Shown here: piece by piece, positions 1-64,000 of the stretch
Layout: each line of letters begins with the position of its first letter
Numbering within the stretch: the stretch's first letter is position 1
Origin: Prochlorococcus sp. MIT 1307
Lineage (GTDB): Bacteria > Cyanobacteriota > Cyanobacteriia > PCC-6307 > Cyanobiaceae
Assembly (NCBI RefSeq): GCF_034092395.1
Contig: NZ_CP139301.1
Span: 868,001 to 932,000 of the forward strand
Direction of reading: 5' to 3'
DNA length: 64,000 bases
Notes under the pieces: model-generated
The model's input: only the letters and a program-made list of their open reading frames with translations
Database searches by the model: none
Told to the model about the DNA's origin: nothing
Translations under genes and position numbers: made by a program

Positions 1-203
1 AGCCAACAATCCAGCAAATAGCGCTGTCTTATTGCCCCAAAAGCAATTTCCATAGCGAGTCGTCTATCAACCTCGCTTAAGGAGTACTTACTCAAAACCC
101 TATCAAAAGCGACATCTGCGTAAGCACCTGCCGCGACAGCCATTAAGACTTCCCAGGCGGCCTTCCTGGACAAAAGGCCCGTTTTGGAGGTTTCAAGAAG
201 CAT
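1..203 (-). CDS. rsmB: 16S rRNA m5C967 methyltransferase, N-terminal part (partial)
   Basis: Reading leftward from an ATG at 203, an open frame of 67 codons runs off the left edge of the window. The peptide begins MLLETSKTGLLSRKAAWEVL and continues with a YADVAFDRVL segment, a DRRLA segment and an AFGAIRQRYLLD segment. This is the pattern of the NusB-like RNA-binding domain at the start of RsmB/Sun proteins, which methylate C967 of 16S rRNA with S-adenosylmethionine. The catalytic methyltransferase domain lies outside the window. It is transcribed divergently from trmH at 572. The family call rests on the N-terminal domain only; NusB itself is a less likely alternative. Confidence 0.75.
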   Translation of the reverse strand, partial: MLLETSKTGLLSRKAAWEVLMAVAAGAYADVAFDRVLSKYSLSEVDRRLAMEIAFGAIRQRYLLDCW

Positions 204-571
204 TAAGAGATCACATCAAACTGACAACAATTTCATAAACATCAAGCTACAGAAATCAATATCCAAGTAGCCAAAGACATCGTTTAAAATCAGATCTTGA
301 AGAACATCGAATCAAAAGACTTTAGAGATTAAAAGAGTTCTTTCCAAAACTTCTGACTTATTTTATCCAAATCACATAACAAGTTTCGATCTACTTCCAC
401 TGAAAGTCACAAAGACAAGTTCAATCAATAACCATGTGCACCAAATAAACCTATTGTTTAACAAAACCTACTCCTCAATGGTATGGAAGCTTTTCCAGAA
501 ATTACCAATTTCCTACTAGGTTTTTGAGATAGGGAAAGTAATAACCTCTTCTTAGATGGATTACTCAGTTA
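204..571. other. intergenic region between divergent rsmB and trmH
   Basis: This is an AT-rich stretch of 368 bases between two genes that point away from each other, so it should hold both promoters. I see no convincing ORF, tRNA or strong hairpin in it. Confidence 0.6.
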
Positions 572-1261
572 ATGCCTCTTCTACCACGTCGATTCAAGCG
601 CCTAAAAGCTGTCCTTAATTGCCGAATGGCAGATCTCACAGTACTTGTTGAGCATGTAGAAAAGCCTCATAATCTCTCAGCAATACTTCGTAGCTGCGAT
701 GCAGTTGGAGTGCTCGAAGCACATGCAATTTGCAAAGAGAGCAAGATCAGTACCTTCAACAGCACAGCTCAAGGGAGTCAAAAGTGGGTAAAGCTTCATG
801 AATACTCCAACATTAAATCTGCAGTAGAGACCCTAAAAAAAAGTGGCTTCATAATATATGGAACAAATCTTGCTATAGAAGCAAAAGATTATCGAGAATG
901 TGACTTCACTGGACCAACGGCATTTGTTCTCGGAGCAGAAAAATGGGGGCTAAGTCAATCTGCAACTGATCTGATGGATGAAGCTATTTTCATTCCAATG
1001 AGAGGAATGGTCCAATCATTAAATGTATCTGTAGCAGCTTCAACATTACTTTTTGAAGCTCTTCGCCAAAGAGAGCGGAAAAAAGGCACTCCAAAATCAG
1101 GGGAAGGAGTCCCACCAGAAGTATATGACCAGATAATTTTTGAATGGGCTTACCCTCAAGTTGCAAAGTGGTGCAAACTTATTGGAAGAAAGTACCCTGA
1201 AATAAATGATAAAGGGGAAATAATAGAAGAGCTTCCAAGAACAATGAAATTACGTTACTGA
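572..1261 (+). CDS. trmH: tRNA (guanosine-2'-O-)-methyltransferase, SpoU/TrmH family
   Basis: The 229-residue protein matches the SPOUT class of 2'-O-methyltransferases that modify G18 in the tRNA D-loop. The three signature regions are visible: the NLSAILRSCDAVG block at residues 34-46 with the catalytic-type Arg40, the FVLGAEKWGLS block at 118-128, and the IPMRGMVQSLNVSVA block at 141-155 that forms the AdoMet-binding knot. Length is close to that of E. coli TrmH. The ATG at 572 gives a basic leader (MPLLPRRFKRLK) typical of the family; the next ATG, at residue 19, would remove it. A related 23S rRNA methylase cannot be fully excluded, but the size and leader favour TrmH. Confidence 0.85.
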   Translation: MPLLPRRFKRLKAVLNCRMADLTVLVEHVEKPHNLSAILRSCDAVGVLEAHAICKESKISTFNSTAQGSQKWVKLHEYSNIKSAVETLKKSGFIIYGTNLAIEAKDYRECDFTGPTAFVLGAEKWGLSQSATDLMDEAIFIPMRGMVQSLNVSVAASTLLFEALRQRERKKGTPKSGEGVPPEVYDQIIFEWAYPQVAKWCKLIGRKYPEINDKGEIIEELPRTMKLRY

Positions 1262-1275
1262 TCAACTAAATAATA

Positions 1276-2130
1276 TTATTGAGCTTTTTTACTAGTATCA
1301 GATATCCAACTTTCAAGTCCATCTCCCAAGAAAGATAATCCAAGTACTAATACGAACATTGCTATTCCTGGATAAAGTGCTGTCCACCAAATTCCAGTTG
1401 GCAAAGCAGAAAGTGCCAAATTTAAATCACCTCCCCATTCTGGAACTGATTCAGGCAAGCCCAACCCTAAAAACCCAAGGCCTCCTAGTACCAAAACAGC
1501 ATCAGCGGCATTTAATGTTAGCAATACTGGAACAGAAGCAATAACATTACGCAGTAAGTATTTGCGAAGTATCCACAAAGGATTAGCACCAATTGCACGC
1601 GCAGCTTCTACAAAAAGTTCAGATTTAACTTGAACTGTCTGATTCCTTACAACACGGAAGTACTGAGGGACATATACAACACATAATGCTGCTGCTGCAT
1701 TTGGGATACCTCGTCCCAACAAAAAAGCCATAACTACTGACAAAAGAAGTACAGGCACGGCATAAAGGGTATCCATAATTAGGACTAAAACCCTGTCAGC
1801 AGCACCCCCTAAATAGCCACTTAGCATTCCAAGAGGAACACCGAAAAGAACAGCAAGGATCACTGCAAAAAAAACGACCTGAAGAGCTACACCACTACCT
1901 GCCAAAGTTCTGACACAAACATCTCTCCCAAGTCGATCAGTCCCACACCAATGATTCAAGGAAGGAGGCGAATAAATAGGGTTTGCCAACCCATAGTTTG
2001 GATCAGGCAATAGGCCTAAATGAGACATTATTGGCGTGCCAATTGCAGCAATTAAATATATGCTCAAAATCACAATCCCCCATCGAGACATGCGACTTGA
2101 GAGGCTGGAATCTTTCAGGAACCTTCTCAA
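1276..2130 (-). CDS. dppC: ABC transporter permease, peptide/nickel (DppC/OppC) family
   Basis: This is a 284-residue inner-membrane permease with about six hydrophobic segments. The N-terminal region carries the HWCGTDRLGRDV signature characteristic of OppC/DppC-type permeases, and the cytoplasmic loop EAARAIGANPLWILRKY is the EAA motif that contacts the ATPase. It should be one half of a peptide, dipeptide or nickel importer; the substrate cannot be read from sequence. No partner permease, ATPase or binding protein is adjacent. The longest frame starts at a TTG at 2130; an ATG at residue 14 (MSRWGIV, just before the first membrane segment) is an alternative. It converges with trmH across only 14 bases. 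Confidence 0.85.
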   Translation of the reverse strand: MRRFLKDSSLSSRMSRWGIVILSIYLIAAIGTPIMSHLGLLPDPNYGLANPIYSPPSLNHWCGTDRLGRDVCVRTLAGSGVALQVVFFAVILAVLFGVPLGMLSGYLGGAADRVLVLIMDTLYAVPVLLLSVVMAFLLGRGIPNAAAALCVVYVPQYFRVVRNQTVQVKSELFVEAARAIGANPLWILRKYLLRNVIASVPVLLTLNAADAVLVLGGLGFLGLGLPESVPEWGGDLNLALSALPTGIWWTALYPGIAMFVLVLGLSFLGDGLESWISDTSKKAQ

Positions 2131-2228
2131 AGCAAATCTGAGAGCGACTTGGATATGATTAAATTCTACTTATAGAGTAGAAATATTCCTTAAAAACCGC
2201 TTAAATATCTTTGCGAATAAACTCAAAC

Positions 2229-2399
2229 ATGACATCAAAGGAGCACGGCCTCACCGTTGGTGAATTGACCATAGCAATTAGCGCAGTGATTATTGCAGGT
2301 CTTATTTGGTCAACAATAAGCAAGAAATATGATTCAAAGTCCTCCTACATTAGGATTCCAGACCTCTCTCCGAATCAAACACATCTGACAATTACTTAA
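2229..2399 (+). CDS. small type IV pilin-like membrane protein
   Basis: The 56-residue product starts MTSKEHG and is followed by LTVGELTIAISAVIIAGLIW. A Gly, then a hydrophobic +1 residue, then Glu at +5, then about 20 apolar residues is the layout of a type IV prepilin N-terminus cut by PilD. The short charged leader (about seven residues) fits too. The rest is a brief polar tail of about 30 residues, much shorter than a true pilin head. No pilus genes are nearby. I chose the ATG at 2229; a TTG at 2211 would lengthen the leader by six residues. It may be a minor pseudopilin or simply a small membrane protein. It lies between two leftward genes (dppC and lepA). Confidence 0.55.
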   Translation: MTSKEHGLTVGELTIAISAVIIAGLIWSTISKKYDSKSSYIRIPDLSPNQTHLTIT

Positions 2400-2471
2400 T
2401 AAGGCCAAGAAGTAGAATATCATTATAAATGTTGAAGCAAATAAAGACTATAGAGTTCAAATTCCTTTGAA

Positions 2472-4280
2472 TTATTGGTTTAATTTTAAGACTGCCATAA
2501 ATGCTTCTTGGGGGACATCAACCTTTCCCATTGCTTTCATCCTTTTTTTCCCTTTAGCTTGCTTCTTCAGTAGTTTCTTCTTTCTTGAAATATCTCCTCC
2601 ATAACATTTAGCTAACACATCTTTACGCATTGCACTAATACTTTCACTAGCAATAATCCTGCTTCCAATAGACGCCTGAAGTGGGATTTTAAATTGTTGC
2701 CTGGGAATAAGCTCTTTCAATTTCTCAACTAGGCCTTTCCCAACACCATATGCTTTGTCGCGATGAACAATTGTAGTTAAGGGATCTGCTTTCTCTGAGT
2801 TAATTAAAATATCCAAGCGGACCAAATCATTCTTTCTATATCCAATCAAATGATATTCCATTGATGCATACCCTTTTGTTCGACTCTTCATTTGGTCGAA
2901 AAAGTCTGTTACGACTTCTGCAAGTGGAATTTCATAAGTCAAAGTAACCCGATCTGTTGTGATGTATTTCATATCAATGAAATCACCTCGACGATCCTGA
3001 CAAAGCCCCATAAGCGTGCCATTGAATTCGTTAGGAGCATAAATTTCAATCCGAACATATGGTTCTTCTATAGATTCACGCTTTTGTGGGTCAGGCAAAG
3101 TTGCAGGATTATCAATCATCACAACTTCCTCGTTAAGCATGTTTACCTGATAAATAACAGAGGGGGCAGTCACAATTAGGTCTAAGTCATACTCTCGCTC
3201 TAATCGTTCCTGAACAATCTCCATATGTAACAGTCCAAGAAAACCACAACGAAAGCCAAAGCCCATTGCACTACTTGTTTCTGGCTCATATTTCAATGCA
3301 GCATCCGAAAGCTGAAGCTTCTCTAATGCATCTCTTAAGTCAGGGTATTGATCTGCATCTGTAGGAAATAGACCACAAAACACCATAGGCTTTGCCTCTA
3401 TATATCCAGGCAATGGATGTTGAGCTGGTGCATTCAACAGCGTAATCGTGTCACCAACCCTTGCATCTGCTACTGCCTTGATAGAAGCCGCAAGGTAGCC
3501 CACTTCTCCAGCATGTAATTCATCAACTGGGCATTGATTAGGAGCCATTATTCCAATTTCATCAAGTTCATAGCTTTTCTTGCTAGCCATAAGAAAAACT
3601 TTGTCTTTAATGCCTATGTGCCCACTAATTACTCGAAAATAAACAATCACGCCTCTATATGGGTCATAGTAAGAGTCAAATATCAACGCCTTTGTTGCAA
3701 GGTTTACAGCATTCTCAGGTGGAGGGATACGCTCAACTACTGCTTCAAGAATTTCATTAATTCCAAGACCTGTTTTCGCTGAACAACAAATTGCCTGAGA
3801 AGTATCTAAACCAATAATCGACTCTATTTCTTCCTTTATCCTTTCTATATCAGAGCCGGGCAAGTCAATCTTATTAAGTACTGGAATTATTTCCAGGTCA
3901 TTCTCTAATGCCAAATAAACATTAGCCAGAGTTTGAGCTTCTACACCTTGACTTGCATCAACAACTAATAATGCCCCCTCACAAGCTTGCAAAGATCGGC
4001 TGACTTCATATGAAAAATCAACATGACCTGGGGTGTCTATAAGGTTCAGGACATAGCTTTCTCCATCAGAAGCTCGGTAAGTCATCCTTGCCGCCTGCAG
4101 CTTAATTGTTATTCCCCTTTCTCTTTCAAGATCCATGTTGTCCAAAAACTGATCTTGCATATCTCTCCCCGCTACTGTTCCTGTGTCTTGCAAGAGCCTG
4201 TCGGCAAGAGTGGACTTCCCGTGGTCTATATGTGCAATTATGCAAAAGTTTCTCAAACGAGAAACAGGAACATCTGTCAT
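2472..4280 (-). CDS. lepA: Elongation factor 4 (back-translocating GTPase LepA)
   Basis: This 602-residue GTPase binds the ribosome and promotes back-translocation or assembly. It shows the G1 loop AHIDHGKST at residues 16-24, an RERGITI switch region, DTPGH, and the NKID specificity motif. Later come EF-G-like domains ([14 protein letters not shown]) and the LepA-specific C-terminal domain ending in a very basic run rich in KKK ([14 protein letters not shown]). Length is normal for the family. The ATG at 4280 places [20 protein letters not shown] at the N-terminus, as in other LepA proteins. Transcribed leftward, 91 bases downstream of mqo. Confidence 0.97.
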
Positions 4281-4371
4281 ACGATTGCAAATTGCCGCTT
4301 CCGGCCTGATGAAGTCAATTATCGGATCTTATAGAGCCACATCTTTTATTAGTAAGAAACCAAAAAATAAC

Positions 4372-5859
4372 TCACATCAGATTCAACAAAGAATTACTCC
4401 TCTTGCGGGTCTCTATAAGGAGCACCTCGTCATTGAAATCTTTCCCAAAGCTTGGTAGAAGAGCTCTCAATCTCTTGATCCATCCATCACTGGACATCTT
4501 GTCAGCCCAACATCGCTGCAAAACCTCCAACATAATTGTTACTGCTGTACTAGCTCCTGGAGAAGCACCTAACAGAGCAGCTAATGAACCATCAGCAGAA
4601 GTAACCACCTCAGTTCCCATCTGAAGAACACCCCCTTGATTAGTGCGTTTAATAATCTGAACTCTCTGCCCAGCAACAGATAAGGTCCAATCCTTCTGAT
4701 TTGCTCTCGGCAAAAATTCTTTCAAAGATTTCATACGTTCATCATCATCCAATCGAAGCTGAGCAAATAGGTACTTAACCAAATCGAAGTTGTTCATCCC
4801 TACCTGCATCATTGGCGCAAAATTGGCTTTATTAATAGATCGAAAAAGATCCATGCCAGAGCCCTCCTTTAGAAACTTTGTCGTGAAGCCTGCAAAAGGT
4901 CCAAACAGCAAAGACCTTTCACCATCAATCCAACGACTATCTAAATGAGGTACTGACATAGGAGGAGCACCTACCTTGGCCTTTCCATAAACTTTGGCAT
5001 TATGTTTTTCTGTCAATTCAGAATCAGAGCAGACCAACCACTGACCACTGACTGGGAACCCAGCATATTGAGAGGCTTCTGGGATTTCAGATTTCTGCAA
5101 TAGAGTTAGTGATCCTCCACCGGCCCCGAGGAAAACAAAAGGTGAATACACCTCAGAAATCCCATACTCATCTTTTAATTCAATCTTCCAAGACCTCTTG
5201 TCATCCCTTTGCAGGTCAATTACTTCAGTAGAAAGTTTCAACTCTAATGCTCCAGTTTTTTCAAGGGACTGAAGATAGGCCTTAGTAAGTGAACCAAAAT
5301 CTATATCTGTTCCTCTCAAAGTACGAGTGGCCGCTATTTGTTGACCAAAAGCTCGACCCTCCATTACTAATGGCATCCATTCAGCAAGCTCACCGAAATC
5401 AGTACTCCACTCCATATCAGCAAAAGCTGGAAGAGCATTCAATTCCTGATAGCGCTTTCTCAAATAGGAAACATCAGGTTCTCCCCAAACGATGCTGATT
5501 TGTGGCAAAACATTGAGAAATTTCTGTGGGTTGATTTTTCCTTTCTCAGTTAAAGATGCCCAAAATTCAAGACTTTGCTCAAAAGCTTTATTGATTTCGA
5601 GTGCTTTCAAAATATTGACCGTGCCATCACCCTGTAATGGCGTGTAATTCAGTTCACAATTAGCTGCATGTCCTGTCCCTGCATTATTTACTGCTGCACT
5701 GCTTTCTAGAGCTGGCGCATCTAGTCGCTCAACGATCAACAATCTTGCCTCTGGCTCCAACTCATGAAGAAGAACAGCCAAGGTAGAGCTCATAATTCCT
5801 CCACCTATAAGTACTGCCTCATAACGGAGTTCAGAACGATTTATATCAGGAACGTACAA
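4372..5859 (-). CDS. mqo: Malate:quinone oxidoreductase
   Basis: The 495-residue FAD enzyme oxidises malate to oxaloacetate and passes electrons to quinone at the membrane. The N-terminal dinucleotide fold [13 protein letters not shown] is followed by an [20 protein letters not shown] stretch and, near the middle, [12 protein letters not shown], all typical of Mqo. A C-terminal [15 protein letters not shown] block completes the FAD domain. The first codon is TTG (5857-5859); no ATG lies between it and the FAD motif, so a non-ATG start is likely. The gene is divergent from the NifU-like gene at 5933, with 73 bases between them. Confidence 0.93.
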
Positions 5860-5932
5860 ATTGCCAGCGCTCCTACACTCAATTCATGAACCTATTTCCT
5901 AGGCTAATCACAAACAAAAGAGAAGCAATCCA

Positions 5933-6178
5933 ATGAGCACTGAAAGCATGGCACTTACCCAAGAAAACGTCGAAACCGTGCTAGACGAATTGAGGCCGTT
6001 TCTAATGGCAGATGGTGGGAATGTCGAAATAGTCGAAATCGATGGCCCAATAGTGAAAGTGCGGCTTCAAGGTGCTTGCGGAAGCTGCCCTAGCAGTACT
6101 ATGACTCTAAAGATGGGAATAGAAAGAAAGCTCCGTGAGGCCATCCCTGAGGTAAGTGAAGTAATACAAGTGCTTTAA
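5933..6178 (+). CDS. nfuA: NifU-like Fe-S cluster scaffold/carrier
   Basis: The 81-residue protein is a stand-alone Nfu domain. It contains [20 protein letters not shown] followed by [20 protein letters not shown]; the CxxC (CGSC) binds a 4Fe-4S cluster at the dimer interface. In cyanobacteria small Nfu proteins of this kind deliver clusters to photosystem I and other Fe-S proteins. The ATG at 5933 gives a short leader; a second ATG at residue 6 is possible. A hairpin 37 bases after the stop probably ends transcription. Confidence 0.93.
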
Positions 6179-6214
6179 AACGCAACTCGCAATTGAATTA
6201 ACTTCTGCGAAATA

Positions 6215-6260
6215 AGAACAAATCATTATTGCAATTTTTAACGCAACAATGATTTGTTCT
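6215..6260 (+). terminator. long stem-loop downstream of the NifU-like gene
   Basis: Two 18-base arms (6215-6232 and 6243-6260) are reverse complements except at one position and enclose a loop of about ten bases rich in T. The stem begins AGAACAAATCATT and ends AATGATTTGTTCT, followed by TT. The U tract is short, so it may be an mRNA 3'-end stabiliser as much as a terminator. Confidence 0.6.
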
Positions 6261-6808
6261 TTCTGATCTAAAAGAGAAGAGCTCTAGTCTAAATACACTT
6301 TATAATCAAAGAACACCATTACCAATCACAAAAAGCAAAAAGCGCATAAAGAAACTCTCAAAATCAACCAATTTTCCAGTATTTTTATTCAATTCAGTAT
6401 TTTTATTCAATTAAATCTATATATTCACCAAAAAGAATAAACAAGCAGTCAAGCCCTAGAAAATTGTTAGCAGAGAAAGCTGAAGGTGCAAATTTTAATT
6501 CCTTTAATATTAACATCAAAAAGTATCTTACCTATGTAACAAAAAAAGCTCAAAGAAGCAAATATCGAGCAAAAACCAATAAATATTCAATAGAAGCTCA
6601 CAACTAGAACTAACTGCAATGAAGCACAAAAAGCATGATCACAGATTTCCAATAAGTATGCTTAAGAGAGAACAGTTTTTTCATCATTATGGTTTACATT
6701 CAAGCAATCAAAGGCTTAGAGAGCTAAGTTCTCCTACAAACTCCTAACTTATCAGCTCTAAGCCAACATCTATAAATCAAAATAGCTAAATTGCATTAGA
6801 AGATTACT
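6261..6808. other. AT-rich gene-free region
   Basis: About 550 bases with very high A+T and many short A runs. A 15-base stretch (ATTTTTATTCAATTC-like) occurs twice in tandem near 6380-6412. I find no ORF with coding character and no clear RNA structure. It should contain the promoter of the methyltransferase gene that follows. Confidence 0.5.
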
Positions 6809-7603
6809 TTGTCAGAAAACCGCTGCAATCCTTCCATCAACCCTTTAGCAGAAGCCAAGCTAGACCAGACAAAGGCCGTAGATACTCGTTATGGGGCAGC
6901 TGCCAATAATCATGAAAGCTGCCTATGCACTCCTGTTTTATTTGACAAGAAGTTATTAAAAGCAATCCCTTCTAAAGTCATTGAAAGAGATTATGGATGC
7001 GGCGATCCGACACGATGGGTCAAAGTAAACGATACAGTGCTAGACCTCGGCAGTGGCAGTGGAAAAAATGCTTTTATTTGTGCACAAGTAGTTGGCCAAT
7101 CAGGCAAAGTAATTGGAGTAGACAGAAACAAAGAAATGCTAAAGCTCGCAAGAGCGGCATGTCCTTTAGTCGCAGAGAACATAGGGTTTTCAAACGTTAG
7201 CTTTATTGAAGGAAATATCGAATCCCTTGATGCACTTCAGAGCGATAGTTCACCGCTCATACCGAAAGGAATCATTGATGTTGTTCTAAGCAACTGTGTG
7301 CTAAATCTGGTAAATCCCTCAGGTCGCCAAGCCTTATTAAAGAATATTAAACGAGTTTTAAAGCCAGGAGGGCGCGTTGCTATTAGCGATATTGTTTCAA
7401 GCCGTCCAGTCCCTATATCCCTCCAAAAAGACCCTGAGTTATGGAGTGGTTGTATTAGTGGAGCATGGCAAGAAGATCAGTTTATAAACGATTTCCGGGC
7501 TCTTGGGTTTAAAAACGTTAAGTATGCCGAGCGCTCAGTAAAGCCATGGAAAAAGATTAAACAAATTGAATTCCGTTCAGTTACTCTTATAGGAAATCTA
7601 TAA
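6809..7603 (+). CDS. arsM: ArsM-like arsenite S-adenosylmethionine methyltransferase
   Basis: This is a 264-residue class I methyltransferase. It has the AdoMet loop VLDLGSGSG at 78-85 and the acidic loop VIGVDRNKEML at 101-111. The three cysteines that define arsenite methylation in ArsM enzymes appear in their usual contexts: Cys64 in DYGCGDP, Cys163 in SNCVLNLV, and Cys215 in WSGCISGAW. An extra CLC at 38-40 follows an SCxC-like N-terminal pattern. Together this supports methylation of As(III). The only start that keeps the whole frame is TTG at 6809. No ars repressor or pump is adjacent, and the gene stands alone in AT-rich DNA. A generic UbiE/ArsM-family methyltransferase is the fallback call. 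Confidence 0.8.
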   Translation: MSENRCNPSINPLAEAKLDQTKAVDTRYGAAANNHESCLCTPVLFDKKLLKAIPSKVIERDYGCGDPTRWVKVNDTVLDLGSGSGKNAFICAQVVGQSGKVIGVDRNKEMLKLARAACPLVAENIGFSNVSFIEGNIESLDALQSDSSPLIPKGIIDVVLSNCVLNLVNPSGRQALLKNIKRVLKPGGRVAISDIVSSRPVPISLQKDPELWSGCISGAWQEDQFINDFRALGFKNVKYAERSVKPWKKIKQIEFRSVTLIGNL

Positions 7604-8089
7604 AAGAATTAATCCAAGAATCAAATAAAGTTTACCCCAAAATGCCAAAAAGTTTTAATTTAAATCTAAAGTGAGTAGCCTCAGTGCAATATTTATAAGG
7701 TATTAGTCTAATAGCACTTGAAACCTTAACCTTTGATTTCGAAGAATTTACATGCCACATCAATCTTAATTAAGTCATTAAAAGAAAGAGGTATAGCTTA
7801 AGCAAAAGTTTTTATCAAGGTGCCAATCTAAGAGTGAATTTAATTTCTTAAAATATATTTCTTTTACTTGCCTAAGCAACAGAAAGAAGCATTATTCAGT
7901 ACCGAATATTATATGCTCAAAATATAGTTTTGATGCTTGTAAGAAACTTAAGTGGCTAAGAATTTATCCCCGAGATTACGCTTGTGGGAAGTTATTTTTT
8001 CATGCATCCAATATACACATAGGCTTATTACAGCTTCAAAACTGAATACTAAGTAAATGGTCTTGTCATAAGTGAGTTATAGTTTTTTA
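7604..8089. other. gene-free region
   Basis: About 490 bases of AT-rich DNA with frequent stops in all frames. I see no tRNA, strong terminator or convincing ORF. Confidence 0.5.
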
Positions 8090-8218
8090 ATGAATGAAAC
8101 CAAACAACATGCCAAGCTTCTAAAGCTACAGGCAAAAGCTGAGAACTGTATCTCTCGAAAAGAAGCTCAAAAGCTAATACGCAAAGCAGACAAAGCACAC
8201 CAGAAGCTCTCCTCATAA
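8090..8218 (+). CDS. hypothetical 42-residue Lys/Ala-rich protein
   Basis: An ATG at 8090 opens a frame reading MNETKQHAKLLKLQAKAENC and ending DKAHQKLSS. The product is basic, without Pro or Gly, and has regularly spaced Leu, Ala and Lys, so it should form one or two amphipathic helices. The composition looks more like a real small protein than a chance frame, which is why I list it. No family is recognised. A second short basic frame continues in the same phase after its stop (see 8234-8320). Confidence 0.5.
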   Translation: MNETKQHAKLLKLQAKAENCISRKEAQKLIRKADKAHQKLSS

Positions 8219-8233
8219 TCGACAAAAAGAGCA

Positions 8234-8320
8234 TTGATTCGTAAATCAAGATTTTGGTCTGTTAGAGCTCAAGCTTTTCAGCGATCAACCCGTTCAAGAA
8301 GAATCTTCAATGCCTACTAA
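8234..8320 (+). CDS. possible 28-residue Arg-rich mini-protein, or the severed C-terminus of the preceding ORF
   Basis: This frame is in the same phase as the 42-codon ORF ending at 8218. It starts at a TTG and reads MIRKSRFWSVRAQAFQRSTR followed by SRRIFNAY. It contains seven Arg in 28 residues. Because no stop lies between the TAA at 8216-8218 and this frame, the two could be one gene of about 76 codons interrupted by a stop, or two separate mini-genes. No ribosome-binding site is obvious before the TTG. Confidence 0.3.
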   Translation: MIRKSRFWSVRAQAFQRSTRSRRIFNAY

Positions 8321-8561
8321 GTAGGCCGCTTTAGGAAAACTAGATCGCAGGTGATCAAGCTTTCAACAAAAAAGCCATATTGCCGTCGAGGCATAGCCAT
8401 AAATAAGACTCTGAGAAGTTTTGAGCATCTAGCCAACAAAATCAAGCAAAACAGCCATGAAACAAAATCTAACCACTTGTGCTGGTCAGCTTATCCTGCT
8501 GTTACACGACCCTTGGGATTTTAAATATAAAAACTAATAAACAATAGTCGTATATTATCTT

Positions 8562-8638
8562 AGTCTACTTGTAAATAGTCATGGAAGAAGCTCAGTCTAA
8601 ACAGCAATGACTCTTCCTTGACTATTTACAAGTAGACT
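8562..8638. repeat. 77-nt near-perfect inverted repeat (large hairpin)
   Basis: The left arm 8562-8588 and the right arm 8612-8638 are reverse complements over 27 positions with a single mismatch; the outer 20 pairs are perfect. The arms begin AGTCTACTTGTAAATAGTCA. The loop is about 23 bases. There is no U tract on either side, so it is not a typical terminator. It stands in otherwise gene-free DNA between 8321 and 8829, where I find nothing else except the promoter region of the next gene. Confidence 0.8.
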
Positions 8639-8829
8639 TAATTAAGCTCTAGCAGCTTATAAGAAATTGATAAGCATCATAAAAGTCATCTATCACAACA
8701 ACAGTAAGAAACTAATCTAATTGCAGGTTCGATAAAATAGGATCTAAGTCTCTGGAAGTTGATTCCTGAAGCTTTGTACCTATTTGCTCGAAGTTAAGGG
8801 AAGAGATTAAGCAAAAGCATCTGACGCGC

Positions 8830-10041
8830 ATGAGCAAAAAGAAAACGCCCAAACTCAGAGCATTAATGCCTGCTCTCCAAAACAAAAAATACTTCAATTA
8901 TGGAGGTCAAGGCCCTCTACCTCAACCATCCCTAGAAGCCATTACGACTAGTTGGATCAAAATTCAGGAGCTAGGTCCATTTACTAATAAGGTTTGGCCT
9001 TTTATAGCAAGTGAACAACAAGCCACAAGACAATGCCTGGCAAAAATTTGTGGCATAACTAGCAGCCGCATAGCTCTAACAGAAAATGTAACTAGTGGAT
9101 GCATCTTGCCACTTTGGGGACTCCCTTTCTTTACAGGAGATAGATTACTAATCAGTGATTGTGAGCACCCAGGAGTTGTTTCGGCCTGTAGAGAACTGGC
9201 AGATCGTAAGCTACTAGAAATAGACATCTTGCAAGTAAAGCAACTACGACAAGGAGACACTAAACAAAATGATACTGAACAAAGCTTATTAGAAAACTTA
9301 GAAAAGGCATTAAAGCCAAAAACAAGGCTTGTGGTTCTATCCCATATTCTATGGAACACAGGGCAAAGAATGTCGATCTCAGCTGTTTCTAAAAGGCTCT
9401 CCACGCATCCAAACAAGCCCTTTCTTCTAGTCGATGCAGCTCAAAGTTTTGGGCAAATTCCAGTGCGAGAAGCGGCCAGCAAAGCAGATATCTATGCATT
9501 TACAGGGCATAAATGGGCCTGCGGACCAGAGGGATTAGGGGCAGTTGCGATATCTGAAAGAGTACTAGAAGAATCCAAACCTACTCTAATAGGGTGGCGT
9601 AGCCTTCAGCATGAAGGTAGTTGCCAACTGGACAATCCTATTCCATTTCATATCGATAGTAGACGTTTTGAAATAGCAACATCATGTGTACCCTTACTAG
9701 CAGGCCTTAGATGTTCATTGCGACTACTAGAAGAAGAGGGTTCTGAACTAAGAAGACTCAAAAAAATTCTCGAGTCAAGCTCCAAACTTTGGAACGTGCT
9801 GAACAAACTAGAGGGCGTCCATCCTATTCTTACTGGACCTCCACCTTCAGGCCTAGTAAGTTTTCAGATTCCTAGTAAGCCTTCAACAAGAGAAATAGTT
9901 AAGCTCCTAGGCAGAGAAGGTGTATGGATTCGAGATCTAGAAGATCCTATATGTCTACGGGCATGCTTACATATCACTAGTAATGACGATGAGATCAAAA
10001 CCCTCATGAAAGCCATTCAGAAATTAGTCTGTATCAATTAA
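8830..10041 (+). CDS. Class V aminotransferase-fold PLP enzyme, cyst(e)ine lyase-like
   Basis: The 403-residue protein belongs to the NifS/class V PLP group. VDAAQS at 201-206 contains the Asp that binds the pyridine nitrogen, and [12 protein letters not shown] at 224-235 carries the PLP lysine, Lys228. The [11 protein letters not shown] start and the absence of the mobile Cys loop seen in IscS/SufS resemble the cyanobacterial C-DES L-cyst(e)ine C-S lyases that release sulfide or persulfide for Fe-S assembly. An isopenicillin epimerase-like or kynureninase-like role is possible. Its last four bases overlap the 3' end of murE, which runs the other way. Confidence 0.75.
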
Positions 10042-11597
10042 GTGAAATCTGTTTTGTTGTTAATTAATTTTCTGCCGAGAGCCTTATTAGCTTCCTCTCG
10101 ATCATCAAAATAAACTTTTTTCGCCCCAATTATCTGATAATCCTCATGTCCCTTGCCAGCAACAAGAACAACATCATCATAAGAAGCTTCATCAATCGCG
10201 AGCCGAATAGCTAATGATCTATCAACTTCAACATTGACCTCAATATTAGAAGGAATTCCAGCTAAAATATCTTTAAAAATCTGTTTAGGGTCTTCAGTAC
10301 GGGGGTTATCAGACGTGATAATGACTCGATCCGCCAATTGAGAGGCAATCATTCCCATTTGTGGGCGTTTCCCGCGATCTCTATCACCTCCACAGCCAAA
10401 TAGACAAGTAAGTTTACCCATAGCAAATGGTCTTGCAGCAATAAGAGCATTCTTCAGACCATCAGGAGTATGGGCATAATCTACAATTACTGTAGGCAAT
10501 TTAGAAGCATCTTCTCCTGACATAGTGTTTACTCTTTCCATTCGACCAGGAACTCCAGAGAAAGAAGCAATACCCCTCAATAACTCAGACAATGGCAATC
10601 CTTGTTGAATAAGAACTCCAACAGCCTGAAGAAAATTCATCAAATTAAAACGACCTATCAAGGGAGAGACAAATCGGCCTTCTCCTACAGGGCTTTGTAA
10701 AAGACCTGTAGCCCCTCTTGATGTCATCTCAATCTCAGAGATAATTAACTCTGCTTCTGAGGAGATAGATGAACCATTGACTAATGAACTTCGCCAACAC
10801 CTTTCTCCTAATTGCTCGGCTAACAGAGCACCCCAAGTATCGTCGATATTCACTACAGCTTTTGCTTTAGAAGAAGTCAATAAAGGAGGTAGAAACAAAG
10901 ACTCCTTAGCCTTGAAGTAATCATCCATGGTGAGATGATAATCAAGATGATCTTGAGTGAGATTGGTAAATATCGCTCCCGCAAAACGACATCCGGCCAC
11001 ACGCTGTTGAGCAAGCGCATGGGAACTAACTTCCATAGCTCCTAGCTGAGCCCCTGCTTCTACAGCTGCTGCGAGTTGAGTTTGCAGCGTATCTGCAAAA
11101 GCTGTGGTGTGAACAGAAATTTCACTATGGTTAGGCCATCGATTTACTAGTGTTCCGAATACAGCAGCTGATTTACCAACAACGGTGGTGAGATGCTCTA
11201 TGAGATATGTAACGGTAGTTTTACCGTTTGTTCCTGTTACTCCTATCAAAGGAATCTTTGAAGAAGGCACTTGCCAAAATGCCGCAGCTAATTCACCCAC
11301 CCACTGAGCTACAGGGTCGGGTAAAACCATCACTGAATCTTCCGACCCAGGAGGCCTCAATTTCGCTGCCTCTTGACTAATAACAGCCGCAGCTGCCCCA
11401 GCAGACAAAGCCTGAGGCCAAAATTGACCTCCATCAACTATTTGCCCAGGCAATCCACAGAACAAACTTCCTGCCACAGCACAACGAGAGTCACATGTGA
11501 TGCCTTCAATCACATGGTTCTTCATTCCTGATGGAATGCTCAAACCTACAGAATGAAGAAGAGAATGAAGATTCTGAGTCACGGAAAACAAATCCAT
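10038..11597 (-). CDS. murE: UDP-N-acetylmuramoyl-L-alanyl-D-glutamate--2,6-diaminopimelate ligase
   Basis: This is the Mur ligase that adds meso-diaminopimelate to the peptidoglycan stem peptide in the cytoplasm. Visible are the P-loop [10 protein letters not shown], the [11 protein letters not shown] block, a [11 protein letters not shown] region, and DNPRTEDP, the DNPR motif that specifies diaminopimelate rather than lysine. I place the start at the ATG at 11597 ([14 protein letters not shown]), giving 519 residues; the longer frame to 11669 would overlap the upstream gene and adds an unlikely leader. With this start the gap to the glutaredoxin-like gene is 13 bases, so the two are probably co-transcribed with yidD. 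Confidence 0.95.
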
Positions 11598-11610
11598 GTA
11601 CTCAGCTGTT

Positions 11611-11922
11611 CTAATCCGATCCCATAGTTTTGGTAATAATCTTTTGTAACCACAAGAAAAGTCCTTCACTATTCATCCTTGGAGAGACTCTAGGAAGCTC
11701 AACCATTTTTTTTAAGTCACTAGTTCCAAGAAGCATGACGGGAACCTGCGTGTCATACCGAGCGCACAATTCTTTTGGAGTATCAGCAGCATCAATATCA
11801 ATCACACGAAGCTTTATTGGAGGAATTAATTCCTCCAAGGGAAGACAAGTCAACCGTCTAGCCAGTTCTTCGCATAAACAACAGCCCTTGCGGCTATAAA
11901 GAATAAGAAACAAGTCACTCAT
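11611..11922 (-). CDS. Glutaredoxin-like (DUF836) thiol-disulfide protein
   Basis: The 103-residue protein has a thioredoxin-like fold signature: [20 protein letters not shown] at the N-terminus, with CxxC-type cysteines (CCLC, residues 14-17), and the cis-proline segment TQVPVMLLG. This is the pattern of the small glutaredoxin-like DUF836 family, whose partners are unknown. The ATG at 11922 shares its first base with the stop codon of yidD (TGATG arrangement), so translation is probably coupled. murE follows 13 bases later. Confidence 0.8.
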
Positions 11923-12188
11923 CAGTCAGGGACAGGATCACAGCCACAGGGAGTAAATGGATGACAACGTGAAAGCCTTTTCAAGGTAAGCCAACCACCT
12001 CTCCATGGACCATGTCGAGAGATCGCCTCTAACCCATAGGCACTACAGCTTGGAATAAAACGACATCGTGGTCCCAAAATTGGGGAAAACCACTTCCGAT
12101 AAAAATTAATCAATGCAACAAGAATCGCTCCCAGGCGGCGATTAAACCTTTGGTGAATACCGGGAGATAGAGTATTAAGTTCGTGCAT
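11922..12188 (-). CDS. yidD: Membrane protein insertion efficiency factor
   Basis: With the ATG at 12188 the product has 88 residues ([20 protein letters not shown]...). It contains the family core [20 protein letters not shown] followed by SAYGLEAI and the cysteine-rich end [12 protein letters not shown]. YidD is a small amphipathic inner-membrane-associated protein that helps YidC insert proteins. A longer frame to 12236 would run into the rpsD promoter and adds no conserved residues, so I prefer the shorter one. It is divergent from rpsD. Confidence 0.92.
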
Positions 12189-12259
12189 AGCCAAACACCA
12201 CCTGGGCATTTCTCCAGCATGGCGTGTCGCTACCACATTTGTCCTTTAAATTTTGTCTT

Positions 12260-12868
12260 ATGTCTAGATACCGCGGACCTCGCTTGAGGATCACGCGGCG
12301 CTTGGGAGATCTACCAGGTCTCACTCGGAAGGCCGCAAAACGGTCCCATCCGCCAGGTCAGCACGGCCAAGCCCGTCGCAAGCGCTCTGAATACGCGATC
12401 CGCCTTGAAGAGAAACAGAAGCTTCGGTTTAACTATGGGATTTCCGAAAGACAACTAGTCCGATATGTAAAGAAGGCACGTGCTCAAGAGGGATCCACAG
12501 GAACCAATCTTCTAAAGCTTTTAGAAAATCGACTTGATAACGTTTGCTTCCGTCTTGGTTTTGGTCCAACTGTCCCTGGATCTCGTCAATTGGTCAACCA
12601 CGGTCATGTAACTGTCAATGGCCGCATCCTGGACATCGCCAGTTACCAATGCAAACCAGGAGATGTTGTTGCCATAAGAGAGCGAAAAGGAAGCAAAAAA
12701 CTTGCTGAAGCCAATCTGGAGTTCCCAGGGCTAGCAAATGTTCCTCCGCACCTCGAACTAGACAAGCCCAAAATGTCAGCCAAAGTCACAGGGAAATGTG
12801 AACGTGAATGGGTCGCCCTGGAAATTAATGAACTTCTAGTTGTGGAGTATTACTCACGTAAGGTCTGA
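12260..12868 (+). CDS. rpsD: 30S ribosomal protein S4
   Basis: The 202-residue protein begins [20 protein letters not shown], contains [20 protein letters not shown], the S4 RNA-binding domain ([30 protein letters not shown]), and ends [10 protein letters not shown]4 binds 16S rRNA early in 30S assembly. The true start is the ATG at 12260; an upstream in-frame ATG at 12224 gives a non-conserved 12-residue extension. A strong terminator lies 62 bases after the stop. Confidence 0.98.
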
Positions 12869-12930
12869 TACCTGAGTCATAGACTGGATTCTCAGCGAAT
12901 CTCAATACTATTACTCCAACTTTGCTCCAA

Positions 12931-12953
12931 CCCCTGCTTAGCCAGGGGTTTTT
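12931..12953 (+). terminator. rho-independent terminator of rpsD
   Basis: CCCCTG and CAGGGG pair around a six-base loop (12931-12948) and are followed by TTTTT. This is a compact GC-rich hairpin with a U tract in the right place to end the rpsD transcript. Confidence 0.85.
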
Positions 12954-13037
12954 GATGGAATTGATTAGGTTTTCCAGTGTTTTTTTTCAAATACAACAAA
13001 AAAATATCTTCAGTTTTTAGAGCAAGAGTGAGCTAAA

Positions 13038-13196
13038 TCATTCTTTTCTCTTACCCTTCATACGAACTAAGAAATGATTATTAGGCCAACAAAAACTAAT
13101 AGGGCGGGCAAAAAAACAACTTCCAATTAGGATCCCTGCTCCACCAAATACGAAGAGGGCATTCGCTTTAGTTGTTGCAGGAAAGATGAAGTTTAT
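13038..13196 (-). CDS. putative small membrane protein without a standard start codon
   Basis: A minus-strand frame ending at a TGA (13038-13040) reads KANALFVFGGAGILIGSCFF then ARPISFCWPNNHFLVRMKGK and RKE. It has one apolar segment followed by a basic tail, the usual shape of picocyanobacterial mini-membrane proteins. The frame is open back to a TAG, but there is no ATG, GTG or TTG before the conserved-looking part; the best positioned codon is ATA at 13196 (INFIFPATTK). Either ATA is used, or the gene has lost its start. No family is recognised. It lies in the 546-base gap after rpsD; the remainder of that gap shows only the rpsD terminator. Confidence 0.4.
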   Translation of the reverse strand: MNFIFPATTKANALFVFGGAGILIGSCFFARPISFCWPNNHFLVRMKGKRKE

Positions 13197-13414
13197 GCTC
13201 TGGCCCTAATCAAAAGCCTCTCAAAGTTGAAGTAATTTCACCCAAGCAAGAAGTCTTACCTAATAGCTCAATAGCTCCAATGAATAAAAAGGTTTTTTTT
13301 AATTCTATTTATCTACTAATTTTTTCTTAAAAAGCAATGCCTACAGAAAACATCTCTATAGATAGATGTCTTCTACAAATGCTTACCAACAAATAGAAAT
13401 ATGGTTAGTCTTGG

Positions 13415-13630
13415 ATGAACTCCTCTAATTCAATGGCTATTGACCACGAAGTTATTCCTTTTTCAAGCAATGCAGGGAAAAAGGCTCTCCGTTATCTTCC
13501 TAAATGGACTATATATGGAACTATCGGAATAGTAGTTTTAATTGTTGTTGGCATCCTTAAAACCCTGCTTCCCTTAGCTGCAATGAGCCTAATCCTTTGT
13601 CTTATTTGGAAACAAGCCAGGAATTATTAA
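13415..13630 (+). CDS. hypothetical small membrane protein
   Basis: The 71-residue product has a polar N-terminal half (MNSSNSMAIDHEVIPF...) and then a hydrophobic region from about residue 33 to 65 that can span the membrane twice (YGTIGIVVLIVVGIL and LLPLAAMSLILCLIW), ending in the basic KQARNY. The ATG at 13415 is the first in frame. I recognise no family. A two-tier hairpin with a GCC-TTC-GGC core lies about 25 bases after the stop, without a U tract. Confidence 0.65.
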   Translation: MNSSNSMAIDHEVIPFSSNAGKKALRYLPKWTIYGTIGIVVLIVVGILKTLLPLAAMSLILCLIWKQARNY

Positions 13631-13742
13631 ACTAATAATAGAGATACCTTGACGCCTTCGGCAACCAAGGGAGATCAACTTAAATTAATGCAATAGATAT
13701 GTTGACTTGGTCTCTTGATAGTGTTATCAAGAAAATAAAATA

Positions 13743-13946
13743 TTACTTATTTGTCGAAAAGTCTCCTTTAGGCAACTGACTTTTCTCAATAAACCTTTGG
13801 TAATAAAATTCTACAAGCCATAGAAAAGTTGCACAATTCTCTAGTGTTAGCCAAGCTTTTATGAAATTCGAAAAAGGTTTACAGCAAAGCAAAACAAGTT
13901 CACTAATCACAAAGACCCCCAAACACCTTGAGAGATTTCCCTGCAA
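13743..13946 (-). CDS. possible small hypothetical protein
   Basis: A 67-codon frame on the minus strand. The second half (KAWLTLENCATFLWLVEFYY then QRFIEKSQLPKGDF) has the balance of acidic, aromatic and apolar residues of a real small protein, while the first half looks arbitrary. The true start may be internal, but only an ATA codon precedes KAWLTLEN. No family is recognised. It ends 113 bases from the stop of the plus-strand small membrane gene and starts 33 bases before the next plus-strand gene. Confidence 0.35.
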   Translation of the reverse strand: MQGNLSRCLGVFVISELVLLCCKPFSNFIKAWLTLENCATFLWLVEFYYQRFIEKSQLPKGDFSTNK

Positions 13947-13979
13947 GTATCTAGCCTATCTAAAGCTCAAGAAGAAATA

Positions 13980-15146
13980 ATGTCATCAGATAAACCTCAA
14001 AATCACTACTCCCCTGGCTTGAGTACTCGTTCGATTCATCACGGGGAAAGCTTTGCGAGCGATACAGGTACCGTAATGCCACCGATCTTCCCAAGCTCAA
14101 CGTTTGAGCATGGGAATCCAGGAGGTTTCGATTACACCCGTTCTGGAAACCCTAATTTTCGAATCCTCGAATCTGTATTGTCCTCAATTGAAGACTGCTC
14201 ATATGCAACTGTTTTCGGGTCTGGAGTAAGTGCTATTACAGCAATAGCTTCCACTCTAAAAACTGGAGATTTAGTCCTCTGCGAAGAAAATCTTTATGGC
14301 TGCACAATTAGATTATTCGAACAAATTTTCCAACGTTTTGGCTTGAATACAGCATGGGTAGATTTCACTGATGCATCTTCGCTTACAACAATCACAGAAA
14401 AAAAACCTGCGATGATCTGGCTGGAGAGTCCAACGAATCCACTTCTCAAGATTCTAGACATATCAAAAATATGCACTGTCGCGAACGCTCAAAAAATCCC
14501 AGTAGTTGTAGACAACACCTTTTGTACAGCTCTCTTGCAAAGTCCTCTAAAGATAGGTGCCACTCTCTCATTAACAAGTACAACCAAATACATCAACGGT
14601 CATTCCGATGCACTTGGTGGAGCTATTTGCACTAACGAACGTAAATGGCAAGACTTAATGACATTTGCCCAAAAAGCTCTTGGTTTACAACCCTCTCCTT
14701 TTGATTGCTGGCTAATAACAAGAGGGATCAAAACACTGCCTCTTCGGCTAGAACGACAAGTATCTAATGCTGCGGCATTGGCAGATCAACTTGCTGCACA
14801 CCCATCAGTGAAATGGGTTCGTTACCCATTTCGAGGAGATCATCCACAACAAAATGTCGCCCTGAGGCAAATGAATGCCGGTGGTGCAATCATTACAGCA
14901 AACCTTAAAGGAAATCAAAATCAAACTTTTTCATTCTGTAAAAGCCTAAAGTTTTTCACTTTGGCTGAAAGTCTCGGTGGGGTTGAAAGTCTTATTTGTC
15001 ATCCCGCAACAATGACTCATGCATCTGTTGATGCCACAACAAAAGCCCACCTTGGAATCGATGAGTCCCTTGTTCGCTTTTCAATTGGGTGCGAAGATCT
15101 TTCAGATCTAAGCAGTGATCTCAAAAAAGCATTGGATCAACTGTAG
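13980..15146 (+). CDS. metC: Cys/Met metabolism PLP enzyme, cystathionine gamma-synthase/beta-lyase type
   Basis: The 388-residue enzyme has every landmark of the family: GFDYTRSGNPNFRILE near residue 50-63, GSGVSAI at 80-86, VVVDNTF with Asp178 holding the PLP nitrogen, and SLTSTTKYINGHSD with the Schiff-base Lys203. It either forms cystathionine from an activated homoserine or cleaves it to homocysteine; sequence alone does not separate MetB from MetC. It is the first gene of a sulfur amino-acid cluster; its stop codon overlaps the GTG start of the next gene (TAGTG). Confidence 0.85.
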   Translation: MSSDKPQNHYSPGLSTRSIHHGESFASDTGTVMPPIFPSSTFEHGNPGGFDYTRSGNPNFRILESVLSSIEDCSYATVFGSGVSAITAIASTLKTGDLVLCEENLYGCTIRLFEQIFQRFGLNTAWVDFTDASSLTTITEKKPAMIWLESPTNPLLKILDISKICTVANAQKIPVVVDNTFCTALLQSPLKIGATLSLTSTTKYINGHSDALGGAICTNERKWQDLMTFAQKALGLQPSPFDCWLITRGIKTLPLRLERQVSNAAALADQLAAHPSVKWVRYPFRGDHPQQNVALRQMNAGGAIITANLKGNQNQTFSFCKSLKFFTLAESLGGVESLICHPATMTHASVDATTKAHLGIDESLVRFSIGCEDLSDLSSDLKKALDQL

Positions 15147-16618
15147 TGAGCCCCAGGAACTTACTAACAAATCCTTGCTGGAGCGCTAAAGATCTTGGTC
15201 AGGCCCTCCCTGATAGCCCACATGCGGTTTCCGTAGCTTTGCCTCGATGGAAAGATGTCATTGCATATGAGGAAAAAGACCCTTCAGTCCTAAAAACACT
15301 GCGTTCTGTTTATCCAAGATTTGGTCTAAACCCATTAGTTTTAGAAGTAGCACAACGAGCTCACAAGCCACCCCAATGGGGTGAATGCAGTGTCTGGCCA
15401 TACCCAGATATCAAAACTGCAGAAAAAGCAAGGAATTTTTGTCACCACAAAGCAAGTGGCAGTAAAACAATCATTTCTGAAGTATTAGGACTTCATTGCC
15501 TAATAGCAGACGCTCAAGCTACTAATGCTGCCAAAGCCTTTTGGCAACATACAGGACTTGGGGCATCTTCCCGGCTAGCTGCAATCGCACTCAATCAAGA
15601 GAAAGCACCATTACCGAGCGTTGGCATAAAGGCTCGATCTGCTCTTAAACAACGACTAGCAGAAATCTATTGCTGTCCCTCACAAAACATTGAATTACAC
15701 CCCTCCGGCATGGCTGCTTTGGCACGTGCCTTAGAAGCAATAACTACACTTCATCCCAACCGGCCCACTCTTCAGCTGGGATTCCCATACGTTGATGTTC
15801 TTAAGCTTCCACAAACGATTTTTGAAGGAAGCGATCTTTGCCTCAAAACTGACCCCACAGCAATAGAAGCTGAACTTCAGAAGAAAAAACCAGCTGCGGT
15901 CATTGTTGAGTTACCAAGTAATCCGATGTTGCAATGCATCGACTTACTGACCGTCTCAAAACTTGCACATGAGAGAGGAATACCCGTGATAGCAGATGAC
16001 ACTATCGGTTCAGCAGTGAATATAAATGCTCTTCCTTACGCCGATCTGATCTTTAGCTCACTGACAAAAAGCTTTGCTGGAAGAGGAGATATTCTTGCAG
16101 GAGCATTAGTAATCAGCCCAGAATCTCACTGGAGCAAGAGTCTGAAAGAAATTCTGACAAATATTGATTTAACCGAACTATCAGATGCAGATGCGGTTGA
16201 ACTAGAAGAAACAAGTCGAGATGTCAAGGAGCGTCTTCCTAAACTCAATCGAGCATGCTTGACATTAAAAACAAAATTAGAAGCTCACCCTGCAGTAGCA
16301 AGAGTGTTGCATCCAGAAAAATGTCCTAACTTTCAAGCTTTGATGAGACCAGGTGCAGGCCATGGCTGTCTTCTTTCATTCGAACTGGTAGGAGGGTTAT
16401 CACAAGCAAAAAGGGTTTATGACACTCTTGAGATTTGCAAAGGCCCAAGTCTTGGAACTAACTTCACTTTGGCTTGTCCTTATGTTCTTCTTGCCCACTA
16501 CCAAGAACTCATATGGGCAAGCAAATGTGGCGTGCCAACTGATTTGTTACGGGTGTCAGTGGGTCTTGAAAAGCCGGACAAACTATGGGAGCGTTTTGAA
16601 AAAGCCTTGCAAAATTGA
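15146..16618 (+). CDS. metB: Second Cys/Met PLP enzyme with long N-terminal extension, cystathionine gamma-synthase-like
   Basis: The 490-residue protein starts at GTG (15146), overlapping the stop of the previous gene. About 150 residues precede the PLP fold. The fold itself shows LHPSGMAALARAL, VIVELPSNPMLQCID, GIPVIADDTIG with the PLP-binding Asp, and FSSLTKSFAGRGD with the Schiff-base lysine. The GRGD after the lysine and the N-terminal extension resemble the divergent cystathionine gamma-synthases better known from fungi than the bacterial MetB type. It probably works next to its shorter neighbour in transsulfuration; which does synthesis and which does cleavage is inference. Confidence 0.75.
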   Translation: MSPRNLLTNPCWSAKDLGQALPDSPHAVSVALPRWKDVIAYEEKDPSVLKTLRSVYPRFGLNPLVLEVAQRAHKPPQWGECSVWPYPDIKTAEKARNFCHHKASGSKTIISEVLGLHCLIADAQATNAAKAFWQHTGLGASSRLAAIALNQEKAPLPSVGIKARSALKQRLAEIYCCPSQNIELHPSGMAALARALEAITTLHPNRPTLQLGFPYVDVLKLPQTIFEGSDLCLKTDPTAIEAELQKKKPAAVIVELPSNPMLQCIDLLTVSKLAHERGIPVIADDTIGSAVNINALPYADLIFSSLTKSFAGRGDILAGALVISPESHWSKSLKEILTNIDLTELSDADAVELEETSRDVKERLPKLNRACLTLKTKLEAHPAVARVLHPEKCPNFQALMRPGAGHGCLLSFELVGGLSQAKRVYDTLEICKGPSLGTNFTLACPYVLLAHYQELIWASKCGVPTDLLRVSVGLEKPDKLWERFEKALQN

Positions 16619-16711
16619 GATACAAATCACACCAAATCGTTTTCACATCAACTCAGCATGATGCAATCGCACTAAATTCGAGCTAATGATTAGATCACCT
16701 CACAGCTACGC

Positions 16712-17692
16712 ATGTCCAGAATCTACCAAGACAACAGCTTTGCCATAGGCAACACTCCATTAGTAAAGCTGAACTCAGTCACAAAAAATGCAAAGGCTAC
16801 TGTTTTAGCTAAAATCGAAGGCCGCAATCCTGCCTACAGCGTTAAATGTAGAATCGGCGCCAACATGATTTGGGATGCAGAGAAGAGGGGAGCACTAGGA
16901 AAGTCACAAACTATTATTGAACCCACTTCAGGCAACACAGGTATTGCCCTTGCCTTTACGGCTGCGGCTCGAGGGTACAAACTCATACTGACAATGCCCG
17001 AATCGATGTCATTAGAGCGTCGACGAGTAATGGCTGTATTGGGAGCCGAGTTAATACTCACAGAAGCTGCGAAAGGAATGCCAGGTGCGATTGCAAAAGC
17101 AAAAGAAATTGCAGAAAGTGATCCCAAGAAATACTTCATGCCAGGGCAATTTGAGAACCCTGCCAATCCAGATATTCACTTCAAAACAACTGGTCCAGAA
17201 ATTTGGGATGATAGCGATGGCGCAATTGATGTTTTAGTAGCAGGAGTTGGTACAGGCGGAACAATTACAGGAGTATCCCGCTATATAAAGCAAGAAAAAG
17301 GAAAACCCATTCTCTCTGTTGCGGTAGAGCCATCACATAGCCCAGTCATCACTCAAACACTAAATGGTGAAGAGCTCAAACCTGGACCTCACAAAATCCA
17401 AGGAATCGGCGCAGGTTTTATCCCCAAGAACCTAGACTTGTCAGTTGTAGACAGAGTAGAACAAGTCAGCAACGATGAATCAGTAGCCATGGCTCTCCGG
17501 TTAGCACAAGAAGAAGGTTTATTAGTAGGTATTTCTTGTGGAGCTGCCGCTGCTGCTGCCATACGAATGGCAGAGCAAGACGAATTCAAAGGAAAAACTA
17601 TTGTGGTCGTACTTCCTGACATGGCAGAGAGATACCTCTCTTCAGTAATGTTTGAGGCAGTACCTACAGGCATTATTCAAGATCCTGTATAG
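16712..17692 (+). CDS. cysK: Cysteine synthase A (O-acetylserine sulfhydrylase)
   Basis: The 326-residue PLP enzyme makes cysteine from O-acetylserine and sulfide. PLP Lys45 lies in [15 protein letters not shown], the phosphate/substrate loop TSGNTG is at 72-77, and the C-terminal half has [17 protein letters not shown] and [15 protein letters not shown]. The start [20 protein letters not shown] is typical. It follows the two Cys/Met enzymes by 93 bases. Its 3' end overlaps queA on the other strand by 16 bases. Confidence 0.96.
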
Positions 17693-18801
17693 CGAATAGA
17701 AGCCTGAGGCAATACAGCGCTAGGAGGTATCCACATCGCATCTCCATAAGAAAAAAATCTATATTGGCGCTCTATTGCTTCCGCATAGAGCGCCAACAAT
17801 CTCTCACGTCCAATTAGTGCACTAACCAAAAGCAAAAGAGAGCTTTTTGGTAGATGAAAATTAGTCAAGAGGCCATCCACCACCCCAAAACGATATCCAG
17901 GCTTAATGACAAGATCCACTTTCCCCCGTAAAGGTTTTAGCCTCCCACCACCTAAAACAAAGGCCGCTTCTAATGCTCTAACACTAGTTGTACCAACAGC
18001 TAGAACTCGCCCCCCCCTAGAACGACAATCTTCAACTGCTTTAACCACGTCATGACTAACCTCTACCCATTCGCTGTGAAGCTGCAAATGCGTTAGATCT
18101 TCTGCTTCCAATGGTTTAAAAGTACCTAATCCGACATGCAAAGTTACTCGAGCTTGTTGCACCCCTTTTTGAGTCAAGGCTTTTAAAAGCTCATCACTTA
18201 AATGCAGCCCAGCGGTAGGTGCTGCAACCGCACCGGGACAAGTTGCATAACGTGTCTGATATCTCTTCCCATCACTAGGATCTTGCCGTTGTATATATGG
18301 GGGTAGTGGGACTTCCCCATACCGTTCTAAAAACTCATCGATAGTCTCTCTGTCGCAATAACGGGGAGGAAATTGAATAACTCGGCCACCACTAAGAACA
18401 TCCTTCCTTATCACCTCTAAGCGAATAGGGTCTTCTCCCTGTGCCTCTACTACCAAATAATCTCCAGGCCTCATACGTTTCGCAGGGCGTGCAAGGCATA
18501 CCCACCTCCCTCTTTCAAGAGGGTCAAGCAATAACAACTCAGCTAAACCTCCACTTGAAAGTCTCACTCTCAGCCTTGCTTTTAAAACTCGTGTGTTGTT
18601 TATAACGAGCAAATCCCCAGCTCGCAGTTCATCCTTCCAATCCCAAACCTTCACGTCTCTAGAGGCAGTTAGGAACCCTTTTTCTGATTCAACGATCAAT
18701 AAGCGAGCAGCATGTCGAGGCTCCATAGGAGTCTGCGCTATCAGTTCAGGATCAAGCTCATAGTCATATGAACTAAGAAATGAATCTTTAGGGTTCGACA
18801 C
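17677..18801 (-). CDS. queA: S-adenosylmethionine:tRNA ribosyltransferase-isomerase
   Basis: The 374-residue enzyme transfers and isomerises the ribosyl part of AdoMet onto preQ1 at tRNA position 34 to give epoxyqueuosine. Family blocks are clear: [20 protein letters not shown] at the N-terminus, [51 protein letters not shown] and [18 protein letters not shown]. Length fits the family. The ATG at 18801 adds ten residues before the first conserved block. Its 3' end overlaps cysK. Confidence 0.96.
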
Positions 18802-18868
18802 ATTTAAATAAGAATTCTTAAATCAGAAGAAAAGTAAAAACGAAACCAAAAGTCCAGAAAGACCTGAT

Positions 18869-20236
18869 CTAAGAAGACAAACTTTCTGGATTGTTTTCAA
18901 TCAAGTGCGCAAGATCTTTTAAAAAAGCAGCTCCATCAGCTCCATAGACAACTCGGTGGTCAGCTGTAAGGTTCACCTGCATTTGATGTTTCACAGAAAT
19001 TGAACCATCATGATTAGCTACAACATTTGGCTTTGAAGCTGCTACTGCAAGAATCGCTCCAGTTCCAGGAGGAAGAATTGCATCAAAACGATCCACTCCA
19101 AACATTCCTAAGTTCGAGAGAGTGAAGGTGCCACTGCTGTATTCATTGGGTTGAAGTTGTTTACTTCTAGAGCGCTTCACAAGGTCGGACCACTGTTTAG
19201 ATAGCTCAAATAAATTGGTTTTGTCAGCATCCTGAAGAACAGGCGTAATAAGGCCACCATCCTCCATCGCAACAGCAATGGCAACGTTGACTTGAGCTGG
19301 ATATGCCATGCCTCTTGAACTAGCAGCTGCATTTACTTGAGGATGGCGAGCAAGTGTCCGACCAACCGCCTTGGCTAACAACGCTGTCATAGTTACACCC
19401 TGAGGCTTTACCTCCTTGTAAAAAGAGTCAAACTTATCAGTAGTAATTGTGTAACCAACTCTGAAGCAAGGTACTTCCAAGCTTGCTTCCATATTTCGAT
19501 TAACCGCTTGCTGAAGTGTGTTGAAAGGAACTGTTTCTCCAGGAGCCCCAAAACTTTTCCCTTTTGTACCTTCTTGAGTTATGGAGTTTACTGAGGAAAT
19601 GTTTGCTACTGGAGGCAATGAGACGGGAGCAACTGCCGCCGCATCACTTTCCGCCACCCAAGGCACAGTTATAGGTTGACCTTTTGCTCGTTGAACGTCT
19701 TCAGCCTGAATGCGACCATGAGGACCAGTACCTTGCACTATTGACAAGTCAACTCCCATCTGGGAAGCAAGCTTTTTCGCTCGTGGAGTCGCGACGATAC
19801 GGCCATCATTAGTAACAGAAGTCATGTCGCTTGGGTTACTAATCGTTATCGAAGGAGCAGAAACAAAAGTAGAGCCCTCCTCTTTAAATGAAGCCGTTGC
19901 AGACTCTTCAGGACTGTTTTTTGGATCAGGAGTTTTGACGGTTGCCGCAGAAGGTGCAGCAGGCTTCTTGGCCTGAGCAGCTTCGATTTCTTCTTTACTT
20001 TCGACAATCAGGCCAATCGTTTCCCCAACAGGGGCTGTACTTCCAGCAGGTATCAAAACAGTTGCTAAATAACCCTCCTGAAAAGACTCCACATCCATGT
20101 CAGCTTTATCAGACTCAACCACCAAAACAGATTCCCCTCGGCCAATCTTGTCTCCAGGCTTCTTCAGCCACTCGACTATTTTGCCCTCCGTCATTGTGGA
20201 GCTAAGAGCAGGCATGAAAATGTCGTGAGTCGCCAT
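18869..20236 (-). CDS. pdhC: Pyruvate dehydrogenase E2, dihydrolipoamide acetyltransferase
   Basis: The 455-residue protein has one N-terminal lipoyl domain with the modified lysine in VVESDKADMDVESFQEGYLA, an Ala/Pro-rich linker, an E3-binding domain (ATPRAKKLASQMGVDLSIVQ, GPHGRIQAEDV) and a C-terminal catalytic domain ending in LTADHRVVYGADGAAFLKDL, which holds the active-site His and Asp. It moves the acetyl group from E1 to CoA. It stands apart from the genes for E1 and E3, as is usual in cyanobacteria. Confidence 0.95.
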   Translation of the reverse strand: MATHDIFMPALSSTMTEGKIVEWLKKPGDKIGRGESVLVVESDKADMDVESFQEGYLATVLIPAGSTAPVGETIGLIVESKEEIEAAQAKKPAAPSAATVKTPDPKNSPEESATASFKEEGSTFVSAPSITISNPSDMTSVTNDGRIVATPRAKKLASQMGVDLSIVQGTGPHGRIQAEDVQRAKGQPITVPWVAESDAAAVAPVSLPPVANISSVNSITQEGTKGKSFGAPGETVPFNTLQQAVNRNMEASLEVPCFRVGYTITTDKFDSFYKEVKPQGVTMTALLAKAVGRTLARHPQVNAAASSRGMAYPAQVNVAIAVAMEDGGLITPVLQDADKTNLFELSKQWSDLVKRSRSKQLQPNEYSSGTFTLSNLGMFGVDRFDAILPPGTGAILAVAASKPNVVANHDGSISVKHQMQVNLTADHRVVYGADGAAFLKDLAHLIENNPESLSS

Positions 20237-20835
20237 TCGCCAGTGATACCAAGAAATTTGCTGGTGGTGTCAAACCTGCCGTCCAACTTTTCTTCAACTA
20301 GGAAGACAGTTGATTGGTGTGACCTACAGATTTTAAGTCGCTACCGATTAGGCACCACTAAAACAACATTTCCTAGTCTTCTTTGAATAGCATTGCCTAA
20401 ATCAATTCTTAAGAGCCACCCTTTCATAGAAAGCTTCATTCTTAGCGTTCCTCTATTAAACATGAGAAGCAAAAGATTATTCCTATTGAGAAGGCCAAAT
20501 ATTCACTTAAAACTTAGTTGAGAGTTACTACATCTCACTGTCACCCTAAGCTTTTTTAGAAGAGCAGCGACCTGGAGTGAGAGCATTTAAGGCTAAGCAC
20601 TAAAAAATATGTTTCCACAAAGTACAAAAAATCTATATAACAAGGTTTTTACTGCTAGTTTTGGACTTCCAAACCATAGGAAGCAAAAAGCATCCTCAAT
20701 AGAATTTTATTGAAAGGTCTTTAAATTTTGCAAGCTTTTACTCCACAATGTTTGCAATCAAATGGAATTTTCAAAGACAAAAACATTCATAAAATACAAT
20801 TAATTATCAATTTCATGCTCATCAAAACTGTTGAC
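20237..20835. other. gene-free region with two weak mini-ORFs
   Basis: About 600 bases. On the minus strand 20341-20463 is a 40-codon frame (MFNRGTLRMKLSMKGWLLRI...) and on the plus strand 20609-20713 a 34-codon frame (MFPQSTKNLYNKVFTASFGL...). Neither has a visible ribosome-binding site or family, and frames of this size occur by chance, so I do not call them genes. No tRNA, terminator or strong hairpin is seen. Confidence 0.45.
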
Positions 20836-21279
20836 TCAACTCTTTTCAATAGCCTCCACTACACCATCTCTAACAACCACAGCAACCTGCATTTTATCAA
20901 CTAAGTTGTCGCCAACCTCAAGGTCACAAAAACTTTCCAACTGCCCCTGCTCAACAATCTCTTCCATCTTCAATTCTCTAACTTGAATTTGCTGCTGAAG
21001 AAGATTTCTTTTTTGTTCTTCCAACTCAGCTCTCTTTGCAGCAACCTGCTGTTGCACTTGTGCCACCTGATCTTGAACTCGAGGGTCTAATGGATTTGCG
21101 CTCTGACTACGCACATCACTAACCACTTGTTGCCCCTCCTGCTCTAACTGGGACAATTGTTGATCAGTTGTTGAAATAGCATTGCTGAGTTCCCGTTCGG
21201 CGTCCTCCTTCCAAGAAGGAGTAACTATTGCTCGAATAGTGATAGAGCGTTTAATCGACAGGGTGGTACCGTCGGACAT
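20836..21279 (-). CDS. YlqD family protein
   Basis: The 147-residue protein has a central coiled coil of roughly 80 residues rich in Gln, Glu and Lys (QLSQLEQEGQQVV..., VAQVQQQVAAKRAELEEQKR) between a short N-terminal beta region (TLSIKRSITIRAIVTPSW) and a C-terminal part ending VAVVVRDGVVEAIEKS. This order matches the YlqD family of cyanobacteria and Firmicutes, whose function is unknown. It is 72 bases downstream of the acyl-CoA synthetase gene on the same strand. Confidence 0.8.
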   Translation of the reverse strand: MSDGTTLSIKRSITIRAIVTPSWKEDAERELSNAISTTDQQLSQLEQEGQQVVSDVRSQSANPLDPRVQDQVAQVQQQVAAKRAELEEQKRNLLQQQIQVRELKMEEIVEQGQLESFCDLEVGDNLVDKMQVAVVVRDGVVEAIEKS

Positions 21280-21351
21280 AAGAAAAAGGAATACCGGCCA
21301 AGATTCTCAGCTCCAAGCCCTTTAGGTCAACCAAATTGCCTATTGATTGTT

Positions 21352-23346
21352 CTATCGACCATAAATTGAAGCAATAGCCTCAAAATCCCTAGCGACAATC
21401 TTTTCCCTTTTTTGTTTTAGCGTCTGTGTTAGCAGGCCATTCTCTATTGAGAATGGCTTAACAAAAGCAACTCCTGCCAACCGCTCATCAGGACGTGAAC
21501 CTTGCCGTTGAGCAAGCAGCCGATTTAACTCACTCCGAATAAGCTTCCTCAAAGTTTCATCTCCAGGAGATCCACCGAGATCTTTTGAAATAGCCAATTT
21601 TTTCTGTTCAGCCCAAAATAAAGTCCTTTCAATATTTGGGACAACCAAGGCCCCTAACTGTCGTTCATCTTGCCCAACCAACATTACTTGCTCAAGTAAT
21701 GGACTAGAAACTAAAGCCTCTTCTAAAGGACTGGGCTCGATATTCTCTCCATTACTTAAGACAATCGTATCCTTGGCCCGTCCAGTTAAAACGAGCGATC
21801 CATCTGGAAGAAGCATCCCTAAATCTCCTGTATCAAGCCAACCCTCAGGATCAAGGACTTTAGCCGTCGCTTCGGGTTTCCCAAGATAACCATTCATTAC
21901 CTGAGGACCTCTTACCAGTACACGACCGCGCTCACGAGTCATCTTTAAAGCTCCTGTCTCAATGTCCACAATTCGAAATTCTGTTTCAGGCAAAGGAGTA
22001 CCAGAACTCCCACGAACATTGCGCCAAGGACGTCTACAACTCACAACTGGGCTTGTCTCAGTCAACCCATAACCAACTAACAACTCGACGCCCAAAGCTT
22101 CAAAAAAAAGATCCACATGAGGCGCAATAGCACCTCCTCCATTAATGGGGAAAACCAATTTCCCTCCACTGAGCACGGCTAAAATCTTGGGCCACAACAA
22201 AGAAGAGGCCATTGCATGCATAGGCCAACGAAAAATCATCTCGACCAAGGCTCTAATACGAGCTCTAATCGAAACCTCATCTATCAACAATTCTCTAAAA
22301 GTTCTAAGCGCCAATTTGTATGCGCCACTATTAGCAAGTGATGCTTTCAAGAGTCTCTGTTTGATTGGTGACATCTTCTTAACCGCATCATCAAATCCAA
22401 TCTGCACTGCTTCCCAAAGTCTCGGGACAGTAGCCATAACAACCGGGCGTACTCTCGGAAGATCCTGTTTTAGTTTTTTGATGGTTGTATAGTTCTGAGT
22501 ACAAGCACAGGAAAAGAAGTAATACTCTGCACTTCGCTCGTAGGAATGCCAAATAGGGAGAACACTAAGTACAGGTGAGCCAGCTGGTGGATTAGCGATG
22601 CAGGCTAGCGATCTAATTTGATGTAGAAGATTTGCATGACTCAATGGCACACCCTTAGGCTTTCCAGTAGTGCCAGATGTATAGAGGATCGTTGCAATAG
22701 GGGATGTTGCAGAATCTAATTTTCGCACTGTTTTTAGGTGTACCTCCTTCATAGCAATGCCTGCACCAACCAAAGCCTCCCAACTAACAACAAAGTCATC
22801 AGTAGGCTCACCTTCAAGTTGCACTACAAGTTTCAATCGATTTCTCTGCTCAAGATTAAGGTCCAGATTTCTCCACAATTCTGCATTCTGAACAACAATC
22901 GCGACTGACGAGGAATCGCTGAGTATGTAGCGGAGCTCATCAATAGGTGCGAAAGCCCCTCTAACGGCATCAGCAGCTCCTAATCGCATTAAGGCTTGAT
23001 CTGCAATTAGCCAACGCGGACTGTTTTCCGAGAAAAGCGCGACAACATCGCCGCTAGTCACTCCAAAAGATTCAAATCCAGACGCAACCTGAGCAATAAG
23101 TTCAGCGATCTCGCTGTATGTAAAGGTCTCAGGGATAGTGCAATGCGGGGCATCAACTGCAATGATTTCACCATGTTTTTTGCTTAGCCATTCCCAGATT
23201 TGGTCTACACGGTCAATTCCTTGTACATAATCATGATGAGCCAAAGCATCTAATTCTTGTTGAGTGGGGTTCCAGCTGGACCTTGCAAACCCAGTCGCAG
23301 GGACGCCTTGATTAGTAATTCTGTTAAGGAAGTTCAAGCCTCTCAC
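21352..23346 (-). CDS. aas: Long-chain acyl-CoA/acyl-ACP synthetase (AMP-binding)
   Basis: The 664-residue ANL-superfamily enzyme activates free fatty acids through an acyl-adenylate. The P-loop TILYTSGTTGKPKGVPLSHA, the adenine motif GYGLTETSPVVS, and the hinge region LDTGDLGMLLPDGSLVLTGR followed by KDTIVLSNGENIEP are all present. In cyanobacteria the single enzyme of this type acts as an acyl-ACP synthetase that recycles fatty acids released from membrane lipids, which is the likely role here. The product starts MRGLNFLNRITNQGV from 23346. Confidence 0.9.
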   Translation of the reverse strand: MRGLNFLNRITNQGVPATGFARSSWNPTQQELDALAHHDYVQGIDRVDQIWEWLSKKHGEIIAVDAPHCTIPETFTYSEIAELIAQVASGFESFGVTSGDVVALFSENSPRWLIADQALMRLGAADAVRGAFAPIDELRYILSDSSSVAIVVQNAELWRNLDLNLEQRNRLKLVVQLEGEPTDDFVVSWEALVGAGIAMKEVHLKTVRKLDSATSPIATILYTSGTTGKPKGVPLSHANLLHQIRSLACIANPPAGSPVLSVLPIWHSYERSAEYYFFSCACTQNYTTIKKLKQDLPRVRPVVMATVPRLWEAVQIGFDDAVKKMSPIKQRLLKASLANSGAYKLALRTFRELLIDEVSIRARIRALVEMIFRWPMHAMASSLLWPKILAVLSGGKLVFPINGGGAIAPHVDLFFEALGVELLVGYGLTETSPVVSCRRPWRNVRGSSGTPLPETEFRIVDIETGALKMTRERGRVLVRGPQVMNGYLGKPEATAKVLDPEGWLDTGDLGMLLPDGSLVLTGRAKDTIVLSNGENIEPSPLEEALVSSPLLEQVMLVGQDERQLGALVVPNIERTLFWAEQKKLAISKDLGGSPGDETLRKLIRSELNRLLAQRQGSRPDERLAGVAFVKPFSIENGLLTQTLKQKREKIVARDFEAIASIYGR

Positions 23347-23370
23347 CTAAATCACCTAGAAACAATTCAA

Positions 23371-24132
23371 TTAATTATCGGTCTCAATTTCCAAAAACTT
23401 AGGAACGCAGCTTTCTTTAGTTGATTTCAGCCCAAAACGCTCAGTTAAGCAGCTACGAATCAAAGGTTGTACATCCTTAACTGTCAATCCAGGGATCCAA
23501 GTATCAAGCTTTCCAACACTGACTTCTCGCAGTCCACAAGGAACTATTTCAGAAAAACCATTCAAATCACAGTCAACGTTAAGAGCAAAGCCATGTTGAG
23601 TAATCCAGCGGCGACAACCAACCCCAATAGAAGCCACTTTGAATCCATCAAGCCAAACCCCTGTATATCCATGAATTCGCTTAGGAGAAAGTCCCAAGCC
23701 ATAAAGAACATCTATCAACACCTGCTCAAGTTGACGTAGATACCAATTGAGATCGGTTCTATATCTACGGAGGTCAAGCACAAGATATACAACCAACTGT
23801 CCAGGCAAATGATGAGTCACTTCCCCCCCTCGATTAATACGATACAAATCCGAAGGAGGGTTATTTGGATCGAAACGCAAATTCATCTCACTCCCTCCTC
23901 TTCCCAAGGTGTAACAATTCGGATGCTGGAGAAGCCAAACTGCTTGGGGCAAATCTCCTCGTGTTAAAAGGTTTTTCTGCCAATATTTCTGCCAATCCCA
24001 TGCGGTCTGGAAAGGTACCAAATCTCTTGGCTCAAGAATAAAAGCCTGAGAAATGTTTCCCAATGGACAAGTTTTATCTAACTTGCCGGTATGAAATGGC
24101 CCAGGAGTAATGCCATGAAGCTGCTTATCCAT
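23371..24132 (-). CDS. lipB: Octanoyl-[ACP]:protein N-octanoyltransferase
   Basis: The 253-residue protein transfers octanoate from ACP to lipoyl domains, such as the pyruvate dehydrogenase E2 encoded nearby. Catalytic Cys199 lies in IVPCGL and Lys165 in KVASIGVGCRRW; the substrate loops GRGGSEMNL and RGGEVTHHLPGQLVVYLVLD are also present. The ATG at 24132 lies inside the first codons of the divergent hpf gene (18-base head-to-head overlap). A TTG in TCPLGNISQAF (near residue 24) would remove the overlap and still keep the whole domain. Confidence 0.93.
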   Translation of the reverse strand: MDKQLHGITPGPFHTGKLDKTCPLGNISQAFILEPRDLVPFQTAWDWQKYWQKNLLTRGDLPQAVWLLQHPNCYTLGRGGSEMNLRFDPNNPPSDLYRINRGGEVTHHLPGQLVVYLVLDLRRYRTDLNWYLRQLEQVLIDVLYGLGLSPKRIHGYTGVWLDGFKVASIGVGCRRWITQHGFALNVDCDLNGFSEIVPCGLREVSVGKLDTWIPGLTVKDVQPLIRSCLTERFGLKSTKESCVPKFLEIETDN

Positions 24133-24702
24133 GGTCGAAACCTTGAACTAACTCCTGCATTACGTGAATACACACAATCAAAGCTGCAAAAAGCGATTCA
24201 ACACTTTGAAGACATGGTCAAAGAAGCCGATGTTCACCTATCAGTAGCGAGGAACCCTCGAACTCCGCAACAAACTGCAGAAGTAACTGTTTTTGCTAAC
24301 GGCACTGTAATAAGGGCTCAAGAGCGAAGCGAGAATCTTTATGCAAGCATTGACCTGGTAGCAAGCAAACTCTGTCGACAACTGCGTCGTTATAAAGAAC
24401 GCCACTCTGACCATCACCATAGTGCCGGTCATAGTGCCTCTTTAACACCATCAACAGAAGCCGTTATTGATGAATCTTCAATCGAGGGATCTCTAATTGA
24501 AGGGAAAAAAGTTCAACTGCCTAATCCAGGAGTAAGGCGAAAGTATTTTCCAATGGAACCTATGACTGTTGATGAGGCTCGACATCAACTGGATCTCATC
24601 GATCACGACTTTTATCTATTCAGAGAAAAAACAACAAAAGAATTGCAAGTTATATACAAAAGGAACCATGGTGGATATGGAGTTATCCAAGCAAAAAATT
24701 GA
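24115..24702 (+). CDS. hpf: Long-form ribosome hibernation promoting factor (LrtA/HPF)
   Basis: The 195-residue protein has the N-terminal S30AE domain (MKLLIHGRNLELTPALREYT, then QHFEDMVKEADVHLSVARNP) and a linker leading to the C-terminal dimerisation domain (VRRKYFPMEPMTVDEARHQL, then YKRNHGGYGVI). Long HPF dimerises 70S ribosomes in stationary phase; the cyanobacterial homologue LrtA is known as a light-repressed transcript. The start is the ATG at 24115; an ATG at 24091 only adds non-conserved residues. It overlaps the divergent lipB start. Confidence 0.93.
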   Translation: MKLLIHGRNLELTPALREYTQSKLQKAIQHFEDMVKEADVHLSVARNPRTPQQTAEVTVFANGTVIRAQERSENLYASIDLVASKLCRQLRRYKERHSDHHHSAGHSASLTPSTEAVIDESSIEGSLIEGKKVQLPNPGVRRKYFPMEPMTVDEARHQLDLIDHDFYLFREKTTKELQVIYKRNHGGYGVIQAKN

Positions 24703-24717
24703 TCTTGGCAATTTTTT

Positions 24718-25392
24718 ATGGAGGCTAAAAATGATTTACCAGATCTTTCTCCGCTAATCCATCAAGCGGCTTTAAACCCTCATCTGTCCATCGATGATCT
24801 GAATAAGCTTTGTGATGCTTCTCGTTACTACAGTTTTTCTGGATTTTGTACCAATCTCTCTCGACTTACAGCCGCCAGAGAGAAGCTAGGTCCCCCCAGC
24901 CAAACAAAGCTGATTGCTGTTATCGCCTTTCCCTTTGGTTTTATAACCAGCAAACAGAAACAAGCAGAAGCTGAATGGGCTGTAGAAAGAGGTGCGGAGG
25001 AATTGGAAGTGGTACCTAACTTCTTGGCGTTAACCGAAGAAAAAACAGAAGCATTCGCAGAAGAACTTGCAGGTATTTGTGAAACTGGAATTCCTGTAAG
25101 AGTCATTCTAGATACTGTGAACCTTCATCCAGAAAAGCTATCCCTTGCAGTGGAAGCAGCAATCGATGCAGGAGTTTTTAGCCTACAAAATGGAAACGGT
25201 TTCGGGCGTAATGTTCTCTCTTCTGATATTCATCAACTATCAAAATTGACTCGTGGTCGATGCGAAGTAAAAGCGGTAGGGGGGGTCAAAACAGTTAATC
25301 AAGTAGTAGAACTAATTGAAGCAGGAGCGACAAAAATTGGCACGACCGTTGGACCTCAATTGATTCAAAGTCTCCTTAAAAGCACAAAGTGA
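24718..25392 (+). CDS. deoC: Deoxyribose-phosphate aldolase homologue with an altered active site
   Basis: The 224-residue TIM-barrel protein aligns with DeoC: SGFCTNLSRL (Cys44), IAFPFGFITSKQKQAEAEWA, VRVILDTVNL, and CEVKAVGGVKT with Lys185, equivalent to E. coli Lys201. At the place of the Schiff-base Lys167 (FIKTSTG in E. coli), however, this protein reads FSLQNGNGFG, so Gln157 stands there, and the Asp102 position is Glu97 (ELEVV). It may therefore not be a working aldolase. Its TGA overlaps the GTG start of recO (GTGA), so the two are translationally coupled. Confidence 0.75.
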   Translation: MEAKNDLPDLSPLIHQAALNPHLSIDDLNKLCDASRYYSFSGFCTNLSRLTAAREKLGPPSQTKLIAVIAFPFGFITSKQKQAEAEWAVERGAEELEVVPNFLALTEEKTEAFAEELAGICETGIPVRVILDTVNLHPEKLSLAVEAAIDAGVFSLQNGNGFGRNVLSSDIHQLSKLTRGRCEVKAVGGVKTVNQVVELIEAGATKIGTTVGPQLIQSLLKSTK

Positions 25393-26174
25393 GTTTTGAA
25401 CAACGTATTCAAGGTCTCTCTCTAAAAGTAGGGCCTCTTGGAGAGAATGATCGACTGTTGACGATTCTTACTAATGAAAAAGGTGTGACGCGTGTAGCTG
25501 TACCAGGTGCAAGAAAACCAAAAAGCAACTTCGCAGCGGCTGCGCCTTTTACTTTTCTCGATCTTCAACTTGGAGGACGTGCTGAGCTAAAGCGTGTTCG
25601 TGATGTAAAAGTTCTTCGTAGCTATACCAAAGTAGGTCAACAACTTGAAACTCTTGCAGCAGCACAAGCTCTTGCAGAACTAAGCCTATTACTAGTCGCT
25701 AACAACGATCCTATTCCAGGAATGCTCAGTACCGTACTAATACATTTAGAACGACTAATAGAGTCTGAAAAAAATGGTGAGACCAACTCAATTTTAACTT
25801 TGGCTAAAAGTGTTCAGTCTTGTGTTCATCTGCTGGCGCTGGGAGGTTATGGCCTTCCTATTCAAAATTGTTGCCACAGTGGATTACAGCTAGATCCACC
25901 TATTGGCAAATGGGATTGGCGATGCAGCTTTATTCCTGAAGAGGGGTTTGCAATTGGTTCCATCCCAAATTCAGCTATACAACTTAATCCTTCTGAATTT
26001 GCTCTCCTCCAAAGACTGCTTCGTCCCAATCTTCCAAAACGAAAAGATGGAGAACTAATGGGACCTAAAGAAGTATGGATAAGGCTCCTGATCGTGGTGG
26101 AAAATTGGATCAACAATCATCTACCCAGAAATTCAAGTGCCCTGAAGATGTTGCGTGAATCCCTTTTAGATTAA
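25389..26174 (+). CDS. recO: DNA repair protein RecO
   Basis: The 261-residue protein begins with a GTG that overlaps the stop of the deoC homologue. The N-terminal OB-fold is visible as ERIQGL-like SFEQRIQGLSLKVGPLGEND, ILTNEKGVTRVAVPGARKPK and LQLGGRAELKRVRDVKVL, followed by the helical C-terminal domain. The region GLPIQNCCHSGLQLDPPIGK is a partial remnant of the zinc-binding site of some RecO proteins. RecO loads RecA with RecR on gapped DNA. Confidence 0.9.
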   Translation: MSFEQRIQGLSLKVGPLGENDRLLTILTNEKGVTRVAVPGARKPKSNFAAAAPFTFLDLQLGGRAELKRVRDVKVLRSYTKVGQQLETLAAAQALAELSLLLVANNDPIPGMLSTVLIHLERLIESEKNGETNSILTLAKSVQSCVHLLALGGYGLPIQNCCHSGLQLDPPIGKWDWRCSFIPEEGFAIGSIPNSAIQLNPSEFALLQRLLRPNLPKRKDGELMGPKEVWIRLLIVVENWINNHLPRNSSALKMLRESLLD

Positions 26175-26188
26175 AGAACAGTTAAGGG

Positions 26189-27601
26189 ATGGGCGATCAT
26201 GATGAGAATACTAAAAACATCTTGAGCGGTCCAACCCGTCAAAGGAAGAACACAGCAGCCCAAAATGACCACAAAAAGAGGGGGAAGGGCCTTCAAGCGG
26301 TGATCCAATTAAAAGGATTCCGCCGACTTTGGATAGGCCAAATTTTTTCTCAATTGGCCGACAAGTTCTACATAGTTTTGATGGTTTATCTGATTGCCCA
26401 GTATTGGGTTCATAGCGCCCCTCAAAGCAACGAGGCATTGGCAGAAGTAGCCGCAGCAATGAGGATGAACTTCCAAACCAATGCTCAGCAAATCACACTT
26501 CTAGCAACAGGAATCTATGTAGCAAACACCATCCCAGCAGTGATATTAGGAACAATTGCTGGTGTTGGAGCTGATCGCTGGCCAAAGCGCCGCATCATGG
26601 TCGCTTCCAATGGACTTCGTGGGCTGCTCGTACTTTTTACACCAATATTTCTTTTGCCGGGACCAAGTTGGATTGGACTTGGCTGGGGATATTGGGGACT
26701 TATTGTGATGACATTTCTGGAATCTGTCCTTACCCAATTTTTTGCCCCGGCAGAACAATCAACTATTCCTTTATTAGTTCCCAAGCAACATCTTCTTGCC
26801 GCAAATTCTCTGTACCAAGCAACCAGCATGGGGGCAACAATTGTTGGTTTTGCACTTGGAGATCCAATACTTCGTCTACTAAACCAATTATTCCTCAACA
26901 TTGGAATAAATGGAGGAGAGTTTCTTCTCCTACCTTTTTGCTATGGAATTGCAGCCTTAAGTATAAGTAAAATCGATCTAAGAGAACAATCAAATCGCAA
27001 AGCTCACAAAAGCGTCGGGAAAGAAATTATCCATGGCTTGCAAGTACTAAAAGAGCGTCCAACAGTTAGAGGGGCAATGATGAACTTAGTACTTCTGTAT
27101 AGCCTTCTGGCCGCTCTTTATGTGCTAACAATCAGCCTTGCTTCCTCCATCTCAAGCCTTGGGCCTACTCGATTTGGAACTTTGCTAGCCACAAGTGGGC
27201 TAGGCATGGCCATAGGAGCAGTGGCTATAGCTCAAATGGGAGATGTCTTTAATCGAAGAAAACTTGCCGCTACTGGACTTGGCTGCATTACATGCAGTCT
27301 GGTACTACTTGGGCAATCACAAGGGTTATTAGTTCTTACATTGATCCTCTGTGCAGCACTAGGTGCAGGAGCAGCACTTGTAGCAATCCCAGCTCAAACA
27401 ACTGTTCAAGAAGACACTCCAGAGAGTCAAAGAGGGAAAGTCTTTGGGCTTCAAAACAACCTAATAAATATTTCTCTGAGTCTGCCTCTAGTCCTCGCTG
27501 GTACCTTAGTAAGTCGTTATGGATTACTTCCTGTCCTTTGGCTTCTGGCAGCTCTAGCGCTGCTGGCTGCACTTTTAGAATTTCCTTGGAAGCGCTGCTA
27601 A
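26189..27601 (+). CDS. Major facilitator superfamily transporter
   Basis: The 470-residue integral membrane protein has a cytoplasmic N-terminus of about 35 polar residues (including TRQRKNTAAQNDHKKRGKG) and 10-12 hydrophobic spans. The loop GADRWPKRRIMVASNGLRGL matches the MFS motif A position between spans 2 and 3, and QEDTPESQRGKVFGLQNNLI is a typical late loop of the drug/efflux MFS_3-like group. The substrate is unknown. It starts 15 bases after recO and is followed after 21 bases by a glycosyltransferase, so all may share a transcript. Confidence 0.85.
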   Translation: MGDHDENTKNILSGPTRQRKNTAAQNDHKKRGKGLQAVIQLKGFRRLWIGQIFSQLADKFYIVLMVYLIAQYWVHSAPQSNEALAEVAAAMRMNFQTNAQQITLLATGIYVANTIPAVILGTIAGVGADRWPKRRIMVASNGLRGLLVLFTPIFLLPGPSWIGLGWGYWGLIVMTFLESVLTQFFAPAEQSTIPLLVPKQHLLAANSLYQATSMGATIVGFALGDPILRLLNQLFLNIGINGGEFLLLPFCYGIAALSISKIDLREQSNRKAHKSVGKEIIHGLQVLKERPTVRGAMMNLVLLYSLLAALYVLTISLASSISSLGPTRFGTLLATSGLGMAIGAVAIAQMGDVFNRRKLAATGLGCITCSLVLLGQSQGLLVLTLILCAALGAGAALVAIPAQTTVQEDTPESQRGKVFGLQNNLINISLSLPLVLAGTLVSRYGLLPVLWLLAALALLAALLEFPWKRC

Positions 27602-27622
27602 CTTCAAAAACTGCTTACTGCA

Positions 27623-28903
27623 ATGCGGCAGGTATCTCACATCGCCTGGCTGGGCAAAAAATCACCCTTTTGCGGGAATGTTACTTATGGCCTAAGTACT
27701 ACAGAAGCGCTTAGAGATAGAGGCCATCAAACCAGCTTTATACACTTTGACAATCCGATCAGCCCTGGAGATAGCAAAACATCTCTCCTCGCTAATGATC
27801 CAGAAGTCAGCCTGCCCTATTTAGTCAAATCCCAGGTTTACACAATCCCTTCACCAAGAGCTCAAAGAGAACTAAGAGAATCTCTTGAGAGACTAAAGCC
27901 AGACTTAGTACATGCAAGCCTTACTCTCTCTCCATTAGATTTTAGGCTCCCTGACCTTTGTCAACAAATTGGAGTCCCACTTGTAGCAACCTTTCATCCT
28001 CCTTTTGACGCTGGGATAAGAAACCTCACGGCAGGAACGCAACAACTTACTTATCAACTCTATGCACCTTCTCTCGCTCGTTACGACAGAGTAATTGTTT
28101 TTTCCGACATGCAAGCTGAACTACTTGCAAAGCTTGGCGTTAAAGAAAATCGGCTTGCAGTAATACCAAATGGAATAAACACCGATATTTGGATGCCCGC
28201 AAACCCAAAATCAATAAGTCCTAAACAAAAAAATGTAAGAGAACGTCTTGGGGGAGAGCGAATCTTTCTTTATATGGGACGAATCTCTACCGAGAAAAAT
28301 ATTGAAGCACTCCTCCGTTCATGGCGCCAAGTAGAACCTAGAGGATGTCGATTAGTGATAGTGGGAGATGGGCCTCTCAAGACAACGTTGGAACACAACT
28401 CTTTAACTGCAAACGACTGTGACGTCCTCTGGTGGGGGTATGAAGCTGATTTAGAGACAAAAATCGCCTTACTCCAATGCTCTGAAGTTTTCCTTCTTCC
28501 AAGCCTCGTAGAAGGCCTCTCCCTATCATTACTAGAGGCGATGGCTACAGGAACAGCTTGTGTCGCAACAGACGCAGGAGCTGACGGGGAAGTACTGGAG
28601 AATGGTGCTGGCATCGTTCTAAGTACACAAGGAGTCACCACTCAACTTCGCACCCTCCTACCAGTCCTCAGAGATCAACCGGTTCTGACATTTGAGCTAG
28701 GCCGTCGCGCACGTTTACGAGTTTTAGAGCGTTATACCCTTAGTCAAAACATAGACGCCTTAGAAAAGCTATATGAGGACCTCCTTCATTCAGCCTCTTT
28801 CCCCAGACTTAAGCCAATTCGCGACTCCGTTCAGCAGCAGCCACAACAGCTTCCATTAGAGCCGAACGAACACCAGCACTTTCAAGCTGACGCAAAGCAG
28901 TGA
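27623..28903 (+). CDS. Group 1 (GT4) glycosyltransferase, possibly pteridine glycosyltransferase-like
   Basis: The 426-residue protein has two Rossmann-like halves. The C-terminal half shows RIFLYMGRISTEKNIEALL, LVIVGDGPLKTTLE and VEGLSLSLLEAMATG, the last being the EX7E motif of retaining GT4 enzymes that bind nucleotide sugars. The N-terminus (SHIAWLGKKSPFCGNVTYGL) reminds me of cyanobacterial enzymes linked to cyanopterin glycosylation, but this is from memory and uncertain. The last ~95 bases overlap the 3' end of proC on the other strand, giving a Gln-rich C-terminal tail (VQQQPQQLPLEPNEHQHF) that is unlikely to belong to the catalytic fold. Confidence 0.8.
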   Translation: MRQVSHIAWLGKKSPFCGNVTYGLSTTEALRDRGHQTSFIHFDNPISPGDSKTSLLANDPEVSLPYLVKSQVYTIPSPRAQRELRESLERLKPDLVHASLTLSPLDFRLPDLCQQIGVPLVATFHPPFDAGIRNLTAGTQQLTYQLYAPSLARYDRVIVFSDMQAELLAKLGVKENRLAVIPNGINTDIWMPANPKSISPKQKNVRERLGGERIFLYMGRISTEKNIEALLRSWRQVEPRGCRLVIVGDGPLKTTLEHNSLTANDCDVLWWGYEADLETKIALLQCSEVFLLPSLVEGLSLSLLEAMATGTACVATDAGADGEVLENGAGIVLSTQGVTTQLRTLLPVLRDQPVLTFELGRRARLRVLERYTLSQNIDALEKLYEDLLHSASFPRLKPIRDSVQQQPQQLPLEPNEHQHFQADAKQ

Positions 28904-29636
28904 TTGTTGTACCTCCTGGAGAGGCAACCATGTCCTTCAACTGGCCTGGATGTAAAGCTTTTTCTTTCAACAACAAAGAAGTCCCAAAGAGAGTCCTGTG
29001 AGCTAAATAATTTGCCAACAATCGCGGCAATCCAGCTGCAACAGCACCATCGGCAAGTGCTTCTGCGATAAGTGCCACATATGCTGGCCCTGAAGAAGCT
29101 AGAGCCAAAAAAGCATCTAATTGAGTTTCTGGCAGCTCTAAAACCTCACTAATTGGCTTAAAGAATTTCTCCACTAAAAGTTTCTGTTCATAGGTTATTT
29201 CATCTCCCCAAGCCAAACCCGTTAGACCAGCCCCTACCAATGCAGGAGTATTTGGGACAGCGCGAACACAAGAACAATCAGTAAAAATTGCTCCTAGACG
29301 CTTTAAGTTCACGCCTGCTAATAAAGAAATCAATAACTGATCACTGGAGGGAGCTTCCATATCAACTTGATTCCACATCTCTTCAACTGCATCAAGGTGT
29401 TGAGGTTTTACTGCTAACAACTTGATAGGAGCATTCCAAACTACAAGCGAGCTTGGGTCATCCGAAGAAAATACTTGAACCCCTCTAGGCAATTGCTCTT
29501 TGGCATTTTGTACACTTGCTTTTTGACCTACCACCCCACAAACCTGATCAGGTCTAAAGTCTCCCCTCTCTAACAAAGGCAAAAGGATAACCTGAGCCAT
29601 CCGGCCTAAACCAATAACACCAAGAGAGCAAGACAC
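28809..29636 (-). CDS. proC: Pyrroline-5-carboxylate reductase
   Basis: The 275-residue enzyme makes the last step of proline synthesis with NAD(P)H. The N-terminal dinucleotide site LGVIGLGRMAQ follows a GTG start at 29636, which lies five bases after the sepF stop; the longer frame to 29672 would overlap sepF. The C-terminal signature GQLKDMVASPGGTTITALRQ is present, as are VRAVPNTPALVGAG and LASSGPAYVALIAEALADGA. The gene converges with the glycosyltransferase, overlapping by 95 bases. Confidence 0.95.
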   Translation of the reverse strand: MSCSLGVIGLGRMAQVILLPLLERGDFRPDQVCGVVGQKASVQNAKEQLPRGVQVFSSDDPSSLVVWNAPIKLLAVKPQHLDAVEEMWNQVDMEAPSSDQLLISLLAGVNLKRLGAIFTDCSCVRAVPNTPALVGAGLTGLAWGDEITYEQKLLVEKFFKPISEVLELPETQLDAFLALASSGPAYVALIAEALADGAVAAGLPRLLANYLAHRTLFGTSLLLKEKALHPGQLKDMVASPGGTTITALRQLESAGVRSALMEAVVAAAERSRELA

Positions 29637-29641
29637 GAATA

Positions 29642-30217
29642 TTAAATAGCAGAAGCTATTGATTGACCCCATTCAGGTGCAGGTGCAGGGTTTGCATCCT
29701 TAACAAGGGGTTCTGAGTCTTTATTCACAACTGTTGAAGGAGAAGCATCTTCCTGAAAAGAATTGGTCACAGTTACACAACTTGGAGCAAAGAGGAAAAT
29801 ACTTTCTCCAATTCGCTCCTGATGACCATCAATTGCAAAAGTTCCACCTGCAACAAAATCAACTGCTCTTTGAGCTTGATCAGGTTCCATCATGGTGAGA
29901 TTCAATATCACTGTCTTCCTTTCACGCAAAGCCTGAATTGCCTTAGGCATTTCATCAAAACTTCTTGGCTCCATCAAATTGACCTCAGCATTAGTTGTAG
30001 AAATGCCAGGCATACCAATTACCTTGGAAGAAGGAATACCATTTCCTAGATCAAAAGGACTCGATTGAGTAAAGGGCGCTAACTCACTATCAGTATTTCT
30101 CTCTACTCTATTGTCAGGGTCAAATTCATCCCCCGTTTCATAATCAAGCTCATCAAAATCGCTTTCAAGGTAGTCGTCACCAGCAACGACAGCACGCAGA
30201 CGGGAAATAAGCGACAC
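29642..30217 (-). CDS. sepF: Cell division protein SepF (Cdv2/Ycf50-like)
   Basis: The 191-residue protein has an N-terminal amphipathic, membrane-binding helix ([20 protein letters not shown]), a long acidic variable region, and a C-terminal SepF domain ([20 protein letters not shown], then [20 protein letters not shown]). SepF anchors FtsZ to the membrane; cyanobacteria need it for division. The start codon is GTG (30217). It is the first of two genes (sepF-proC) at the end of a long minus-strand series that begins with der. Confidence 0.93.
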
Positions 30218-30343
30218 CTTTTAAATCCTCTTAGAACGACGTGGAAAGAATCGGTAAAATACCGACATTAGAAGTGTCTTTTTTAGGGAGACATTTAAAC
30301 CCTTCTTCTTAAATAACGTTCCAGGAAGGTAGGGGCAAGGTTT

Positions 30344-31018
30344 TTAATCGCTTTTAGTGATATCTGTGTGACTGATGACATGATTTTTATCATCTCCGAA
30401 CAAGGCTGACCCCACCCTCAGCCAGGTTGCTCCGCATTGCAATGCTTCCTTCCAATCGCTGCTCATACCCATAGAACAGTCAGGTAAGTTCAATTGGTCT
30501 GCTAACGCACGACAATCCCTAAAAACATTTCTTCGATCCTCACAATCAAGGTTTATAGGAACCATTGTCATCAAACCAACAAGCTTCAAATTAGGAAGTG
30601 TATTTAGCTTTAACCATTCATCCAGAAGTTGCTGAGGAGAAAATCCACCTTTTGTAGGGTCCTCACGGAATTTCACTTGCAGCATGATCATTGGCGAACA
30701 TTTCTCTTCACCAGAAATTCTTGAGATCCTTTCGGCGAGTGAAAAAGAATCAACTGAATGGATGAATTGAAAGGATTTAACAACACTCCTCACTTTGTTC
30801 GATTGAAGGCGCCCAATAAAATGCCAACGAAGATTCTTGAACTCTTGAAGCGCATTCAACTTTGGTGAGGCTTCTTGTAAACGACTTTCACCAAAATCAC
30901 ACTGACCAATTTCTGCAAGTGAACGAATCGATGTCACAGGTTGGCCCTTGCTAACTGCAAGTAATCGAACGCCTGATGGCAAACAATCAGAAATGTAACG
31001 TAAACGAGTAGACAACAT
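30344..31018 (-). CDS. pipY: PLP homeostasis protein (YggS/PipY)
   Basis: The 224-residue protein binds PLP without known catalysis and controls vitamin B6 and amino-acid balance. The PLP lysine lies in LLAVSKGQPV near residue 24; FGESRLQEASPK, WHFIGRLQSNKVR, HSVDS, LMTMVP and GMSSDWKEALQCGATWLRVG are family landmarks. It sits nine bases after pipX, the arrangement called pipX-pipY in cyanobacteria, where the two are functionally linked. Confidence 0.93.
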   Translation of the reverse strand: MLSTRLRYISDCLPSGVRLLAVSKGQPVTSIRSLAEIGQCDFGESRLQEASPKLNALQEFKNLRWHFIGRLQSNKVRSVVKSFQFIHSVDSFSLAERISRISGEEKCSPMIMLQVKFREDPTKGGFSPQQLLDEWLKLNTLPNLKLVGLMTMVPINLDCEDRRNVFRDCRALADQLNLPDCSMGMSSDWKEALQCGATWLRVGSALFGDDKNHVISHTDITKSD

Positions 31019-31027
31019 CCTTAATGT

Positions 31028-31294
31028 TCAAATAAAAGTTTGGTGAAACAATTCCTGCCACCTTTGCTTATCAGGCGATCCGTTTCGTCGGCAAAGTGAC
31101 AAATGAATTTCCGCATGGTGACGAGCATCCAAATAAGGAATCACTTCAAATTGAGCACCTCTAGGTTGAAGAGTGACAAGAAAAAACATCTTCTGGGCAT
31201 ACAAAGTGGCGTAAACATCCCTGCCCTCTCCTGCTGGTGCAACCAGGTAAAGCATCCCAAACGTAGGGTGATTGAGATAACGCTCTGCACTCAC
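31028..31294 (-). CDS. pipX: PII-interacting protein X, NtcA co-activator
   Basis: The 88-residue protein is exclusive to cyanobacteria. It begins MSAERYLNHPTFGMLYLVAP and has the Tudor-like fold region DVYATLYAQKMFFLVT and the helical end with HHAEIHLSLCRRN. PipX bridges nitrogen and carbon sensing: it binds the regulator NtcA when 2-oxoglutarate is high and the PII protein when it is low. It lies between the EcfT-like gene and pipY on the same strand. Confidence 0.95.
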   Translation of the reverse strand: MSAERYLNHPTFGMLYLVAPAGEGRDVYATLYAQKMFFLVTLQPRGAQFEVIPYLDARHHAEIHLSLCRRNGSPDKQRWQELFHQTFI

Positions 31295-31312
31295 CTTTAA
31301 ACGAATAAGTAT

Positions 31313-32227
31313 CTATAAAGCACCGTACTTCCCACGCATGCTTAGGACCACCACTAACAACACAGCAGATCCCATATTCAGAAAAGATACTCGTTCGTTC
31401 AATGTGCTTTTTGGTTTAAGGCTTCCTAAACGAAGCAAAAGTCCACCCCGAGCAACAAGTGCATCAGCCCCTTGTTCAGCTCTCAAAAGAATATTAGCTA
31501 GCAGCCTTTCAGCAACAGAAAGGACAAGCCCTAAAGTAATTTTCAAACCAAGTTTGCGAATATTGACTGCTCTTGTCGCTAAAGATCTCACAAGGTTTTG
31601 GAACTCCTCTTGCACCAAAGGTAAAAATCTCAGGGACAAAAGCAACTGAAAACAAATTCGATCAACTGGTATCCCTAATATGACGAGAGGAGTCATGAAC
31701 CAGCGCATCGTCCAAACCAAATCCTCTGGAGATGTAGTCAGAAGCATCAAGTTGACACTATGAATAACAGTAAAAATCAATGTTGAAGTATTAAGTGCAA
31801 GTTCTACAGAACGTCGATCAACCTCCAAAGGGCCTACAACCATAGGCCCTAAATGAAGTGGGCCAAGTTTGAAAAGATTCCAAGAAGGTCCACCAACAAA
31901 AGCATTAGGCAACTCATAAGAAGAACGTACAGAAAACGCCGCTGATGTCTCACCAGTAGGCAAAAACATTGCTAATAAGCCAACTAAAATTGCCAGGATT
32001 AATACCAAGCAAAAAGAACGCCACCAAACCCTCAAAGGTAGCCAGCTAAACAAAGTCAAAAAGCAAAGACCGGCCACCAATCCAATTCTCCAAATTGGCC
32101 CAGCAAGAACAGGAGTAAGCAAAAACATAACGACCCAACCCATTTTCAATCTGGGGTCAAGGTTTCTTAACCAGCCTGAGTTCCCAGCCACATATTGTCC
32201 AATTGGGATCTTTCTCAACCAATCCAT
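31313..32227 (-). CDS. Energy-coupling factor transporter transmembrane protein, EcfT/CbiQ-like
   Basis: The 304-residue membrane protein has about six apolar segments. It begins MDWLRKIPIGQYVAGNSGWL and carries LDPRLKMGWVV, a typical N-terminal motif of EcfT proteins, and later SLRFLPLVQEEFQNLVRSLA followed by RAEQGADALVARG, corresponding to the cytoplasmic ARG-type coupling helices that contact the ATPases. The S component and ATPases are not adjacent, so the substrate (vitamin or metal) is unknown. It is three bases downstream of der and 18 bases before pipX, in a conserved cyanobacterial order. Confidence 0.85.
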   Translation of the reverse strand: MDWLRKIPIGQYVAGNSGWLRNLDPRLKMGWVVMFLLTPVLAGPIWRIGLVAGLCFLTLFSWLPLRVWWRSFCLVLILAILVGLLAMFLPTGETSAAFSVRSSYELPNAFVGGPSWNLFKLGPLHLGPMVVGPLEVDRRSVELALNTSTLIFTVIHSVNLMLLTTSPEDLVWTMRWFMTPLVILGIPVDRICFQLLLSLRFLPLVQEEFQNLVRSLATRAVNIRKLGLKITLGLVLSVAERLLANILLRAEQGADALVARGGLLLRLGSLKPKSTLNERVSFLNMGSAVLLVVVLSMRGKYGAL

Positions 32228-32230
32228 AAC

Positions 32231-33598
32231 CTATAAAGAACCTTTCTCCTGATTCTCGAGATCTCTTTCAGCATCTCGCTGCTGCTTACCACGCCAAAAG
32301 AGCCTCAACGGTGTTCCATCAAATCCCAAGCCTTCTCTTAATTGTCTTTCTATATAACGACGATAGGTGTCGCCAAATAACTTTGGGTCATTTACAAAAA
32401 GAGTAAAGCTGGGGGGTCTAGTGGCAACTTGCGTTCCGTAATAAAGACGACCTTGGCGACCTCCTCGAGTAGTGGGCGGGCTACGCCAGCTCAAGGCCTC
32501 CTTTAGCACTTCATTAACCACCGATGTAGTGACTCGTCTGCGGTGTTGTTCAACAGCCAAATTGGCTAATGCAAAAATACTTTCAACTCTTTGTCCCGTA
32601 ATAGCAGATGCAAATAACATTGTTGCCCAATCAAGGAAATAAAGCTTTGCACGAAGTTCTTTCTCTACGCGTGGCATTGTGTGGCTATCTTTTTCAAATG
32701 CATCCCATTTGTTAACAACCAAAACACAAGCTCGTCCAGCTTCCTCAATTTTCCCGGCAAGTCGCTGATCCTGCTCAGTAACCCCATCAAGAGCATCTAT
32801 CACTAACACACAAATATCACTTCGTTCGATTGCTTTAAAGCTTCTATTAATACCAAAAAATTCTGGCCCATAATTAACGCTTCGACGACGTCTAATGCCT
32901 GCCGTATCAATCAACTTCCAGGAATGACCGTCACGGTTCAAGCGTGTATCAATTGTGTCACGAGTTGTACCGCGAATAGGGCTGACAATTGCTCTAGCTT
33001 CGCCACTAATCGCATTTAAGAGGCTAGATTTTCCAACATTTGGCCTGCCAATTATCGCCAGCTGAATAGGCTCATCCTCCTCGCCTTCAATTTCTTTTGG
33101 TGGAAGAAGAGAAACAACTACATCCAACAAGTCCCCTGTCCCAGCTCCATGAATTGCAGAGATAGGGTGAGGTTCACCAAGCCCAAGACTCCAAAACTCC
33201 GCAGCCATAGCTAATCCTTGCTCAGGCGATTCACACTTGTTGACCGCTACCAAAGACTTGCAAGGATGAGATCGCAACCAATCAGCTATAGCATCATCAG
33301 CAGCGGTTCTGCCCTGCTGACCATCCACAAGAACTACAGCCAATGCAGCTTCAGACAGTGCCAAATTAGCTTGTTCTCTTATCTCAGGAAGGAACTCACT
33401 ATCGTCATCAAAAACAAGACCACCTGTATCAACAACCTTAAATTCTCTATCTCTCCAGAACCCATCTTGATAGGTTCGATCTCTAGTTACACCAGGCTGA
33501 TCATGAACTATTGCCTCACGACTTTTGCAAAGACGATTCACCAACGTGGACTTCCCTACATTGGGGCGACCAATGATGGCGACGATCGGACGCGCCAA
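32231..33598 (-). CDS. der: Ribosome biogenesis GTPase Der (EngA)
   Basis: The 455-residue protein has two tandem G domains: [12 protein letters not shown] at about residue 11 with DTGG and NKCE, and [14 protein letters not shown] at about 183 with DTAG and NKWD. A KH-like domain ends the protein ([14 protein letters not shown]). Der is essential for 50S assembly. The start [20 protein letters not shown] is unambiguous. It leads a compact minus-strand group der-ecfT-pipX-pipY. Confidence 0.97.
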
Positions 33599-33738
33599 GT
33601 TTCTTGACCATCTATAAGAATCTCGACCCTACATACTCACAGACCTTTTCAGAGAAATTTTTTTACTTCACCAGCAAAACATACAAAGAAATCATTCCTT
33701 GAATGTGAGATTTAATAACCAGCATAACTCAGGACTAT

Positions 33739-34209
33739 TCAGTGAATTACTGGGTCTCCAGGATGGCCTTTCAATGGATCAACAGAAGGTTCATACAAAT
33801 GAGGCAAAGGGCCTCTTTCAGGTAACTCCTCCCCTCGCGTAACAAGCCAAGCAAGCAACCAATTAACCGCTGTTGCACGTCTAGTTCTACGTGGATAAAG
33901 TTCCCCAATTCGATACCCAGGAAAGTTTAATTTTTGCTTGAGTAATTGCTTATTTTCCTTTTGGATAGATCTGGTCAAATATACCGACGCCTGCCTATTT
34001 GCAATTACTTCAGGAGCCTGAGGAAAAGCCTGCTGCCAATCAACTGGAGTATTCTTTCCTGCTACCCAAACACTGTTTGATTGATCAGTTGGTTGATAAC
34101 CAAGTCTTTCCCATACAAGCCTTGTCACAAAACAATCAGTGATTCGATCGGCAAGGATTTCCATCAGAAGAGCCCTGCTAATCGGCCAACTAGACAAACA
34201 ATCATTCAT
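33739..34209 (-). CDS. DUF1823 family protein
   Basis: The 156-residue protein shows LMEILADRITDCFVTRLVWE, RLGYQP, an FPQAPEVIANRQASVYLTRS block and YRIGELYPRRTRRATAVNWL, which I recognise as the cyanobacterial and plastid-lineage DUF1823 family. The function is unknown. It has no membrane segment. It stands between der and the dus gene, with about 140 bases upstream of der's direction and 97 bases before the divergent dus start. Confidence 0.75.
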   Translation of the reverse strand: MNDCLSSWPISRALLMEILADRITDCFVTRLVWERLGYQPTDQSNSVWVAGKNTPVDWQQAFPQAPEVIANRQASVYLTRSIQKENKQLLKQKLNFPGYRIGELYPRRTRRATAVNWLLAWLVTRGEELPERGPLPHLYEPSVDPLKGHPGDPVIH

Positions 34210-34306
34210 AAGATCTCTTTCTGAGATAGATCAAACCAAAAAACTCCTACTTAACCATGATATTTAATCTCCTAAAAATGCAAAATATTCAATCTGGATC
34301 TGTGAT

Positions 34307-35305
34307 ATGACATCTCATACTGCAGAGCTAATCATCCCAGGCAAAGGTAGGGAAAGAAAATTACACTCTCGCGTTCTGCAATCACCTCTCGCTGGAGTTA
34401 GTGATCAAGTATTCAGGAAGCTAGTACGCCGATGGGCACCAGAATCATTGTTATTCACTGAAATGGTTAGTGCCCAAAGATTAGAGCGTGGGCATAGTCA
34501 CTACAAAATAGAAGAGTTATCAAGTGAAAAAGGTCCTATCGGCGTCCAACTTTTTGATACTCGTCCTACCAGCATGGTTGAAGCGGCAATTAAAGCTGAG
34601 GCTTGTGGGGCATTTTTAATCGACATCAATATGGGCTGCCCGGCAAAAAAAGTCACGCGAAAAGGAGGTGGTAGTGGTCTACTTAAGGAACCTGAACTAG
34701 CAGAAATACTCGTTAGCAAAGTTGCCAATGCTATTCAAATTCCAGTCACAGTAAAAACCCGCCTCACTAGTGTTGAAGATGCGTCTTGCAATCCGGTCAG
34801 CTTTGCACTTCGTCTTCAAAATGCCGGGGCTCAACTCCTTACCATTCACGGTCGCACTAGAGCACAAGGTTTTTCTGGTCAAGCAAATTGGAATACTATT
34901 TCGAAAATAAAGAATGCGCTAACAATTCCTGTGATTGCAAATGGCGATGTCCAAAATGCTGATGATGCCTTGCGATGCCTTTCTATTACTGGGGCCGATG
35001 GAGTAATGATTGGACGTGGAAGCATGGGAGCTCCCTGGCTAGTGGGAGAAATCGACTGGGCATTACGAGGGAAAAAAGGATTCAAGGTCCCAGGGGCCAA
35101 GGAAAAAGTCAGCCTGGCTCTAGAGCAATTAGAGGGACTGCTTGAAAGCAGAGGTGAGAACGGACTTCACATTGCTCGCAAACACATGAGCTGGACATGC
35201 AAAGGATTCTCAGGAGCAAATAGTCTCAGATATTCACTAGTTAGAGCTAAAACAGCAAGAGAAGCAAAAACTCTTCTGAAAAAGCAGCTTTTATCACTTA
35301 ATTAA
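34307..35305 (+). CDS. dus: tRNA-dihydrouridine synthase
   Basis: The 332-residue FMN enzyme reduces uridine in the tRNA D-loop. It has SPLAGVSDQVFRKLVRRWAP, the catalytic cysteine motif INMGCPAKKVTRKGGGSGLL, the VKTRL and HGRTRAQGFSG phosphate/uridine contacts, and ANGDVQNADDAL with GVMIGRGSMGAPWLVGEID. The overall pattern is DusB-like. The ATG at 34307 gives an 11-residue polar leader. Its 3' end faces cobI with 58 bases between stops. Confidence 0.93.
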   Translation: MTSHTAELIIPGKGRERKLHSRVLQSPLAGVSDQVFRKLVRRWAPESLLFTEMVSAQRLERGHSHYKIEELSSEKGPIGVQLFDTRPTSMVEAAIKAEACGAFLIDINMGCPAKKVTRKGGGSGLLKEPELAEILVSKVANAIQIPVTVKTRLTSVEDASCNPVSFALRLQNAGAQLLTIHGRTRAQGFSGQANWNTISKIKNALTIPVIANGDVQNADDALRCLSITGADGVMIGRGSMGAPWLVGEIDWALRGKKGFKVPGAKEKVSLALEQLEGLLESRGENGLHIARKHMSWTCKGFSGANSLRYSLVRAKTAREAKTLLKKQLLSLN

Positions 35306-35363
35306 AGCAAGCCAAAGTCCTCAAAGCGATTGTTCTAAATTGACTAAAGGATGAAAACCTTGA

Positions 35364-36098
35364 TCAAGGCAAAACTTCTGGCCAACCTTGACGAACAAGC
35401 AATAAAGAAAAGTACGGCTTAGTAGTTGCTGAAACCTTGCTTGCCTTTAGGACTTGTTGATCAGACAAGCCTATTTTCTGCGCAAATAGCGACTCTTTTA
35501 ATAACCCCTTCTTCTCTAGCAAAGGTCTAACCCAAGTCCAACGACTACCAAGTTTCATTAAAGCAAGGACTCGATTACAACAAGCCGCTTCATCGATGAT
35601 TCTCTCAAGGTTTTTGGAATCATCAGGTGTCGGCAATACAAGCAATTGATCCCTTTGCAAGGCAAGAGGCCATCCTCCAGCAGCCGCGGCCGCAGAAATA
35701 GCAGTCACTCCAGGAATTAATCTGATAGGACAATGAGGGTAATTATTTTGTATATAAAGCAATACATAAGAAGCACTAGCGAATAAAGAGACATCTCCTT
35801 GGCACAGAAATACCACCTCTTCTCCCTCCGCCACTGAAGACGCTAGCTTTTCACTGGCCTGCTTCCAAGCTAGTTTTCGGGTAGGAACATCCGAAACCAT
35901 AGGGAATAGAAGCGGCAATCGCCTTTTTTCTGCAGTAATCCATTTAGAAGCAATAGTTGCTGCAATACCGACATCTTCTTTTCTAGATACTGGATAAGCG
36001 ACCAAAGTTGAATTTTTAATAGCTTCCACTGCTGATAAAGTCAACAATGAAGGATCTCCTGGTCCTACCCCAACAAATGTCAGAGAAGATTTTGTCAT
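35364..36098 (-). CDS. cobI: Precorrin-2 C20-methyltransferase
   Basis: With the ATG at 36098 (MTKSSLTFVGVGPGDPSLLT) the product has 244 residues. The N-terminal GVGPGDPSLLTL loop, VVFLCQGDVSLFASASYVL and RLIPGVTAISAAAAAGGWPL are the signature blocks of tetrapyrrole methylases, and the combination fits CobI/CbiL of the corrin pathway. Prochlorococcus makes pseudocobalamin, which needs this step. A longer frame to 36113 only adds MFFFS. Confidence 0.88.
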   Translation of the reverse strand: MTKSSLTFVGVGPGDPSLLTLSAVEAIKNSTLVAYPVSRKEDVGIAATIASKWITAEKRRLPLLFPMVSDVPTRKLAWKQASEKLASSVAEGEEVVFLCQGDVSLFASASYVLLYIQNNYPHCPIRLIPGVTAISAAAAAGGWPLALQRDQLLVLPTPDDSKNLERIIDEAACCNRVLALMKLGSRWTWVRPLLEKKGLLKESLFAQKIGLSDQQVLKASKVSATTKPYFSLLLVRQGWPEVLP

Positions 36099-36163
36099 AG
36101 AGAAAAAAAACAAATAGAGAAATGGCTAGCAAATCATTTTCTTAAAAGGTTCAAAAATTTTTA

Positions 36164-36179
36164 ACCCTTATTTAAGGGT
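36164..36179 (-). terminator. terminator-like hairpin after miaE
   Basis: ACCCTTA (36164-36170) and TAAGGGT (36173-36179) form a perfect seven-pair stem with a TT loop. Read leftward it is followed by TAAAAATTTTT. It lies nine bases beyond the miaE stop, so it probably ends the aroQ-miaE transcript. Confidence 0.6.
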
Positions 36180-36187
36180 CAAAATCA

Positions 36188-36802
36188 TTAACTATGCATT
36201 CTTGGTTCAGGATGCAATACAGAGATGATGTCAGCTTCTGCATCAGCCAACTCTTTCAAACGAAGAGTAAACAGATCTTTATCGAAGCGTTCTTGTGCAA
36301 GTTTCAAATAAAGCTGAAAATGACGAGCCTCACTCTCAAGTAACTCTCTATATAACTTAGCCAATTCATGGTCAGGACTATAAGAGGCAAGCAGAAACAT
36401 CCTCTCGTGGCTTCGAGCCTCAATCAAACCTGCCACAAGAAGGCTATCTAGCATGCGTCCAGGCTCACTTCTTCTAATCTTCTTGGCCAAGGCTGATCCA
36501 TAAGGAGGCGCAGGTAAAGCTTGTAAATAATGCCCTCTTGATTTGAGGATTGCTAAAACTTTCTCAAAGTGCTCAAGCTCTTCTCTTGCTAACGGGCTAA
36601 GGGCTTCAGCAAATCCAGGTTCACATAAATATCGAAACATCATTTGAACAGCTGCACCAGCAGCTTTTCTCTCACAATGTGCATGATCAATCAGCACCTC
36701 AATCGGGTTCTCAATCGCTTGCTGCAGCCATGCGTCACTCGTTGCAGTAGCCAACCATTTAATCCGAGCATTAAAGCGATTGTTGCCAGACAAAGCACTC
36801 AT
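36188..36802 (-). CDS. miaE: tRNA-(ms2io6A)-hydroxylase
   Basis: The 204-residue di-iron enzyme hydroxylates the isopentenyl group of ms2i6A37 in tRNA. Three ligand blocks of a four-helix ferritin-like fold are seen: HAHCERKAAGAAVQMMFRYL, REELEHFEKVL and ESEARHFQLYLKLA. The start is the ATG at 36802 (MSALSGNNRFNARIKWLATA), four bases after the aroQ stop; a longer frame to 36850 would overlap aroQ. Cyanobacterial MiaE proteins are less well studied than the Salmonella enzyme. Confidence 0.88.
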   Translation of the reverse strand: MSALSGNNRFNARIKWLATATSDAWLQQAIENPIEVLIDHAHCERKAAGAAVQMMFRYLCEPGFAEALSPLAREELEHFEKVLAILKSRGHYLQALPAPPYGSALAKKIRRSEPGRMLDSLLVAGLIEARSHERMFLLASYSPDHELAKLYRELLESEARHFQLYLKLAQERFDKDLFTLRLKELADAEADIISVLHPEPRMHS

Positions 36803-36806
36803 GACA

Positions 36807-37250
36807 TTATTTACTCTGGCGCAAATGAGCCAAAAGGCCTTGAAAAGCAAGGTGATAACTCATTACACCGAATCCACTAACAATGCCTACAGCTCGATCA
36901 GCAAGGAAGGAATTGTGGCGAAATTGCTCGCGCGCAAAAGTATTACTGAGATGCAATTCAACGTATGGGATTCCAGCCCCTAGCAAAGCATCTCTTAAAG
37001 CCACTGATGTATGGGTATATGCCCCAGCATTTATAAGGATCGCATCTACCTTTCCAATAGCTTGGTGAATACGATCTACAAGTGCCCCTTCAAAATTGCT
37101 TTGAAAGCAATCCAGCTGAACGCCCTCTTCATCAGCTTCTCTTTGAAGCTCACCCTCTATCGAAGCAAGAGTATTAGAGCCATAAATAGAGGTTTCTCGC
37201 TGTCCTAAAAGGTTGAGATTTGGCCCATTGATAAGCAACAGATGCATCAC
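36807..37250 (-). CDS. aroQ: 3-dehydroquinate dehydratase, type II
   Basis: The 147-residue shikimate-pathway enzyme shows [20 protein letters not shown] with the catalytic Tyr of [19 protein letters not shown], and the [20 protein letters not shown] block with the catalytic His. Size is standard for the dodecameric type II enzyme. It is the first gene of a two-gene aroQ-miaE unit and is divergent from the tRNA-Tyr gene, about 105 bases away. Confidence 0.95.
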
Positions 37251-37355
37251 CCTCTATATCCAAAGTTCTGGAATAATCGTATCGATCCATAGCTACAACG
37301 CCCAGCAAATTAAGGGATTCTTGGACCATTAACTGTTAATGTCACTTTGTGGTTC

Positions 37356-37437
37356 GGGTCGGTGCCCGAGTGGTTAATGGGGGCGGACTGTAAATCCGCT
37401 GGCTCTGCCTACGTTGGTTCAAATCCAACCCGGCCCA
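37356..37437 (+). tRNA. tRNA-Tyr (anticodon GTA)
   Basis: A class II tRNA of 82 bases. The acceptor arms GGGTCGG and CCGGCCC pair (one G-T), the anticodon arm contains CTGTAAA with GTA, a long variable arm follows, and the T arm GTTGG-TTCAAAT-CCAAC is intact. CCA is not fully encoded. Confidence 0.95.
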
Positions 37438-37447
37438 CCTTCCACAC

Positions 37448-37519
37448 GCCCTTGTAGCTCAGCGGTAGAGCACTCCCTTGGTAAGGGAGAGGCCCCGGGT
37501 TCAAGTCCCGGCGAGGGCA
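37448..37519 (+). tRNA. tRNA-Thr (anticodon GGT)
   Basis: A 72-base class I tRNA with acceptor GCCCTTG/CGAGGGC, anticodon stem CTCCC/GGGAG with loop TTGGTAA, and T arm CCGGG-TTCAAGT-CCCGG. It is ten bases after tRNA-Tyr. A degraded copy in the same orientation lies at 41717-41789, so this gene marks the left border of a probable island. Confidence 0.95.
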
Positions 37520-37662
37520 TAAGCCCAAACCGCTTCCAAAAAAATGGCTCTCAGGCACCAGAGAACCACTCCTTAGTTAAATTTTAATCTCTACTTAGAT
37601 CAATTCTCCAAAACAACGGAAAAGCATACTTGGCTTTTTGTTAACAGTCTTAGGACATTTAC

Positions 37663-37827
37663 ATGAACAGCTTTCAATTCACTAATGAACAGTTTGTAGA
37701 GATTAGAGAAATCTGGAGAGACATCAATGCACAGTGCAAGATTTTTCAGGCCCAAACTGGTTGCCCAAACAGTGAAATAATAAAAATGATTGACTCAGCA
37801 AAAAGCTACTGGGAAGAAAAAAAATAA
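37663..37827 (+). CDS. hypothetical 54-residue protein
   Basis: The frame begins at an ATG and reads MNSFQFTNEQFVEIREIWRD, then INAQCKIFQAQTGCPNSEII, then a Lys-rich end. It is acidic/basic mixed, largely helical by composition, with two cysteines. No family is recognised. It is the first gene of the island, 143 bases after tRNA-Thr. The composition is convincing for a real small protein. Confidence 0.55.
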   Translation: MNSFQFTNEQFVEIREIWRDINAQCKIFQAQTGCPNSEIIKMIDSAKSYWEEKK

Positions 37828-38141
37828 GCCATACACTAACGTGATTTCTCCAAATCCAAATATCTCTAATAGATTGATTTCTTAAACTTTAAAGTTAAAG
37901 CTAAGATTGTTTCTGCATTAAAGAGTTATAGCTCTTCTATTCCTCAGATTAGGAAGTAGAAAAACTGATCCCTGGTTAAAGATACCCTAACTGAATTGCA
38001 CGGAACCTTCCATTAGTGAAGCACCCTAAAATAAAAAATAAATCCTCTCCAGCTATAATCTTAGAGGCAGGTAAAGTTTTCATTAGTCACTATTGGGCTA
38101 ACAGTCGTGCACAAACCTTCCGGTAGTTCCATAATTATCAA

Positions 38142-38453
38142 ATGAAATTAATAAAAATCGCAGCACTGGCAATCACTATTTGCTGCACAGCTTGTGTGAG
38201 TCCAAGCGGCAACCAAACAGAAGAATCCCTCAATCCAAGCACCCAGGATGAGTTCAGCTCACAATTAGAGCTCATAGAAAGTGCCTTCCAAAAGGGTAAT
38301 AGCAAAGAAGCTTGTGACCTTCATGCAAAGGTTTCAAAAAACCTAGATTTTTCTAAAGAAATCTCAAGAGGCTCTATAGAAGAGCTAAAGAGGTTTCAAT
38401 CAAAATGCATGAAAGCATTGTCAAAAGATTTCAAAGAACTACTAAAAGAATAA
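38142..38453 (+). CDS. small putative lipoprotein
   Basis: The 103-residue product starts MKLIKIAALAITICCTACVS, a lysine followed by an apolar core and a CTAC that can serve as a lipobox, with Cys18 as the likely lipidated residue. The mature part is polar, rich in Glu, Ser and Lys, and probably helical (SQLELIESAFQKGNSKEACD). No domain is recognised. A perfect nine-pair hairpin (38496-38519, GCATTCTTT/AAAGAATGC) follows the stop by 43 bases. Confidence 0.65.
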   Translation: MKLIKIAALAITICCTACVSPSGNQTEESLNPSTQDEFSSQLELIESAFQKGNSKEACDLHAKVSKNLDFSKEISRGSIEELKRFQSKCMKALSKDFKELLKE

Positions 38454-38716
38454 ATAATATTTTAGATAATATACCGACAATTTATTTCTCCCTTGGCATT
38501 CTTTCTAGCTAAAGAATGCTACTGCTTGATATAAGTTTTATTATGCCTATCCAATATTTATAAATCTCAGCAGATAAAAAGTAGTTCTTATTTGACTATA
38601 TTCAAACTCGGCCTTTAGGAAAAAGCTTTTAGGGAAGTCAAAGTGAGTTTCATAGTCTGAGATAAAAATGATTAGAGTCTTATTAATCCATGCCAGCAAA
38701 TCAATTGCTTCACGCA

Positions 38717-38866
38717 TCAACGCCAACGAATTCTTTCAGGATTTTTCTTTTCAATTCTTTTAATTATAAGAAGTAACAAGCCTATTGATACAGGGCCAGC
38801 GATAGCAACACCGATCAAGAAAAGCTTGATCTCAGTTCCTAGTACAGCCAATGAAAAACTGGTCAT
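38717..38866 (-). CDS. small membrane protein (49 residues), second gene of an ATGA-coupled pair
   Basis: The frame starts at an ATG (38864-38866) that overlaps the stop of the gene before it by four bases (ATGA). It reads MTSFSLAVLGTEIKLFLIGV, then AIAGPVSIGLLLLIIKRIEK, then KNPERIRWR. One apolar span of about 25 residues is followed by a strongly basic tail. The overlapping start and membrane pattern make it credible, though it is too small for family assignment. Confidence 0.6.
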   Translation of the reverse strand: MTSFSLAVLGTEIKLFLIGVAIAGPVSIGLLLLIIKRIEKKNPERIRWR

Positions 38867-38988
38867 TTTTGATCCTTCTTTTGATAGTTCGCATATGCAT
38901 TATGGAGTCTTCTTTGGGCAAGTCCAAAAGCAATAATAATCCATCCAGCAAAAAGGAAAAGCGTAATAATAGTAAGATGTCTATCCAT
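38863..38988 (-). CDS. small membrane protein (41 residues), first gene of an ATGA-coupled pair
   Basis: The frame reads MDRHLTIITLFLFAGWIIIA, then FGLAQRRLHNAYANYQKKDQ and a final K. A single membrane span from about residue 5 to 24 is followed by a basic, aromatic cytoplasmic-type tail. AAAAAAGAAAAG precedes the ATG. Its stop overlaps the start of the next small gene. I recognise no family; small single-span proteins in tandem suggest subunits or regulators of a membrane complex. Confidence 0.6.
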   Translation of the reverse strand: MDRHLTIITLFLFAGWIIIAFGLAQRRLHNAYANYQKKDQK

Positions 38989-39196
38989 AACTTTTCTTTT
39001 TTAAATGATCTAAAAGAATAGCCTTTCAAAGCAATTCTAATAGTAAAGCGTTTTAACTCTAATAAAGATGTCCGATTAACGTCCATGGTCTTTTAGATAG
39101 CAGGTCTCCACTTATTAGATTTTCTTTAAGTCATACATTAGAAATTCAGCAATAGGCAACCATTAAGCTGCCCTTATGATCCAGGTGAAGTGAAGG

Positions 39197-39355
39197 TCAG
39201 CTTTTCATCCATGCTCGTTCTAATACTTCTCTAGAAGAAGAAGTCGAAGGTAGAGAGGCTAGTTGCTTAAATTTCATACTAAAACGCCAAATCTTAAAGA
39301 AAGCAATTGGCAAAAAAATCACCAAAAATAAAGGTTCAACAAAAGAATCGACCAT
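39197..39355 (-). CDS. small membrane protein (52 residues)
   Basis: From the ATG at 39355 the frame reads MVDSFVEPLFLVIFLPIAFF, then KIWRFSMKFKQLASLPSTSS, then SREVLERAWMKS. It has one span near the N-terminus and a charged C-terminus. A longer frame to 39382 would start inside the tail of the sRNA terminator, so I prefer the shorter one. No family recognised. Confidence 0.5.
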   Translation of the reverse strand: MVDSFVEPLFLVIFLPIAFFKIWRFSMKFKQLASLPSTSSSREVLERAWMKS

Positions 39356-39384
39356 AAGAAAGACATGCACAAACAGACACAAGA

Positions 39385-39466
39385 AAGCCCGCCAAAGGCG
39401 GGCTTCTTTGAGATCTTCAGCAAGTGTTTCCTTGTTTCCACTGCCGGGAGGATCTCATCTCCTCAC
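39385..39466 (-). ncRNA. yfr2: Yfr2-like (cyano-1 family) small RNA
   Basis: On the minus strand the sequence from about 39466 begins GTGAGGAGATGAGATC and holds two copies of the GGAAACA motif (39433-39439 and 39425-39431) in the loop of a stem. An outer stem GAGATC/GATCTC joins 39451-39456 to 39410-39415. A perfect nine-pair terminator (39385-39405, AAGCCCGCC/GGCGGGCTT) follows with a U-rich tail. Tandem GGAAACA motifs in a loop with a 3' terminator are the hallmark of the Yfr2 family of picocyanobacteria. A TAATTAATTAT stretch just upstream could be the -10 region. The exact 5' end is not known. Confidence 0.8.
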
Positions 39467-39569
39467 ATAATTAATTATCCACTAATCCTCTGATCTTGTC
39501 AGCAAAGACTAGCCTCAAGATGAACTGGCACAGTGACAGTTCAACAAAAGCGGTTTGATTCACATCCAT

Positions 39570-39734
39570 TCAACCCGCATGACAAGAAAAAGTGGTCATC
39601 AGAAAATCATGAAAAGCAGGCACTGCTCGATCCAGTCCCCAGAAAAAGATTCCTGTTGAAAAGGTTGTAATAGCTGCCTTTTGTGCCCAATGAAGACTTT
39701 TTTGCTGAAGAGCTGATTGCAGTGCTGAATTCAT
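39570..39734 (-). CDS. hypothetical 54-residue protein
   Basis: The frame reads MNSALQSALQQKSLHWAQKA, then AITTFSTGIFFWGLDRAVPA, then FHDFLMTTFSCHAG. It has an amphipathic N-terminus and a modest apolar centre with aromatic residues. The composition is that of a real conserved small protein, but I know no family. It lies upstream of the Yfr2-like sRNA on the same strand. Confidence 0.6.
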   Translation of the reverse strand: MNSALQSALQQKSLHWAQKAAITTFSTGIFFWGLDRAVPAFHDFLMTTFSCHAG

Positions 39735-39832
39735 CTACCTGCCCCAAAGTTTTGGAAAAGATAACGGGTTTTCTCGCGAGGATGTATACCTCGCAACAAA
39801 CCTAAATGAGGGCAATATGGTTTACTTACATC

Positions 39833-40009
39833 ATGCGAACACCAAAGAAGAAGCACAACGCTGAGTTGAAATTCCATCCGAATTTTGAAGAAATCGATCA
39901 CAGACTGTCTTGTGGTTGGCACGTTGAAATTGAAGGGAGTGGTCAACGAAAGCGCTATCTCAGGTCAATAAGAGATGAGCAGCCTGCAAGAGCTGAGCAA
40001 ACTGCCTAA
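39833..40009 (+). CDS. hypothetical 58-residue basic protein
   Basis: From the ATG at 39833 it reads MRTPKKKHNAELKFHPNFEE, then IDHRLSCGWHVEIEGSGQRK, then RYLRSIRDEQPARAEQTA. It is basic and soluble, with a WHVEIEGSG turn that suggests a small beta structure. An earlier in-frame ATG at 39806 adds nine less typical residues. It is divergent from the 54-residue gene at 39570-39734. No family recognised. Confidence 0.6.
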   Translation: MRTPKKKHNAELKFHPNFEEIDHRLSCGWHVEIEGSGQRKRYLRSIRDEQPARAEQTA

Positions 40010-40178
40010 CGAGATAGGTAGTTTCACTCCAATTCCACTTTGAGTCACTAGCTCAAGCACCTCTTCAAGTAACACGACGGAGGGACGCCCTCTCACTCCA
40101 ACCAAGGGAAGGACACTTTTATTGCTTCAATGGCGCCAAGGAGCGATGAAAAATAGCTTTGCAGGTCGTCGTCTGGCT

Positions 40179-40442
40179 TTATAGCATCAGTCCTTTTGCT
40201 ACCAGAAGTCCCTTAACTAGATCGGCATTGATGGTCCGAATCATTCCTGTATCGACACAGGCAACTTGAAGCAAGCTGCTAACGCACGGATCTCTTGCGC
40301 TTCCAACCACATGGATGACACGAGCTACCCACCAGTCAGACTTTCTGGCATCAATTGCCGGGGAGCCTTCTTCAACGACAACGATGTCGCCAGATTTAGC
40401 GAGAAGGAAATCAGAAGAAGGACCAGCAGCGGCAACAGACAT
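40179..40442 (-). CDS. DUF3104 family protein
   Basis: The 87-residue protein has DFLLAKSGDIVVVEEGSPAI, DWWVARVIHVVGSARDPCVS and SLLQVACVDTGMIRTINADL. The order of a short beta-rich SH3-like region ending in ADLV is the pattern of DUF3104, a family of small picocyanobacterial proteins. Function unknown. It lies on the minus strand inside the island. Confidence 0.75.
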   Translation of the reverse strand: MSVAAAGPSSDFLLAKSGDIVVVEEGSPAIDARKSDWWVARVIHVVGSARDPCVSSLLQVACVDTGMIRTINADLVKGLLVAKGLML

Positions 40443-40537
40443 ACCTCGCGAATAAGTACACCAGTACTAGCTAGTTTTTTAAACTTGTCAACTGGCTAAC
40501 CTTTATTAGCTTCTAAGAAAAGAAAGTCTTAACCGAG

Positions 40538-40717
40538 ATGCTGGATACTCTCTTAGACCTGACATGGCGAAACCCACTTTTTATGCTGGTGGTGATAATC
40601 ACTATCTGGTTCCTTCCTGGCATTGTAGTAAGACGAATAGCTGAAAAAAGGTACGCAGCTTCGAAAAAAGAAGCTCAAGCAAAAGCGATATCAAAGCTTT
40701 ACCCAAAAAAGAATTAA
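40538..40717 (+). CDS. small membrane protein (59 residues)
   Basis: The frame starts at an ATG and reads MLDTLLDLTWRNPLFMLVVI, then ITIWFLPGIVVRRIAEKRYA, then ASKKEAQAKAISKLYPKKN. One span (residues about 14-31) precedes a long basic helix. It ends four bases before the next gene, so the two are likely one operon. No family recognised. Confidence 0.6.
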   Translation: MLDTLLDLTWRNPLFMLVVIITIWFLPGIVVRRIAEKRYAASKKEAQAKAISKLYPKKN

Positions 40718-40721
40718 GCCA

Positions 40722-40919
40722 ATGACCGTTCGAATGCTGACAACAGAAACACGTCGACGCCTAGAAGAAATTATTGAGCGCCTTGGGAAAGGGGAAACTG
40801 TAAGCCTGAAAGAACGAATCCAACTCAAAAAATACGCTATCCATATTCCCTTTGTTGCAGGCAAAGTAGCTCAAGCCATGAGAAGACGAGAATCGTTAGA
40901 TGCAGATGGCTTAATCTAA
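40722..40919 (+). CDS. hypothetical 65-residue basic protein
   Basis: It reads MTVRMLTTETRRRLEEIIER, then LGKGETVSLKERIQLKKYAI, then HIPFVAGKVAQAMRRRESLD and ends ADGLI. It is helical, basic and soluble; the first half resembles a short helix-turn-helix or coiled segment. It follows the 59-residue membrane gene by four bases. No family recognised. Confidence 0.6.
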   Translation: MTVRMLTTETRRRLEEIIERLGKGETVSLKERIQLKKYAIHIPFVAGKVAQAMRRRESLDADGLI

Positions 40920-40975
40920 TAATTCAAACGGCAAGGAGTGGATATATTGATTTTCAAAAGATTGGGTTCTTCTGA

Positions 40976-41197
40976 GTGTCACAAATCTTTTGGCCAAAAG
41001 GTTGGAAATTAAATGTCCACGCACCAGGAACAGGTGCTGCATTAATGATCTTGGCTCTTACTCAAATCCCAGTAGCAATCAAAACAGCTGCTGAAGTTGC
41101 TTGTATTGGTGAAATTTCTCATCAAATGTGGAGAGCAACTAAATCTCACAAAGGAGTAAACGTAATCGCAGTCCAAAAGTGCAACGGTAAAAACTAA
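40976..41197 (+). CDS. hypothetical 73-residue protein
   Basis: The frame starts at GTG (40976) and reads MSQIFWPKGWKLNVHAPGTG, then AALMILALTQIPVAIKTAAE, then VACIGEISHQMWRATKSHKG and a short end with one more Cys. There are two cysteines and a moderately apolar centre. It could be a secreted or membrane-associated mini-protein. No family recognised. Confidence 0.5.
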   Translation: MSQIFWPKGWKLNVHAPGTGAALMILALTQIPVAIKTAAEVACIGEISHQMWRATKSHKGVNVIAVQKCNGKN

Positions 41198-41716
41198 CCG
41201 AGCTAGTCAGGAGACTGTACCTGTAAGGCTGAGGCTTAACTCTAATAATCAAATGAACAGATCTAGCCGAATCGCATTAATGAAAATGGGTTGTTTTTTG
41301 GAATACTGTAATCTTCAAAAAATAAATATAAATCCAATTTAAATTTTAAGTTTTTTTTGCGTAGCCAACCATTTAAATCCATATCTAAACCTAACTCTTT
41401 CTGCTATTCCAAAAAATTAGTGCGATTTCCTATATCATAAATCTCTTGGTTGAACAGAATAAAATAAGCTATTATTCATTAAAATGTCCTTAATCACCAG
41501 CCTCAGTGAATCTTTTATAGATACATCCAAGCGACTGGGTTCAAGCAATAGAGGTTTACGCATTCAAAAGCCATGAAACTATTGACTCATAATCTTTTTT
41601 AAATTTTTCAAGCTATCTCAATCAATTCCTCTGATGTCGATTCATTTAATATGTATCTTTCTAGTAACCTTAATTAAATGAGCCTTATGGCAATCGAACG
41701 CACTCATCATCCAAAA
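41198..41716. other. gene-poor right part of the island
   Basis: About 520 AT-rich bases. The only frames are tiny: a 29-codon one from the ATG in AATAATCAAATGAACAG near 41253, and a 30-codon one at 41484-41576 (MSLITSLSESFIDTSKRLGS...). Neither is convincing. No clear RNA structure is seen before the tRNA copy. Confidence 0.4.
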
Positions 41717-41789
41717 GCCCTTGTAGCTCAAAGGTAGAGCACTCCCTTGACAAGGGAGAGGTCCCCCGACTCAATGTCCGGCAAGCGCA
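41717..41789 (+). pseudogene. decayed tRNA-Thr copy (anticodon loop now GAC)
   Basis: The first 45 bases match the tRNA-Thr at 37448 almost exactly (GCCCTTGTAGCTCA..., GGTAGAGCACTCCCTTG). The anticodon loop is TTGACAA, which would read as Val GAC. The 3' half has drifted: the T loop is CTCAATG, the T stem has a C-C mismatch and an A-T at the otherwise constant 53-61 pair, and the acceptor has one mismatch. I call it a remnant rather than a working tRNA-Val, because its body is that of tRNA-Thr. Confidence 0.75.
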
Positions 41790-41880
41790 CTTATGCCATC
41801 AGGTATTAATTTAAAGACTCTCAATTACTATCAAAAGTATCCATGACGATAATCGCACGCTATTTCTCTCTCTTCCTAAA

Positions 41881-42093
41881 ATGAACTACGCGCAAAAGTT
41901 AAACTTAGAGAAAGCACTGGTCTCACAAACATGGAACCAGAATCTTGCTGGAGCTGTAATTAATGCTATTGAACAAGATCAAAAAAAAGCAAAGCCCAAA
42001 CAAGGACCTTCGTTGCTTCAACTTGCGATTGAGAGAGAAAAAGGGAAGAAATTCAAATCTGGACCTGATACTTCAGAAATTGCAGAAGAATAA
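41881..42093 (+). CDS. hypothetical 70-residue protein
   Basis: It reads MNYAQKLNLEKALVSQTWNQ, then NLAGAVINAIEQDQKKAKPK and a Lys/Glu-rich end. Soluble and probably helical. Its TAA stop overlaps the ATG of the DUF2862 gene (TAATG), so the two form a pair. No family recognised. Confidence 0.65.
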   Translation: MNYAQKLNLEKALVSQTWNQNLAGAVINAIEQDQKKAKPKQGPSLLQLAIEREKGKKFKSGPDTSEIAEE

Positions 42094-42323
42094 TGGTTAA
42101 GCCTGAAACTCTTGTGAAAGGTCAGATTTTAATGATCAACCTTAACAAAGTCCGAGATAGACTTCCAAGTCATCTTATAGAAAAGATTACTCTTAATCCT
42201 TTTGGTAAATTAATTGGATACAAAATGGTCGATGGAAATAATTTTGGCTTAGTTTTGGATTTGGGAGAAGGGAATACAAGTTGGTTCTTTGAAGACGAGC
42301 TTGCGGAGTCTCACGAGACATAA
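42093..42323 (+). CDS. DUF2862 family protein
   Basis: The 76-residue protein reads MVKPETLVKGQILMINLNKV, then RDRLPSHLIEKITLNPFGKL, then IGYKMVDGNNFGLVLDLGEG and NTSWFFEDEL. This matches DUF2862, a small beta-barrel-like family found in cyanobacteria. Function unknown. Its start overlaps the stop of the 70-residue gene. There is no clear terminator; about 290 AT-rich bases follow without a gene. Confidence 0.8.
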   Translation: MVKPETLVKGQILMINLNKVRDRLPSHLIEKITLNPFGKLIGYKMVDGNNFGLVLDLGEGNTSWFFEDELAESHET

Positions 42324-42614
42324 AAATCAAGACAACGTCAGTATGTATTTTAGAAGTTAAATCTGCTTATATATTTATTTGCCCAATAAGAGGACGCTTC
42401 TCTGAATTTATTGATAATTTATCAGGTAATTAGCCACAATTTGACGCAAGAATCAAGGCGAGTATCTGATTTATAAAAAATCAATAGTCTTGATACAAAT
42501 CTCAAAACTATTAGAGCATTTAGCAATGCAAATTCGACTCGAGAAAAGAATCAAATAAGACATGCCTCAAAACAATTCCATTAATCAAGTAAGGGCAAGG
42601 AAGAACTTATCAAT

Positions 42615-43421
42615 TTATAGTGGACCTAATCCATACCATTCAAACTCCAGCATTGTTGGAATTAACGATGCATATTCCTTAGGTGTCAGCTCAAATAGCA
42701 ACCTTCTACGCAGCAAGTCATCATTCTTATTAATGGGGGACTGCACTTGCAAAGTCTCAAGTGAGGATGGAAGCTGAGTTATAGATATTGAACCCGTTTT
42801 AGTCAGGTCCAGAATCGCTGATGTAACTGGTATATTTTTTTCCCTTATTTCAAAATTCTCACTTAAACTTAAAGAGTTAACCTTTTTGAACTCTTCATTT
42901 GATGCACCATTAGAGCGTGAGTTCACATCAATATTATCCTCCAATGAAGCGATGCTTACACCTCCAATAACAAAAATAGTTAAAGCTCCAAAGCTAAAAT
43001 TCTTTAAAGAAGATTTCCTTAGCAGATCTCTACTTTCATTAAAGATCTTCATCTTACATAATTTAATAAGGGACAGAGATGACTCTTGAAGAAATTTTAT
43101 TTTTGAAGAGCCAAGATCAAGGTCTATAGAAAAATCTTTTTGCTGTTCTTCTTTTAATAACAAATCAACAGGAGGGTTGTTTTGCCTTCTTGAGGTGCTT
43201 AAGACAACATCAAGCTCATTTATTTTCACTTGTAATTGATTATGATTAGTCAATTTGGACGTCCTTTGAGCAGAATAAGTCTCTACCTTTCGTTCCCATT
43301 GGCTGAGAAAATAAATTACCGCATAAAGTAAAGCAGGGACAAAATATAGGCTAATCCCTGAAAAAGAAAATGGTGTAAGTGCCAACAAAGTTATTCCGCC
43401 TTTAAATCCAAACTCAATCAT
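42615..43421 (-). CDS. hypothetical 268-residue membrane protein
   Basis: The protein has two apolar spans close to the N-terminus (GGITLLALTPFSFSGISLYF then VPALLYAVIYFLSQW), a long polar coiled-coil-prone region (residues about 45-140), a third possible span FGALTIFVIGGVSIASL, and a Ser/Leu-rich C-terminal region. I recognise no domain. It stands between the DUF2862 pair and the amylase gene and may be lineage-specific. The ATG at 43421 is followed at once by the first span. Confidence 0.6.
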   Translation of the reverse strand: MIEFGFKGGITLLALTPFSFSGISLYFVPALLYAVIYFLSQWERKVETYSAQRTSKLTNHNQLQVKINELDVVLSTSRRQNNPPVDLLLKEEQQKDFSIDLDLGSSKIKFLQESSLSLIKLCKMKIFNESRDLLRKSSLKNFSFGALTIFVIGGVSIASLEDNIDVNSRSNGASNEEFKKVNSLSLSENFEIREKNIPVTSAILDLTKTGSISITQLPSSLETLQVQSPINKNDDLLRRRLLFELTPKEYASLIPTMLEFEWYGLGPL

Positions 43422-43589
43422 GTTTTTTTATACGTATAAGAATATTTAAACGTATTTACCCCAGCAGTCCAGAGACTCTCTAATACTTTGTTCTTGAAAT
43501 AAAGTATTGACAGGTTCTTTAAGGTTTTTTAATGTAATCAATCTCTACAAAATGCAAGTCAATAAGCCTAGCAACTTTCTAAGTTTCAA

Positions 43590-45050
43590 TTATATAGCTT
43601 CCTTAAATAACACAAACGACTGTGGGGCAAGCCTCTTTCCTTGACCGTCAACTTCTCCTTCTAAAAAAAAATATTCCGAACCAGAGGCTTGTATAGGCAT
43701 CCAAGAGCTGCGACTTCGGTTTACAAAAATCTCAATTGAGCTTTTGACTTCAGACGCATCGAGTTCTTTTTGCAGAAAAACAGCAAGCAATCCATCCTCT
43801 CCAACAGTTTTCCATTCCAACTCTCCATTAAAAACCTCAAAAATATTCTTTCTAAGAGCAACCAAAGAGAGAATAAAAGATCTTAAATCTACATTCCAAG
43901 ATTCATACCAAGGGAAGCACTCTCTACAAGCAGGCTCTTCCCCTCCTGACAAGCCAACCTCCGTACCATAGTAAATACAAGGCACTCCTGGTTGAAGGAA
44001 AAGAAGAAAAAGAGCTATCTTTAATGCAGAGATGTCGCCTTTCAGAGTATTCAATGCTCGAGGCACATCATGACTATCAAGCAAATTCAACTGACTATTA
44101 TTTACTTCATTGGAATACCAGCCTAAGGTAGTCTGAAGAATATCAATAAAAGCGGCACCCGAAATTAATTTAAGTGGATAGGAAGGGTTTTTATAACTTG
44201 TTCTAAGCTTATTTTTTGCAGACCAACATACACTACTCCAACCAATTCGATAATTCATTACTCCATCAAAATGATCCCCTTTTAACCACTTTCGTGCATC
44301 TCCCCAAATCTCTCCGACGATCCAGGCGTCAGGGTTTATTGCTTTCACTTTATTTCGAAAGTCAACCCAAAACTCTATAGGAACTTCATCAGGAACATCT
44401 AGCCGCCACCCATCTATTCCTCTTTCAATCCAGTAAACAGCAACTGAAATTAAATATTCGCGAACAGGAAAATGTTTATGGTTAAACTTTGGCAAAGCAG
44501 GGTCATTCCACCAACAGCTATAGCCGCAATCCTGACCAGGTTGTGGATAAGGAAGAAGTGGCCAATTGTGCACATGAAACCAATCTCTATATGGAGATGT
44601 GTATCCATTTTCTAATAAGTGGTGAAAGGCCCAAAAACCTCTCCCGCAATGGTTAAAAACCCCATCAAGAATAATTCGCATACCCCTGCTATGCAGAGCA
44701 GAGATCAATGCCTCTAAAGCCAGTCCCCCCCCCAGAAGAGGGTCCACCTGAAAATAATCAAACGTATGGTAACGGTGATTAGCTGCTGAACTAAATACAG
44801 GATTTAGATATAAGCAATTAATTCCAAGTTGCTGAAGGTAATCAAGAGCATCTATCACTCCATACAAATCACCTCCATAGAATCCCTCATGAGATGGAAC
44901 ACCCCCCCAAGCTTGCAGATCCCAACCTTGATCCACTCCAACATGGCCACTTCGACGGAAACGATCAGGAAAAATCTGGTAAGCAATCGCATCTGAGACC
45001 CAACCTGGAGGCTTGCAAAACAAATTCTTATGCTGCATTTCCCTTTGCAT
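43590..45050 (-). CDS. GH13 alpha-amylase family enzyme (neopullulanase/cyclomaltodextrinase-like)
   Basis: The 486-residue protein has an (alpha/beta)8 barrel with the GH13 regions: DGVFNHCGRGFW (I), DGWRLDVPDEV with the nucleophile Asp (II), VGEIWGDARKW with the acid Glu (III) and LLDSHDVPRAL with the third Asp (IV). The start VSDAIAYQIFPDRFRRSGHV is typical of neopullulanase-like enzymes that act on maltodextrins. There is no signal peptide, so it should work on internal glycogen fragments. Its start is 40 bases from the divergent glpK start, so the promoters share that gap. Confidence 0.88.
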   Translation of the reverse strand: MQREMQHKNLFCKPPGWVSDAIAYQIFPDRFRRSGHVGVDQGWDLQAWGGVPSHEGFYGGDLYGVIDALDYLQQLGINCLYLNPVFSSAANHRYHTFDYFQVDPLLGGGLALEALISALHSRGMRIILDGVFNHCGRGFWAFHHLLENGYTSPYRDWFHVHNWPLLPYPQPGQDCGYSCWWNDPALPKFNHKHFPVREYLISVAVYWIERGIDGWRLDVPDEVPIEFWVDFRNKVKAINPDAWIVGEIWGDARKWLKGDHFDGVMNYRIGWSSVCWSAKNKLRTSYKNPSYPLKLISGAAFIDILQTTLGWYSNEVNNSQLNLLDSHDVPRALNTLKGDISALKIALFLLFLQPGVPCIYYGTEVGLSGGEEPACRECFPWYESWNVDLRSFILSLVALRKNIFEVFNGELEWKTVGEDGLLAVFLQKELDASEVKSSIEIFVNRSRSSWMPIQASGSEYFFLEGEVDGQGKRLAPQSFVLFKEAI

Positions 45051-45090
45051 TAGACAAACCCATCGCTAGCAATAGGTAAAAACAAAAGCC

Positions 45091-46596
45091 ATGGCTAATC
45101 AGCCACTCCTTTTAGCTCTTGATCAGGGTACTAGCAGTTCAAGAGCCGCAGTTTTTAATCCTTCTGGTCAACTAATCGCTAGTTTCAGTTCTCCTCTCAA
45201 GATTGAATATCCTGCAGATGGATGGGTCCAGCAGGATCCAAGGGATATCTGGATCAGTCAACAAGAAGCCATGAAAGGGTTAGAAGACTCGCTAACTCCA
45301 GAGCAGAGAGATTCTGTAGTCACCTGTGGTATTACCAACCAACGTGAAACAACAGTGCTCTGGAGAAGAAGTAACAGTGAACCTTGTGGGCCAGCACTAG
45401 TTTGGCAAGACGGAAGGACTGCTGATATATGTTCTGAGTGGAAAAGGAATGGACTGGAAAAAGAATGGAAACACCGCACTGGCCTACTACTTGACCCATA
45501 TTTCAGCGCAAGCAAGATTCGCTGGCTTTTGCTCAATGAACCAGAAGCGGCAAAAGCTCTTAAAAGTCATGACCTTTGCTTTGGGACAGTAGAAAGCTGG
45601 TTACTTTGGCGACTCACTGCAGGGAAAAGTCATTACTCCGACATGAGCAATGCCAGCAGAACACTACTAATGGATCTGGAAAGTTGCTCTTGGGTTGAAG
45701 CCTTCTGCGACAAAATTGGATTGCCCATGGATGCTCTGCCAGAACTAGTGCCCTGTCGAGGGGATTTTGGAAAAATCAAATCAGGACTCCCTTTTGAAGG
45801 GGTTCCAATACAAGCCTTATTAGGCGACCAGCAAGCAGCTACTCTTGGCCAACTATGTCTAAACAAAGGCGAGGCAAAATGCACTTATGGAACGGGAGCT
45901 TTTTTAGTCGTTAATACAGGGAAGGAAATCCATCGATCTGATAATGGGCTGCTAAGCACTCTGGCTTGGACTGATTCCAATGGTTTACCAACATATTGTC
46001 TTGAAGGGAGCCTCTTTAATGCTGGAACTGTTGTGCAATGGTTGAGAGACGGGCTACAAATTATCGAAAGTGCTGAACAAGTAAATAAACTCGCAGACGA
46101 AGTAGAAGATGCCGCTGGGGTAATGCTTGTACCAGCTTTTACCGGATGGGGAACACCTCACTGGGACCCTTCCGCTCGAGGTTTAATACTTGGACTAACT
46201 AGAGATACTCGAAGAGGGCATATTGCTAAAGCGGCTCTTGAGGGCATTGCTCTTTCTGTCGCCACACTGGTTCAAATAGCAGAAGAGTCAATAGGGCATG
46301 GGTTAAGTGAGTTAGCAGTTGATGGTGGCGCGGCTGCATCTAATACGTTGTTACAAGCACAAGCAAATAGCACAGGGCTCACAATAAGGCGCCCCGTCAA
46401 TCTAGAAAGTACTGCGAAAGGTGTCGCCTTATTGGCGGGGCTGCAATCAGGAGTTATTCAAGACCTCACAGACTTAACATCACAAAAGCAACATGGAGCA
46501 GAAATCTTCACGCCTAATATGGATTTGCCTACACGAAATAGATGGCGCAAAAACTGGAATGAAGCTGTAAAAAGAAGTTTAAAGTGGCATGAATAA
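45091..46596 (+). CDS. glpK: Glycerol kinase
   Basis: The 501-residue FGGY kinase phosphorylates glycerol to glycerol-3-phosphate. LLALDQGTSSSRAAVFNPSG, GITNQRETTVLW, VWQDGRT, the adenine-binding region CTYGTGAFLVVN and LAVDGGAAASNTLLQAQANS are all present. It overlaps glpD by eight bases, an operon with coordinated translation. The pair would turn glycerol, for example released from lipids or from a glucosylglycerol-type solute, into dihydroxyacetone phosphate. Confidence 0.97.
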   Translation: MANQPLLLALDQGTSSSRAAVFNPSGQLIASFSSPLKIEYPADGWVQQDPRDIWISQQEAMKGLEDSLTPEQRDSVVTCGITNQRETTVLWRRSNSEPCGPALVWQDGRTADICSEWKRNGLEKEWKHRTGLLLDPYFSASKIRWLLLNEPEAAKALKSHDLCFGTVESWLLWRLTAGKSHYSDMSNASRTLLMDLESCSWVEAFCDKIGLPMDALPELVPCRGDFGKIKSGLPFEGVPIQALLGDQQAATLGQLCLNKGEAKCTYGTGAFLVVNTGKEIHRSDNGLLSTLAWTDSNGLPTYCLEGSLFNAGTVVQWLRDGLQIIESAEQVNKLADEVEDAAGVMLVPAFTGWGTPHWDPSARGLILGLTRDTRRGHIAKAALEGIALSVATLVQIAEESIGHGLSELAVDGGAAASNTLLQAQANSTGLTIRRPVNLESTAKGVALLAGLQSGVIQDLTDLTSQKQHGAEIFTPNMDLPTRNRWRKNWNEAVKRSLKWHE

Positions 46597-48154
46597 TAAT
46601 CATGTCGATCTTCTAATCATTGGGGCAGGAGCTAGTGGCGCATGCGTGGGCTATGAGGCCTCAAAACGTGGTCTAAAGGTTGCACTACTAGAAGCTGGAG
46701 ATATTGGAGGAGGAACAAGCTCTAGAAGCACAAAGCTTCTACATGGTGGAGTTCGTTATCTAGAACTAGCATTTAAAACCTTCGACTTAGCTCAGTTAAA
46801 ATTAGTTCGGGAAGCCTTGCTCGAAAGGGCTTACTGGCTTGAACAAACTCCTTTTCTAGCCAATCGTATTGAATTAGCCCTACCTACAGAAGACTGTTTT
46901 TCCAAGTCCTATTACCGAATAGGACTTGGCTTGTACGACATTCTTTCAGGAAGAAAGAATATTGGAACTAGTCGACTGCTTTCCAAAAGCGAGATTGAAC
47001 AAGCTTTACCCTTGATCAGAGATGGATTAGACGGCGGTGTAGTCTATAGCGATGGTCAGTTTAATGACTCCAGGCTCAATCTTTTATTAGCACTTACTGC
47101 AAAAAAAGCAGGAGCAGTAATACGAACACGCTGCAAAGTTATCAAACTGGAGAGTCAAGCGGATGGGAAATTGTGTGGTGCTATTAGCCAAGATTTACAT
47201 GGGGAACAAGAAAGGTGGGAAGCTGGCGCAGTTGTAAATGCAACAGGCATCAATGTTGATGCTGTTCGCCAATTAGCTGATCCAAATATTGCTCCACGAA
47301 TTCTTGTCAGTAGAGGTGTTCACCTAGTTCTAAAAGAAAACCTTTGCCCTAATGAGACTGGTTTGATATTGCCAGCTACCGATGATGGCAGAGTCTTATT
47401 CCTACTACCTTTCTTTGGCTATACACAGGTTGGGACAACAGATACTCCATGCAATATCAAAACAGCTCAAAAAACATCAGATGAAGAACAGGAGTACTTA
47501 ATAAAATATATAAAGCGCTGGTTCCCAAGACTAAAAAAAACGACTATTGGTAGTGCTTGGGCAGGAGGGCGACCTCTTCTTAAGTCAACACAAGAAGGAA
47601 TCTCTAGTAGTCGTGTCGTAAGGGAACATGAAGTAGAAATCATGCCTTGCGGATTAATTAGTGCCATGGGAGGGAAGTGGACCACATGCCGACAAATAGC
47701 ACTAGACACCCTCAAAGCAGTAGAAGCTGTGTTAGGAAAACCACTACCACCGCCTCGACATTTACCTATTATTGGCTCAAGAGAAAACCTGAAAGCAACA
47801 ACTACTTTAATAGTTGAACAAAAAAAGCAACTAAAACAATATCTTCCGAAGTCTGAGCTACAAGCCAAGCAAATTGTTCATCTTCAATCACAATATGGAC
47901 TTGAAGCACTCTCAATAGTTGCGAACAGTTCCCCAGAAGAGCTCAATCCCCTTAGCCATATAGTCCCCATCTGCCAAGCAGAAATAAAACACGCAATTCA
48001 CCATGAATTTGCATGTACTCCAACGGATATCCTTGCACGCCGATGCAGGCTTGCCATGGTTGATTTAGCTGAAGCCCAAAGGCTATTACCTGTTGTGAAC
48101 AGTCATTTAAAAGCTGAAGGACTTAACGCAGACGCACTAGATCTAGAACAGTGA
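46589..48154 (+). CDS. glpD: Glycerol-3-phosphate dehydrogenase (FAD, membrane-linked type)
   Basis: The 521-residue flavoenzyme has the FAD motif DLLIIGAGASGACVGYEASK, the GGTSSRSTKLLHGGVRYLEL block, and SAMGGKWTTCRQIALDTLKA, all diagnostic of GlpD. A C-terminal helical domain follows. It oxidises glycerol-3-phosphate and feeds electrons to quinone. It starts inside the last codons of glpK and converges with the second GH13 gene across 28 bases. Confidence 0.96.
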   Translation: MNNNHVDLLIIGAGASGACVGYEASKRGLKVALLEAGDIGGGTSSRSTKLLHGGVRYLELAFKTFDLAQLKLVREALLERAYWLEQTPFLANRIELALPTEDCFSKSYYRIGLGLYDILSGRKNIGTSRLLSKSEIEQALPLIRDGLDGGVVYSDGQFNDSRLNLLLALTAKKAGAVIRTRCKVIKLESQADGKLCGAISQDLHGEQERWEAGAVVNATGINVDAVRQLADPNIAPRILVSRGVHLVLKENLCPNETGLILPATDDGRVLFLLPFFGYTQVGTTDTPCNIKTAQKTSDEEQEYLIKYIKRWFPRLKKTTIGSAWAGGRPLLKSTQEGISSSRVVREHEVEIMPCGLISAMGGKWTTCRQIALDTLKAVEAVLGKPLPPPRHLPIIGSRENLKATTTLIVEQKKQLKQYLPKSELQAKQIVHLQSQYGLEALSIVANSSPEELNPLSHIVPICQAEIKHAIHHEFACTPTDILARRCRLAMVDLAEAQRLLPVVNSHLKAEGLNADALDLEQ

Positions 48155-48182
48155 CTTAATCCTCCAAGTGATTAGGCCAATT

Positions 48183-49841
48183 TCAAGAGACGTCATCATC
48201 CTCTACTTCGCCAATTAACCACCAACTAAAGCCATAAGAAGGTAAGTAAACAAACCAATTCTCATCAGCGGGAGGATATTCACAACCCCAGAGGACTTCT
48301 CGAGTTCGTAATCCTTTCCATTTACTAAGGTCGAGTCTTAATGAAGCACCAGCACCTGAGAGGTTCGTAGCTATTAGAACAGTCATGCTTCCACTGGACC
48401 GAGAATATACAAGGACACTTGGATGAGTTGATTCCAAGATTTCAAAATCTCCACGACGTAAAGCTGGTAATAGTCGGCGGCATGTCAGCATGCGTCGATG
48501 CCAATTCAAAAGTGATCCTGGTAATTGCTTTTGAACCTCAACATTGACAACCCGATAGTCGTAGCCAGGCGCAGTAATTGCGGGCAGAACTAGCAAAGGG
48601 TCTGGAGCTGATGAGAAGCCACCATTTCTTGCAGAAGTCCAGGCCATCGGTGTGCGATTTGGATCTCTATCTCTCAATCCAGGCCAATCTCCCATACCAA
48701 GCTCATCTCCGTAATAAACACAAGGCATTCCAGGAAGGCTATACAGCAGAGCATGAAGCAAGCGGTTCGCCCGAGGGTCACCATTTAACAAAGGAGCCAA
48801 TCGACGATTTATCCCCCAATTCAGCCAGTGTCCATGTCCCTCATGCAAGCCAGAACGAATTGTCTGAATCACATCTTGTGGAACCAAGTGACCATCACCT
48901 AACCAAAGCTCGTCATGATTACGTAGAGGTAATGCCCAGCGACATCCAGGAACAACCTTTTGAGCATTCTCAAGACAAACTTGCAACTTCTTACAATTTC
49001 CACTGGCGATTGCTGCAAAAAGATGTGCAGTCAGAGAAAAATTGAATGCGCCATGTAATTCATCGTCGGCAAGGTATGGGGCTGCCTCATTAACAGGTTG
49101 AATAGCCTCTGCTAGAAGCAAAACATCTCGACCTTTACCTTCAACTCTTTGACGAACTTTACGTAGAAAAGCATGAGTTTCTGGTAACCCTTCACAACGA
49201 GTACCCTCAGATTCAAAAAGGAATGGCACAGCATCTAAACGAAACCCATCGACTCCTCTGTCTAACCAAAAATCAACCACACCAAGCATTTGATCTTGAA
49301 CCCAAGGGTTCTCATAATTCAAATCAGGTTGATGCCTCAGGAATCGATGCAAGTAATACTGCTCTGCAACCTCATCCCACTCCCAATTAGAAGACTCAAA
49401 CTTCCGAAACAATACTGGGGCATGAGAATAGCGGTTGGGATAATCACTCCAAACATAAACATCTCTTTCTGTGCTGCCTTTTGGAGCCCAACGAGCCCTT
49501 TGAAACCATGGATGAAGGTGACTAGTGTGATTAAGAACAAGGTCAAGGATTACTCTGATCCCCTGATCATGGGCAGCTGTCAGGAACCGATGAAATGCCG
49601 CCAAATCTCCCAGCTCAGGATGAATACTTTTGAAATCGGTAATGTCATAACCACCGTCTTGCAATGGGGAAGGGTATATAGGAGTCAGCCAGATCGCTTC
49701 TACTCCCAACCAACGCAAATAACTAAGCCGGCTTGATAAACCTTGAAGATCTCCTATCCCATCACCATCACCATCCGCAAAGCTGCGAGGAATTAGCTGA
49801 TAAATCACAGCACCCTCCCACCAAGAACTTCTTGCAGCCAT
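48183..49841 (-). CDS. GH13 enzyme, trehalose synthase/alpha-glucosidase-like
   Basis: The 552-residue barrel enzyme begins AVIYQLIPRSFADGDGDGIG. Regions: LDLVLNHTSHLHPW (I), VDGFRLDAVPFLFESEGTRC with the nucleophile Asp (II), LLLAEAI with the acid Glu (III), and LPLRNHDEL (IV). The FLFESEGT and ETHAFLRKVRQRV stretch in and after region II is characteristic of the TreS-like subgroup, which interconverts or hydrolyses glucosyl disaccharides. Which sugar is used (trehalose, maltose, sucrose, or a glucosylglycerol-like solute) is not clear. It converges with glpD and is divergent from the aldehyde dehydrogenase by 48 bases. Confidence 0.82.
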   Translation of the reverse strand: MAARSSWWEGAVIYQLIPRSFADGDGDGIGDLQGLSSRLSYLRWLGVEAIWLTPIYPSPLQDGGYDITDFKSIHPELGDLAAFHRFLTAAHDQGIRVILDLVLNHTSHLHPWFQRARWAPKGSTERDVYVWSDYPNRYSHAPVLFRKFESSNWEWDEVAEQYYLHRFLRHQPDLNYENPWVQDQMLGVVDFWLDRGVDGFRLDAVPFLFESEGTRCEGLPETHAFLRKVRQRVEGKGRDVLLLAEAIQPVNEAAPYLADDELHGAFNFSLTAHLFAAIASGNCKKLQVCLENAQKVVPGCRWALPLRNHDELWLGDGHLVPQDVIQTIRSGLHEGHGHWLNWGINRRLAPLLNGDPRANRLLHALLYSLPGMPCVYYGDELGMGDWPGLRDRDPNRTPMAWTSARNGGFSSAPDPLLVLPAITAPGYDYRVVNVEVQKQLPGSLLNWHRRMLTCRRLLPALRRGDFEILESTHPSVLVYSRSSGSMTVLIATNLSGAGASLRLDLSKWKGLRTREVLWGCEYPPADENWFVYLPSYGFSWWLIGEVEDDDVS

Positions 49842-49889
49842 TAACGCCCAATCATCAAGCCCCTTAACTACTGCTACACAAACATCGCA

Positions 49890-51284
49890 ATGTCGTCAGC
49901 CCCTTCCTTAAAAAAAGAATTGATAATGAATGAACTCCGCATGCCAATTCTTACAGGGCAAACAAGGCCTGAAAGTTGGCGGCGAATACAGCTAGAACGC
50001 TTCAGCGCCTTGCTGGAGGGCAATGAAACCGAAATAATTCAGGCGTTAAATAAAGATCTAGGGAAACCACCAACTGAAGCTTTTTTTGAAATCATTGCAC
50101 TAAGGCAAGAGTTAAAAGTAGTCCAGAAGAACCTCACCAAATGGATGCGCCCAAAAAATGTGCATGTGCCCCTCTCTCTCAAGCCTGGTGAAGCAATGGT
50201 AAAACTGGAACCTTTAGGGTGTGTACTAATAATTGGCCCGTGGAACTATCCCTTTTCTCTCACTCTTCAACCACTGATAAGCGCATTAGCAGCAGGGAAT
50301 ACAGCTATTCTTAAGCCCTCAGAACACGCTCCAGCGACATCAAAATTAATCGCAGACCTTGTCGGCAAATATTTACCCTCAAATATTGTGAGAGTTGTTC
50401 AAGGGGATGGGAAAGTCGCCGCAAATCTTTTGGAACAACCTTTCGATCACATTTTCTTTACTGGTGGTGGAAAGATCGGAAAGAAAGTCATGGCTGCTGC
50501 TTCGAAGCACTTAACACCTGTAACTCTTGAACTAGGTGGTAAAAGTCCAGCCATAGTTATTGAAGGTGCCGATTTAAAAGTCACTGCTAGACGTCTTGTT
50601 TGGGGGAAAGGACTTAATGCAGGTCAAACATGTATAGCTCCTGATCATTTACTTTTGCAAAAGCAATTAAAAGGCATTCTTCTAAATGAAATGGAAAATG
50701 CGATTAAAGAATTTTATGGCGCTAATCCTCTAACCTCACAACATCTAGGAAAAATCGTTAATAGTAGCCAATACACAAGGCTCAAAAACCTTCTTGTTAA
50801 TGCAAAAGCAAAAGGACAAATTCTTTTTGGTGGCGAGTTTGACGATCAATCAAGATGCATCACACCAACCCTAATTGAAGTTAAAAGCATTGATGATCCA
50901 TTAATGGCAGAAGAATTATTCGGCCCATTAATGCCGATTATTAGTATCAGCAACTTACAAGAAGCCATTAATAACATCAATAGCCAGCCTCGTCCTCTAG
51001 CCCTTTATATGTTTGGAGGATCGACTCAAGAGCAACAAAAGCTTGTAGACCAAACAAGCTCAGGTGGAGTTTGCTTTAACGATGTAGTAATGCAAGCAGG
51101 TGTTCCAGAATTGCCCTTTGGAGGTGTAGGAGCAAGCGGAATGGGTCAATACCATGGAAAAGCAGGCTTTGAAACTTTTTCACACCAAAAATCAATTTTA
51201 AAAAGACCTTTTTGGATGGATATAAAGTTCCGCTACCCCCCATACAGCATGAATATCTCAATGCTCAAAAGACTTCTTGGCTAA
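49890..51284 (+). CDS. Aldehyde dehydrogenase, class 3/fatty aldehyde type
   Basis: The 464-residue NAD(P)-dependent enzyme has ILIIGPWNYPFSLTLQP-like cofactor contacts (VLIIGPWNYPFSLTLQPLIS), ILKPSEHAPATS, FFTGGGKIGKKVM, the general base Glu in ELGGKSPAIV and the catalytic Cys in GLNAGQTCIAPDH. The short length and a C-terminal apolar tail (YPPYSMNISMLKRLLG) fit the class 3 group that oxidises medium- and long-chain aldehydes, as in cyanobacterial AldE. The first ATG at 49890 gives a Ser/Lys-rich leader; MNELRMPIL (residue 13) is another possible start. Confidence 0.88.
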   Translation: MSSAPSLKKELIMNELRMPILTGQTRPESWRRIQLERFSALLEGNETEIIQALNKDLGKPPTEAFFEIIALRQELKVVQKNLTKWMRPKNVHVPLSLKPGEAMVKLEPLGCVLIIGPWNYPFSLTLQPLISALAAGNTAILKPSEHAPATSKLIADLVGKYLPSNIVRVVQGDGKVAANLLEQPFDHIFFTGGGKIGKKVMAAASKHLTPVTLELGGKSPAIVIEGADLKVTARRLVWGKGLNAGQTCIAPDHLLLQKQLKGILLNEMENAIKEFYGANPLTSQHLGKIVNSSQYTRLKNLLVNAKAKGQILFGGEFDDQSRCITPTLIEVKSIDDPLMAEELFGPLMPIISISNLQEAINNINSQPRPLALYMFGGSTQEQQKLVDQTSSGGVCFNDVVMQAGVPELPFGGVGASGMGQYHGKAGFETFSHQKSILKRPFWMDIKFRYPPYSMNISMLKRLLG

Positions 51285-51385
51285 AAGTCGACAACTAAAC
51301 ATATCAAACAGAGCATGAAAGATCCTTTTCAAGGGCTGGCGTATTTATAGAAGGGTCTTATGTTTCGTCAAGCGTTTAGGTACTG

Positions 51386-52432
51386 ATGATACGCGCCATT
51401 TTTGCCGCAATTACTTTGATATCTCTAACCTCGTTCTCCTCTGCTGCAAGAGAAGTTACTGTCATGCCCGGAGAAACGCTCTCAGAGATAGCAGAGAGAT
51501 ACAAAATATCAACAAAATCTTTAAAGCTACTCAATGGCATTAACAATCCCACCAAATTACAAGCAGGTACCAAGCTAAAACTTCCAGACAATTCCTACTT
51601 TCAAGTAAACACACAGAAAAAAATTCATAAGGTTCAAAGCGGAGAAACACTCAGCACAATTGCAAATAAGTACGGACTCACACAAGATGACCTTACTACT
51701 CTAAACAATATTAGAAGTCCTGATCATTTATATGTTGATCAAAATATTCAGATTCCCTCCCCTCAAAGCTGGAAGGAGGAAAAATTAAAAACTGTCCATA
51801 AAGTAGTTGCAGGAGATACTCTTAATACAATCGCTGCGCAATACAACAAAAACCAGGAAGAGCTTAAATCAATTAATGGTCTGACAGATGCTAATTATTT
51901 ATATGTAGGTCAAAATATTAAACTTTATCAAACCAGAGCTAAGGGAAGTGGTCAAAAAAGATTAAGCAATAATCAATTATTCAAGGCGAATCAATATCAC
52001 ATTGTCAAGCAAGGAGAAAGTCTTGCATTAATAGCTAAAAAATATAATATTTCATTAGATAATTTGGCGAATTTTAATAATATAAAAAACCCAAATGAGC
52101 TGCAACTAGGAACTAGACTCTTATTAAAAATCAACTCAGGACAACTCCAAAAACTCGCAAGCAACACTTACAAGGAAGAAATTGTTGGAGAATCTCAATG
52201 GCGCAAATATGGCCCACTTCAAATCGATTGGTCAAATTGGAAAGTAATGGATGGAAGCCATGTGGCTCCTACTCTTCATCAAAGTGGCCAGGCTCTATAT
52301 TTAGCAGTTAACTGCTCATTCCGTAAGCTTAATGCAACAGGAATAGATGGGGCCTGGAATCATTGGATTTCTCCTCAGGAGAACTTCGAGCGAAACTTAA
52401 TCAATGATCTTTGCCTTACAAGAGAAGGCTAA
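51386..52432 (+). CDS. Secreted/periplasmic LysM-repeat protein
   Basis: The 348-residue protein has a probable signal peptide (MIRAIFAAITLISLTSFSSA) and four LysM peptidoglycan-binding repeats, each starting like GETLSEIAERYKIS and spaced by Ser/Lys-rich linkers, at about residues 25-70, 80-122, 135-180 and 205-250. The last ~90 residues form a separate domain (YGPLQIDWSNWKVMDGSHVA, then ALYLAVNCSFRKLNATG) with no catalytic motif I know. It ends four bases from the recQ stop, which faces it. Confidence 0.85.
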   Translation: MIRAIFAAITLISLTSFSSAAREVTVMPGETLSEIAERYKISTKSLKLLNGINNPTKLQAGTKLKLPDNSYFQVNTQKKIHKVQSGETLSTIANKYGLTQDDLTTLNNIRSPDHLYVDQNIQIPSPQSWKEEKLKTVHKVVAGDTLNTIAAQYNKNQEELKSINGLTDANYLYVGQNIKLYQTRAKGSGQKRLSNNQLFKANQYHIVKQGESLALIAKKYNISLDNLANFNNIKNPNELQLGTRLLLKINSGQLQKLASNTYKEEIVGESQWRKYGPLQIDWSNWKVMDGSHVAPTLHQSGQALYLAVNCSFRKLNATGIDGAWNHWISPQENFERNLINDLCLTREG

Positions 52433-52436
52433 AGTA

Positions 52437-53957
52437 TTAGTTTATATCTTTACATTCAAAATACCTCAAAGCCCAAGGCTCTTTCAAAAATTGTCTCCCA
52501 CTTTCGCGAATAGAAAGCGTCTGAAAACCATCATTACTCTCTCGAATCAGCTCATCTTGAACCAATCTTCTCGCTAGCCATCCCCAACGATCTTCTTTAT
52601 TTCCTTCTTGATTGGAAAGACTATGGACAAGGCTATGAATATCTAATTTTTTACTATTCTCGAGAGCGTCCAATAAAACAATAGCTTTATCAGACCAATT
52701 TTTAAGTGTAGTTGTGCAATTACAGCGATCACAACGCCCGCAAGGATGGGCTAGTTCACCTACAGCCAAGAGAAGTGCTTGCTCCAAGCATGAATTGCCT
52801 TCTGCAATAGCTTCCATTCTTCTCAATTGTTGCTGCGCTATTTCAAGTCTCTGCTTTTGAGTCGCAACCTCCGTACATTCACTACTTTGAGCAGCAGAGG
52901 ACTTAATTGCCCAACCAAGTCGGATTCGATCACCAGGCGAAAACCAAACAACACAATTAGCTGGAAGTCCATCGCGACCAGCCCTGCCAGATTGCTGAAG
53001 GTAACCCTCTGGGGTAGAGGGTAAGTCCAAATGAAGAACTAGTCCTACATCTCTTCTGTCAACTCCCATCCCAAAGGCAACTGTTGCAACAAGAACTGGC
53101 TTTTCTTTCTCTAGGAAATATGTAAGTGCTTGCTCTCGTGAATAACTATCCAGCCCAGCATGATAAGGAATTGCTTCAATCCCAGCCACTTGTAAAGCTG
53201 TTGCCCAACGTTCAACTGACCTACGGGTTCTGGCATATATCAAGGCAGCCCCTCGAGCTTTTTTTAAGATTTCCAAAATATCTGGGAGAGGTTCCTTAGC
53301 ACGTCTACTCATCGAGTAGCGAAGATTATTCCGTTGAGCAGAGCAAACCTGTACTAATGGCTTACGCAGATTAAGAAGATGAATAATGTCGGCTCTAACC
53401 TGAGGACCAGCAGTAGCAGTCAGTGCTACTACTGGTGTGCAAGGGCATAGCATTCGAAGCTCACCAAGCCTTCTGTAATCAGGCCTAAAATCATGTCCCC
53501 AGGCGCTAATGCAATGCGCTTCATCAATGGCAAAAGCAACAATTTGATTCTGTGCTGCTTTCTTTTCCAAGAATTTTCTAATCAATCTTCCCTGGAGCCT
53601 TTCCGGCGCCAAATAGAGAAGACGTAAACGTTCATCTATCAAAACTCTCAAACTATCTTTTTGGCTATCTGGGTCTAATCCTGCATGCAAGCAAAGAGCT
53701 GGTATACCTCGCCTATTGAGCTGTTTGACTTGGTCTTGCATTAGTGCCACTAAAGGAGAAATAACTACAACAAGGCTTTGACGAATCAATGCTGGTAGTT
53801 GATAACACAACGACTTTCCCCCACCTGTAGGCAATACAGCCAAGGCATCCTGTCCTGCCAAAATCGCTTCTACAACTGAACGTTGACCAGGTTTAAAAGA
53901 CTCCCATCCATAATAATTCCGTAACGCCGAAGTCAGTGAATCCAAAAAGCGCCACAA
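52437..53957 (-). CDS. recQ: ATP-dependent DNA helicase RecQ
   Basis: The 506-residue superfamily 2 helicase shows motif I LPTGGGKSLCYQLP, motif II IDEAHCISAWGHDFR, motif III LTATAG, and motifs V-VI (VGLVLHLDLPSTPEGYLQQS, GRAGRDGLPA). A zinc site with HPCGRCDRCNC follows, then a winged-helix region. Compared with E. coli RecQ (609 residues) it lacks the C-terminal HRDC domain. RecQ unwinds recombination and repair intermediates. Confidence 0.95.
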   Translation of the reverse strand: MWRFLDSLTSALRNYYGWESFKPGQRSVVEAILAGQDALAVLPTGGGKSLCYQLPALIRQSLVVVISPLVALMQDQVKQLNRRGIPALCLHAGLDPDSQKDSLRVLIDERLRLLYLAPERLQGRLIRKFLEKKAAQNQIVAFAIDEAHCISAWGHDFRPDYRRLGELRMLCPCTPVVALTATAGPQVRADIIHLLNLRKPLVQVCSAQRNNLRYSMSRRAKEPLPDILEILKKARGAALIYARTRRSVERWATALQVAGIEAIPYHAGLDSYSREQALTYFLEKEKPVLVATVAFGMGVDRRDVGLVLHLDLPSTPEGYLQQSGRAGRDGLPANCVVWFSPGDRIRLGWAIKSSAAQSSECTEVATQKQRLEIAQQQLRRMEAIAEGNSCLEQALLLAVGELAHPCGRCDRCNCTTTLKNWSDKAIVLLDALENSKKLDIHSLVHSLSNQEGNKEDRWGWLARRLVQDELIRESNDGFQTLSIRESGRQFLKEPWALRYFECKDIN

Positions 53958-54000
53958 ACAGAATCCAAAAGATAGCCAGTAAATTTGGAAAGAACCAGGC

Positions 54001-55047
54001 CTAAGATTCAGTCAATTGAGGTGGTTCTAACTGGTCAGCGGCTTCTTCAACAATCTGCAATCGAACTTTCTTCCCACCTGAAAGTTCCCCAAGCGACACG
54101 CGCATTGTTGATCCACTCAGAGTTTGTAAAGCGTCTAAAACATCTCGCAAATAAGGAGTACTACTACCACTTTCTAACCAAAGTCTTTCCTGAAGGCCCG
54201 TTAATCGGCGCCATGAGGTATGAAGCTTAAGAACAGATGCCTCGATGGACTGAGCCTGACCACATGCATCTGCCAACAACCCCAATGCATCAAGCCTTTT
54301 AGCTTCCTCCATGGCTTTTTCTAAATTCACATTTTCAACCTGAAAAGCCCTCACAGACAGCGATGCATCAAGTGATTTACTAATCCAACGAGCCGTACTG
54401 GTTACATCTTTAATGCAGTCAATCTCAGGCTCATCTCTCAAAACTTTGCGTAAATCTTCTTGCTGAGGCTCAGGCAGCTTTGACAATTCTTTGACCAATG
54501 GAGCAACAACTCTTGGCGGTAACAAATTCGACTGCGTCTTTTCACGTATTTCTTCTGGCAGAAGGGGACTAGTTGCTGAAGTGAACTCATCAGAAAGCCG
54601 ACGAACCTGTTTCCTAGTAATTTCCTGTCCTTCATTAGCTGCTTCAGAAATCATCTGCTGCACTTCTGGTGCAGCAAGAGCCGTTTCAATAAAGGCTCTC
54701 TTTGAAAAATTGTTGACACTTTTTTCAGCAAGCATTCCTTCACCAACCAGATCATCAGCAGAATCAGCTAATTGAATCAATCCATATGCACGAGTTTTAC
54801 TTATATCTCTTTCTCTCAACCATTGCAAAAAACCTGCTCCACGTCCTTCTCCACCTCGTTTTTCCCGATCTCTAACTACGCGCAAAATTCTCCCTCTCCA
54901 TATCTCAGTCTGCAAATCAAAGCGATCACATACAGCCCAAGCCCTCTCAAGTTGAGCTAAAAACTCAACATGATTCAGATCATCCCTGTCTGGATCAGGC
55001 AAATCTAATTGCAGCAATGAAGGGTCAGGAATAAGTGTCGATCTCAC
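54001..55047 (-). CDS. conserved hypothetical protein with an HTH-like N-terminal region
   Basis: The 348-residue soluble protein has WLRERDISKTRAYGLIQLAD, which resembles the helix-turn-helix of ParB-like and phage-type DNA-binding proteins. The middle is rich in Glu, Lys and Pro (PLLPEEIREKTQSNLLPPRV) and the C-terminal half is helical, ending in a short beta-like segment MRVSLGELSGGKKVRLQIVE. I do not recognise a named family; such proteins of about 350 residues appear in picocyanobacterial genomes. It is divergent from psaE (131 bases between starts) and 43 bases upstream of recQ. Confidence 0.6.
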   Translation of the reverse strand: MRSTLIPDPSLLQLDLPDPDRDDLNHVEFLAQLERAWAVCDRFDLQTEIWRGRILRVVRDREKRGGEGRGAGFLQWLRERDISKTRAYGLIQLADSADDLVGEGMLAEKSVNNFSKRAFIETALAAPEVQQMISEAANEGQEITRKQVRRLSDEFTSATSPLLPEEIREKTQSNLLPPRVVAPLVKELSKLPEPQQEDLRKVLRDEPEIDCIKDVTSTARWISKSLDASLSVRAFQVENVNLEKAMEEAKRLDALGLLADACGQAQSIEASVLKLHTSWRRLTGLQERLWLESGSSTPYLRDVLDALQTLSGSTMRVSLGELSGGKKVRLQIVEEAADQLEPPQLTES

Positions 55048-55178
55048 AAAAACACATTGAAGAAGAAACGGATGCTGTCACAGAGTCAGGCCACAGCGAC
55101 GACATTCTGTGACGCTAAATCGAACACACACCTTTGCAGCGATAACCTGGGTAATGAAGTGCTTTATACAAACCAGCA

Positions 55179-55391
55179 ATGGCGGTATCCAAAGGTCAGC
55201 AGGTGCGCATCAAGCGTCCGGAGTCTTACTGGTACAACGAGGTAGGCACAGTAGTTTCAGTAGTATCTGAAGGTGGTGGAAAGTACCCTGTCACTGTCCG
55301 CTTTAAAAAAGTGGACTACAAGGTTTACAGCGGTGTAGACGGTGGAACCAGCACCTCCAACTATGCTGAATCAGAATTAGAAGCGGTCTAA
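55179..55391 (+). CDS. psaE: Photosystem I reaction centre subunit IV
   Basis: The 70-residue protein is PsaE, the SH3-like stromal subunit that helps dock ferredoxin and supports cyclic electron flow. The sequence MAVSKGQQVRIKRPESYWYN, then EVGTVVSVVSEGGGKYPVTV and RFKKVDYKVYSGVDGG covers the whole fold and is unmistakable. It ends ten bases before mutM, so they may be co-transcribed. Confidence 0.98.
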   Translation: MAVSKGQQVRIKRPESYWYNEVGTVVSVVSEGGGKYPVTVRFKKVDYKVYSGVDGGTSTSNYAESELEAV

Positions 55392-55401
55392 GTTACCTCT
55401 T

Positions 55402-56277
55402 TTGCCTGAATTACCTGAAGTCGAGACGGTCCGTAAAGGGTTAAATGATCGTCTCGCGGATTTTTGTATTGAGCGTTTAGAAGTTTGTAGAGAACGTGCA
55501 ATTGCTAGCCAAGGAGGCTCTAAGAAGTTCATCAAAAAGATGAGAGGTAATTTTGTTGGGGACTGGCAAAGACGTGGTAAATATCTAATCGCATCTATGC
55601 ATAGAGAGCAGCTGAAAGATCAGAAAAAAATAGATCTTTCTTCTCTTTGTGGTTGGTGGGGAGTTCATCTTAGGATGACAGGGCAGTTTCAATTACATCA
55701 AAAAGAAATCCCTGCTTGTCCTCATACAAGAGTGCGCTTTTGGAATAAAGAAGGTTCTGAACTTCGTTTTGTAGACGTCCGTAGCTTTGGACAAATGTGG
55801 TGGATAGACCCAGAAAGTACTCCAGAAAAAGTGATGTCTGGGCTAAGAAATCTTGGTCCAGAGCCTTTTAGTAAGAATTTTAATGCTTGTTACCTAAAAC
55901 AACGGTTAGAAGGTAAAAGTCGCTCTATTAAATCAGCCCTATTAGATCAATCTTTAGTCGCTGGAACAGGTAATATATATGCCGACGAAAGCCTTTTTGA
56001 TGCAGGGATACTACCACAAAAAAAATCAGGACAACTGAAGGAATTAGAGCTTGAAAAATTGTGCAAAAGCCTAATAAAAGTACTGAGAATAAGCATCGGG
56101 AAAGGAGGCACTACCTTCAGTGACTTTCGAGACTTAGAAGGTGTCAATGGCAAATATGGTGGAGAGGCCTGGGTATACCGACGAAACAAAAAGCCTTGTC
56201 GCAAATGTGGAGCGATAATTCAAAGAGAAAAGCTTTCAGGGAGAAGCACGCACTGGTGTCCAAGATGCCAAATGTAA
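55402..56277 (+). CDS. mutM: Formamidopyrimidine-DNA glycosylase
   Basis: The 291-residue enzyme removes 8-oxoguanine and formamidopyrimidines and nicks the DNA. After a TTG start (55402) comes the PELPEVETVRKGL N-terminus with the catalytic Pro and Glu. Lys in RRGKYLIA, the H2TH region LLDQSLVAGTGNIYADESLF, and the zinc finger CRKCGAII...STHWCPRCQ complete the protein. The TTG is fixed by the family's PELPEV start. Confidence 0.96.
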   Translation: MPELPEVETVRKGLNDRLADFCIERLEVCRERAIASQGGSKKFIKKMRGNFVGDWQRRGKYLIASMHREQLKDQKKIDLSSLCGWWGVHLRMTGQFQLHQKEIPACPHTRVRFWNKEGSELRFVDVRSFGQMWWIDPESTPEKVMSGLRNLGPEPFSKNFNACYLKQRLEGKSRSIKSALLDQSLVAGTGNIYADESLFDAGILPQKKSGQLKELELEKLCKSLIKVLRISIGKGGTTFSDFRDLEGVNGKYGGEAWVYRRNKKPCRKCGAIIQREKLSGRSTHWCPRCQM

Positions 56278-56401
56278 GGGAAGGTTGGCTTGAAATATAA
56301 AAAGATAAGTCTGATAACACTTTTAGATCAAATATAAAACGATATATAGAATACGAATGAACCTAGACAGATAAAAATTACAATAAATAATTCAAGTCAA
56401 A

Positions 56402-56443
56402 AGAACAAAAAAAACCTCCTAAATAGGAGGTTTTTTTTGTTCT
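56402..56443. terminator. bidirectional terminator between mutM and the rRNA operon
   Basis: Two 20-base arms (56402-56421 and 56424-56443) are exact reverse complements around an AA loop. The sequence begins AGAACAAAAAAAACCTCCTA and mirrors itself. A CCTCCTA/TAGGAGG stem flanked by eight A and eight T residues can stop transcripts from either side: mutM from the left and 5S rRNA from the right. Confidence 0.9.
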
Positions 56444-56483
56444 AATAAACTAAAGAATAAAGAACTTTGAAGGGAATGTTTTA

Positions 56484-56600
56484 CCTGGCATTGAGCTATT
56501 TTCTCAGGGGGCTACCCCCCAAATATTTTCGCCGCTGATGCGTTTCACAACCGAGTTCGAGATGGATCGGAGTGGGTCCACATCGCCATGAACACCAGGA
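56484..56600 (-). rRNA. rrf: 5S ribosomal RNA
   Basis: Reading leftward, the gene begins TCCTGGTGTTCATGGCGATG, has CCACTCCGATCCATCTCGAA then CTCGGTTGTGAAACGCATCA, and ends with a segment (CTCAATGCCAGG) that pairs with the 5' end. These are the standard blocks of bacterial 5S. The limits are set by the terminal pairing and may be off by a few bases. Confidence 0.92.
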
Positions 56601-56623
56601 TATTTAAAGTCCCAAGGAGTGAG

Positions 56624-59900
<3,277 letters not shown>

Positions 59901-60082
59901 TTCTACTGAAGATCTCTGCAAAACAATAATGTGAATTGCAGGGAGCCCAGCATCTTATCAAAAATACTAAAAATAAGAATCCTTAGTGGAATGACAAGAA
60001 GCTAGGTTCTTTAACTGAGAATAAATTCTAGATCACAACAAACAAAGTTCTCCTTGAACTTCGTTATCAAAAGGTCGATCAG

Positions 60083-60155
60083 TGGAGGTAAGCGGACTCG
60101 AACCGCTGACATCCTGCTTGCAAAGCAGGCGCTCTACCAACTGAGCTATACCCCC
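60083..60155 (-). tRNA. tRNA-Ala (anticodon TGC)
   Basis: In the 16S-23S spacer on the transcribed strand: acceptor GGGGGTA/TACCTCC, D arm AGCTCAGTTGGTAGAGC, anticodon arm CCTGC-TTTGCAA-GCAGG with TGC, and T arm with GGTTCGAGTCC. The ~500 bases between it and 23S are AT-rich and hold the processing arm. Confidence 0.96.
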
Positions 60156-60164
60156 AACACCGAA

Positions 60165-60238
<74 letters not shown>

Positions 60239-60417
60239 AGGAGTACCCTTGTTGGGTGTGACCTAGACAAAGTTTAGGAACTGATTCTAATGATTTTAAA
60301 AGCTAATAAATTTCACTTTCAAGATAGTAAAATGAGGTACCGATCGACCTAAGGTGACAGGATTAAGGCCTAAAAATAAAAAGATTCAGACATCTTAATC
60401 AGTTTTTGTCTCCCTGT

Positions 60418-61897
<1,480 letters not shown>

Positions 61898-62597
61898 TAG
61901 TAGATCAGGCCCTTTTATAGAGAGTCGATTAAAACTCAACTATTCAGTCTGATTTGCTTATCCTCCTAATGAGCACTGGCGTACTATTAGCAGTATCAGC
62001 CTCCTTTCCATATATATAGATAAGGGTTCAAAAGAGTGCACTTAAGAATTTCTTCCTTGTGACTTTCCAGGATCTCAGATCCGGTCGTTTCCTCAACCTG
62101 CTACACCTTTTACATTTAAACAAGCCCGTGAAAGCAAAATAAATGCAGTAAACAGATTTTAGAAACTAATTTCTTTTGACGGGACCTCACACTTCTGTCG
62201 CATATCTGTCCAAAGAGATAAAGCTTATAAAAGCTCAACTAACAATGAACGCGACAAAAGCGTCAGTTCCTAAACTTTTCAGTTGTCCAGGTTCTGCCAT
62301 ACAACTTCCAAAGATAAGGAAGTCTCAGGCTCTGCGGCCAAACGACCGCATTTAAAACTTACAACACCGGAGGATTTCTCCTTCAAGCTTTGTAAGCGCC
62401 CACTGACTTGATTAAGACCTTCGCCTCAAGAAATCGTGGGAGTGCCTCAGGGCTCAGCCCCTTGCACATCCAAATAACTTAGACCATTAAGGGACGCAAG
62501 GCAACAAAGATGGCTTAACACTATCTCCAGACTTGCGTAGGCTGCGTAATTGCCCTGCAAGAACTAGCGTTTGGCCATGGAGAATAGGAATTACTAA
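61898..62597. other. rRNA promoter/leader region and structured segment upstream of the invertase
   Basis: About 700 bases between divergent 16S and invertase genes. The 16S leader and promoter must lie in its left part; I could not fix -35/-10 boxes. In 62304-62467 four hairpins stand in a row: ACTTCC/GGAAGT (62304-62323), TGCGG/CCGCA (62333-62350), CTTACAA/TTGTAAG with an inner GGAG/CTCC (62358-62396), and GTGC/GCAC with an inner GGGC/GCCC (62442-62467). This may be a leader or a small RNA. No ORF with coding character is present. Confidence 0.5.
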
Positions 62598-64000
62598 ATG
62601 GCTGGACGCTTCAGTCAACAAGACCAAAGAGTACGCCCCAACTCTAATGAAGACCAAGTTATCAAAAGGGCCAAAGAGCATTTCGAGCGCACATTGATCG
62701 AAGTTGCAGGAAAAGTTGGGGGAAGTGTGGCGGCACTTGAACATCCCGCAAACAACGATGCACTGAATTACGGAGAGATTTTTCTCCGTGACAACGTGCC
62801 AGTCATGATCTACCTCCTTACTCAGAAGCGCTATGACATCGTCAAACATTTCTTAAGTGTTTGCTTAGACCTACAAAGCACTACCTACCAAACTCGAGGA
62901 GTTTTTCCTACAAGCTTTGTTGAAGAGCAAGGGGAGTTAATTGCTGACTATGGTCAAAGATCGATAGGTCGTATTACATCTGCAGATGCAAGCCTTTGGT
63001 GGCCAATTTTGTGCTGGCTTTATGTAAGAAGAAGTGGAGACGACAGCTTTGGAACAAGTCAACGGGTTCAAAGAGGAGTTCAACTTCTGCTTGATCTAGT
63101 CCTTCATCCCACATTTGAAGGCACACCTGTTCTATTTGTTCCTGATTGTGCATTCATGATTGATCGCCCTATGGATGTATGGGGAGCGCCGCTAGAAGTA
63201 GAAGTCCTGCTATATGCCTGCCTTCGCAGCTGCATAGAGCTTATGGAACTCAGTCGAAAAAATCAGGTCAGTCGTCTCCTCGATCAAAGGCTTGTATTAA
63301 CAAGGCAATGGGTCCATGACTTGCGCCAATTCCTACTGAAGCACTATTGGGTTACAAGTAAAACAATGCAGGTCCTTAGAAGAAGACCAACTGAACAATA
63401 TGGCGAAGATCAGCACCAAAACGAATTCAATGTTCAGCCCCAAGTTGTTCCTTCTTGGCTACAAGACTGGCTAGAAAACCGAGGTGGGTATTTAATCGGC
63501 AACATTCGAACCGGTAGACCTGATTTCCGCTTCTATAGCCTTGGAAATTCACTGGCATGCATGTTTGGCGTCCTCACAGCTCCACAGCAAAGGGCTCTTT
63601 TTCGGCTTGTTCTTCATAACAGAGAGCATTTAATGGCCCAAATGCCAATGCGAATTTGTCACCCCCCTATGGATGGAGCAGAGTGGCAAAACAAGACTGG
63701 ATCGGATCCTAAAAATTGGCCTTGGAGTTATCACAATGGAGGGCATTGGCCAAGTCTTCTTTGGTTCTTTGGAGCATCAATAATTCGTCACGAAAAGCGT
63801 TATCCACATGCTGACGTATTGCTGATGGGGCAAATGCGAGCACTCCTAGAGGAATGCTATTGGAGTCAACTAAATCAATTACCACGTCAAAAATGGGCCG
63901 AGTACTTCGATGGTCCAACCGGAACCTGGGTTGGACAGCAATCAAGGACATACCAAACTTGGACCATTGTGGGGTTTCTCTTGCTGCACCATCTTTTGAG
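62598..64000 (+). CDS. invA: GH100 neutral/alkaline invertase (partial, runs off the right edge)
   Basis: From the ATG at 62598 (MAGRFSQQDQRVRPNSNEDQ) at least 467 codons stay open to the window end. The protein shows NYGEIFLRDNVPVMIYLLTQ, SADASLWWPILCWLY, FRFYSLGNSLACMFGVL and WPWSYHNGGHWPSLLWFFGA, the conserved blocks of cyanobacterial and plant neutral/alkaline invertases that split sucrose in the cytoplasm. The Asp of FLRDN and a Glu near the end of the barrel are the expected catalytic residues. Sucrose is a solute and carbon store in marine picocyanobacteria. Divergent from the rRNA operon. Confidence 0.92.
   Translation, partial: MAGRFSQQDQRVRPNSNEDQVIKRAKEHFERTLIEVAGKVGGSVAALEHPANNDALNYGEIFLRDNVPVMIYLLTQKRYDIVKHFLSVCLDLQSTTYQTRGVFPTSFVEEQGELIADYGQRSIGRITSADASLWWPILCWLYVRRSGDDSFGTSQRVQRGVQLLLDLVLHPTFEGTPVLFVPDCAFMIDRPMDVWGAPLEVEVLLYACLRSCIELMELSRKNQVSRLLDQRLVLTRQWVHDLRQFLLKHYWVTSKTMQVLRRRPTEQYGEDQHQNEFNVQPQVVPSWLQDWLENRGGYLIGNIRTGRPDFRFYSLGNSLACMFGVLTAPQQRALFRLVLHNREHLMAQMPMRICHPPMDGAEWQNKTGSDPKNWPWSYHNGGHWPSLLWFFGASIIRHEKRYPHADVLLMGQMRALLEECYWSQLNQLPRQKWAEYFDGPTGTWVGQQSRTYQTWTIVGFLLLHHLL

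Follow-up and report, generated by a model that had tools for sequence, protein, structure and literature searches.

The window analyzed here, a stretch of 64,000 nucleotides from Prochlorococcus sp. MIT 1307, encodes on its forward strand (positions 24718–25392, with an ATG start) a DeoC-family protein of 224 amino acids that lacks the lysine with which deoxyribose-5-phosphate aldolase (DERA, EC 4.1.2.4) forms a Schiff base. Judging from the sequence together with published mutational work, Schiff-base chemistry has very probably been lost from this protein. The explanation that we favor, with moderate confidence, is that a former DERA without a Schiff base has been retained for the binding of a phosphate ligand or for some other non-aldolase role.

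Fold, active site, and phosphate-binding loops

The ORF scores 130.8 bits against the equivalog profile for deoC in NCBIfam (TIGR00126, cut-off 117.3 bits); the Pfam DeoC profile (PF01791) gave no match in a search of the window's own genome. Solved DERAs are related to the protein by sequence with phmmer E values down to 9e-27, and its AlphaFold2 model, a confident barrel with a mean pLDDT of 96.3, superposes on them with Z scores of 28–34 (33.8 to 6msw and 28.1 to the E. coli enzyme, 1jcl). Both the family profile and the TIM-barrel fold that characterize DERA are present, and the retention of the DeoC fold proposed in the first-pass annotation is borne out by the superposition.

The active site is where the protein departs from its relatives. 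The position of E. coli Lys167 is occupied by Gln157 (codon 25186–25188, forward strand, as are all features described here) and that of Asp102 by Glu97 (25006–25008), and the second lysine, E. coli Lys201, is retained as Lys185 (25270–25272). The phmmer alignment, which has no gaps around the site, places FSLQNGNGFG on FVKTSTGFG and EELEVVPN on DEIDMVIN of solved DERAs; the MAFFT alignment with E. coli DeoC, whose reference sequence was checked and is identical to that of PDB 1jcl, gives K167 to Q157, D102 to E97, and K201 to K185, along with the further changes D16 to H15, K137 to R128, and E141 to D132. These alignments agree with the three equivalences named in the first-pass annotation, and the AlphaFold2 model places Q157 at the end of a strand (155–157), K185 within residues 183–187, and E97 within residues 95–98, strands that we counted on the model as barrel strands 6, 7, and 4, respectively. 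Unlike DERA, therefore, the window protein has glutamine on strand 6 in place of the Schiff-base lysine and has also changed D16, K137, and E141, whereas it shares with DERA the whole fold, the phosphate loops, and the positions of the proton-relay pair (D102 and K201), filled by the conservative Glu97 and by Lys185.

The phosphate-binding role of the corresponding loop residues in E. coli DeoC has been described (PMC7671976), and the three loops built around G171/K172, G204–V206, and S238/S239 are present in the window protein as GFG, GGV, and GTT. Loop 1 (Asn160-Gly161-Phe162-Gly163, 25195–25206) lies in the E. coli Gly171/Lys172 region, loop 2 (Gly188-Gly189-Val190, 25279–25287) corresponds to G204-G205-V206, and loop 3 (Gly208-Thr209-Thr210, 25339–25347) was equated by inspection with Gly236-Ala237-Ser238. 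The charge of E. coli K172 is replaced by Phe, as it is in two of the three non-cyanobacterial references used. Among the 45 proteins of the window's clade, Gly161, Phe162, Gly163, Gly188, Gly208, and Thr209 are invariant, Gly189 is found in 44 and Asn160 in 42, and residue 210 is always Ser or Thr; Asn160 is specific to this clade, all 33 sequences of the divergent genus g18 having Asp there. The mean entropy at the phosphate-loop sites of the clade is 0.61 bits versus 1.45 bits over all sites (permutation p 0.0024). It is 0.68 bits at the catalytic-site positions (permutation p 0.009), which are conserved partly in a new form, namely, Gln157, Asn160, and Gln16.

Distribution and repeated loss of the lysine

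Residue 167, in E. coli numbering, is Gln in 44 of the 45 proteins of the window's clade and Ile in the remaining one, and Gln in 33/33 from g18, which is probably high-light Prochlorococcus, as its divergence fits. This conservation excludes chance or a sequencing or assembly error as the origin of Gln157. Lysine occupies the position in all 20 proteins of a sister group belonging to the window's family, as it does in 70 further proteins from cyanobacteria; these groups were formed by residue 167 itself, so that their 90/90 is by construction. Conservation of Gln in all picocyanobacteria, which the first-pass annotation proposed to check, thus holds for the clade and for g18 but fails in the sister clade of the same family. 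The lysine-bearing cyanobacterial DeoCs are otherwise the same gene, single copy, located upstream of recO, with the phosphate loops and Cys44 kept; their Lys167, mostly Lys137, and Glu141 correspond, in the window's clade, to Gln, to Arg in most members, and to Asp or Asn.

The relay positions are less distinctive. Residue 97 is Asp in 34/45 of the Gln clade, Asp or Glu in 45/45 and in 33/33 of g18, and Glu at this position also occurs in 11 of the 70 lysine-bearing DeoCs; by these alignments, Glu97 is not a feature of the clade, and the exchange of Asp for Glu is conservative. Lys185 is present in 42/45 of the Gln clade, being missing in three members, and in 33/33 of g18. The only lysine column gained in the Gln clade is at position 64 (76%; absent in g18), and the older lysine positions that persist are 81 and 185. 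A replacement Schiff-base lysine elsewhere in the pocket was rejected, because no lysine column has been gained near the pocket.

Several individual sequences deserve mention. The one protein with Ile at position 157 (L020) has the surrounding GNGFG motif intact, and two proteins of the Lys167 sister group (L040 and L170) have lost the second lysine, having Glu and Ser at 201. The g18 proteins (L086, L093–L122, L171, and L172) are only ~29% identical to the other Gln forms and have lost Cys44 and the Phe-Pro-x-Gly (FPxG) motif, but they keep Gln157, Lys185, and the phosphate loops.

By alignment, loss of the lysine recurs outside picocyanobacteria, in Synechococcus elongatus and in two other lineages. 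The S. elongatus protein (family f11; L058 and L061) has Q167, H201, and N102 and is thus without both active-site lysines; a genome of this family (G089) has a KaiC stretch identical over 228 amino acids to a solved KaiC, presumably that of S. elongatus PCC 7942. All seven sequences read from family f4 have Met at residue 167, and both sequences read from genus g114 have Gln, the other members of its family f24 having Lys. As in the window, the same lysine is lost in these three groups and the gene still lies upstream of recO, but their other pocket residues, K137, E141, and T170, have stayed as they were; in the picocyanobacterial clade, these have been remodeled. The proton-relay pair of lysine and acid survives in three of the four lysine-less groups. 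A DeoC tree from which the pocket columns were left out and a RecO tree each give four changes of lysine state. A single origin of all lysine-less DeoCs, picocyanobacterial and other, is rejected (p-AU 6.6e-62); for the three non-picocyanobacterial losses alone, a single origin is not rejected with these short proteins (p-AU 0.113 for DeoC and 0.486 for RecO), and we call them independent because they fall in three different family codes and because g114 groups with lysine-bearing members of f24. The Schiff-base lysine would accordingly have been lost at least twice and most likely four times.

Gene neighborhood, pathway context, and selection

The gene lies between one for a long ribosome hibernation factor of the S30AE, lrtA/hpf type (24091–24702; PF02482 and PF16321 over cut-off) and recO (25389–26174, GTG start; PF11967 and PF02565 over cut-off), the stop of deoC and the start of recO sharing the four bases GTGA at 25389. 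A scan for promoters and terminators yielded nothing exceeding chance. The order hpf-deoC-recO is maintained through the window's family, with overlapping or short junctions in most cases, and recO immediately follows deoC in 149/179 loci, 86/89 lysine-less and 63/90 lysine-bearing. Two of the three lysine-less loci without an adjacent recO are contig ends; in the other (L034), which has a Gln-form DeoC, no recO was found within 3.5 kb. Because the adjacency also occurs in lysine-bearing loci, it is of ancient origin and did not arise through loss of the lysine. The translational coupling to recO suggested in the first-pass annotation therefore has the right geometry in the 4-base overlap, but the adjacency is old in the class and thus no peculiarity of the lysine-less form.

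The pathway in which DERA classically operates seems to be missing. No deoB (TIGR01696) exceeded the cut-off in any of 99 cyanobacterial genomes, nor did a pyrimidine-nucleoside phosphorylase (TIGR02644) in any of eight, and neither was found over cut-off in the window's genome, which sets it apart from the classical DERA setting. The classical route into deoxyribose-5-phosphate is consequently absent even where the lysine is kept, which suggests that the role of DeoC in cyanobacteria was unusual already before the lysine was lost. A PNP-family protein is encoded once in the window's genome and not in S. elongatus; in another genome (G198, contig C116, 67986–71564), a PNP/MTAP-family gene lies ~2.2 kb from a lysine-less deoC. 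A second, canonical DeoC was not found elsewhere, with one match per genome in the window's family, and no DeoC relatives were found on viral contigs as signs of phage carriage.

The gene is widely retained, being present in 67/68 good genomes of the nearest relatives, in 242/250 of the cyanobacterial class, and in 14/15 of the streamlined genus g18. Both sampled members of genus g142 (G249 and G310, 97–98% complete) gave no DeoC match, possibly a true gene loss, and in one genome (G320; L155/L157) deoC is split into two overlapping frames of 172 and 75 amino acids, possibly by a frameshift or an assembly error. In g18, deoC has a median dN/dS of about 0.19, compared with 0.13 for the hibernation factor gene and 0.08 for recO; selection on deoC is purifying but weaker than that on its neighbors. 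Purifying selection at 0.19 in a gene whose product has Gln throughout g18 in place of an essential catalytic residue is the combination by which a pseudoenzyme is recognized. Mean identities in the Gln clade are 50% for DeoC, 62% for RecO, and 76% for the hibernation factor, versus 61%, 60%, and 72% in lysine-bearing relatives. DeoC in the Gln clade is therefore less conserved than RecO and the hibernation factor would predict, indicating that constraint relaxed once the lysine had gone, and this also fits a weak or fading function, which counts against the explanation that we favor, as does the disappearance of Cys44 and the FPxG motif from g18. RecO shows no matching acceleration in g18, which argues against an obligate, tight contact between DeoC and RecO. 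Their partial correlation is 0.55 without g18 and 0.39 with it, and control gene pairs reach up to 0.48; tight co-evolution was therefore rejected as a reading of these values, which are uninformative.

Possible roles of the lysine-less protein

In E. coli DeoC, the mechanism of which has been described (PMC6016325, PMC6244999), any exchange of K167 costs the enzyme its function (PMC6016325). Since the fold is kept while the lysine is absent without a substitute, the earlier remarks that ordinary aldolase chemistry seems impossible and that the protein may have another reaction or a binding role appear well founded, at least at the level of sequence comparison. The ancestor would have been a deoxyribose-5-phosphate aldolase that gave up its Schiff-base aldol chemistry. 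The loops suggest that the pocket probably still accommodates a small phosphorylated ligand, for example, deoxyribose-5-phosphate or a related sugar phosphate; by binding it, the protein might act as a sensor or effector or carry out a reaction that needs no imine. A second role would already have been present in cyanobacterial DeoC while the lysine remained, and the lysine might have been lost repeatedly, with the gene retained, because of this ancestral role. The neighborhood hints at a possible link to DNA repair, for example, the handling or sensing of deoxyribose-phosphate released in repair. Tentatively, and with the balance against it, one could go further and suppose that aldol chemistry is not the primary task of DeoC in cyanobacteria and that the protein has a class-wide, recO-linked sugar-phosphate-binding function, for which the lysine was an optional leftover, discarded four times.

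The main rival to retention for ligand binding is that the protein catalyzes another reaction, such as the isomerization or epimerization of a sugar phosphate by proton transfer, with Lys185 and residue 97 as the relay and Gln157 and Asn160 positioning the substrate. We regard this as unlikely but worth serious attention, because the relay residues are nearly constant in the Gln clade and g18, and the conservation of the clade-specific Gln157, Asn160, and Gln16 at 93–98% looks more like a new function than decay. The survival of the relay pair in three of the four lysine-less groups means that catalysis could survive, which also counts against our preferred explanation. As a general answer, however, such a reaction is opposed by S. 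elongatus, where Asn and His replace both relay residues, and by the three clade members without Lys185, and neither a substrate nor a pathway partner was identified. The DERA barrel has been turned to other chemistry in the KE70 Kemp eliminase and other re-engineered DERAs (3npu, 8fmd, and 9fd7), but these are man-made, whereas the window protein is natural and its reaction only a candidate. It is improbable that the protein is still an aldolase whose Schiff base has been taken over by Lys185: this residue is in the same pocket and is the sole lysine kept across the clade, but exchange of K167 abolished the function of the E. coli enzyme (PMC6016325), Lys185 is itself missing in S. elongatus as well as in the three clade members, and deoB is absent.

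Retention of the ORF as a remnant, solely because its translation delivers ribosomes to recO through the 4-base overlap, would agree with the more frequent recO adjacency of lysine-less loci, their mostly overlapping or short junctions, and the faster evolution of DeoC after lysine loss. We think it quite improbable, because coupling alone cannot explain a dN/dS of 0.19, pocket residues conserved at 97–100%, and a well-formed barrel model, and because L034 keeps the Gln form without a nearby recO. Ordinary decay of a dispensable enzyme heading for loss seems very improbable, although it would account for the acceleration in the Gln clade and g18, and one study describes the DERA of S. elongatus PCC 7942 as non-essential although conserved (PMC5464585). 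The gene is under purifying selection, and almost every complete genome, even among the most reduced, has it open, full-length, and conserved; a Prochlorococcus study reports that its transcript is enriched in the dark (PMC5974335).

Retention for ligand binding or another non-aldolase role bears on how the gene has been classified. In that Prochlorococcus transcriptome study, deoC is grouped with sugar degradation (PMC5974335). The study that lists DERA as non-essential, a 2017 analysis using essentiality data from S. elongatus PCC 7942, places the enzyme with other genes that are conserved throughout cyanobacteria although they are not essential, and it ascribes disagreements of this kind to assay conditions (PMC5464585). 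Passages of these two papers do not describe a lysine-less DeoC, and a search of open-licence papers found no such description. The actual role of the window protein is probably not the one that its aldolase label implies, and the annotated DERA reaction, as the sequences indicate, would be impossible in S. elongatus and in most marine picocyanobacteria. The puzzle of a "conserved but non-essential" DERA would thereby be reframed and could be addressed in a strain amenable to genetics. Should the retained role be demonstrated, a phylum-wide "metabolic enzyme" would prove to be something else, for which the lysine-bearing and lysine-less versions are natural controls. Among the lineages that have discarded the lysine are the most abundant phototrophs of the ocean and a standard laboratory species, S. 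elongatus, whose DeoC is annotated and discussed as a DERA despite the loss of both lysines and of the relay Asp.

What the first reader, a model, noticed from the sequence alone, without database searches (positions are those of the whole stretch)
37448..41789. 4.2-kb block of tiny genes bounded by tRNA-Thr and a decayed copy of it
The intact tRNA-Thr at 37448 and the copy at 41717 share nearly all of their first 45 bases in the same orientation. Between them are about ten mini-genes, a lipoprotein, a DUF3104 gene and a Yfr2-like sRNA, with no housekeeping gene. Direct tRNA repeats around accessory DNA are the footprint of an integrated element. Prochlorococcus has tRNA-targeting elements (tycheposons), but this one lacks an integrase and would be an eroded or non-autonomous relative. 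One point does not fit a simple attachment-site model: the 5' half, not the 3' half, of the tRNA is best preserved.
Basis: partly seen in the sequence, partly recalled or inferred. Interest (0 to 1): 0.75.

Follow-up and report, generated by a model that had tools for sequence, protein, structure and literature searches.

The report
Orphaned tRNA scar of mobile element
The broken second threonine-tRNA gene is most likely the cell's original one, pushed aside when a mobile DNA element inserted behind the neighbouring tyrosine-tRNA gene and supplied its own replacement threonine-tRNA; related Prochlorococcus still carry such an element, integrase intact, at this very spot.

Summary
Confirmed: intact tRNA-Tyr/tRNA-Thr(GGT) at 37356-37519 and a full-length but broken Thr copy at 41717-41789 (82% identical), with small accessory genes between. 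Relatives show what made it. The interval between this pair and an alpha-amylase gene is an integration hotspot. A tyrosine-recombinase family sits about 140 bp behind tRNA-Thr in 41 of 43 integrase loci from named genomes, and in one genome of the window's own genus. Integrases are 91-96% identical between hosts whose core proteins are 66-68% identical. At the far end of complete elements lies the end of tRNA-Tyr and a whole displaced tRNA-Thr still followed by the empty-site flank; five empty sites confirm this. So the copy is best read not as a 3' att fragment but as the host's own tRNA-Thr, displaced by an element that inserts at or near the tRNA-Tyr 3' end and brings a complete tRNA-Thr. 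Insertions stack. In the window the integrase is gone; a left-end flank and the orphan survive. The mini-genes are old and mostly shared in order within the genus, so this is an eroded stratum, not a live element; that they were its cargo is only inferred. Kind: tRNA-targeting, tycheposon-like element; new variant.

The parts
37356..37439 (+). tRNA-Tyr(GTA); its 3' end is the proposed attachment site
   Evidence: ARAGORN; many displaced copies in relatives begin with its last ~15 nt
37448..37519 (+). tRNA-Thr(GGT), intact; proposed element-borne replacement copy
   Evidence: its 3' flank is element-type
37522..37564 (+). relic of the element's left-end flank (hairpin region CTCAGGCACCAGAG)
   Evidence: nhmmer model from 8 genomes with intact integrase: E 8.8e-6 in the 64-kb window
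37663..37827 (+). small ORF (54 aa); no match in the fetched same-genus loci, of which only G004's covers the whole interval
38142..38453 (+). lipoprotein-like ORF (103 aa); no match in the fetched same-genus loci, of which only G004's covers the whole interval
   Evidence: no Pfam or NCBIfam family
38717..38988 (-). two small ORFs (49 and 41 aa), found in other genomes of the genus
39197..39382 (-). small ORF (61 aa), found in other genomes of the genus
39406..39472 (-). Cyano-1 sRNA, also in the same island of G004 and G002
   Evidence: Rfam RF01701 57.2 bits
39570..40009 (.). small ORFs 39570-39734 (-) and 39806-40009 (+), found in G004 and G002
40179..40442 (-). DUF3104 protein
   Evidence: PF11302 E 1.4e-23
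40538..41197 (+). small ORFs 40538-40717, 40722-40919, 40976-41197; relatives of the second lie at other loci in the other genera compared
41717..41789 (+). displaced, decayed tRNA-Thr (orphan)
41881..42323 (+). older stratum beyond the orphan: 70-aa ORF and PF11061 gene
43590..45050 (-). alpha-amylase-family gene: far boundary of the hotspot; directly behind tRNA-Thr in empty or deleted sites
   Evidence: PF00128

Best explanation
The locus is an eroded insertion of a tyrosine-recombinase element family specific to the tRNA-Tyr/tRNA-Thr pair of Prochlorococcus. The integrase recombines at or next to the 3' end of tRNA-Tyr, the first of two tRNA genes 8 bp apart. A plain insertion there would cut tRNA-Thr off from the gene before it, so the element's left end carries the missing Tyr 3' end plus a complete tRNA-Thr with its 3' hairpin; both tRNAs are whole after insertion. 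The host's original tRNA-Thr lands on the far side, orphaned, and decays. Later elements insert at the same point and push older tRNA-Thr copies and older elements downstream, so fossils stack. In the window the integrase is lost; a left-end flank relic and one orphan remain. Shown in relatives: site, integrase, displaced Thr with the native flank, stacking, horizontal movement. Inferred: that the window's copy arose this way; the exact crossover; co-transcription of the two tRNAs; and (about even odds) that the mini-genes were this element's cargo.
For: Integrase hits in 18 of 201 family genomes (19 loci); all 19 loci lie directly behind tRNA-Tyr-Thr; so do 41 of 43 named-genome loci, with about 128-144 bp from Thr end to start codon in the 38 where the start was matched. 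Residues R197/R198, H282, R285, H308 and Y317 (catalytic set, recalled) are invariant in 10 of 10 aligned. G006, same genus as the window, has an intact one. Empty versus occupied sites: 5 genomes without an integrase in the fetched stretch have Tyr-Thr followed by a native flank; in the occupied genome that flank follows the displaced Thr, and its two flanks joined match the 5 empties at 89-91% over 417-434 nt. Of 13 displaced copies with right ends compared, 11 begin with about the last 15 nt of tRNA-Tyr and 2 (L136, L173) with about the last 8; the sequence before is conserved within the LL group and within the HLII group. The LL-type junction pattern is in 8 of 400 family genomes (it does not cover the HLII type or decayed ones). 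Stacks: L137 and L169 have a second integrase relic behind the displaced Thr; L173 and G027 have two displaced copies. Integrase 91-96% identical in hosts 66-68% identical, and 87-90% in hosts 64-73%. Sister hosts G061/G102 differ in Thr T-stem type (CCGG/CCGA) together with the left flank; in G027 the two inner copies are CCGA and the outermost fragment beside the amylase is CCGG. The window's Thr has an element-type 3' flank: a model from 8 intact-integrase genomes matches 27 of 40 flanks (those 8 and 19 of the other 32), not 13, among them three sites with the amylase directly behind (G011, G019, G035).
Against: No integrase relic in the window block (profile best E 0.33). The window orphan's upstream flank resembles attR only weakly (21 of 31 bases; 113 of 2000 random places and 43 of 500 shuffles score as well) and its downstream flank does not match beyond chance (262 of 2000). 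Three same-genus genomes whose sequence across this interval is held lack the orphan, so it was lost in them or arose in the window lineage after the mini-genes. In L138 and L140 the displaced copy is the whole Tyr-Thr pair; the orphans of G000, G020, G034, L160 and L169 have no recognisable Tyr part. Spacers of the two copies are usually identical within a genome, which needs homogenisation or within-lineage spread. In G005 the displaced copy is CCGA and the main one CCGG, the reverse of a simple one-step replacement in that genus. The type-integrase association is Fisher p 0.018, not corrected for phylogeny, and scores G005, G008 and G020 as integrase-free although they hold displaced copies. 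One of 43 integrase loci, a fragment (L176), has no tRNA pair in the 2.2 kb before it.
Confidence: 0.77

Rival explanations
1. Ordinary attachment inside tRNA-Thr: the integrase crosses over in tRNA-Thr itself, the element carries the Thr 3' part, and the Tyr sequence at the far end is a passenger.
For: The nearest tRNA to the integrase is Thr; in G027 a 22-nt Thr 3' end beside the amylase gene looks like a classical attR. Spacers do not always track the integrase: G070 and G107 share CCTCCACAA but G241 (90% integrase identity to G107) does not. Where main and displaced copies are identical, as in the HLII empty-site comparison, the crossover cannot be placed.
Against: Displaced copies are whole Thr genes that start in tRNA-Tyr, with element sequence ending there; the Thr T-stem type switches with the element's left flank.
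Confidence: 0.15
2. Chance segmental duplication of the tRNA next to unrelated small genes, no mobile element involved in this genome.
For: No integrase in the window; flanks of the orphan nearly unrecognisable.
Against: Second Thr copies recur in at least 9 of 37 family genomes (list truncated; 4 of the 9, G005, G008, G020 and G034, on a contig apart from the main pair) and, in the same interval, in 12 of 43 integrase loci; the window's intact Thr has the element-type flank.
Confidence: 0.06
3. The copy is a working tRNA or tRNA-like RNA with a new anticodon (GAC, valine).
For: 43.5 bits to Rfam tRNA; anticodon stem intact.
Against: T arm broken, not called by ARAGORN; absent from the same interval in three same-genus genomes.
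Confidence: 0.02

Closest known systems
Tycheposons of Prochlorococcus (Hackl et al. 2023, not held here)
   Same: Prochlorococcus islands bordered by a tRNA, a tyrosine recombinase, cargo genes, 4-200 kb (as described in PMC10872708, passages seen)
   Different: Hallmark-gene content and integrase clade could not be compared; restoration of a second, complete tRNA gene is not described in the passages I saw; the window's copy has no integrase
tRNA/tmRNA genomic islands as catalogued in Islander (PMC4383910, passages seen)
   Same: Tyrosine integrase, target gene restored, displaced sequence marks the far end, tandem arrays
   Different: [quoted passage not shown] here the displaced marker includes a whole second tRNA gene
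tRNA-Phe/tRNA-Cys integrase islands of picocyanobacteria (PMC10187409, passages seen)
   Same: Picocyanobacterial integrase tied to specific tRNAs, variable islands
   Different: Described as a separate subgroup, upstream of tRNA-Phe or tRNA-Cys; this family lies directly downstream of tRNA-Thr. The sequences were not compared here
tRNA-Met/ansA island of MIT9313 (PMC2784084, passages seen)
   Same: Several pseudo-tRNA copies accumulated at one hypervariable site
   Different: Different tRNA; linked there to a siphovirus and transposases

Membership tests
tRNA-integrating tyrosine-recombinase genomic island | Integrase at the site | tested here: not met
   None in the window block; met in relatives at the same site, including G006 of the same genus
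tRNA-integrating tyrosine-recombinase genomic island | Direct tRNA-derived repeat at both ends | tested here: met
   Window; relatives:
tRNA-integrating tyrosine-recombinase genomic island | Empty site exists in relatives and matches joined flanks | tested here: met
   Met in relatives: HLII genus, 5 empty genomes against occupied L154. For the window itself no empty close relative was seen
tRNA-integrating tyrosine-recombinase genomic island | Excision and circular form | not testable with these tools
   Needs cells or reads; no close relative among viral contigs
Tycheposon | tRNA at the border, one of seven published kinds | tested here: inconclusive
   A tRNA border is there; which seven tRNAs are meant I could not read
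Tycheposon | Tyrosine recombinase of the tycheposon clade | tested here: inconclusive
   Absent from the window; the relatives' integrase matches PF00589 and phrog_1, and HP1 integrase in the PDB; no tycheposon reference sequences at hand
Tycheposon | Other hallmark genes (recalled, not read) | not tested
   Cell 2023 paper not held

The most novel reading that the evidence does not exclude
A family of integrative elements targets the first gene of a two-tRNA unit and carries a complete copy of the second tRNA gene as part of its attachment region, so each insertion replaces a host tRNA gene and leaves the old one as a fossil marker; a tRNA-Thr(GGT) gene, of which no second good copy was found in the window's genome, would then move horizontally among Prochlorococcus lineages.
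Probability: 0.6. Interest if true: 0.72.

Novelty: new variant of a known kind. Interest (0 to 1): 0.6.

Why it matters
At least one standard island finder discards hits to whole tRNA genes, so elements of this kind may be missed or wrongly bounded. Orphan tRNA-Thr copies give a layered record of insertions at one site in a very abundant ocean phototroph. It also suggests that a translation gene can be swapped by a mobile element, which can be tested by sequencing attP and comparing tRNA-Thr with host phylogenies.

Tried and rejected
Considered and dropped: a classical Thr 3'-end attachment site as the main reading (whole Thr genes are displaced, and many start in tRNA-Tyr); a functional new-anticodon tRNA (T arm broken, not conserved); a recent mobile block (mini-genes shared in order within the genus). 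A profile search for an integrase relic in the window found nothing. A test whether the orphan's flanks still resemble element ends gave a weak upstream signal and none downstream. IMG/VR held no close integrase relative (26 loci, best segments 21-58% identical, partial). Two literature searches aimed at whole-tRNA displacement returned no papers; a third returned 41, of which I saw the listing of 15, general island papers by title. The tycheposon paper and the 2002 integration-site paper are not held, so absence from print is not claimed.
Full report
Observation. The window holds tRNA-Tyr (37356-37439) and tRNA-Thr(GGT) (37448-37519), 8 bp apart, and a full-length, broken Thr copy at 41717-41789 in the same orientation (Rfam 43.5 bits; 82% over 73 nt, E 7.7e-14 in the whole genome). 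41 of the first 45 bases agree; the T arm is scrambled and the anticodon position reads GAC. The fold keeps the anticodon stem and loses the normal T arm. Between them lie small ORFs, DUF3104, a Cyano-1 RNA and a lipoprotein-like ORF. The block is 38.5% GC against 43-44% in the flanks.

The site in relatives. All 60 genomes (the window's own included) have some tRNA match; the best 30 matches, main Tyr-Thr pairs, were taken as loci. In most of the Prochlorococcus-family loci that reach far enough the pair lies between aroQ-miaE-cobI and an alpha-amylase gene. In five the amylase follows the pair within about 200 bp (L044, L049, L051, L053, L062), although L049 and L051 keep a left-end relic and so look like deletions rather than untouched sites. 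Second Thr copies appear in 9 of the 37 family genomes (G000, G005, G008, G017, G020, G022, G023, G027, G034; the listing was truncated, so a lower bound; in G005, G008, G020 and G034 the copy is on another contig than the main pair).

The integrase. A PF00589 search in 22 genomes found strong matches right behind the pair in G006 (same genus as the window) and G022; three further strong matches (G026, G034, G035) lie on other contigs than the pair and were not followed. The window's genome has two PF00589 matches, both below the cut-off and outside the window. With the G022 protein, 18 of 201 family genomes matched at E<=1e-20; all 19 hit loci lie behind Tyr-Thr; 9 of the 18 genomes have an unbroken near-full-length gene, the other 9 truncated, split or stop-bearing ones; the window's genome has none. 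A scan of 84,980 species genomes with alignment A1 gave 43 loci, all titled Prochlorococcus or uncultured Synechococcaceae; 41 have the pair just upstream, one (L149) is cut by the contig end 94 bp before the gene, one (L176) is a fragment with no pair in the 2.2 kb before it. The distance from Thr to the integrase start codon is about 128-144 bp in the 38 loci where the start was matched. The residues I take as catalytic are invariant in the ten aligned. The one PDB match by sequence is HP1 integrase (E 7e-6).

Anatomy of complete elements. In G022, G087 and G241 the order is Tyr-Thr, left flank with AGTGGAC-type repeats, integrase, cargo, right end, last ~15 nt of tRNA-Tyr, spacer, whole Thr. 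In HLII Prochlorococcus, five genomes without an integrase in the fetched stretch have Tyr-Thr directly followed by a native flank; in occupied L154 the Thr next to tRNA-Tyr has the element's flank and the displaced Thr the native one; the joined flanks of L154 align with the five empty sites at 89-91% over 417-434 nt. This shows that what is displaced is the resident Thr context. Of 13 displaced copies compared, 11 start with about 15 nt of tRNA-Tyr and two with about 8; the sequence before is alike within the LL group and within the HLII group, not between them. Cargo varies: a PD-(D/E)XK nuclease and a SIMPL protein (G241), a TPR protein (G087), a glucosyl-3-phosphoglycerate synthase cluster (G022). 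The LL junction pattern occurs in 8 of 400 family genomes, so intact LL junctions are uncommon; the pattern does not cover HLII or decayed ones.

Where the crossover lies. In L136 and L173 the bases left of GGCCCA/GGTCCA at the far end are element-specific, so the crossover lies at or to the right of the last 8 nt of tRNA-Tyr. The Thr T-stem type changes together with the element's left flank between sister hosts G061 and G102, and in G027 the inner copies (CCGA) differ from the outermost fragment beside the amylase (CCGG), so it lies left of the T stem. Within one clade of the tree (31 rows; six rows of the G036/G011 group and four duplicates left out, 21 kept) CCGA with integrase or relic against CCGG with it is 6 to 2, without it 2 to 11 (Fisher p 0.018; not phylogeny-corrected; G005, G008 and G020 count as without although they hold displaced copies). 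The spacer CCTCCACAA is seen only in G070 (also as L137) and G107 among the loci; their integrases are 87% identical in hosts 64% identical, but G241 breaks the pattern. The Tyr end or spacer is the best reading, not proven.

Mobility and stacking. Integrases of G022, G087 and G066 are 91-96% identical while their aroQ+miaE proteins are 66-68% identical; G107, G070 and G241: 87-90% against 64-73%. L137 and L169 have a second, broken integrase behind the displaced Thr; L173 and G027 hold two displaced Thr copies. L166 shows erosion: the front half of the integrase runs straight into a displaced Tyr-end/Thr copy. L138 and L140 have a whole Tyr-Thr pair at the far end, which the simple model does not explain.

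Back to the window. The 3' flank of its intact Thr matches a left-end model built only from eight genomes with intact integrases (37522-37564, E 8.8e-6 in the window). Of 40 flanks tested, 27 match (the 8 used for the model and 19 of the other 32; weakest G005 at E 0.035) and 13 do not (G010, G011, G012, G013, G016, G018, G019, G024, G030, G031, G032, G035, G036); HLII flanks with integrase, which differ, were not in the set. No integrase relic was found. The orphan's upstream flank is only weakly attR-like (113 of 2000 random places as good) and its downstream flank is not recognisable. Within the genus, G004, G002 and G001 carry many of the mini-genes in the same order without the orphan; in G004 identities are 53-88% against 70-80% for four core genes. 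G005 has a displaced Thr, with right end, upstream of its mini-genes, and one of them (38717) in another order. The two ORFs nearest the tRNA (37663, 38142) were not found in the fetched same-genus loci, but only G004's locus spans the whole interval. This fits accretion at the tRNA end: newest and most variable material next to the tRNA, oldest next to the amylase gene. One mini-gene (40722) has relatives in 85 of 201 family genomes; in the genomes outside the genus whose tRNA-pair or integrase position I had (such as G008, G013, G017, G023, G026, G034, G035, G087, G107) it lies elsewhere, and in G001 and G005 the match is on another contig too.

Conclusion. The footprint is real and comes, on the balance of evidence, from a mobile-element family that still exists. 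Uncertain are the exact crossover, the co-transcription of the pair, and whether the mini-genes came with the element whose insertion displaced this particular Thr.

Literature. Seen as passages only: PMC10872708, PMC10187409, PMC4383910, PMC9897764, PMC2784084, PMC11389934 and PMC12416821. The defining tycheposon paper could not be read; what I know of it is recalled or second-hand.

Noticed in passing
L046:5328-10221 (G022): Between the tRNA pair and the displaced Thr lies a kinase, mannosyl-3-phosphoglycerate phosphatase, sucrose phosphorylase-like and glucosyl-3-phosphoglycerate synthase cluster: possible compatible-solute cargo.
   Followed up: partly
L138:16691 and L140:13420: The far-end copy is a whole tRNA-Tyr plus tRNA-Thr pair, so some elements seem to carry or displace both genes.
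   Followed up: no
Thr 3' flank in G010, G114, L138, L140 and the displaced copies of G034 and G241: The end of tRNA-Thr and the next bases read CCGACGA-GGGCA-TCGTCGG, a possible hairpin overlapping the tRNA 3' end (by eye).
   Followed up: no
element left flanks and stretches before the displaced copies: AGTGGAC-type repeats near both ends, possible integrase arm-binding sites.
   Followed up: no
G000 C1:863767, 910093, 1877279: Three PF11061-gene relatives in this one genome.
   Followed up: no
L117:8691-9386: PD-(D/E)XK nuclease with weak Cas4-like similarity carried by the G241 element.
   Followed up: no
L070, L071, L072 (G034:C41, G035:C1, G026:C3): Strong PF00589 integrases in genomes of this survey that do not lie at the tRNA-Tyr/Thr pair.
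   Followed up: no
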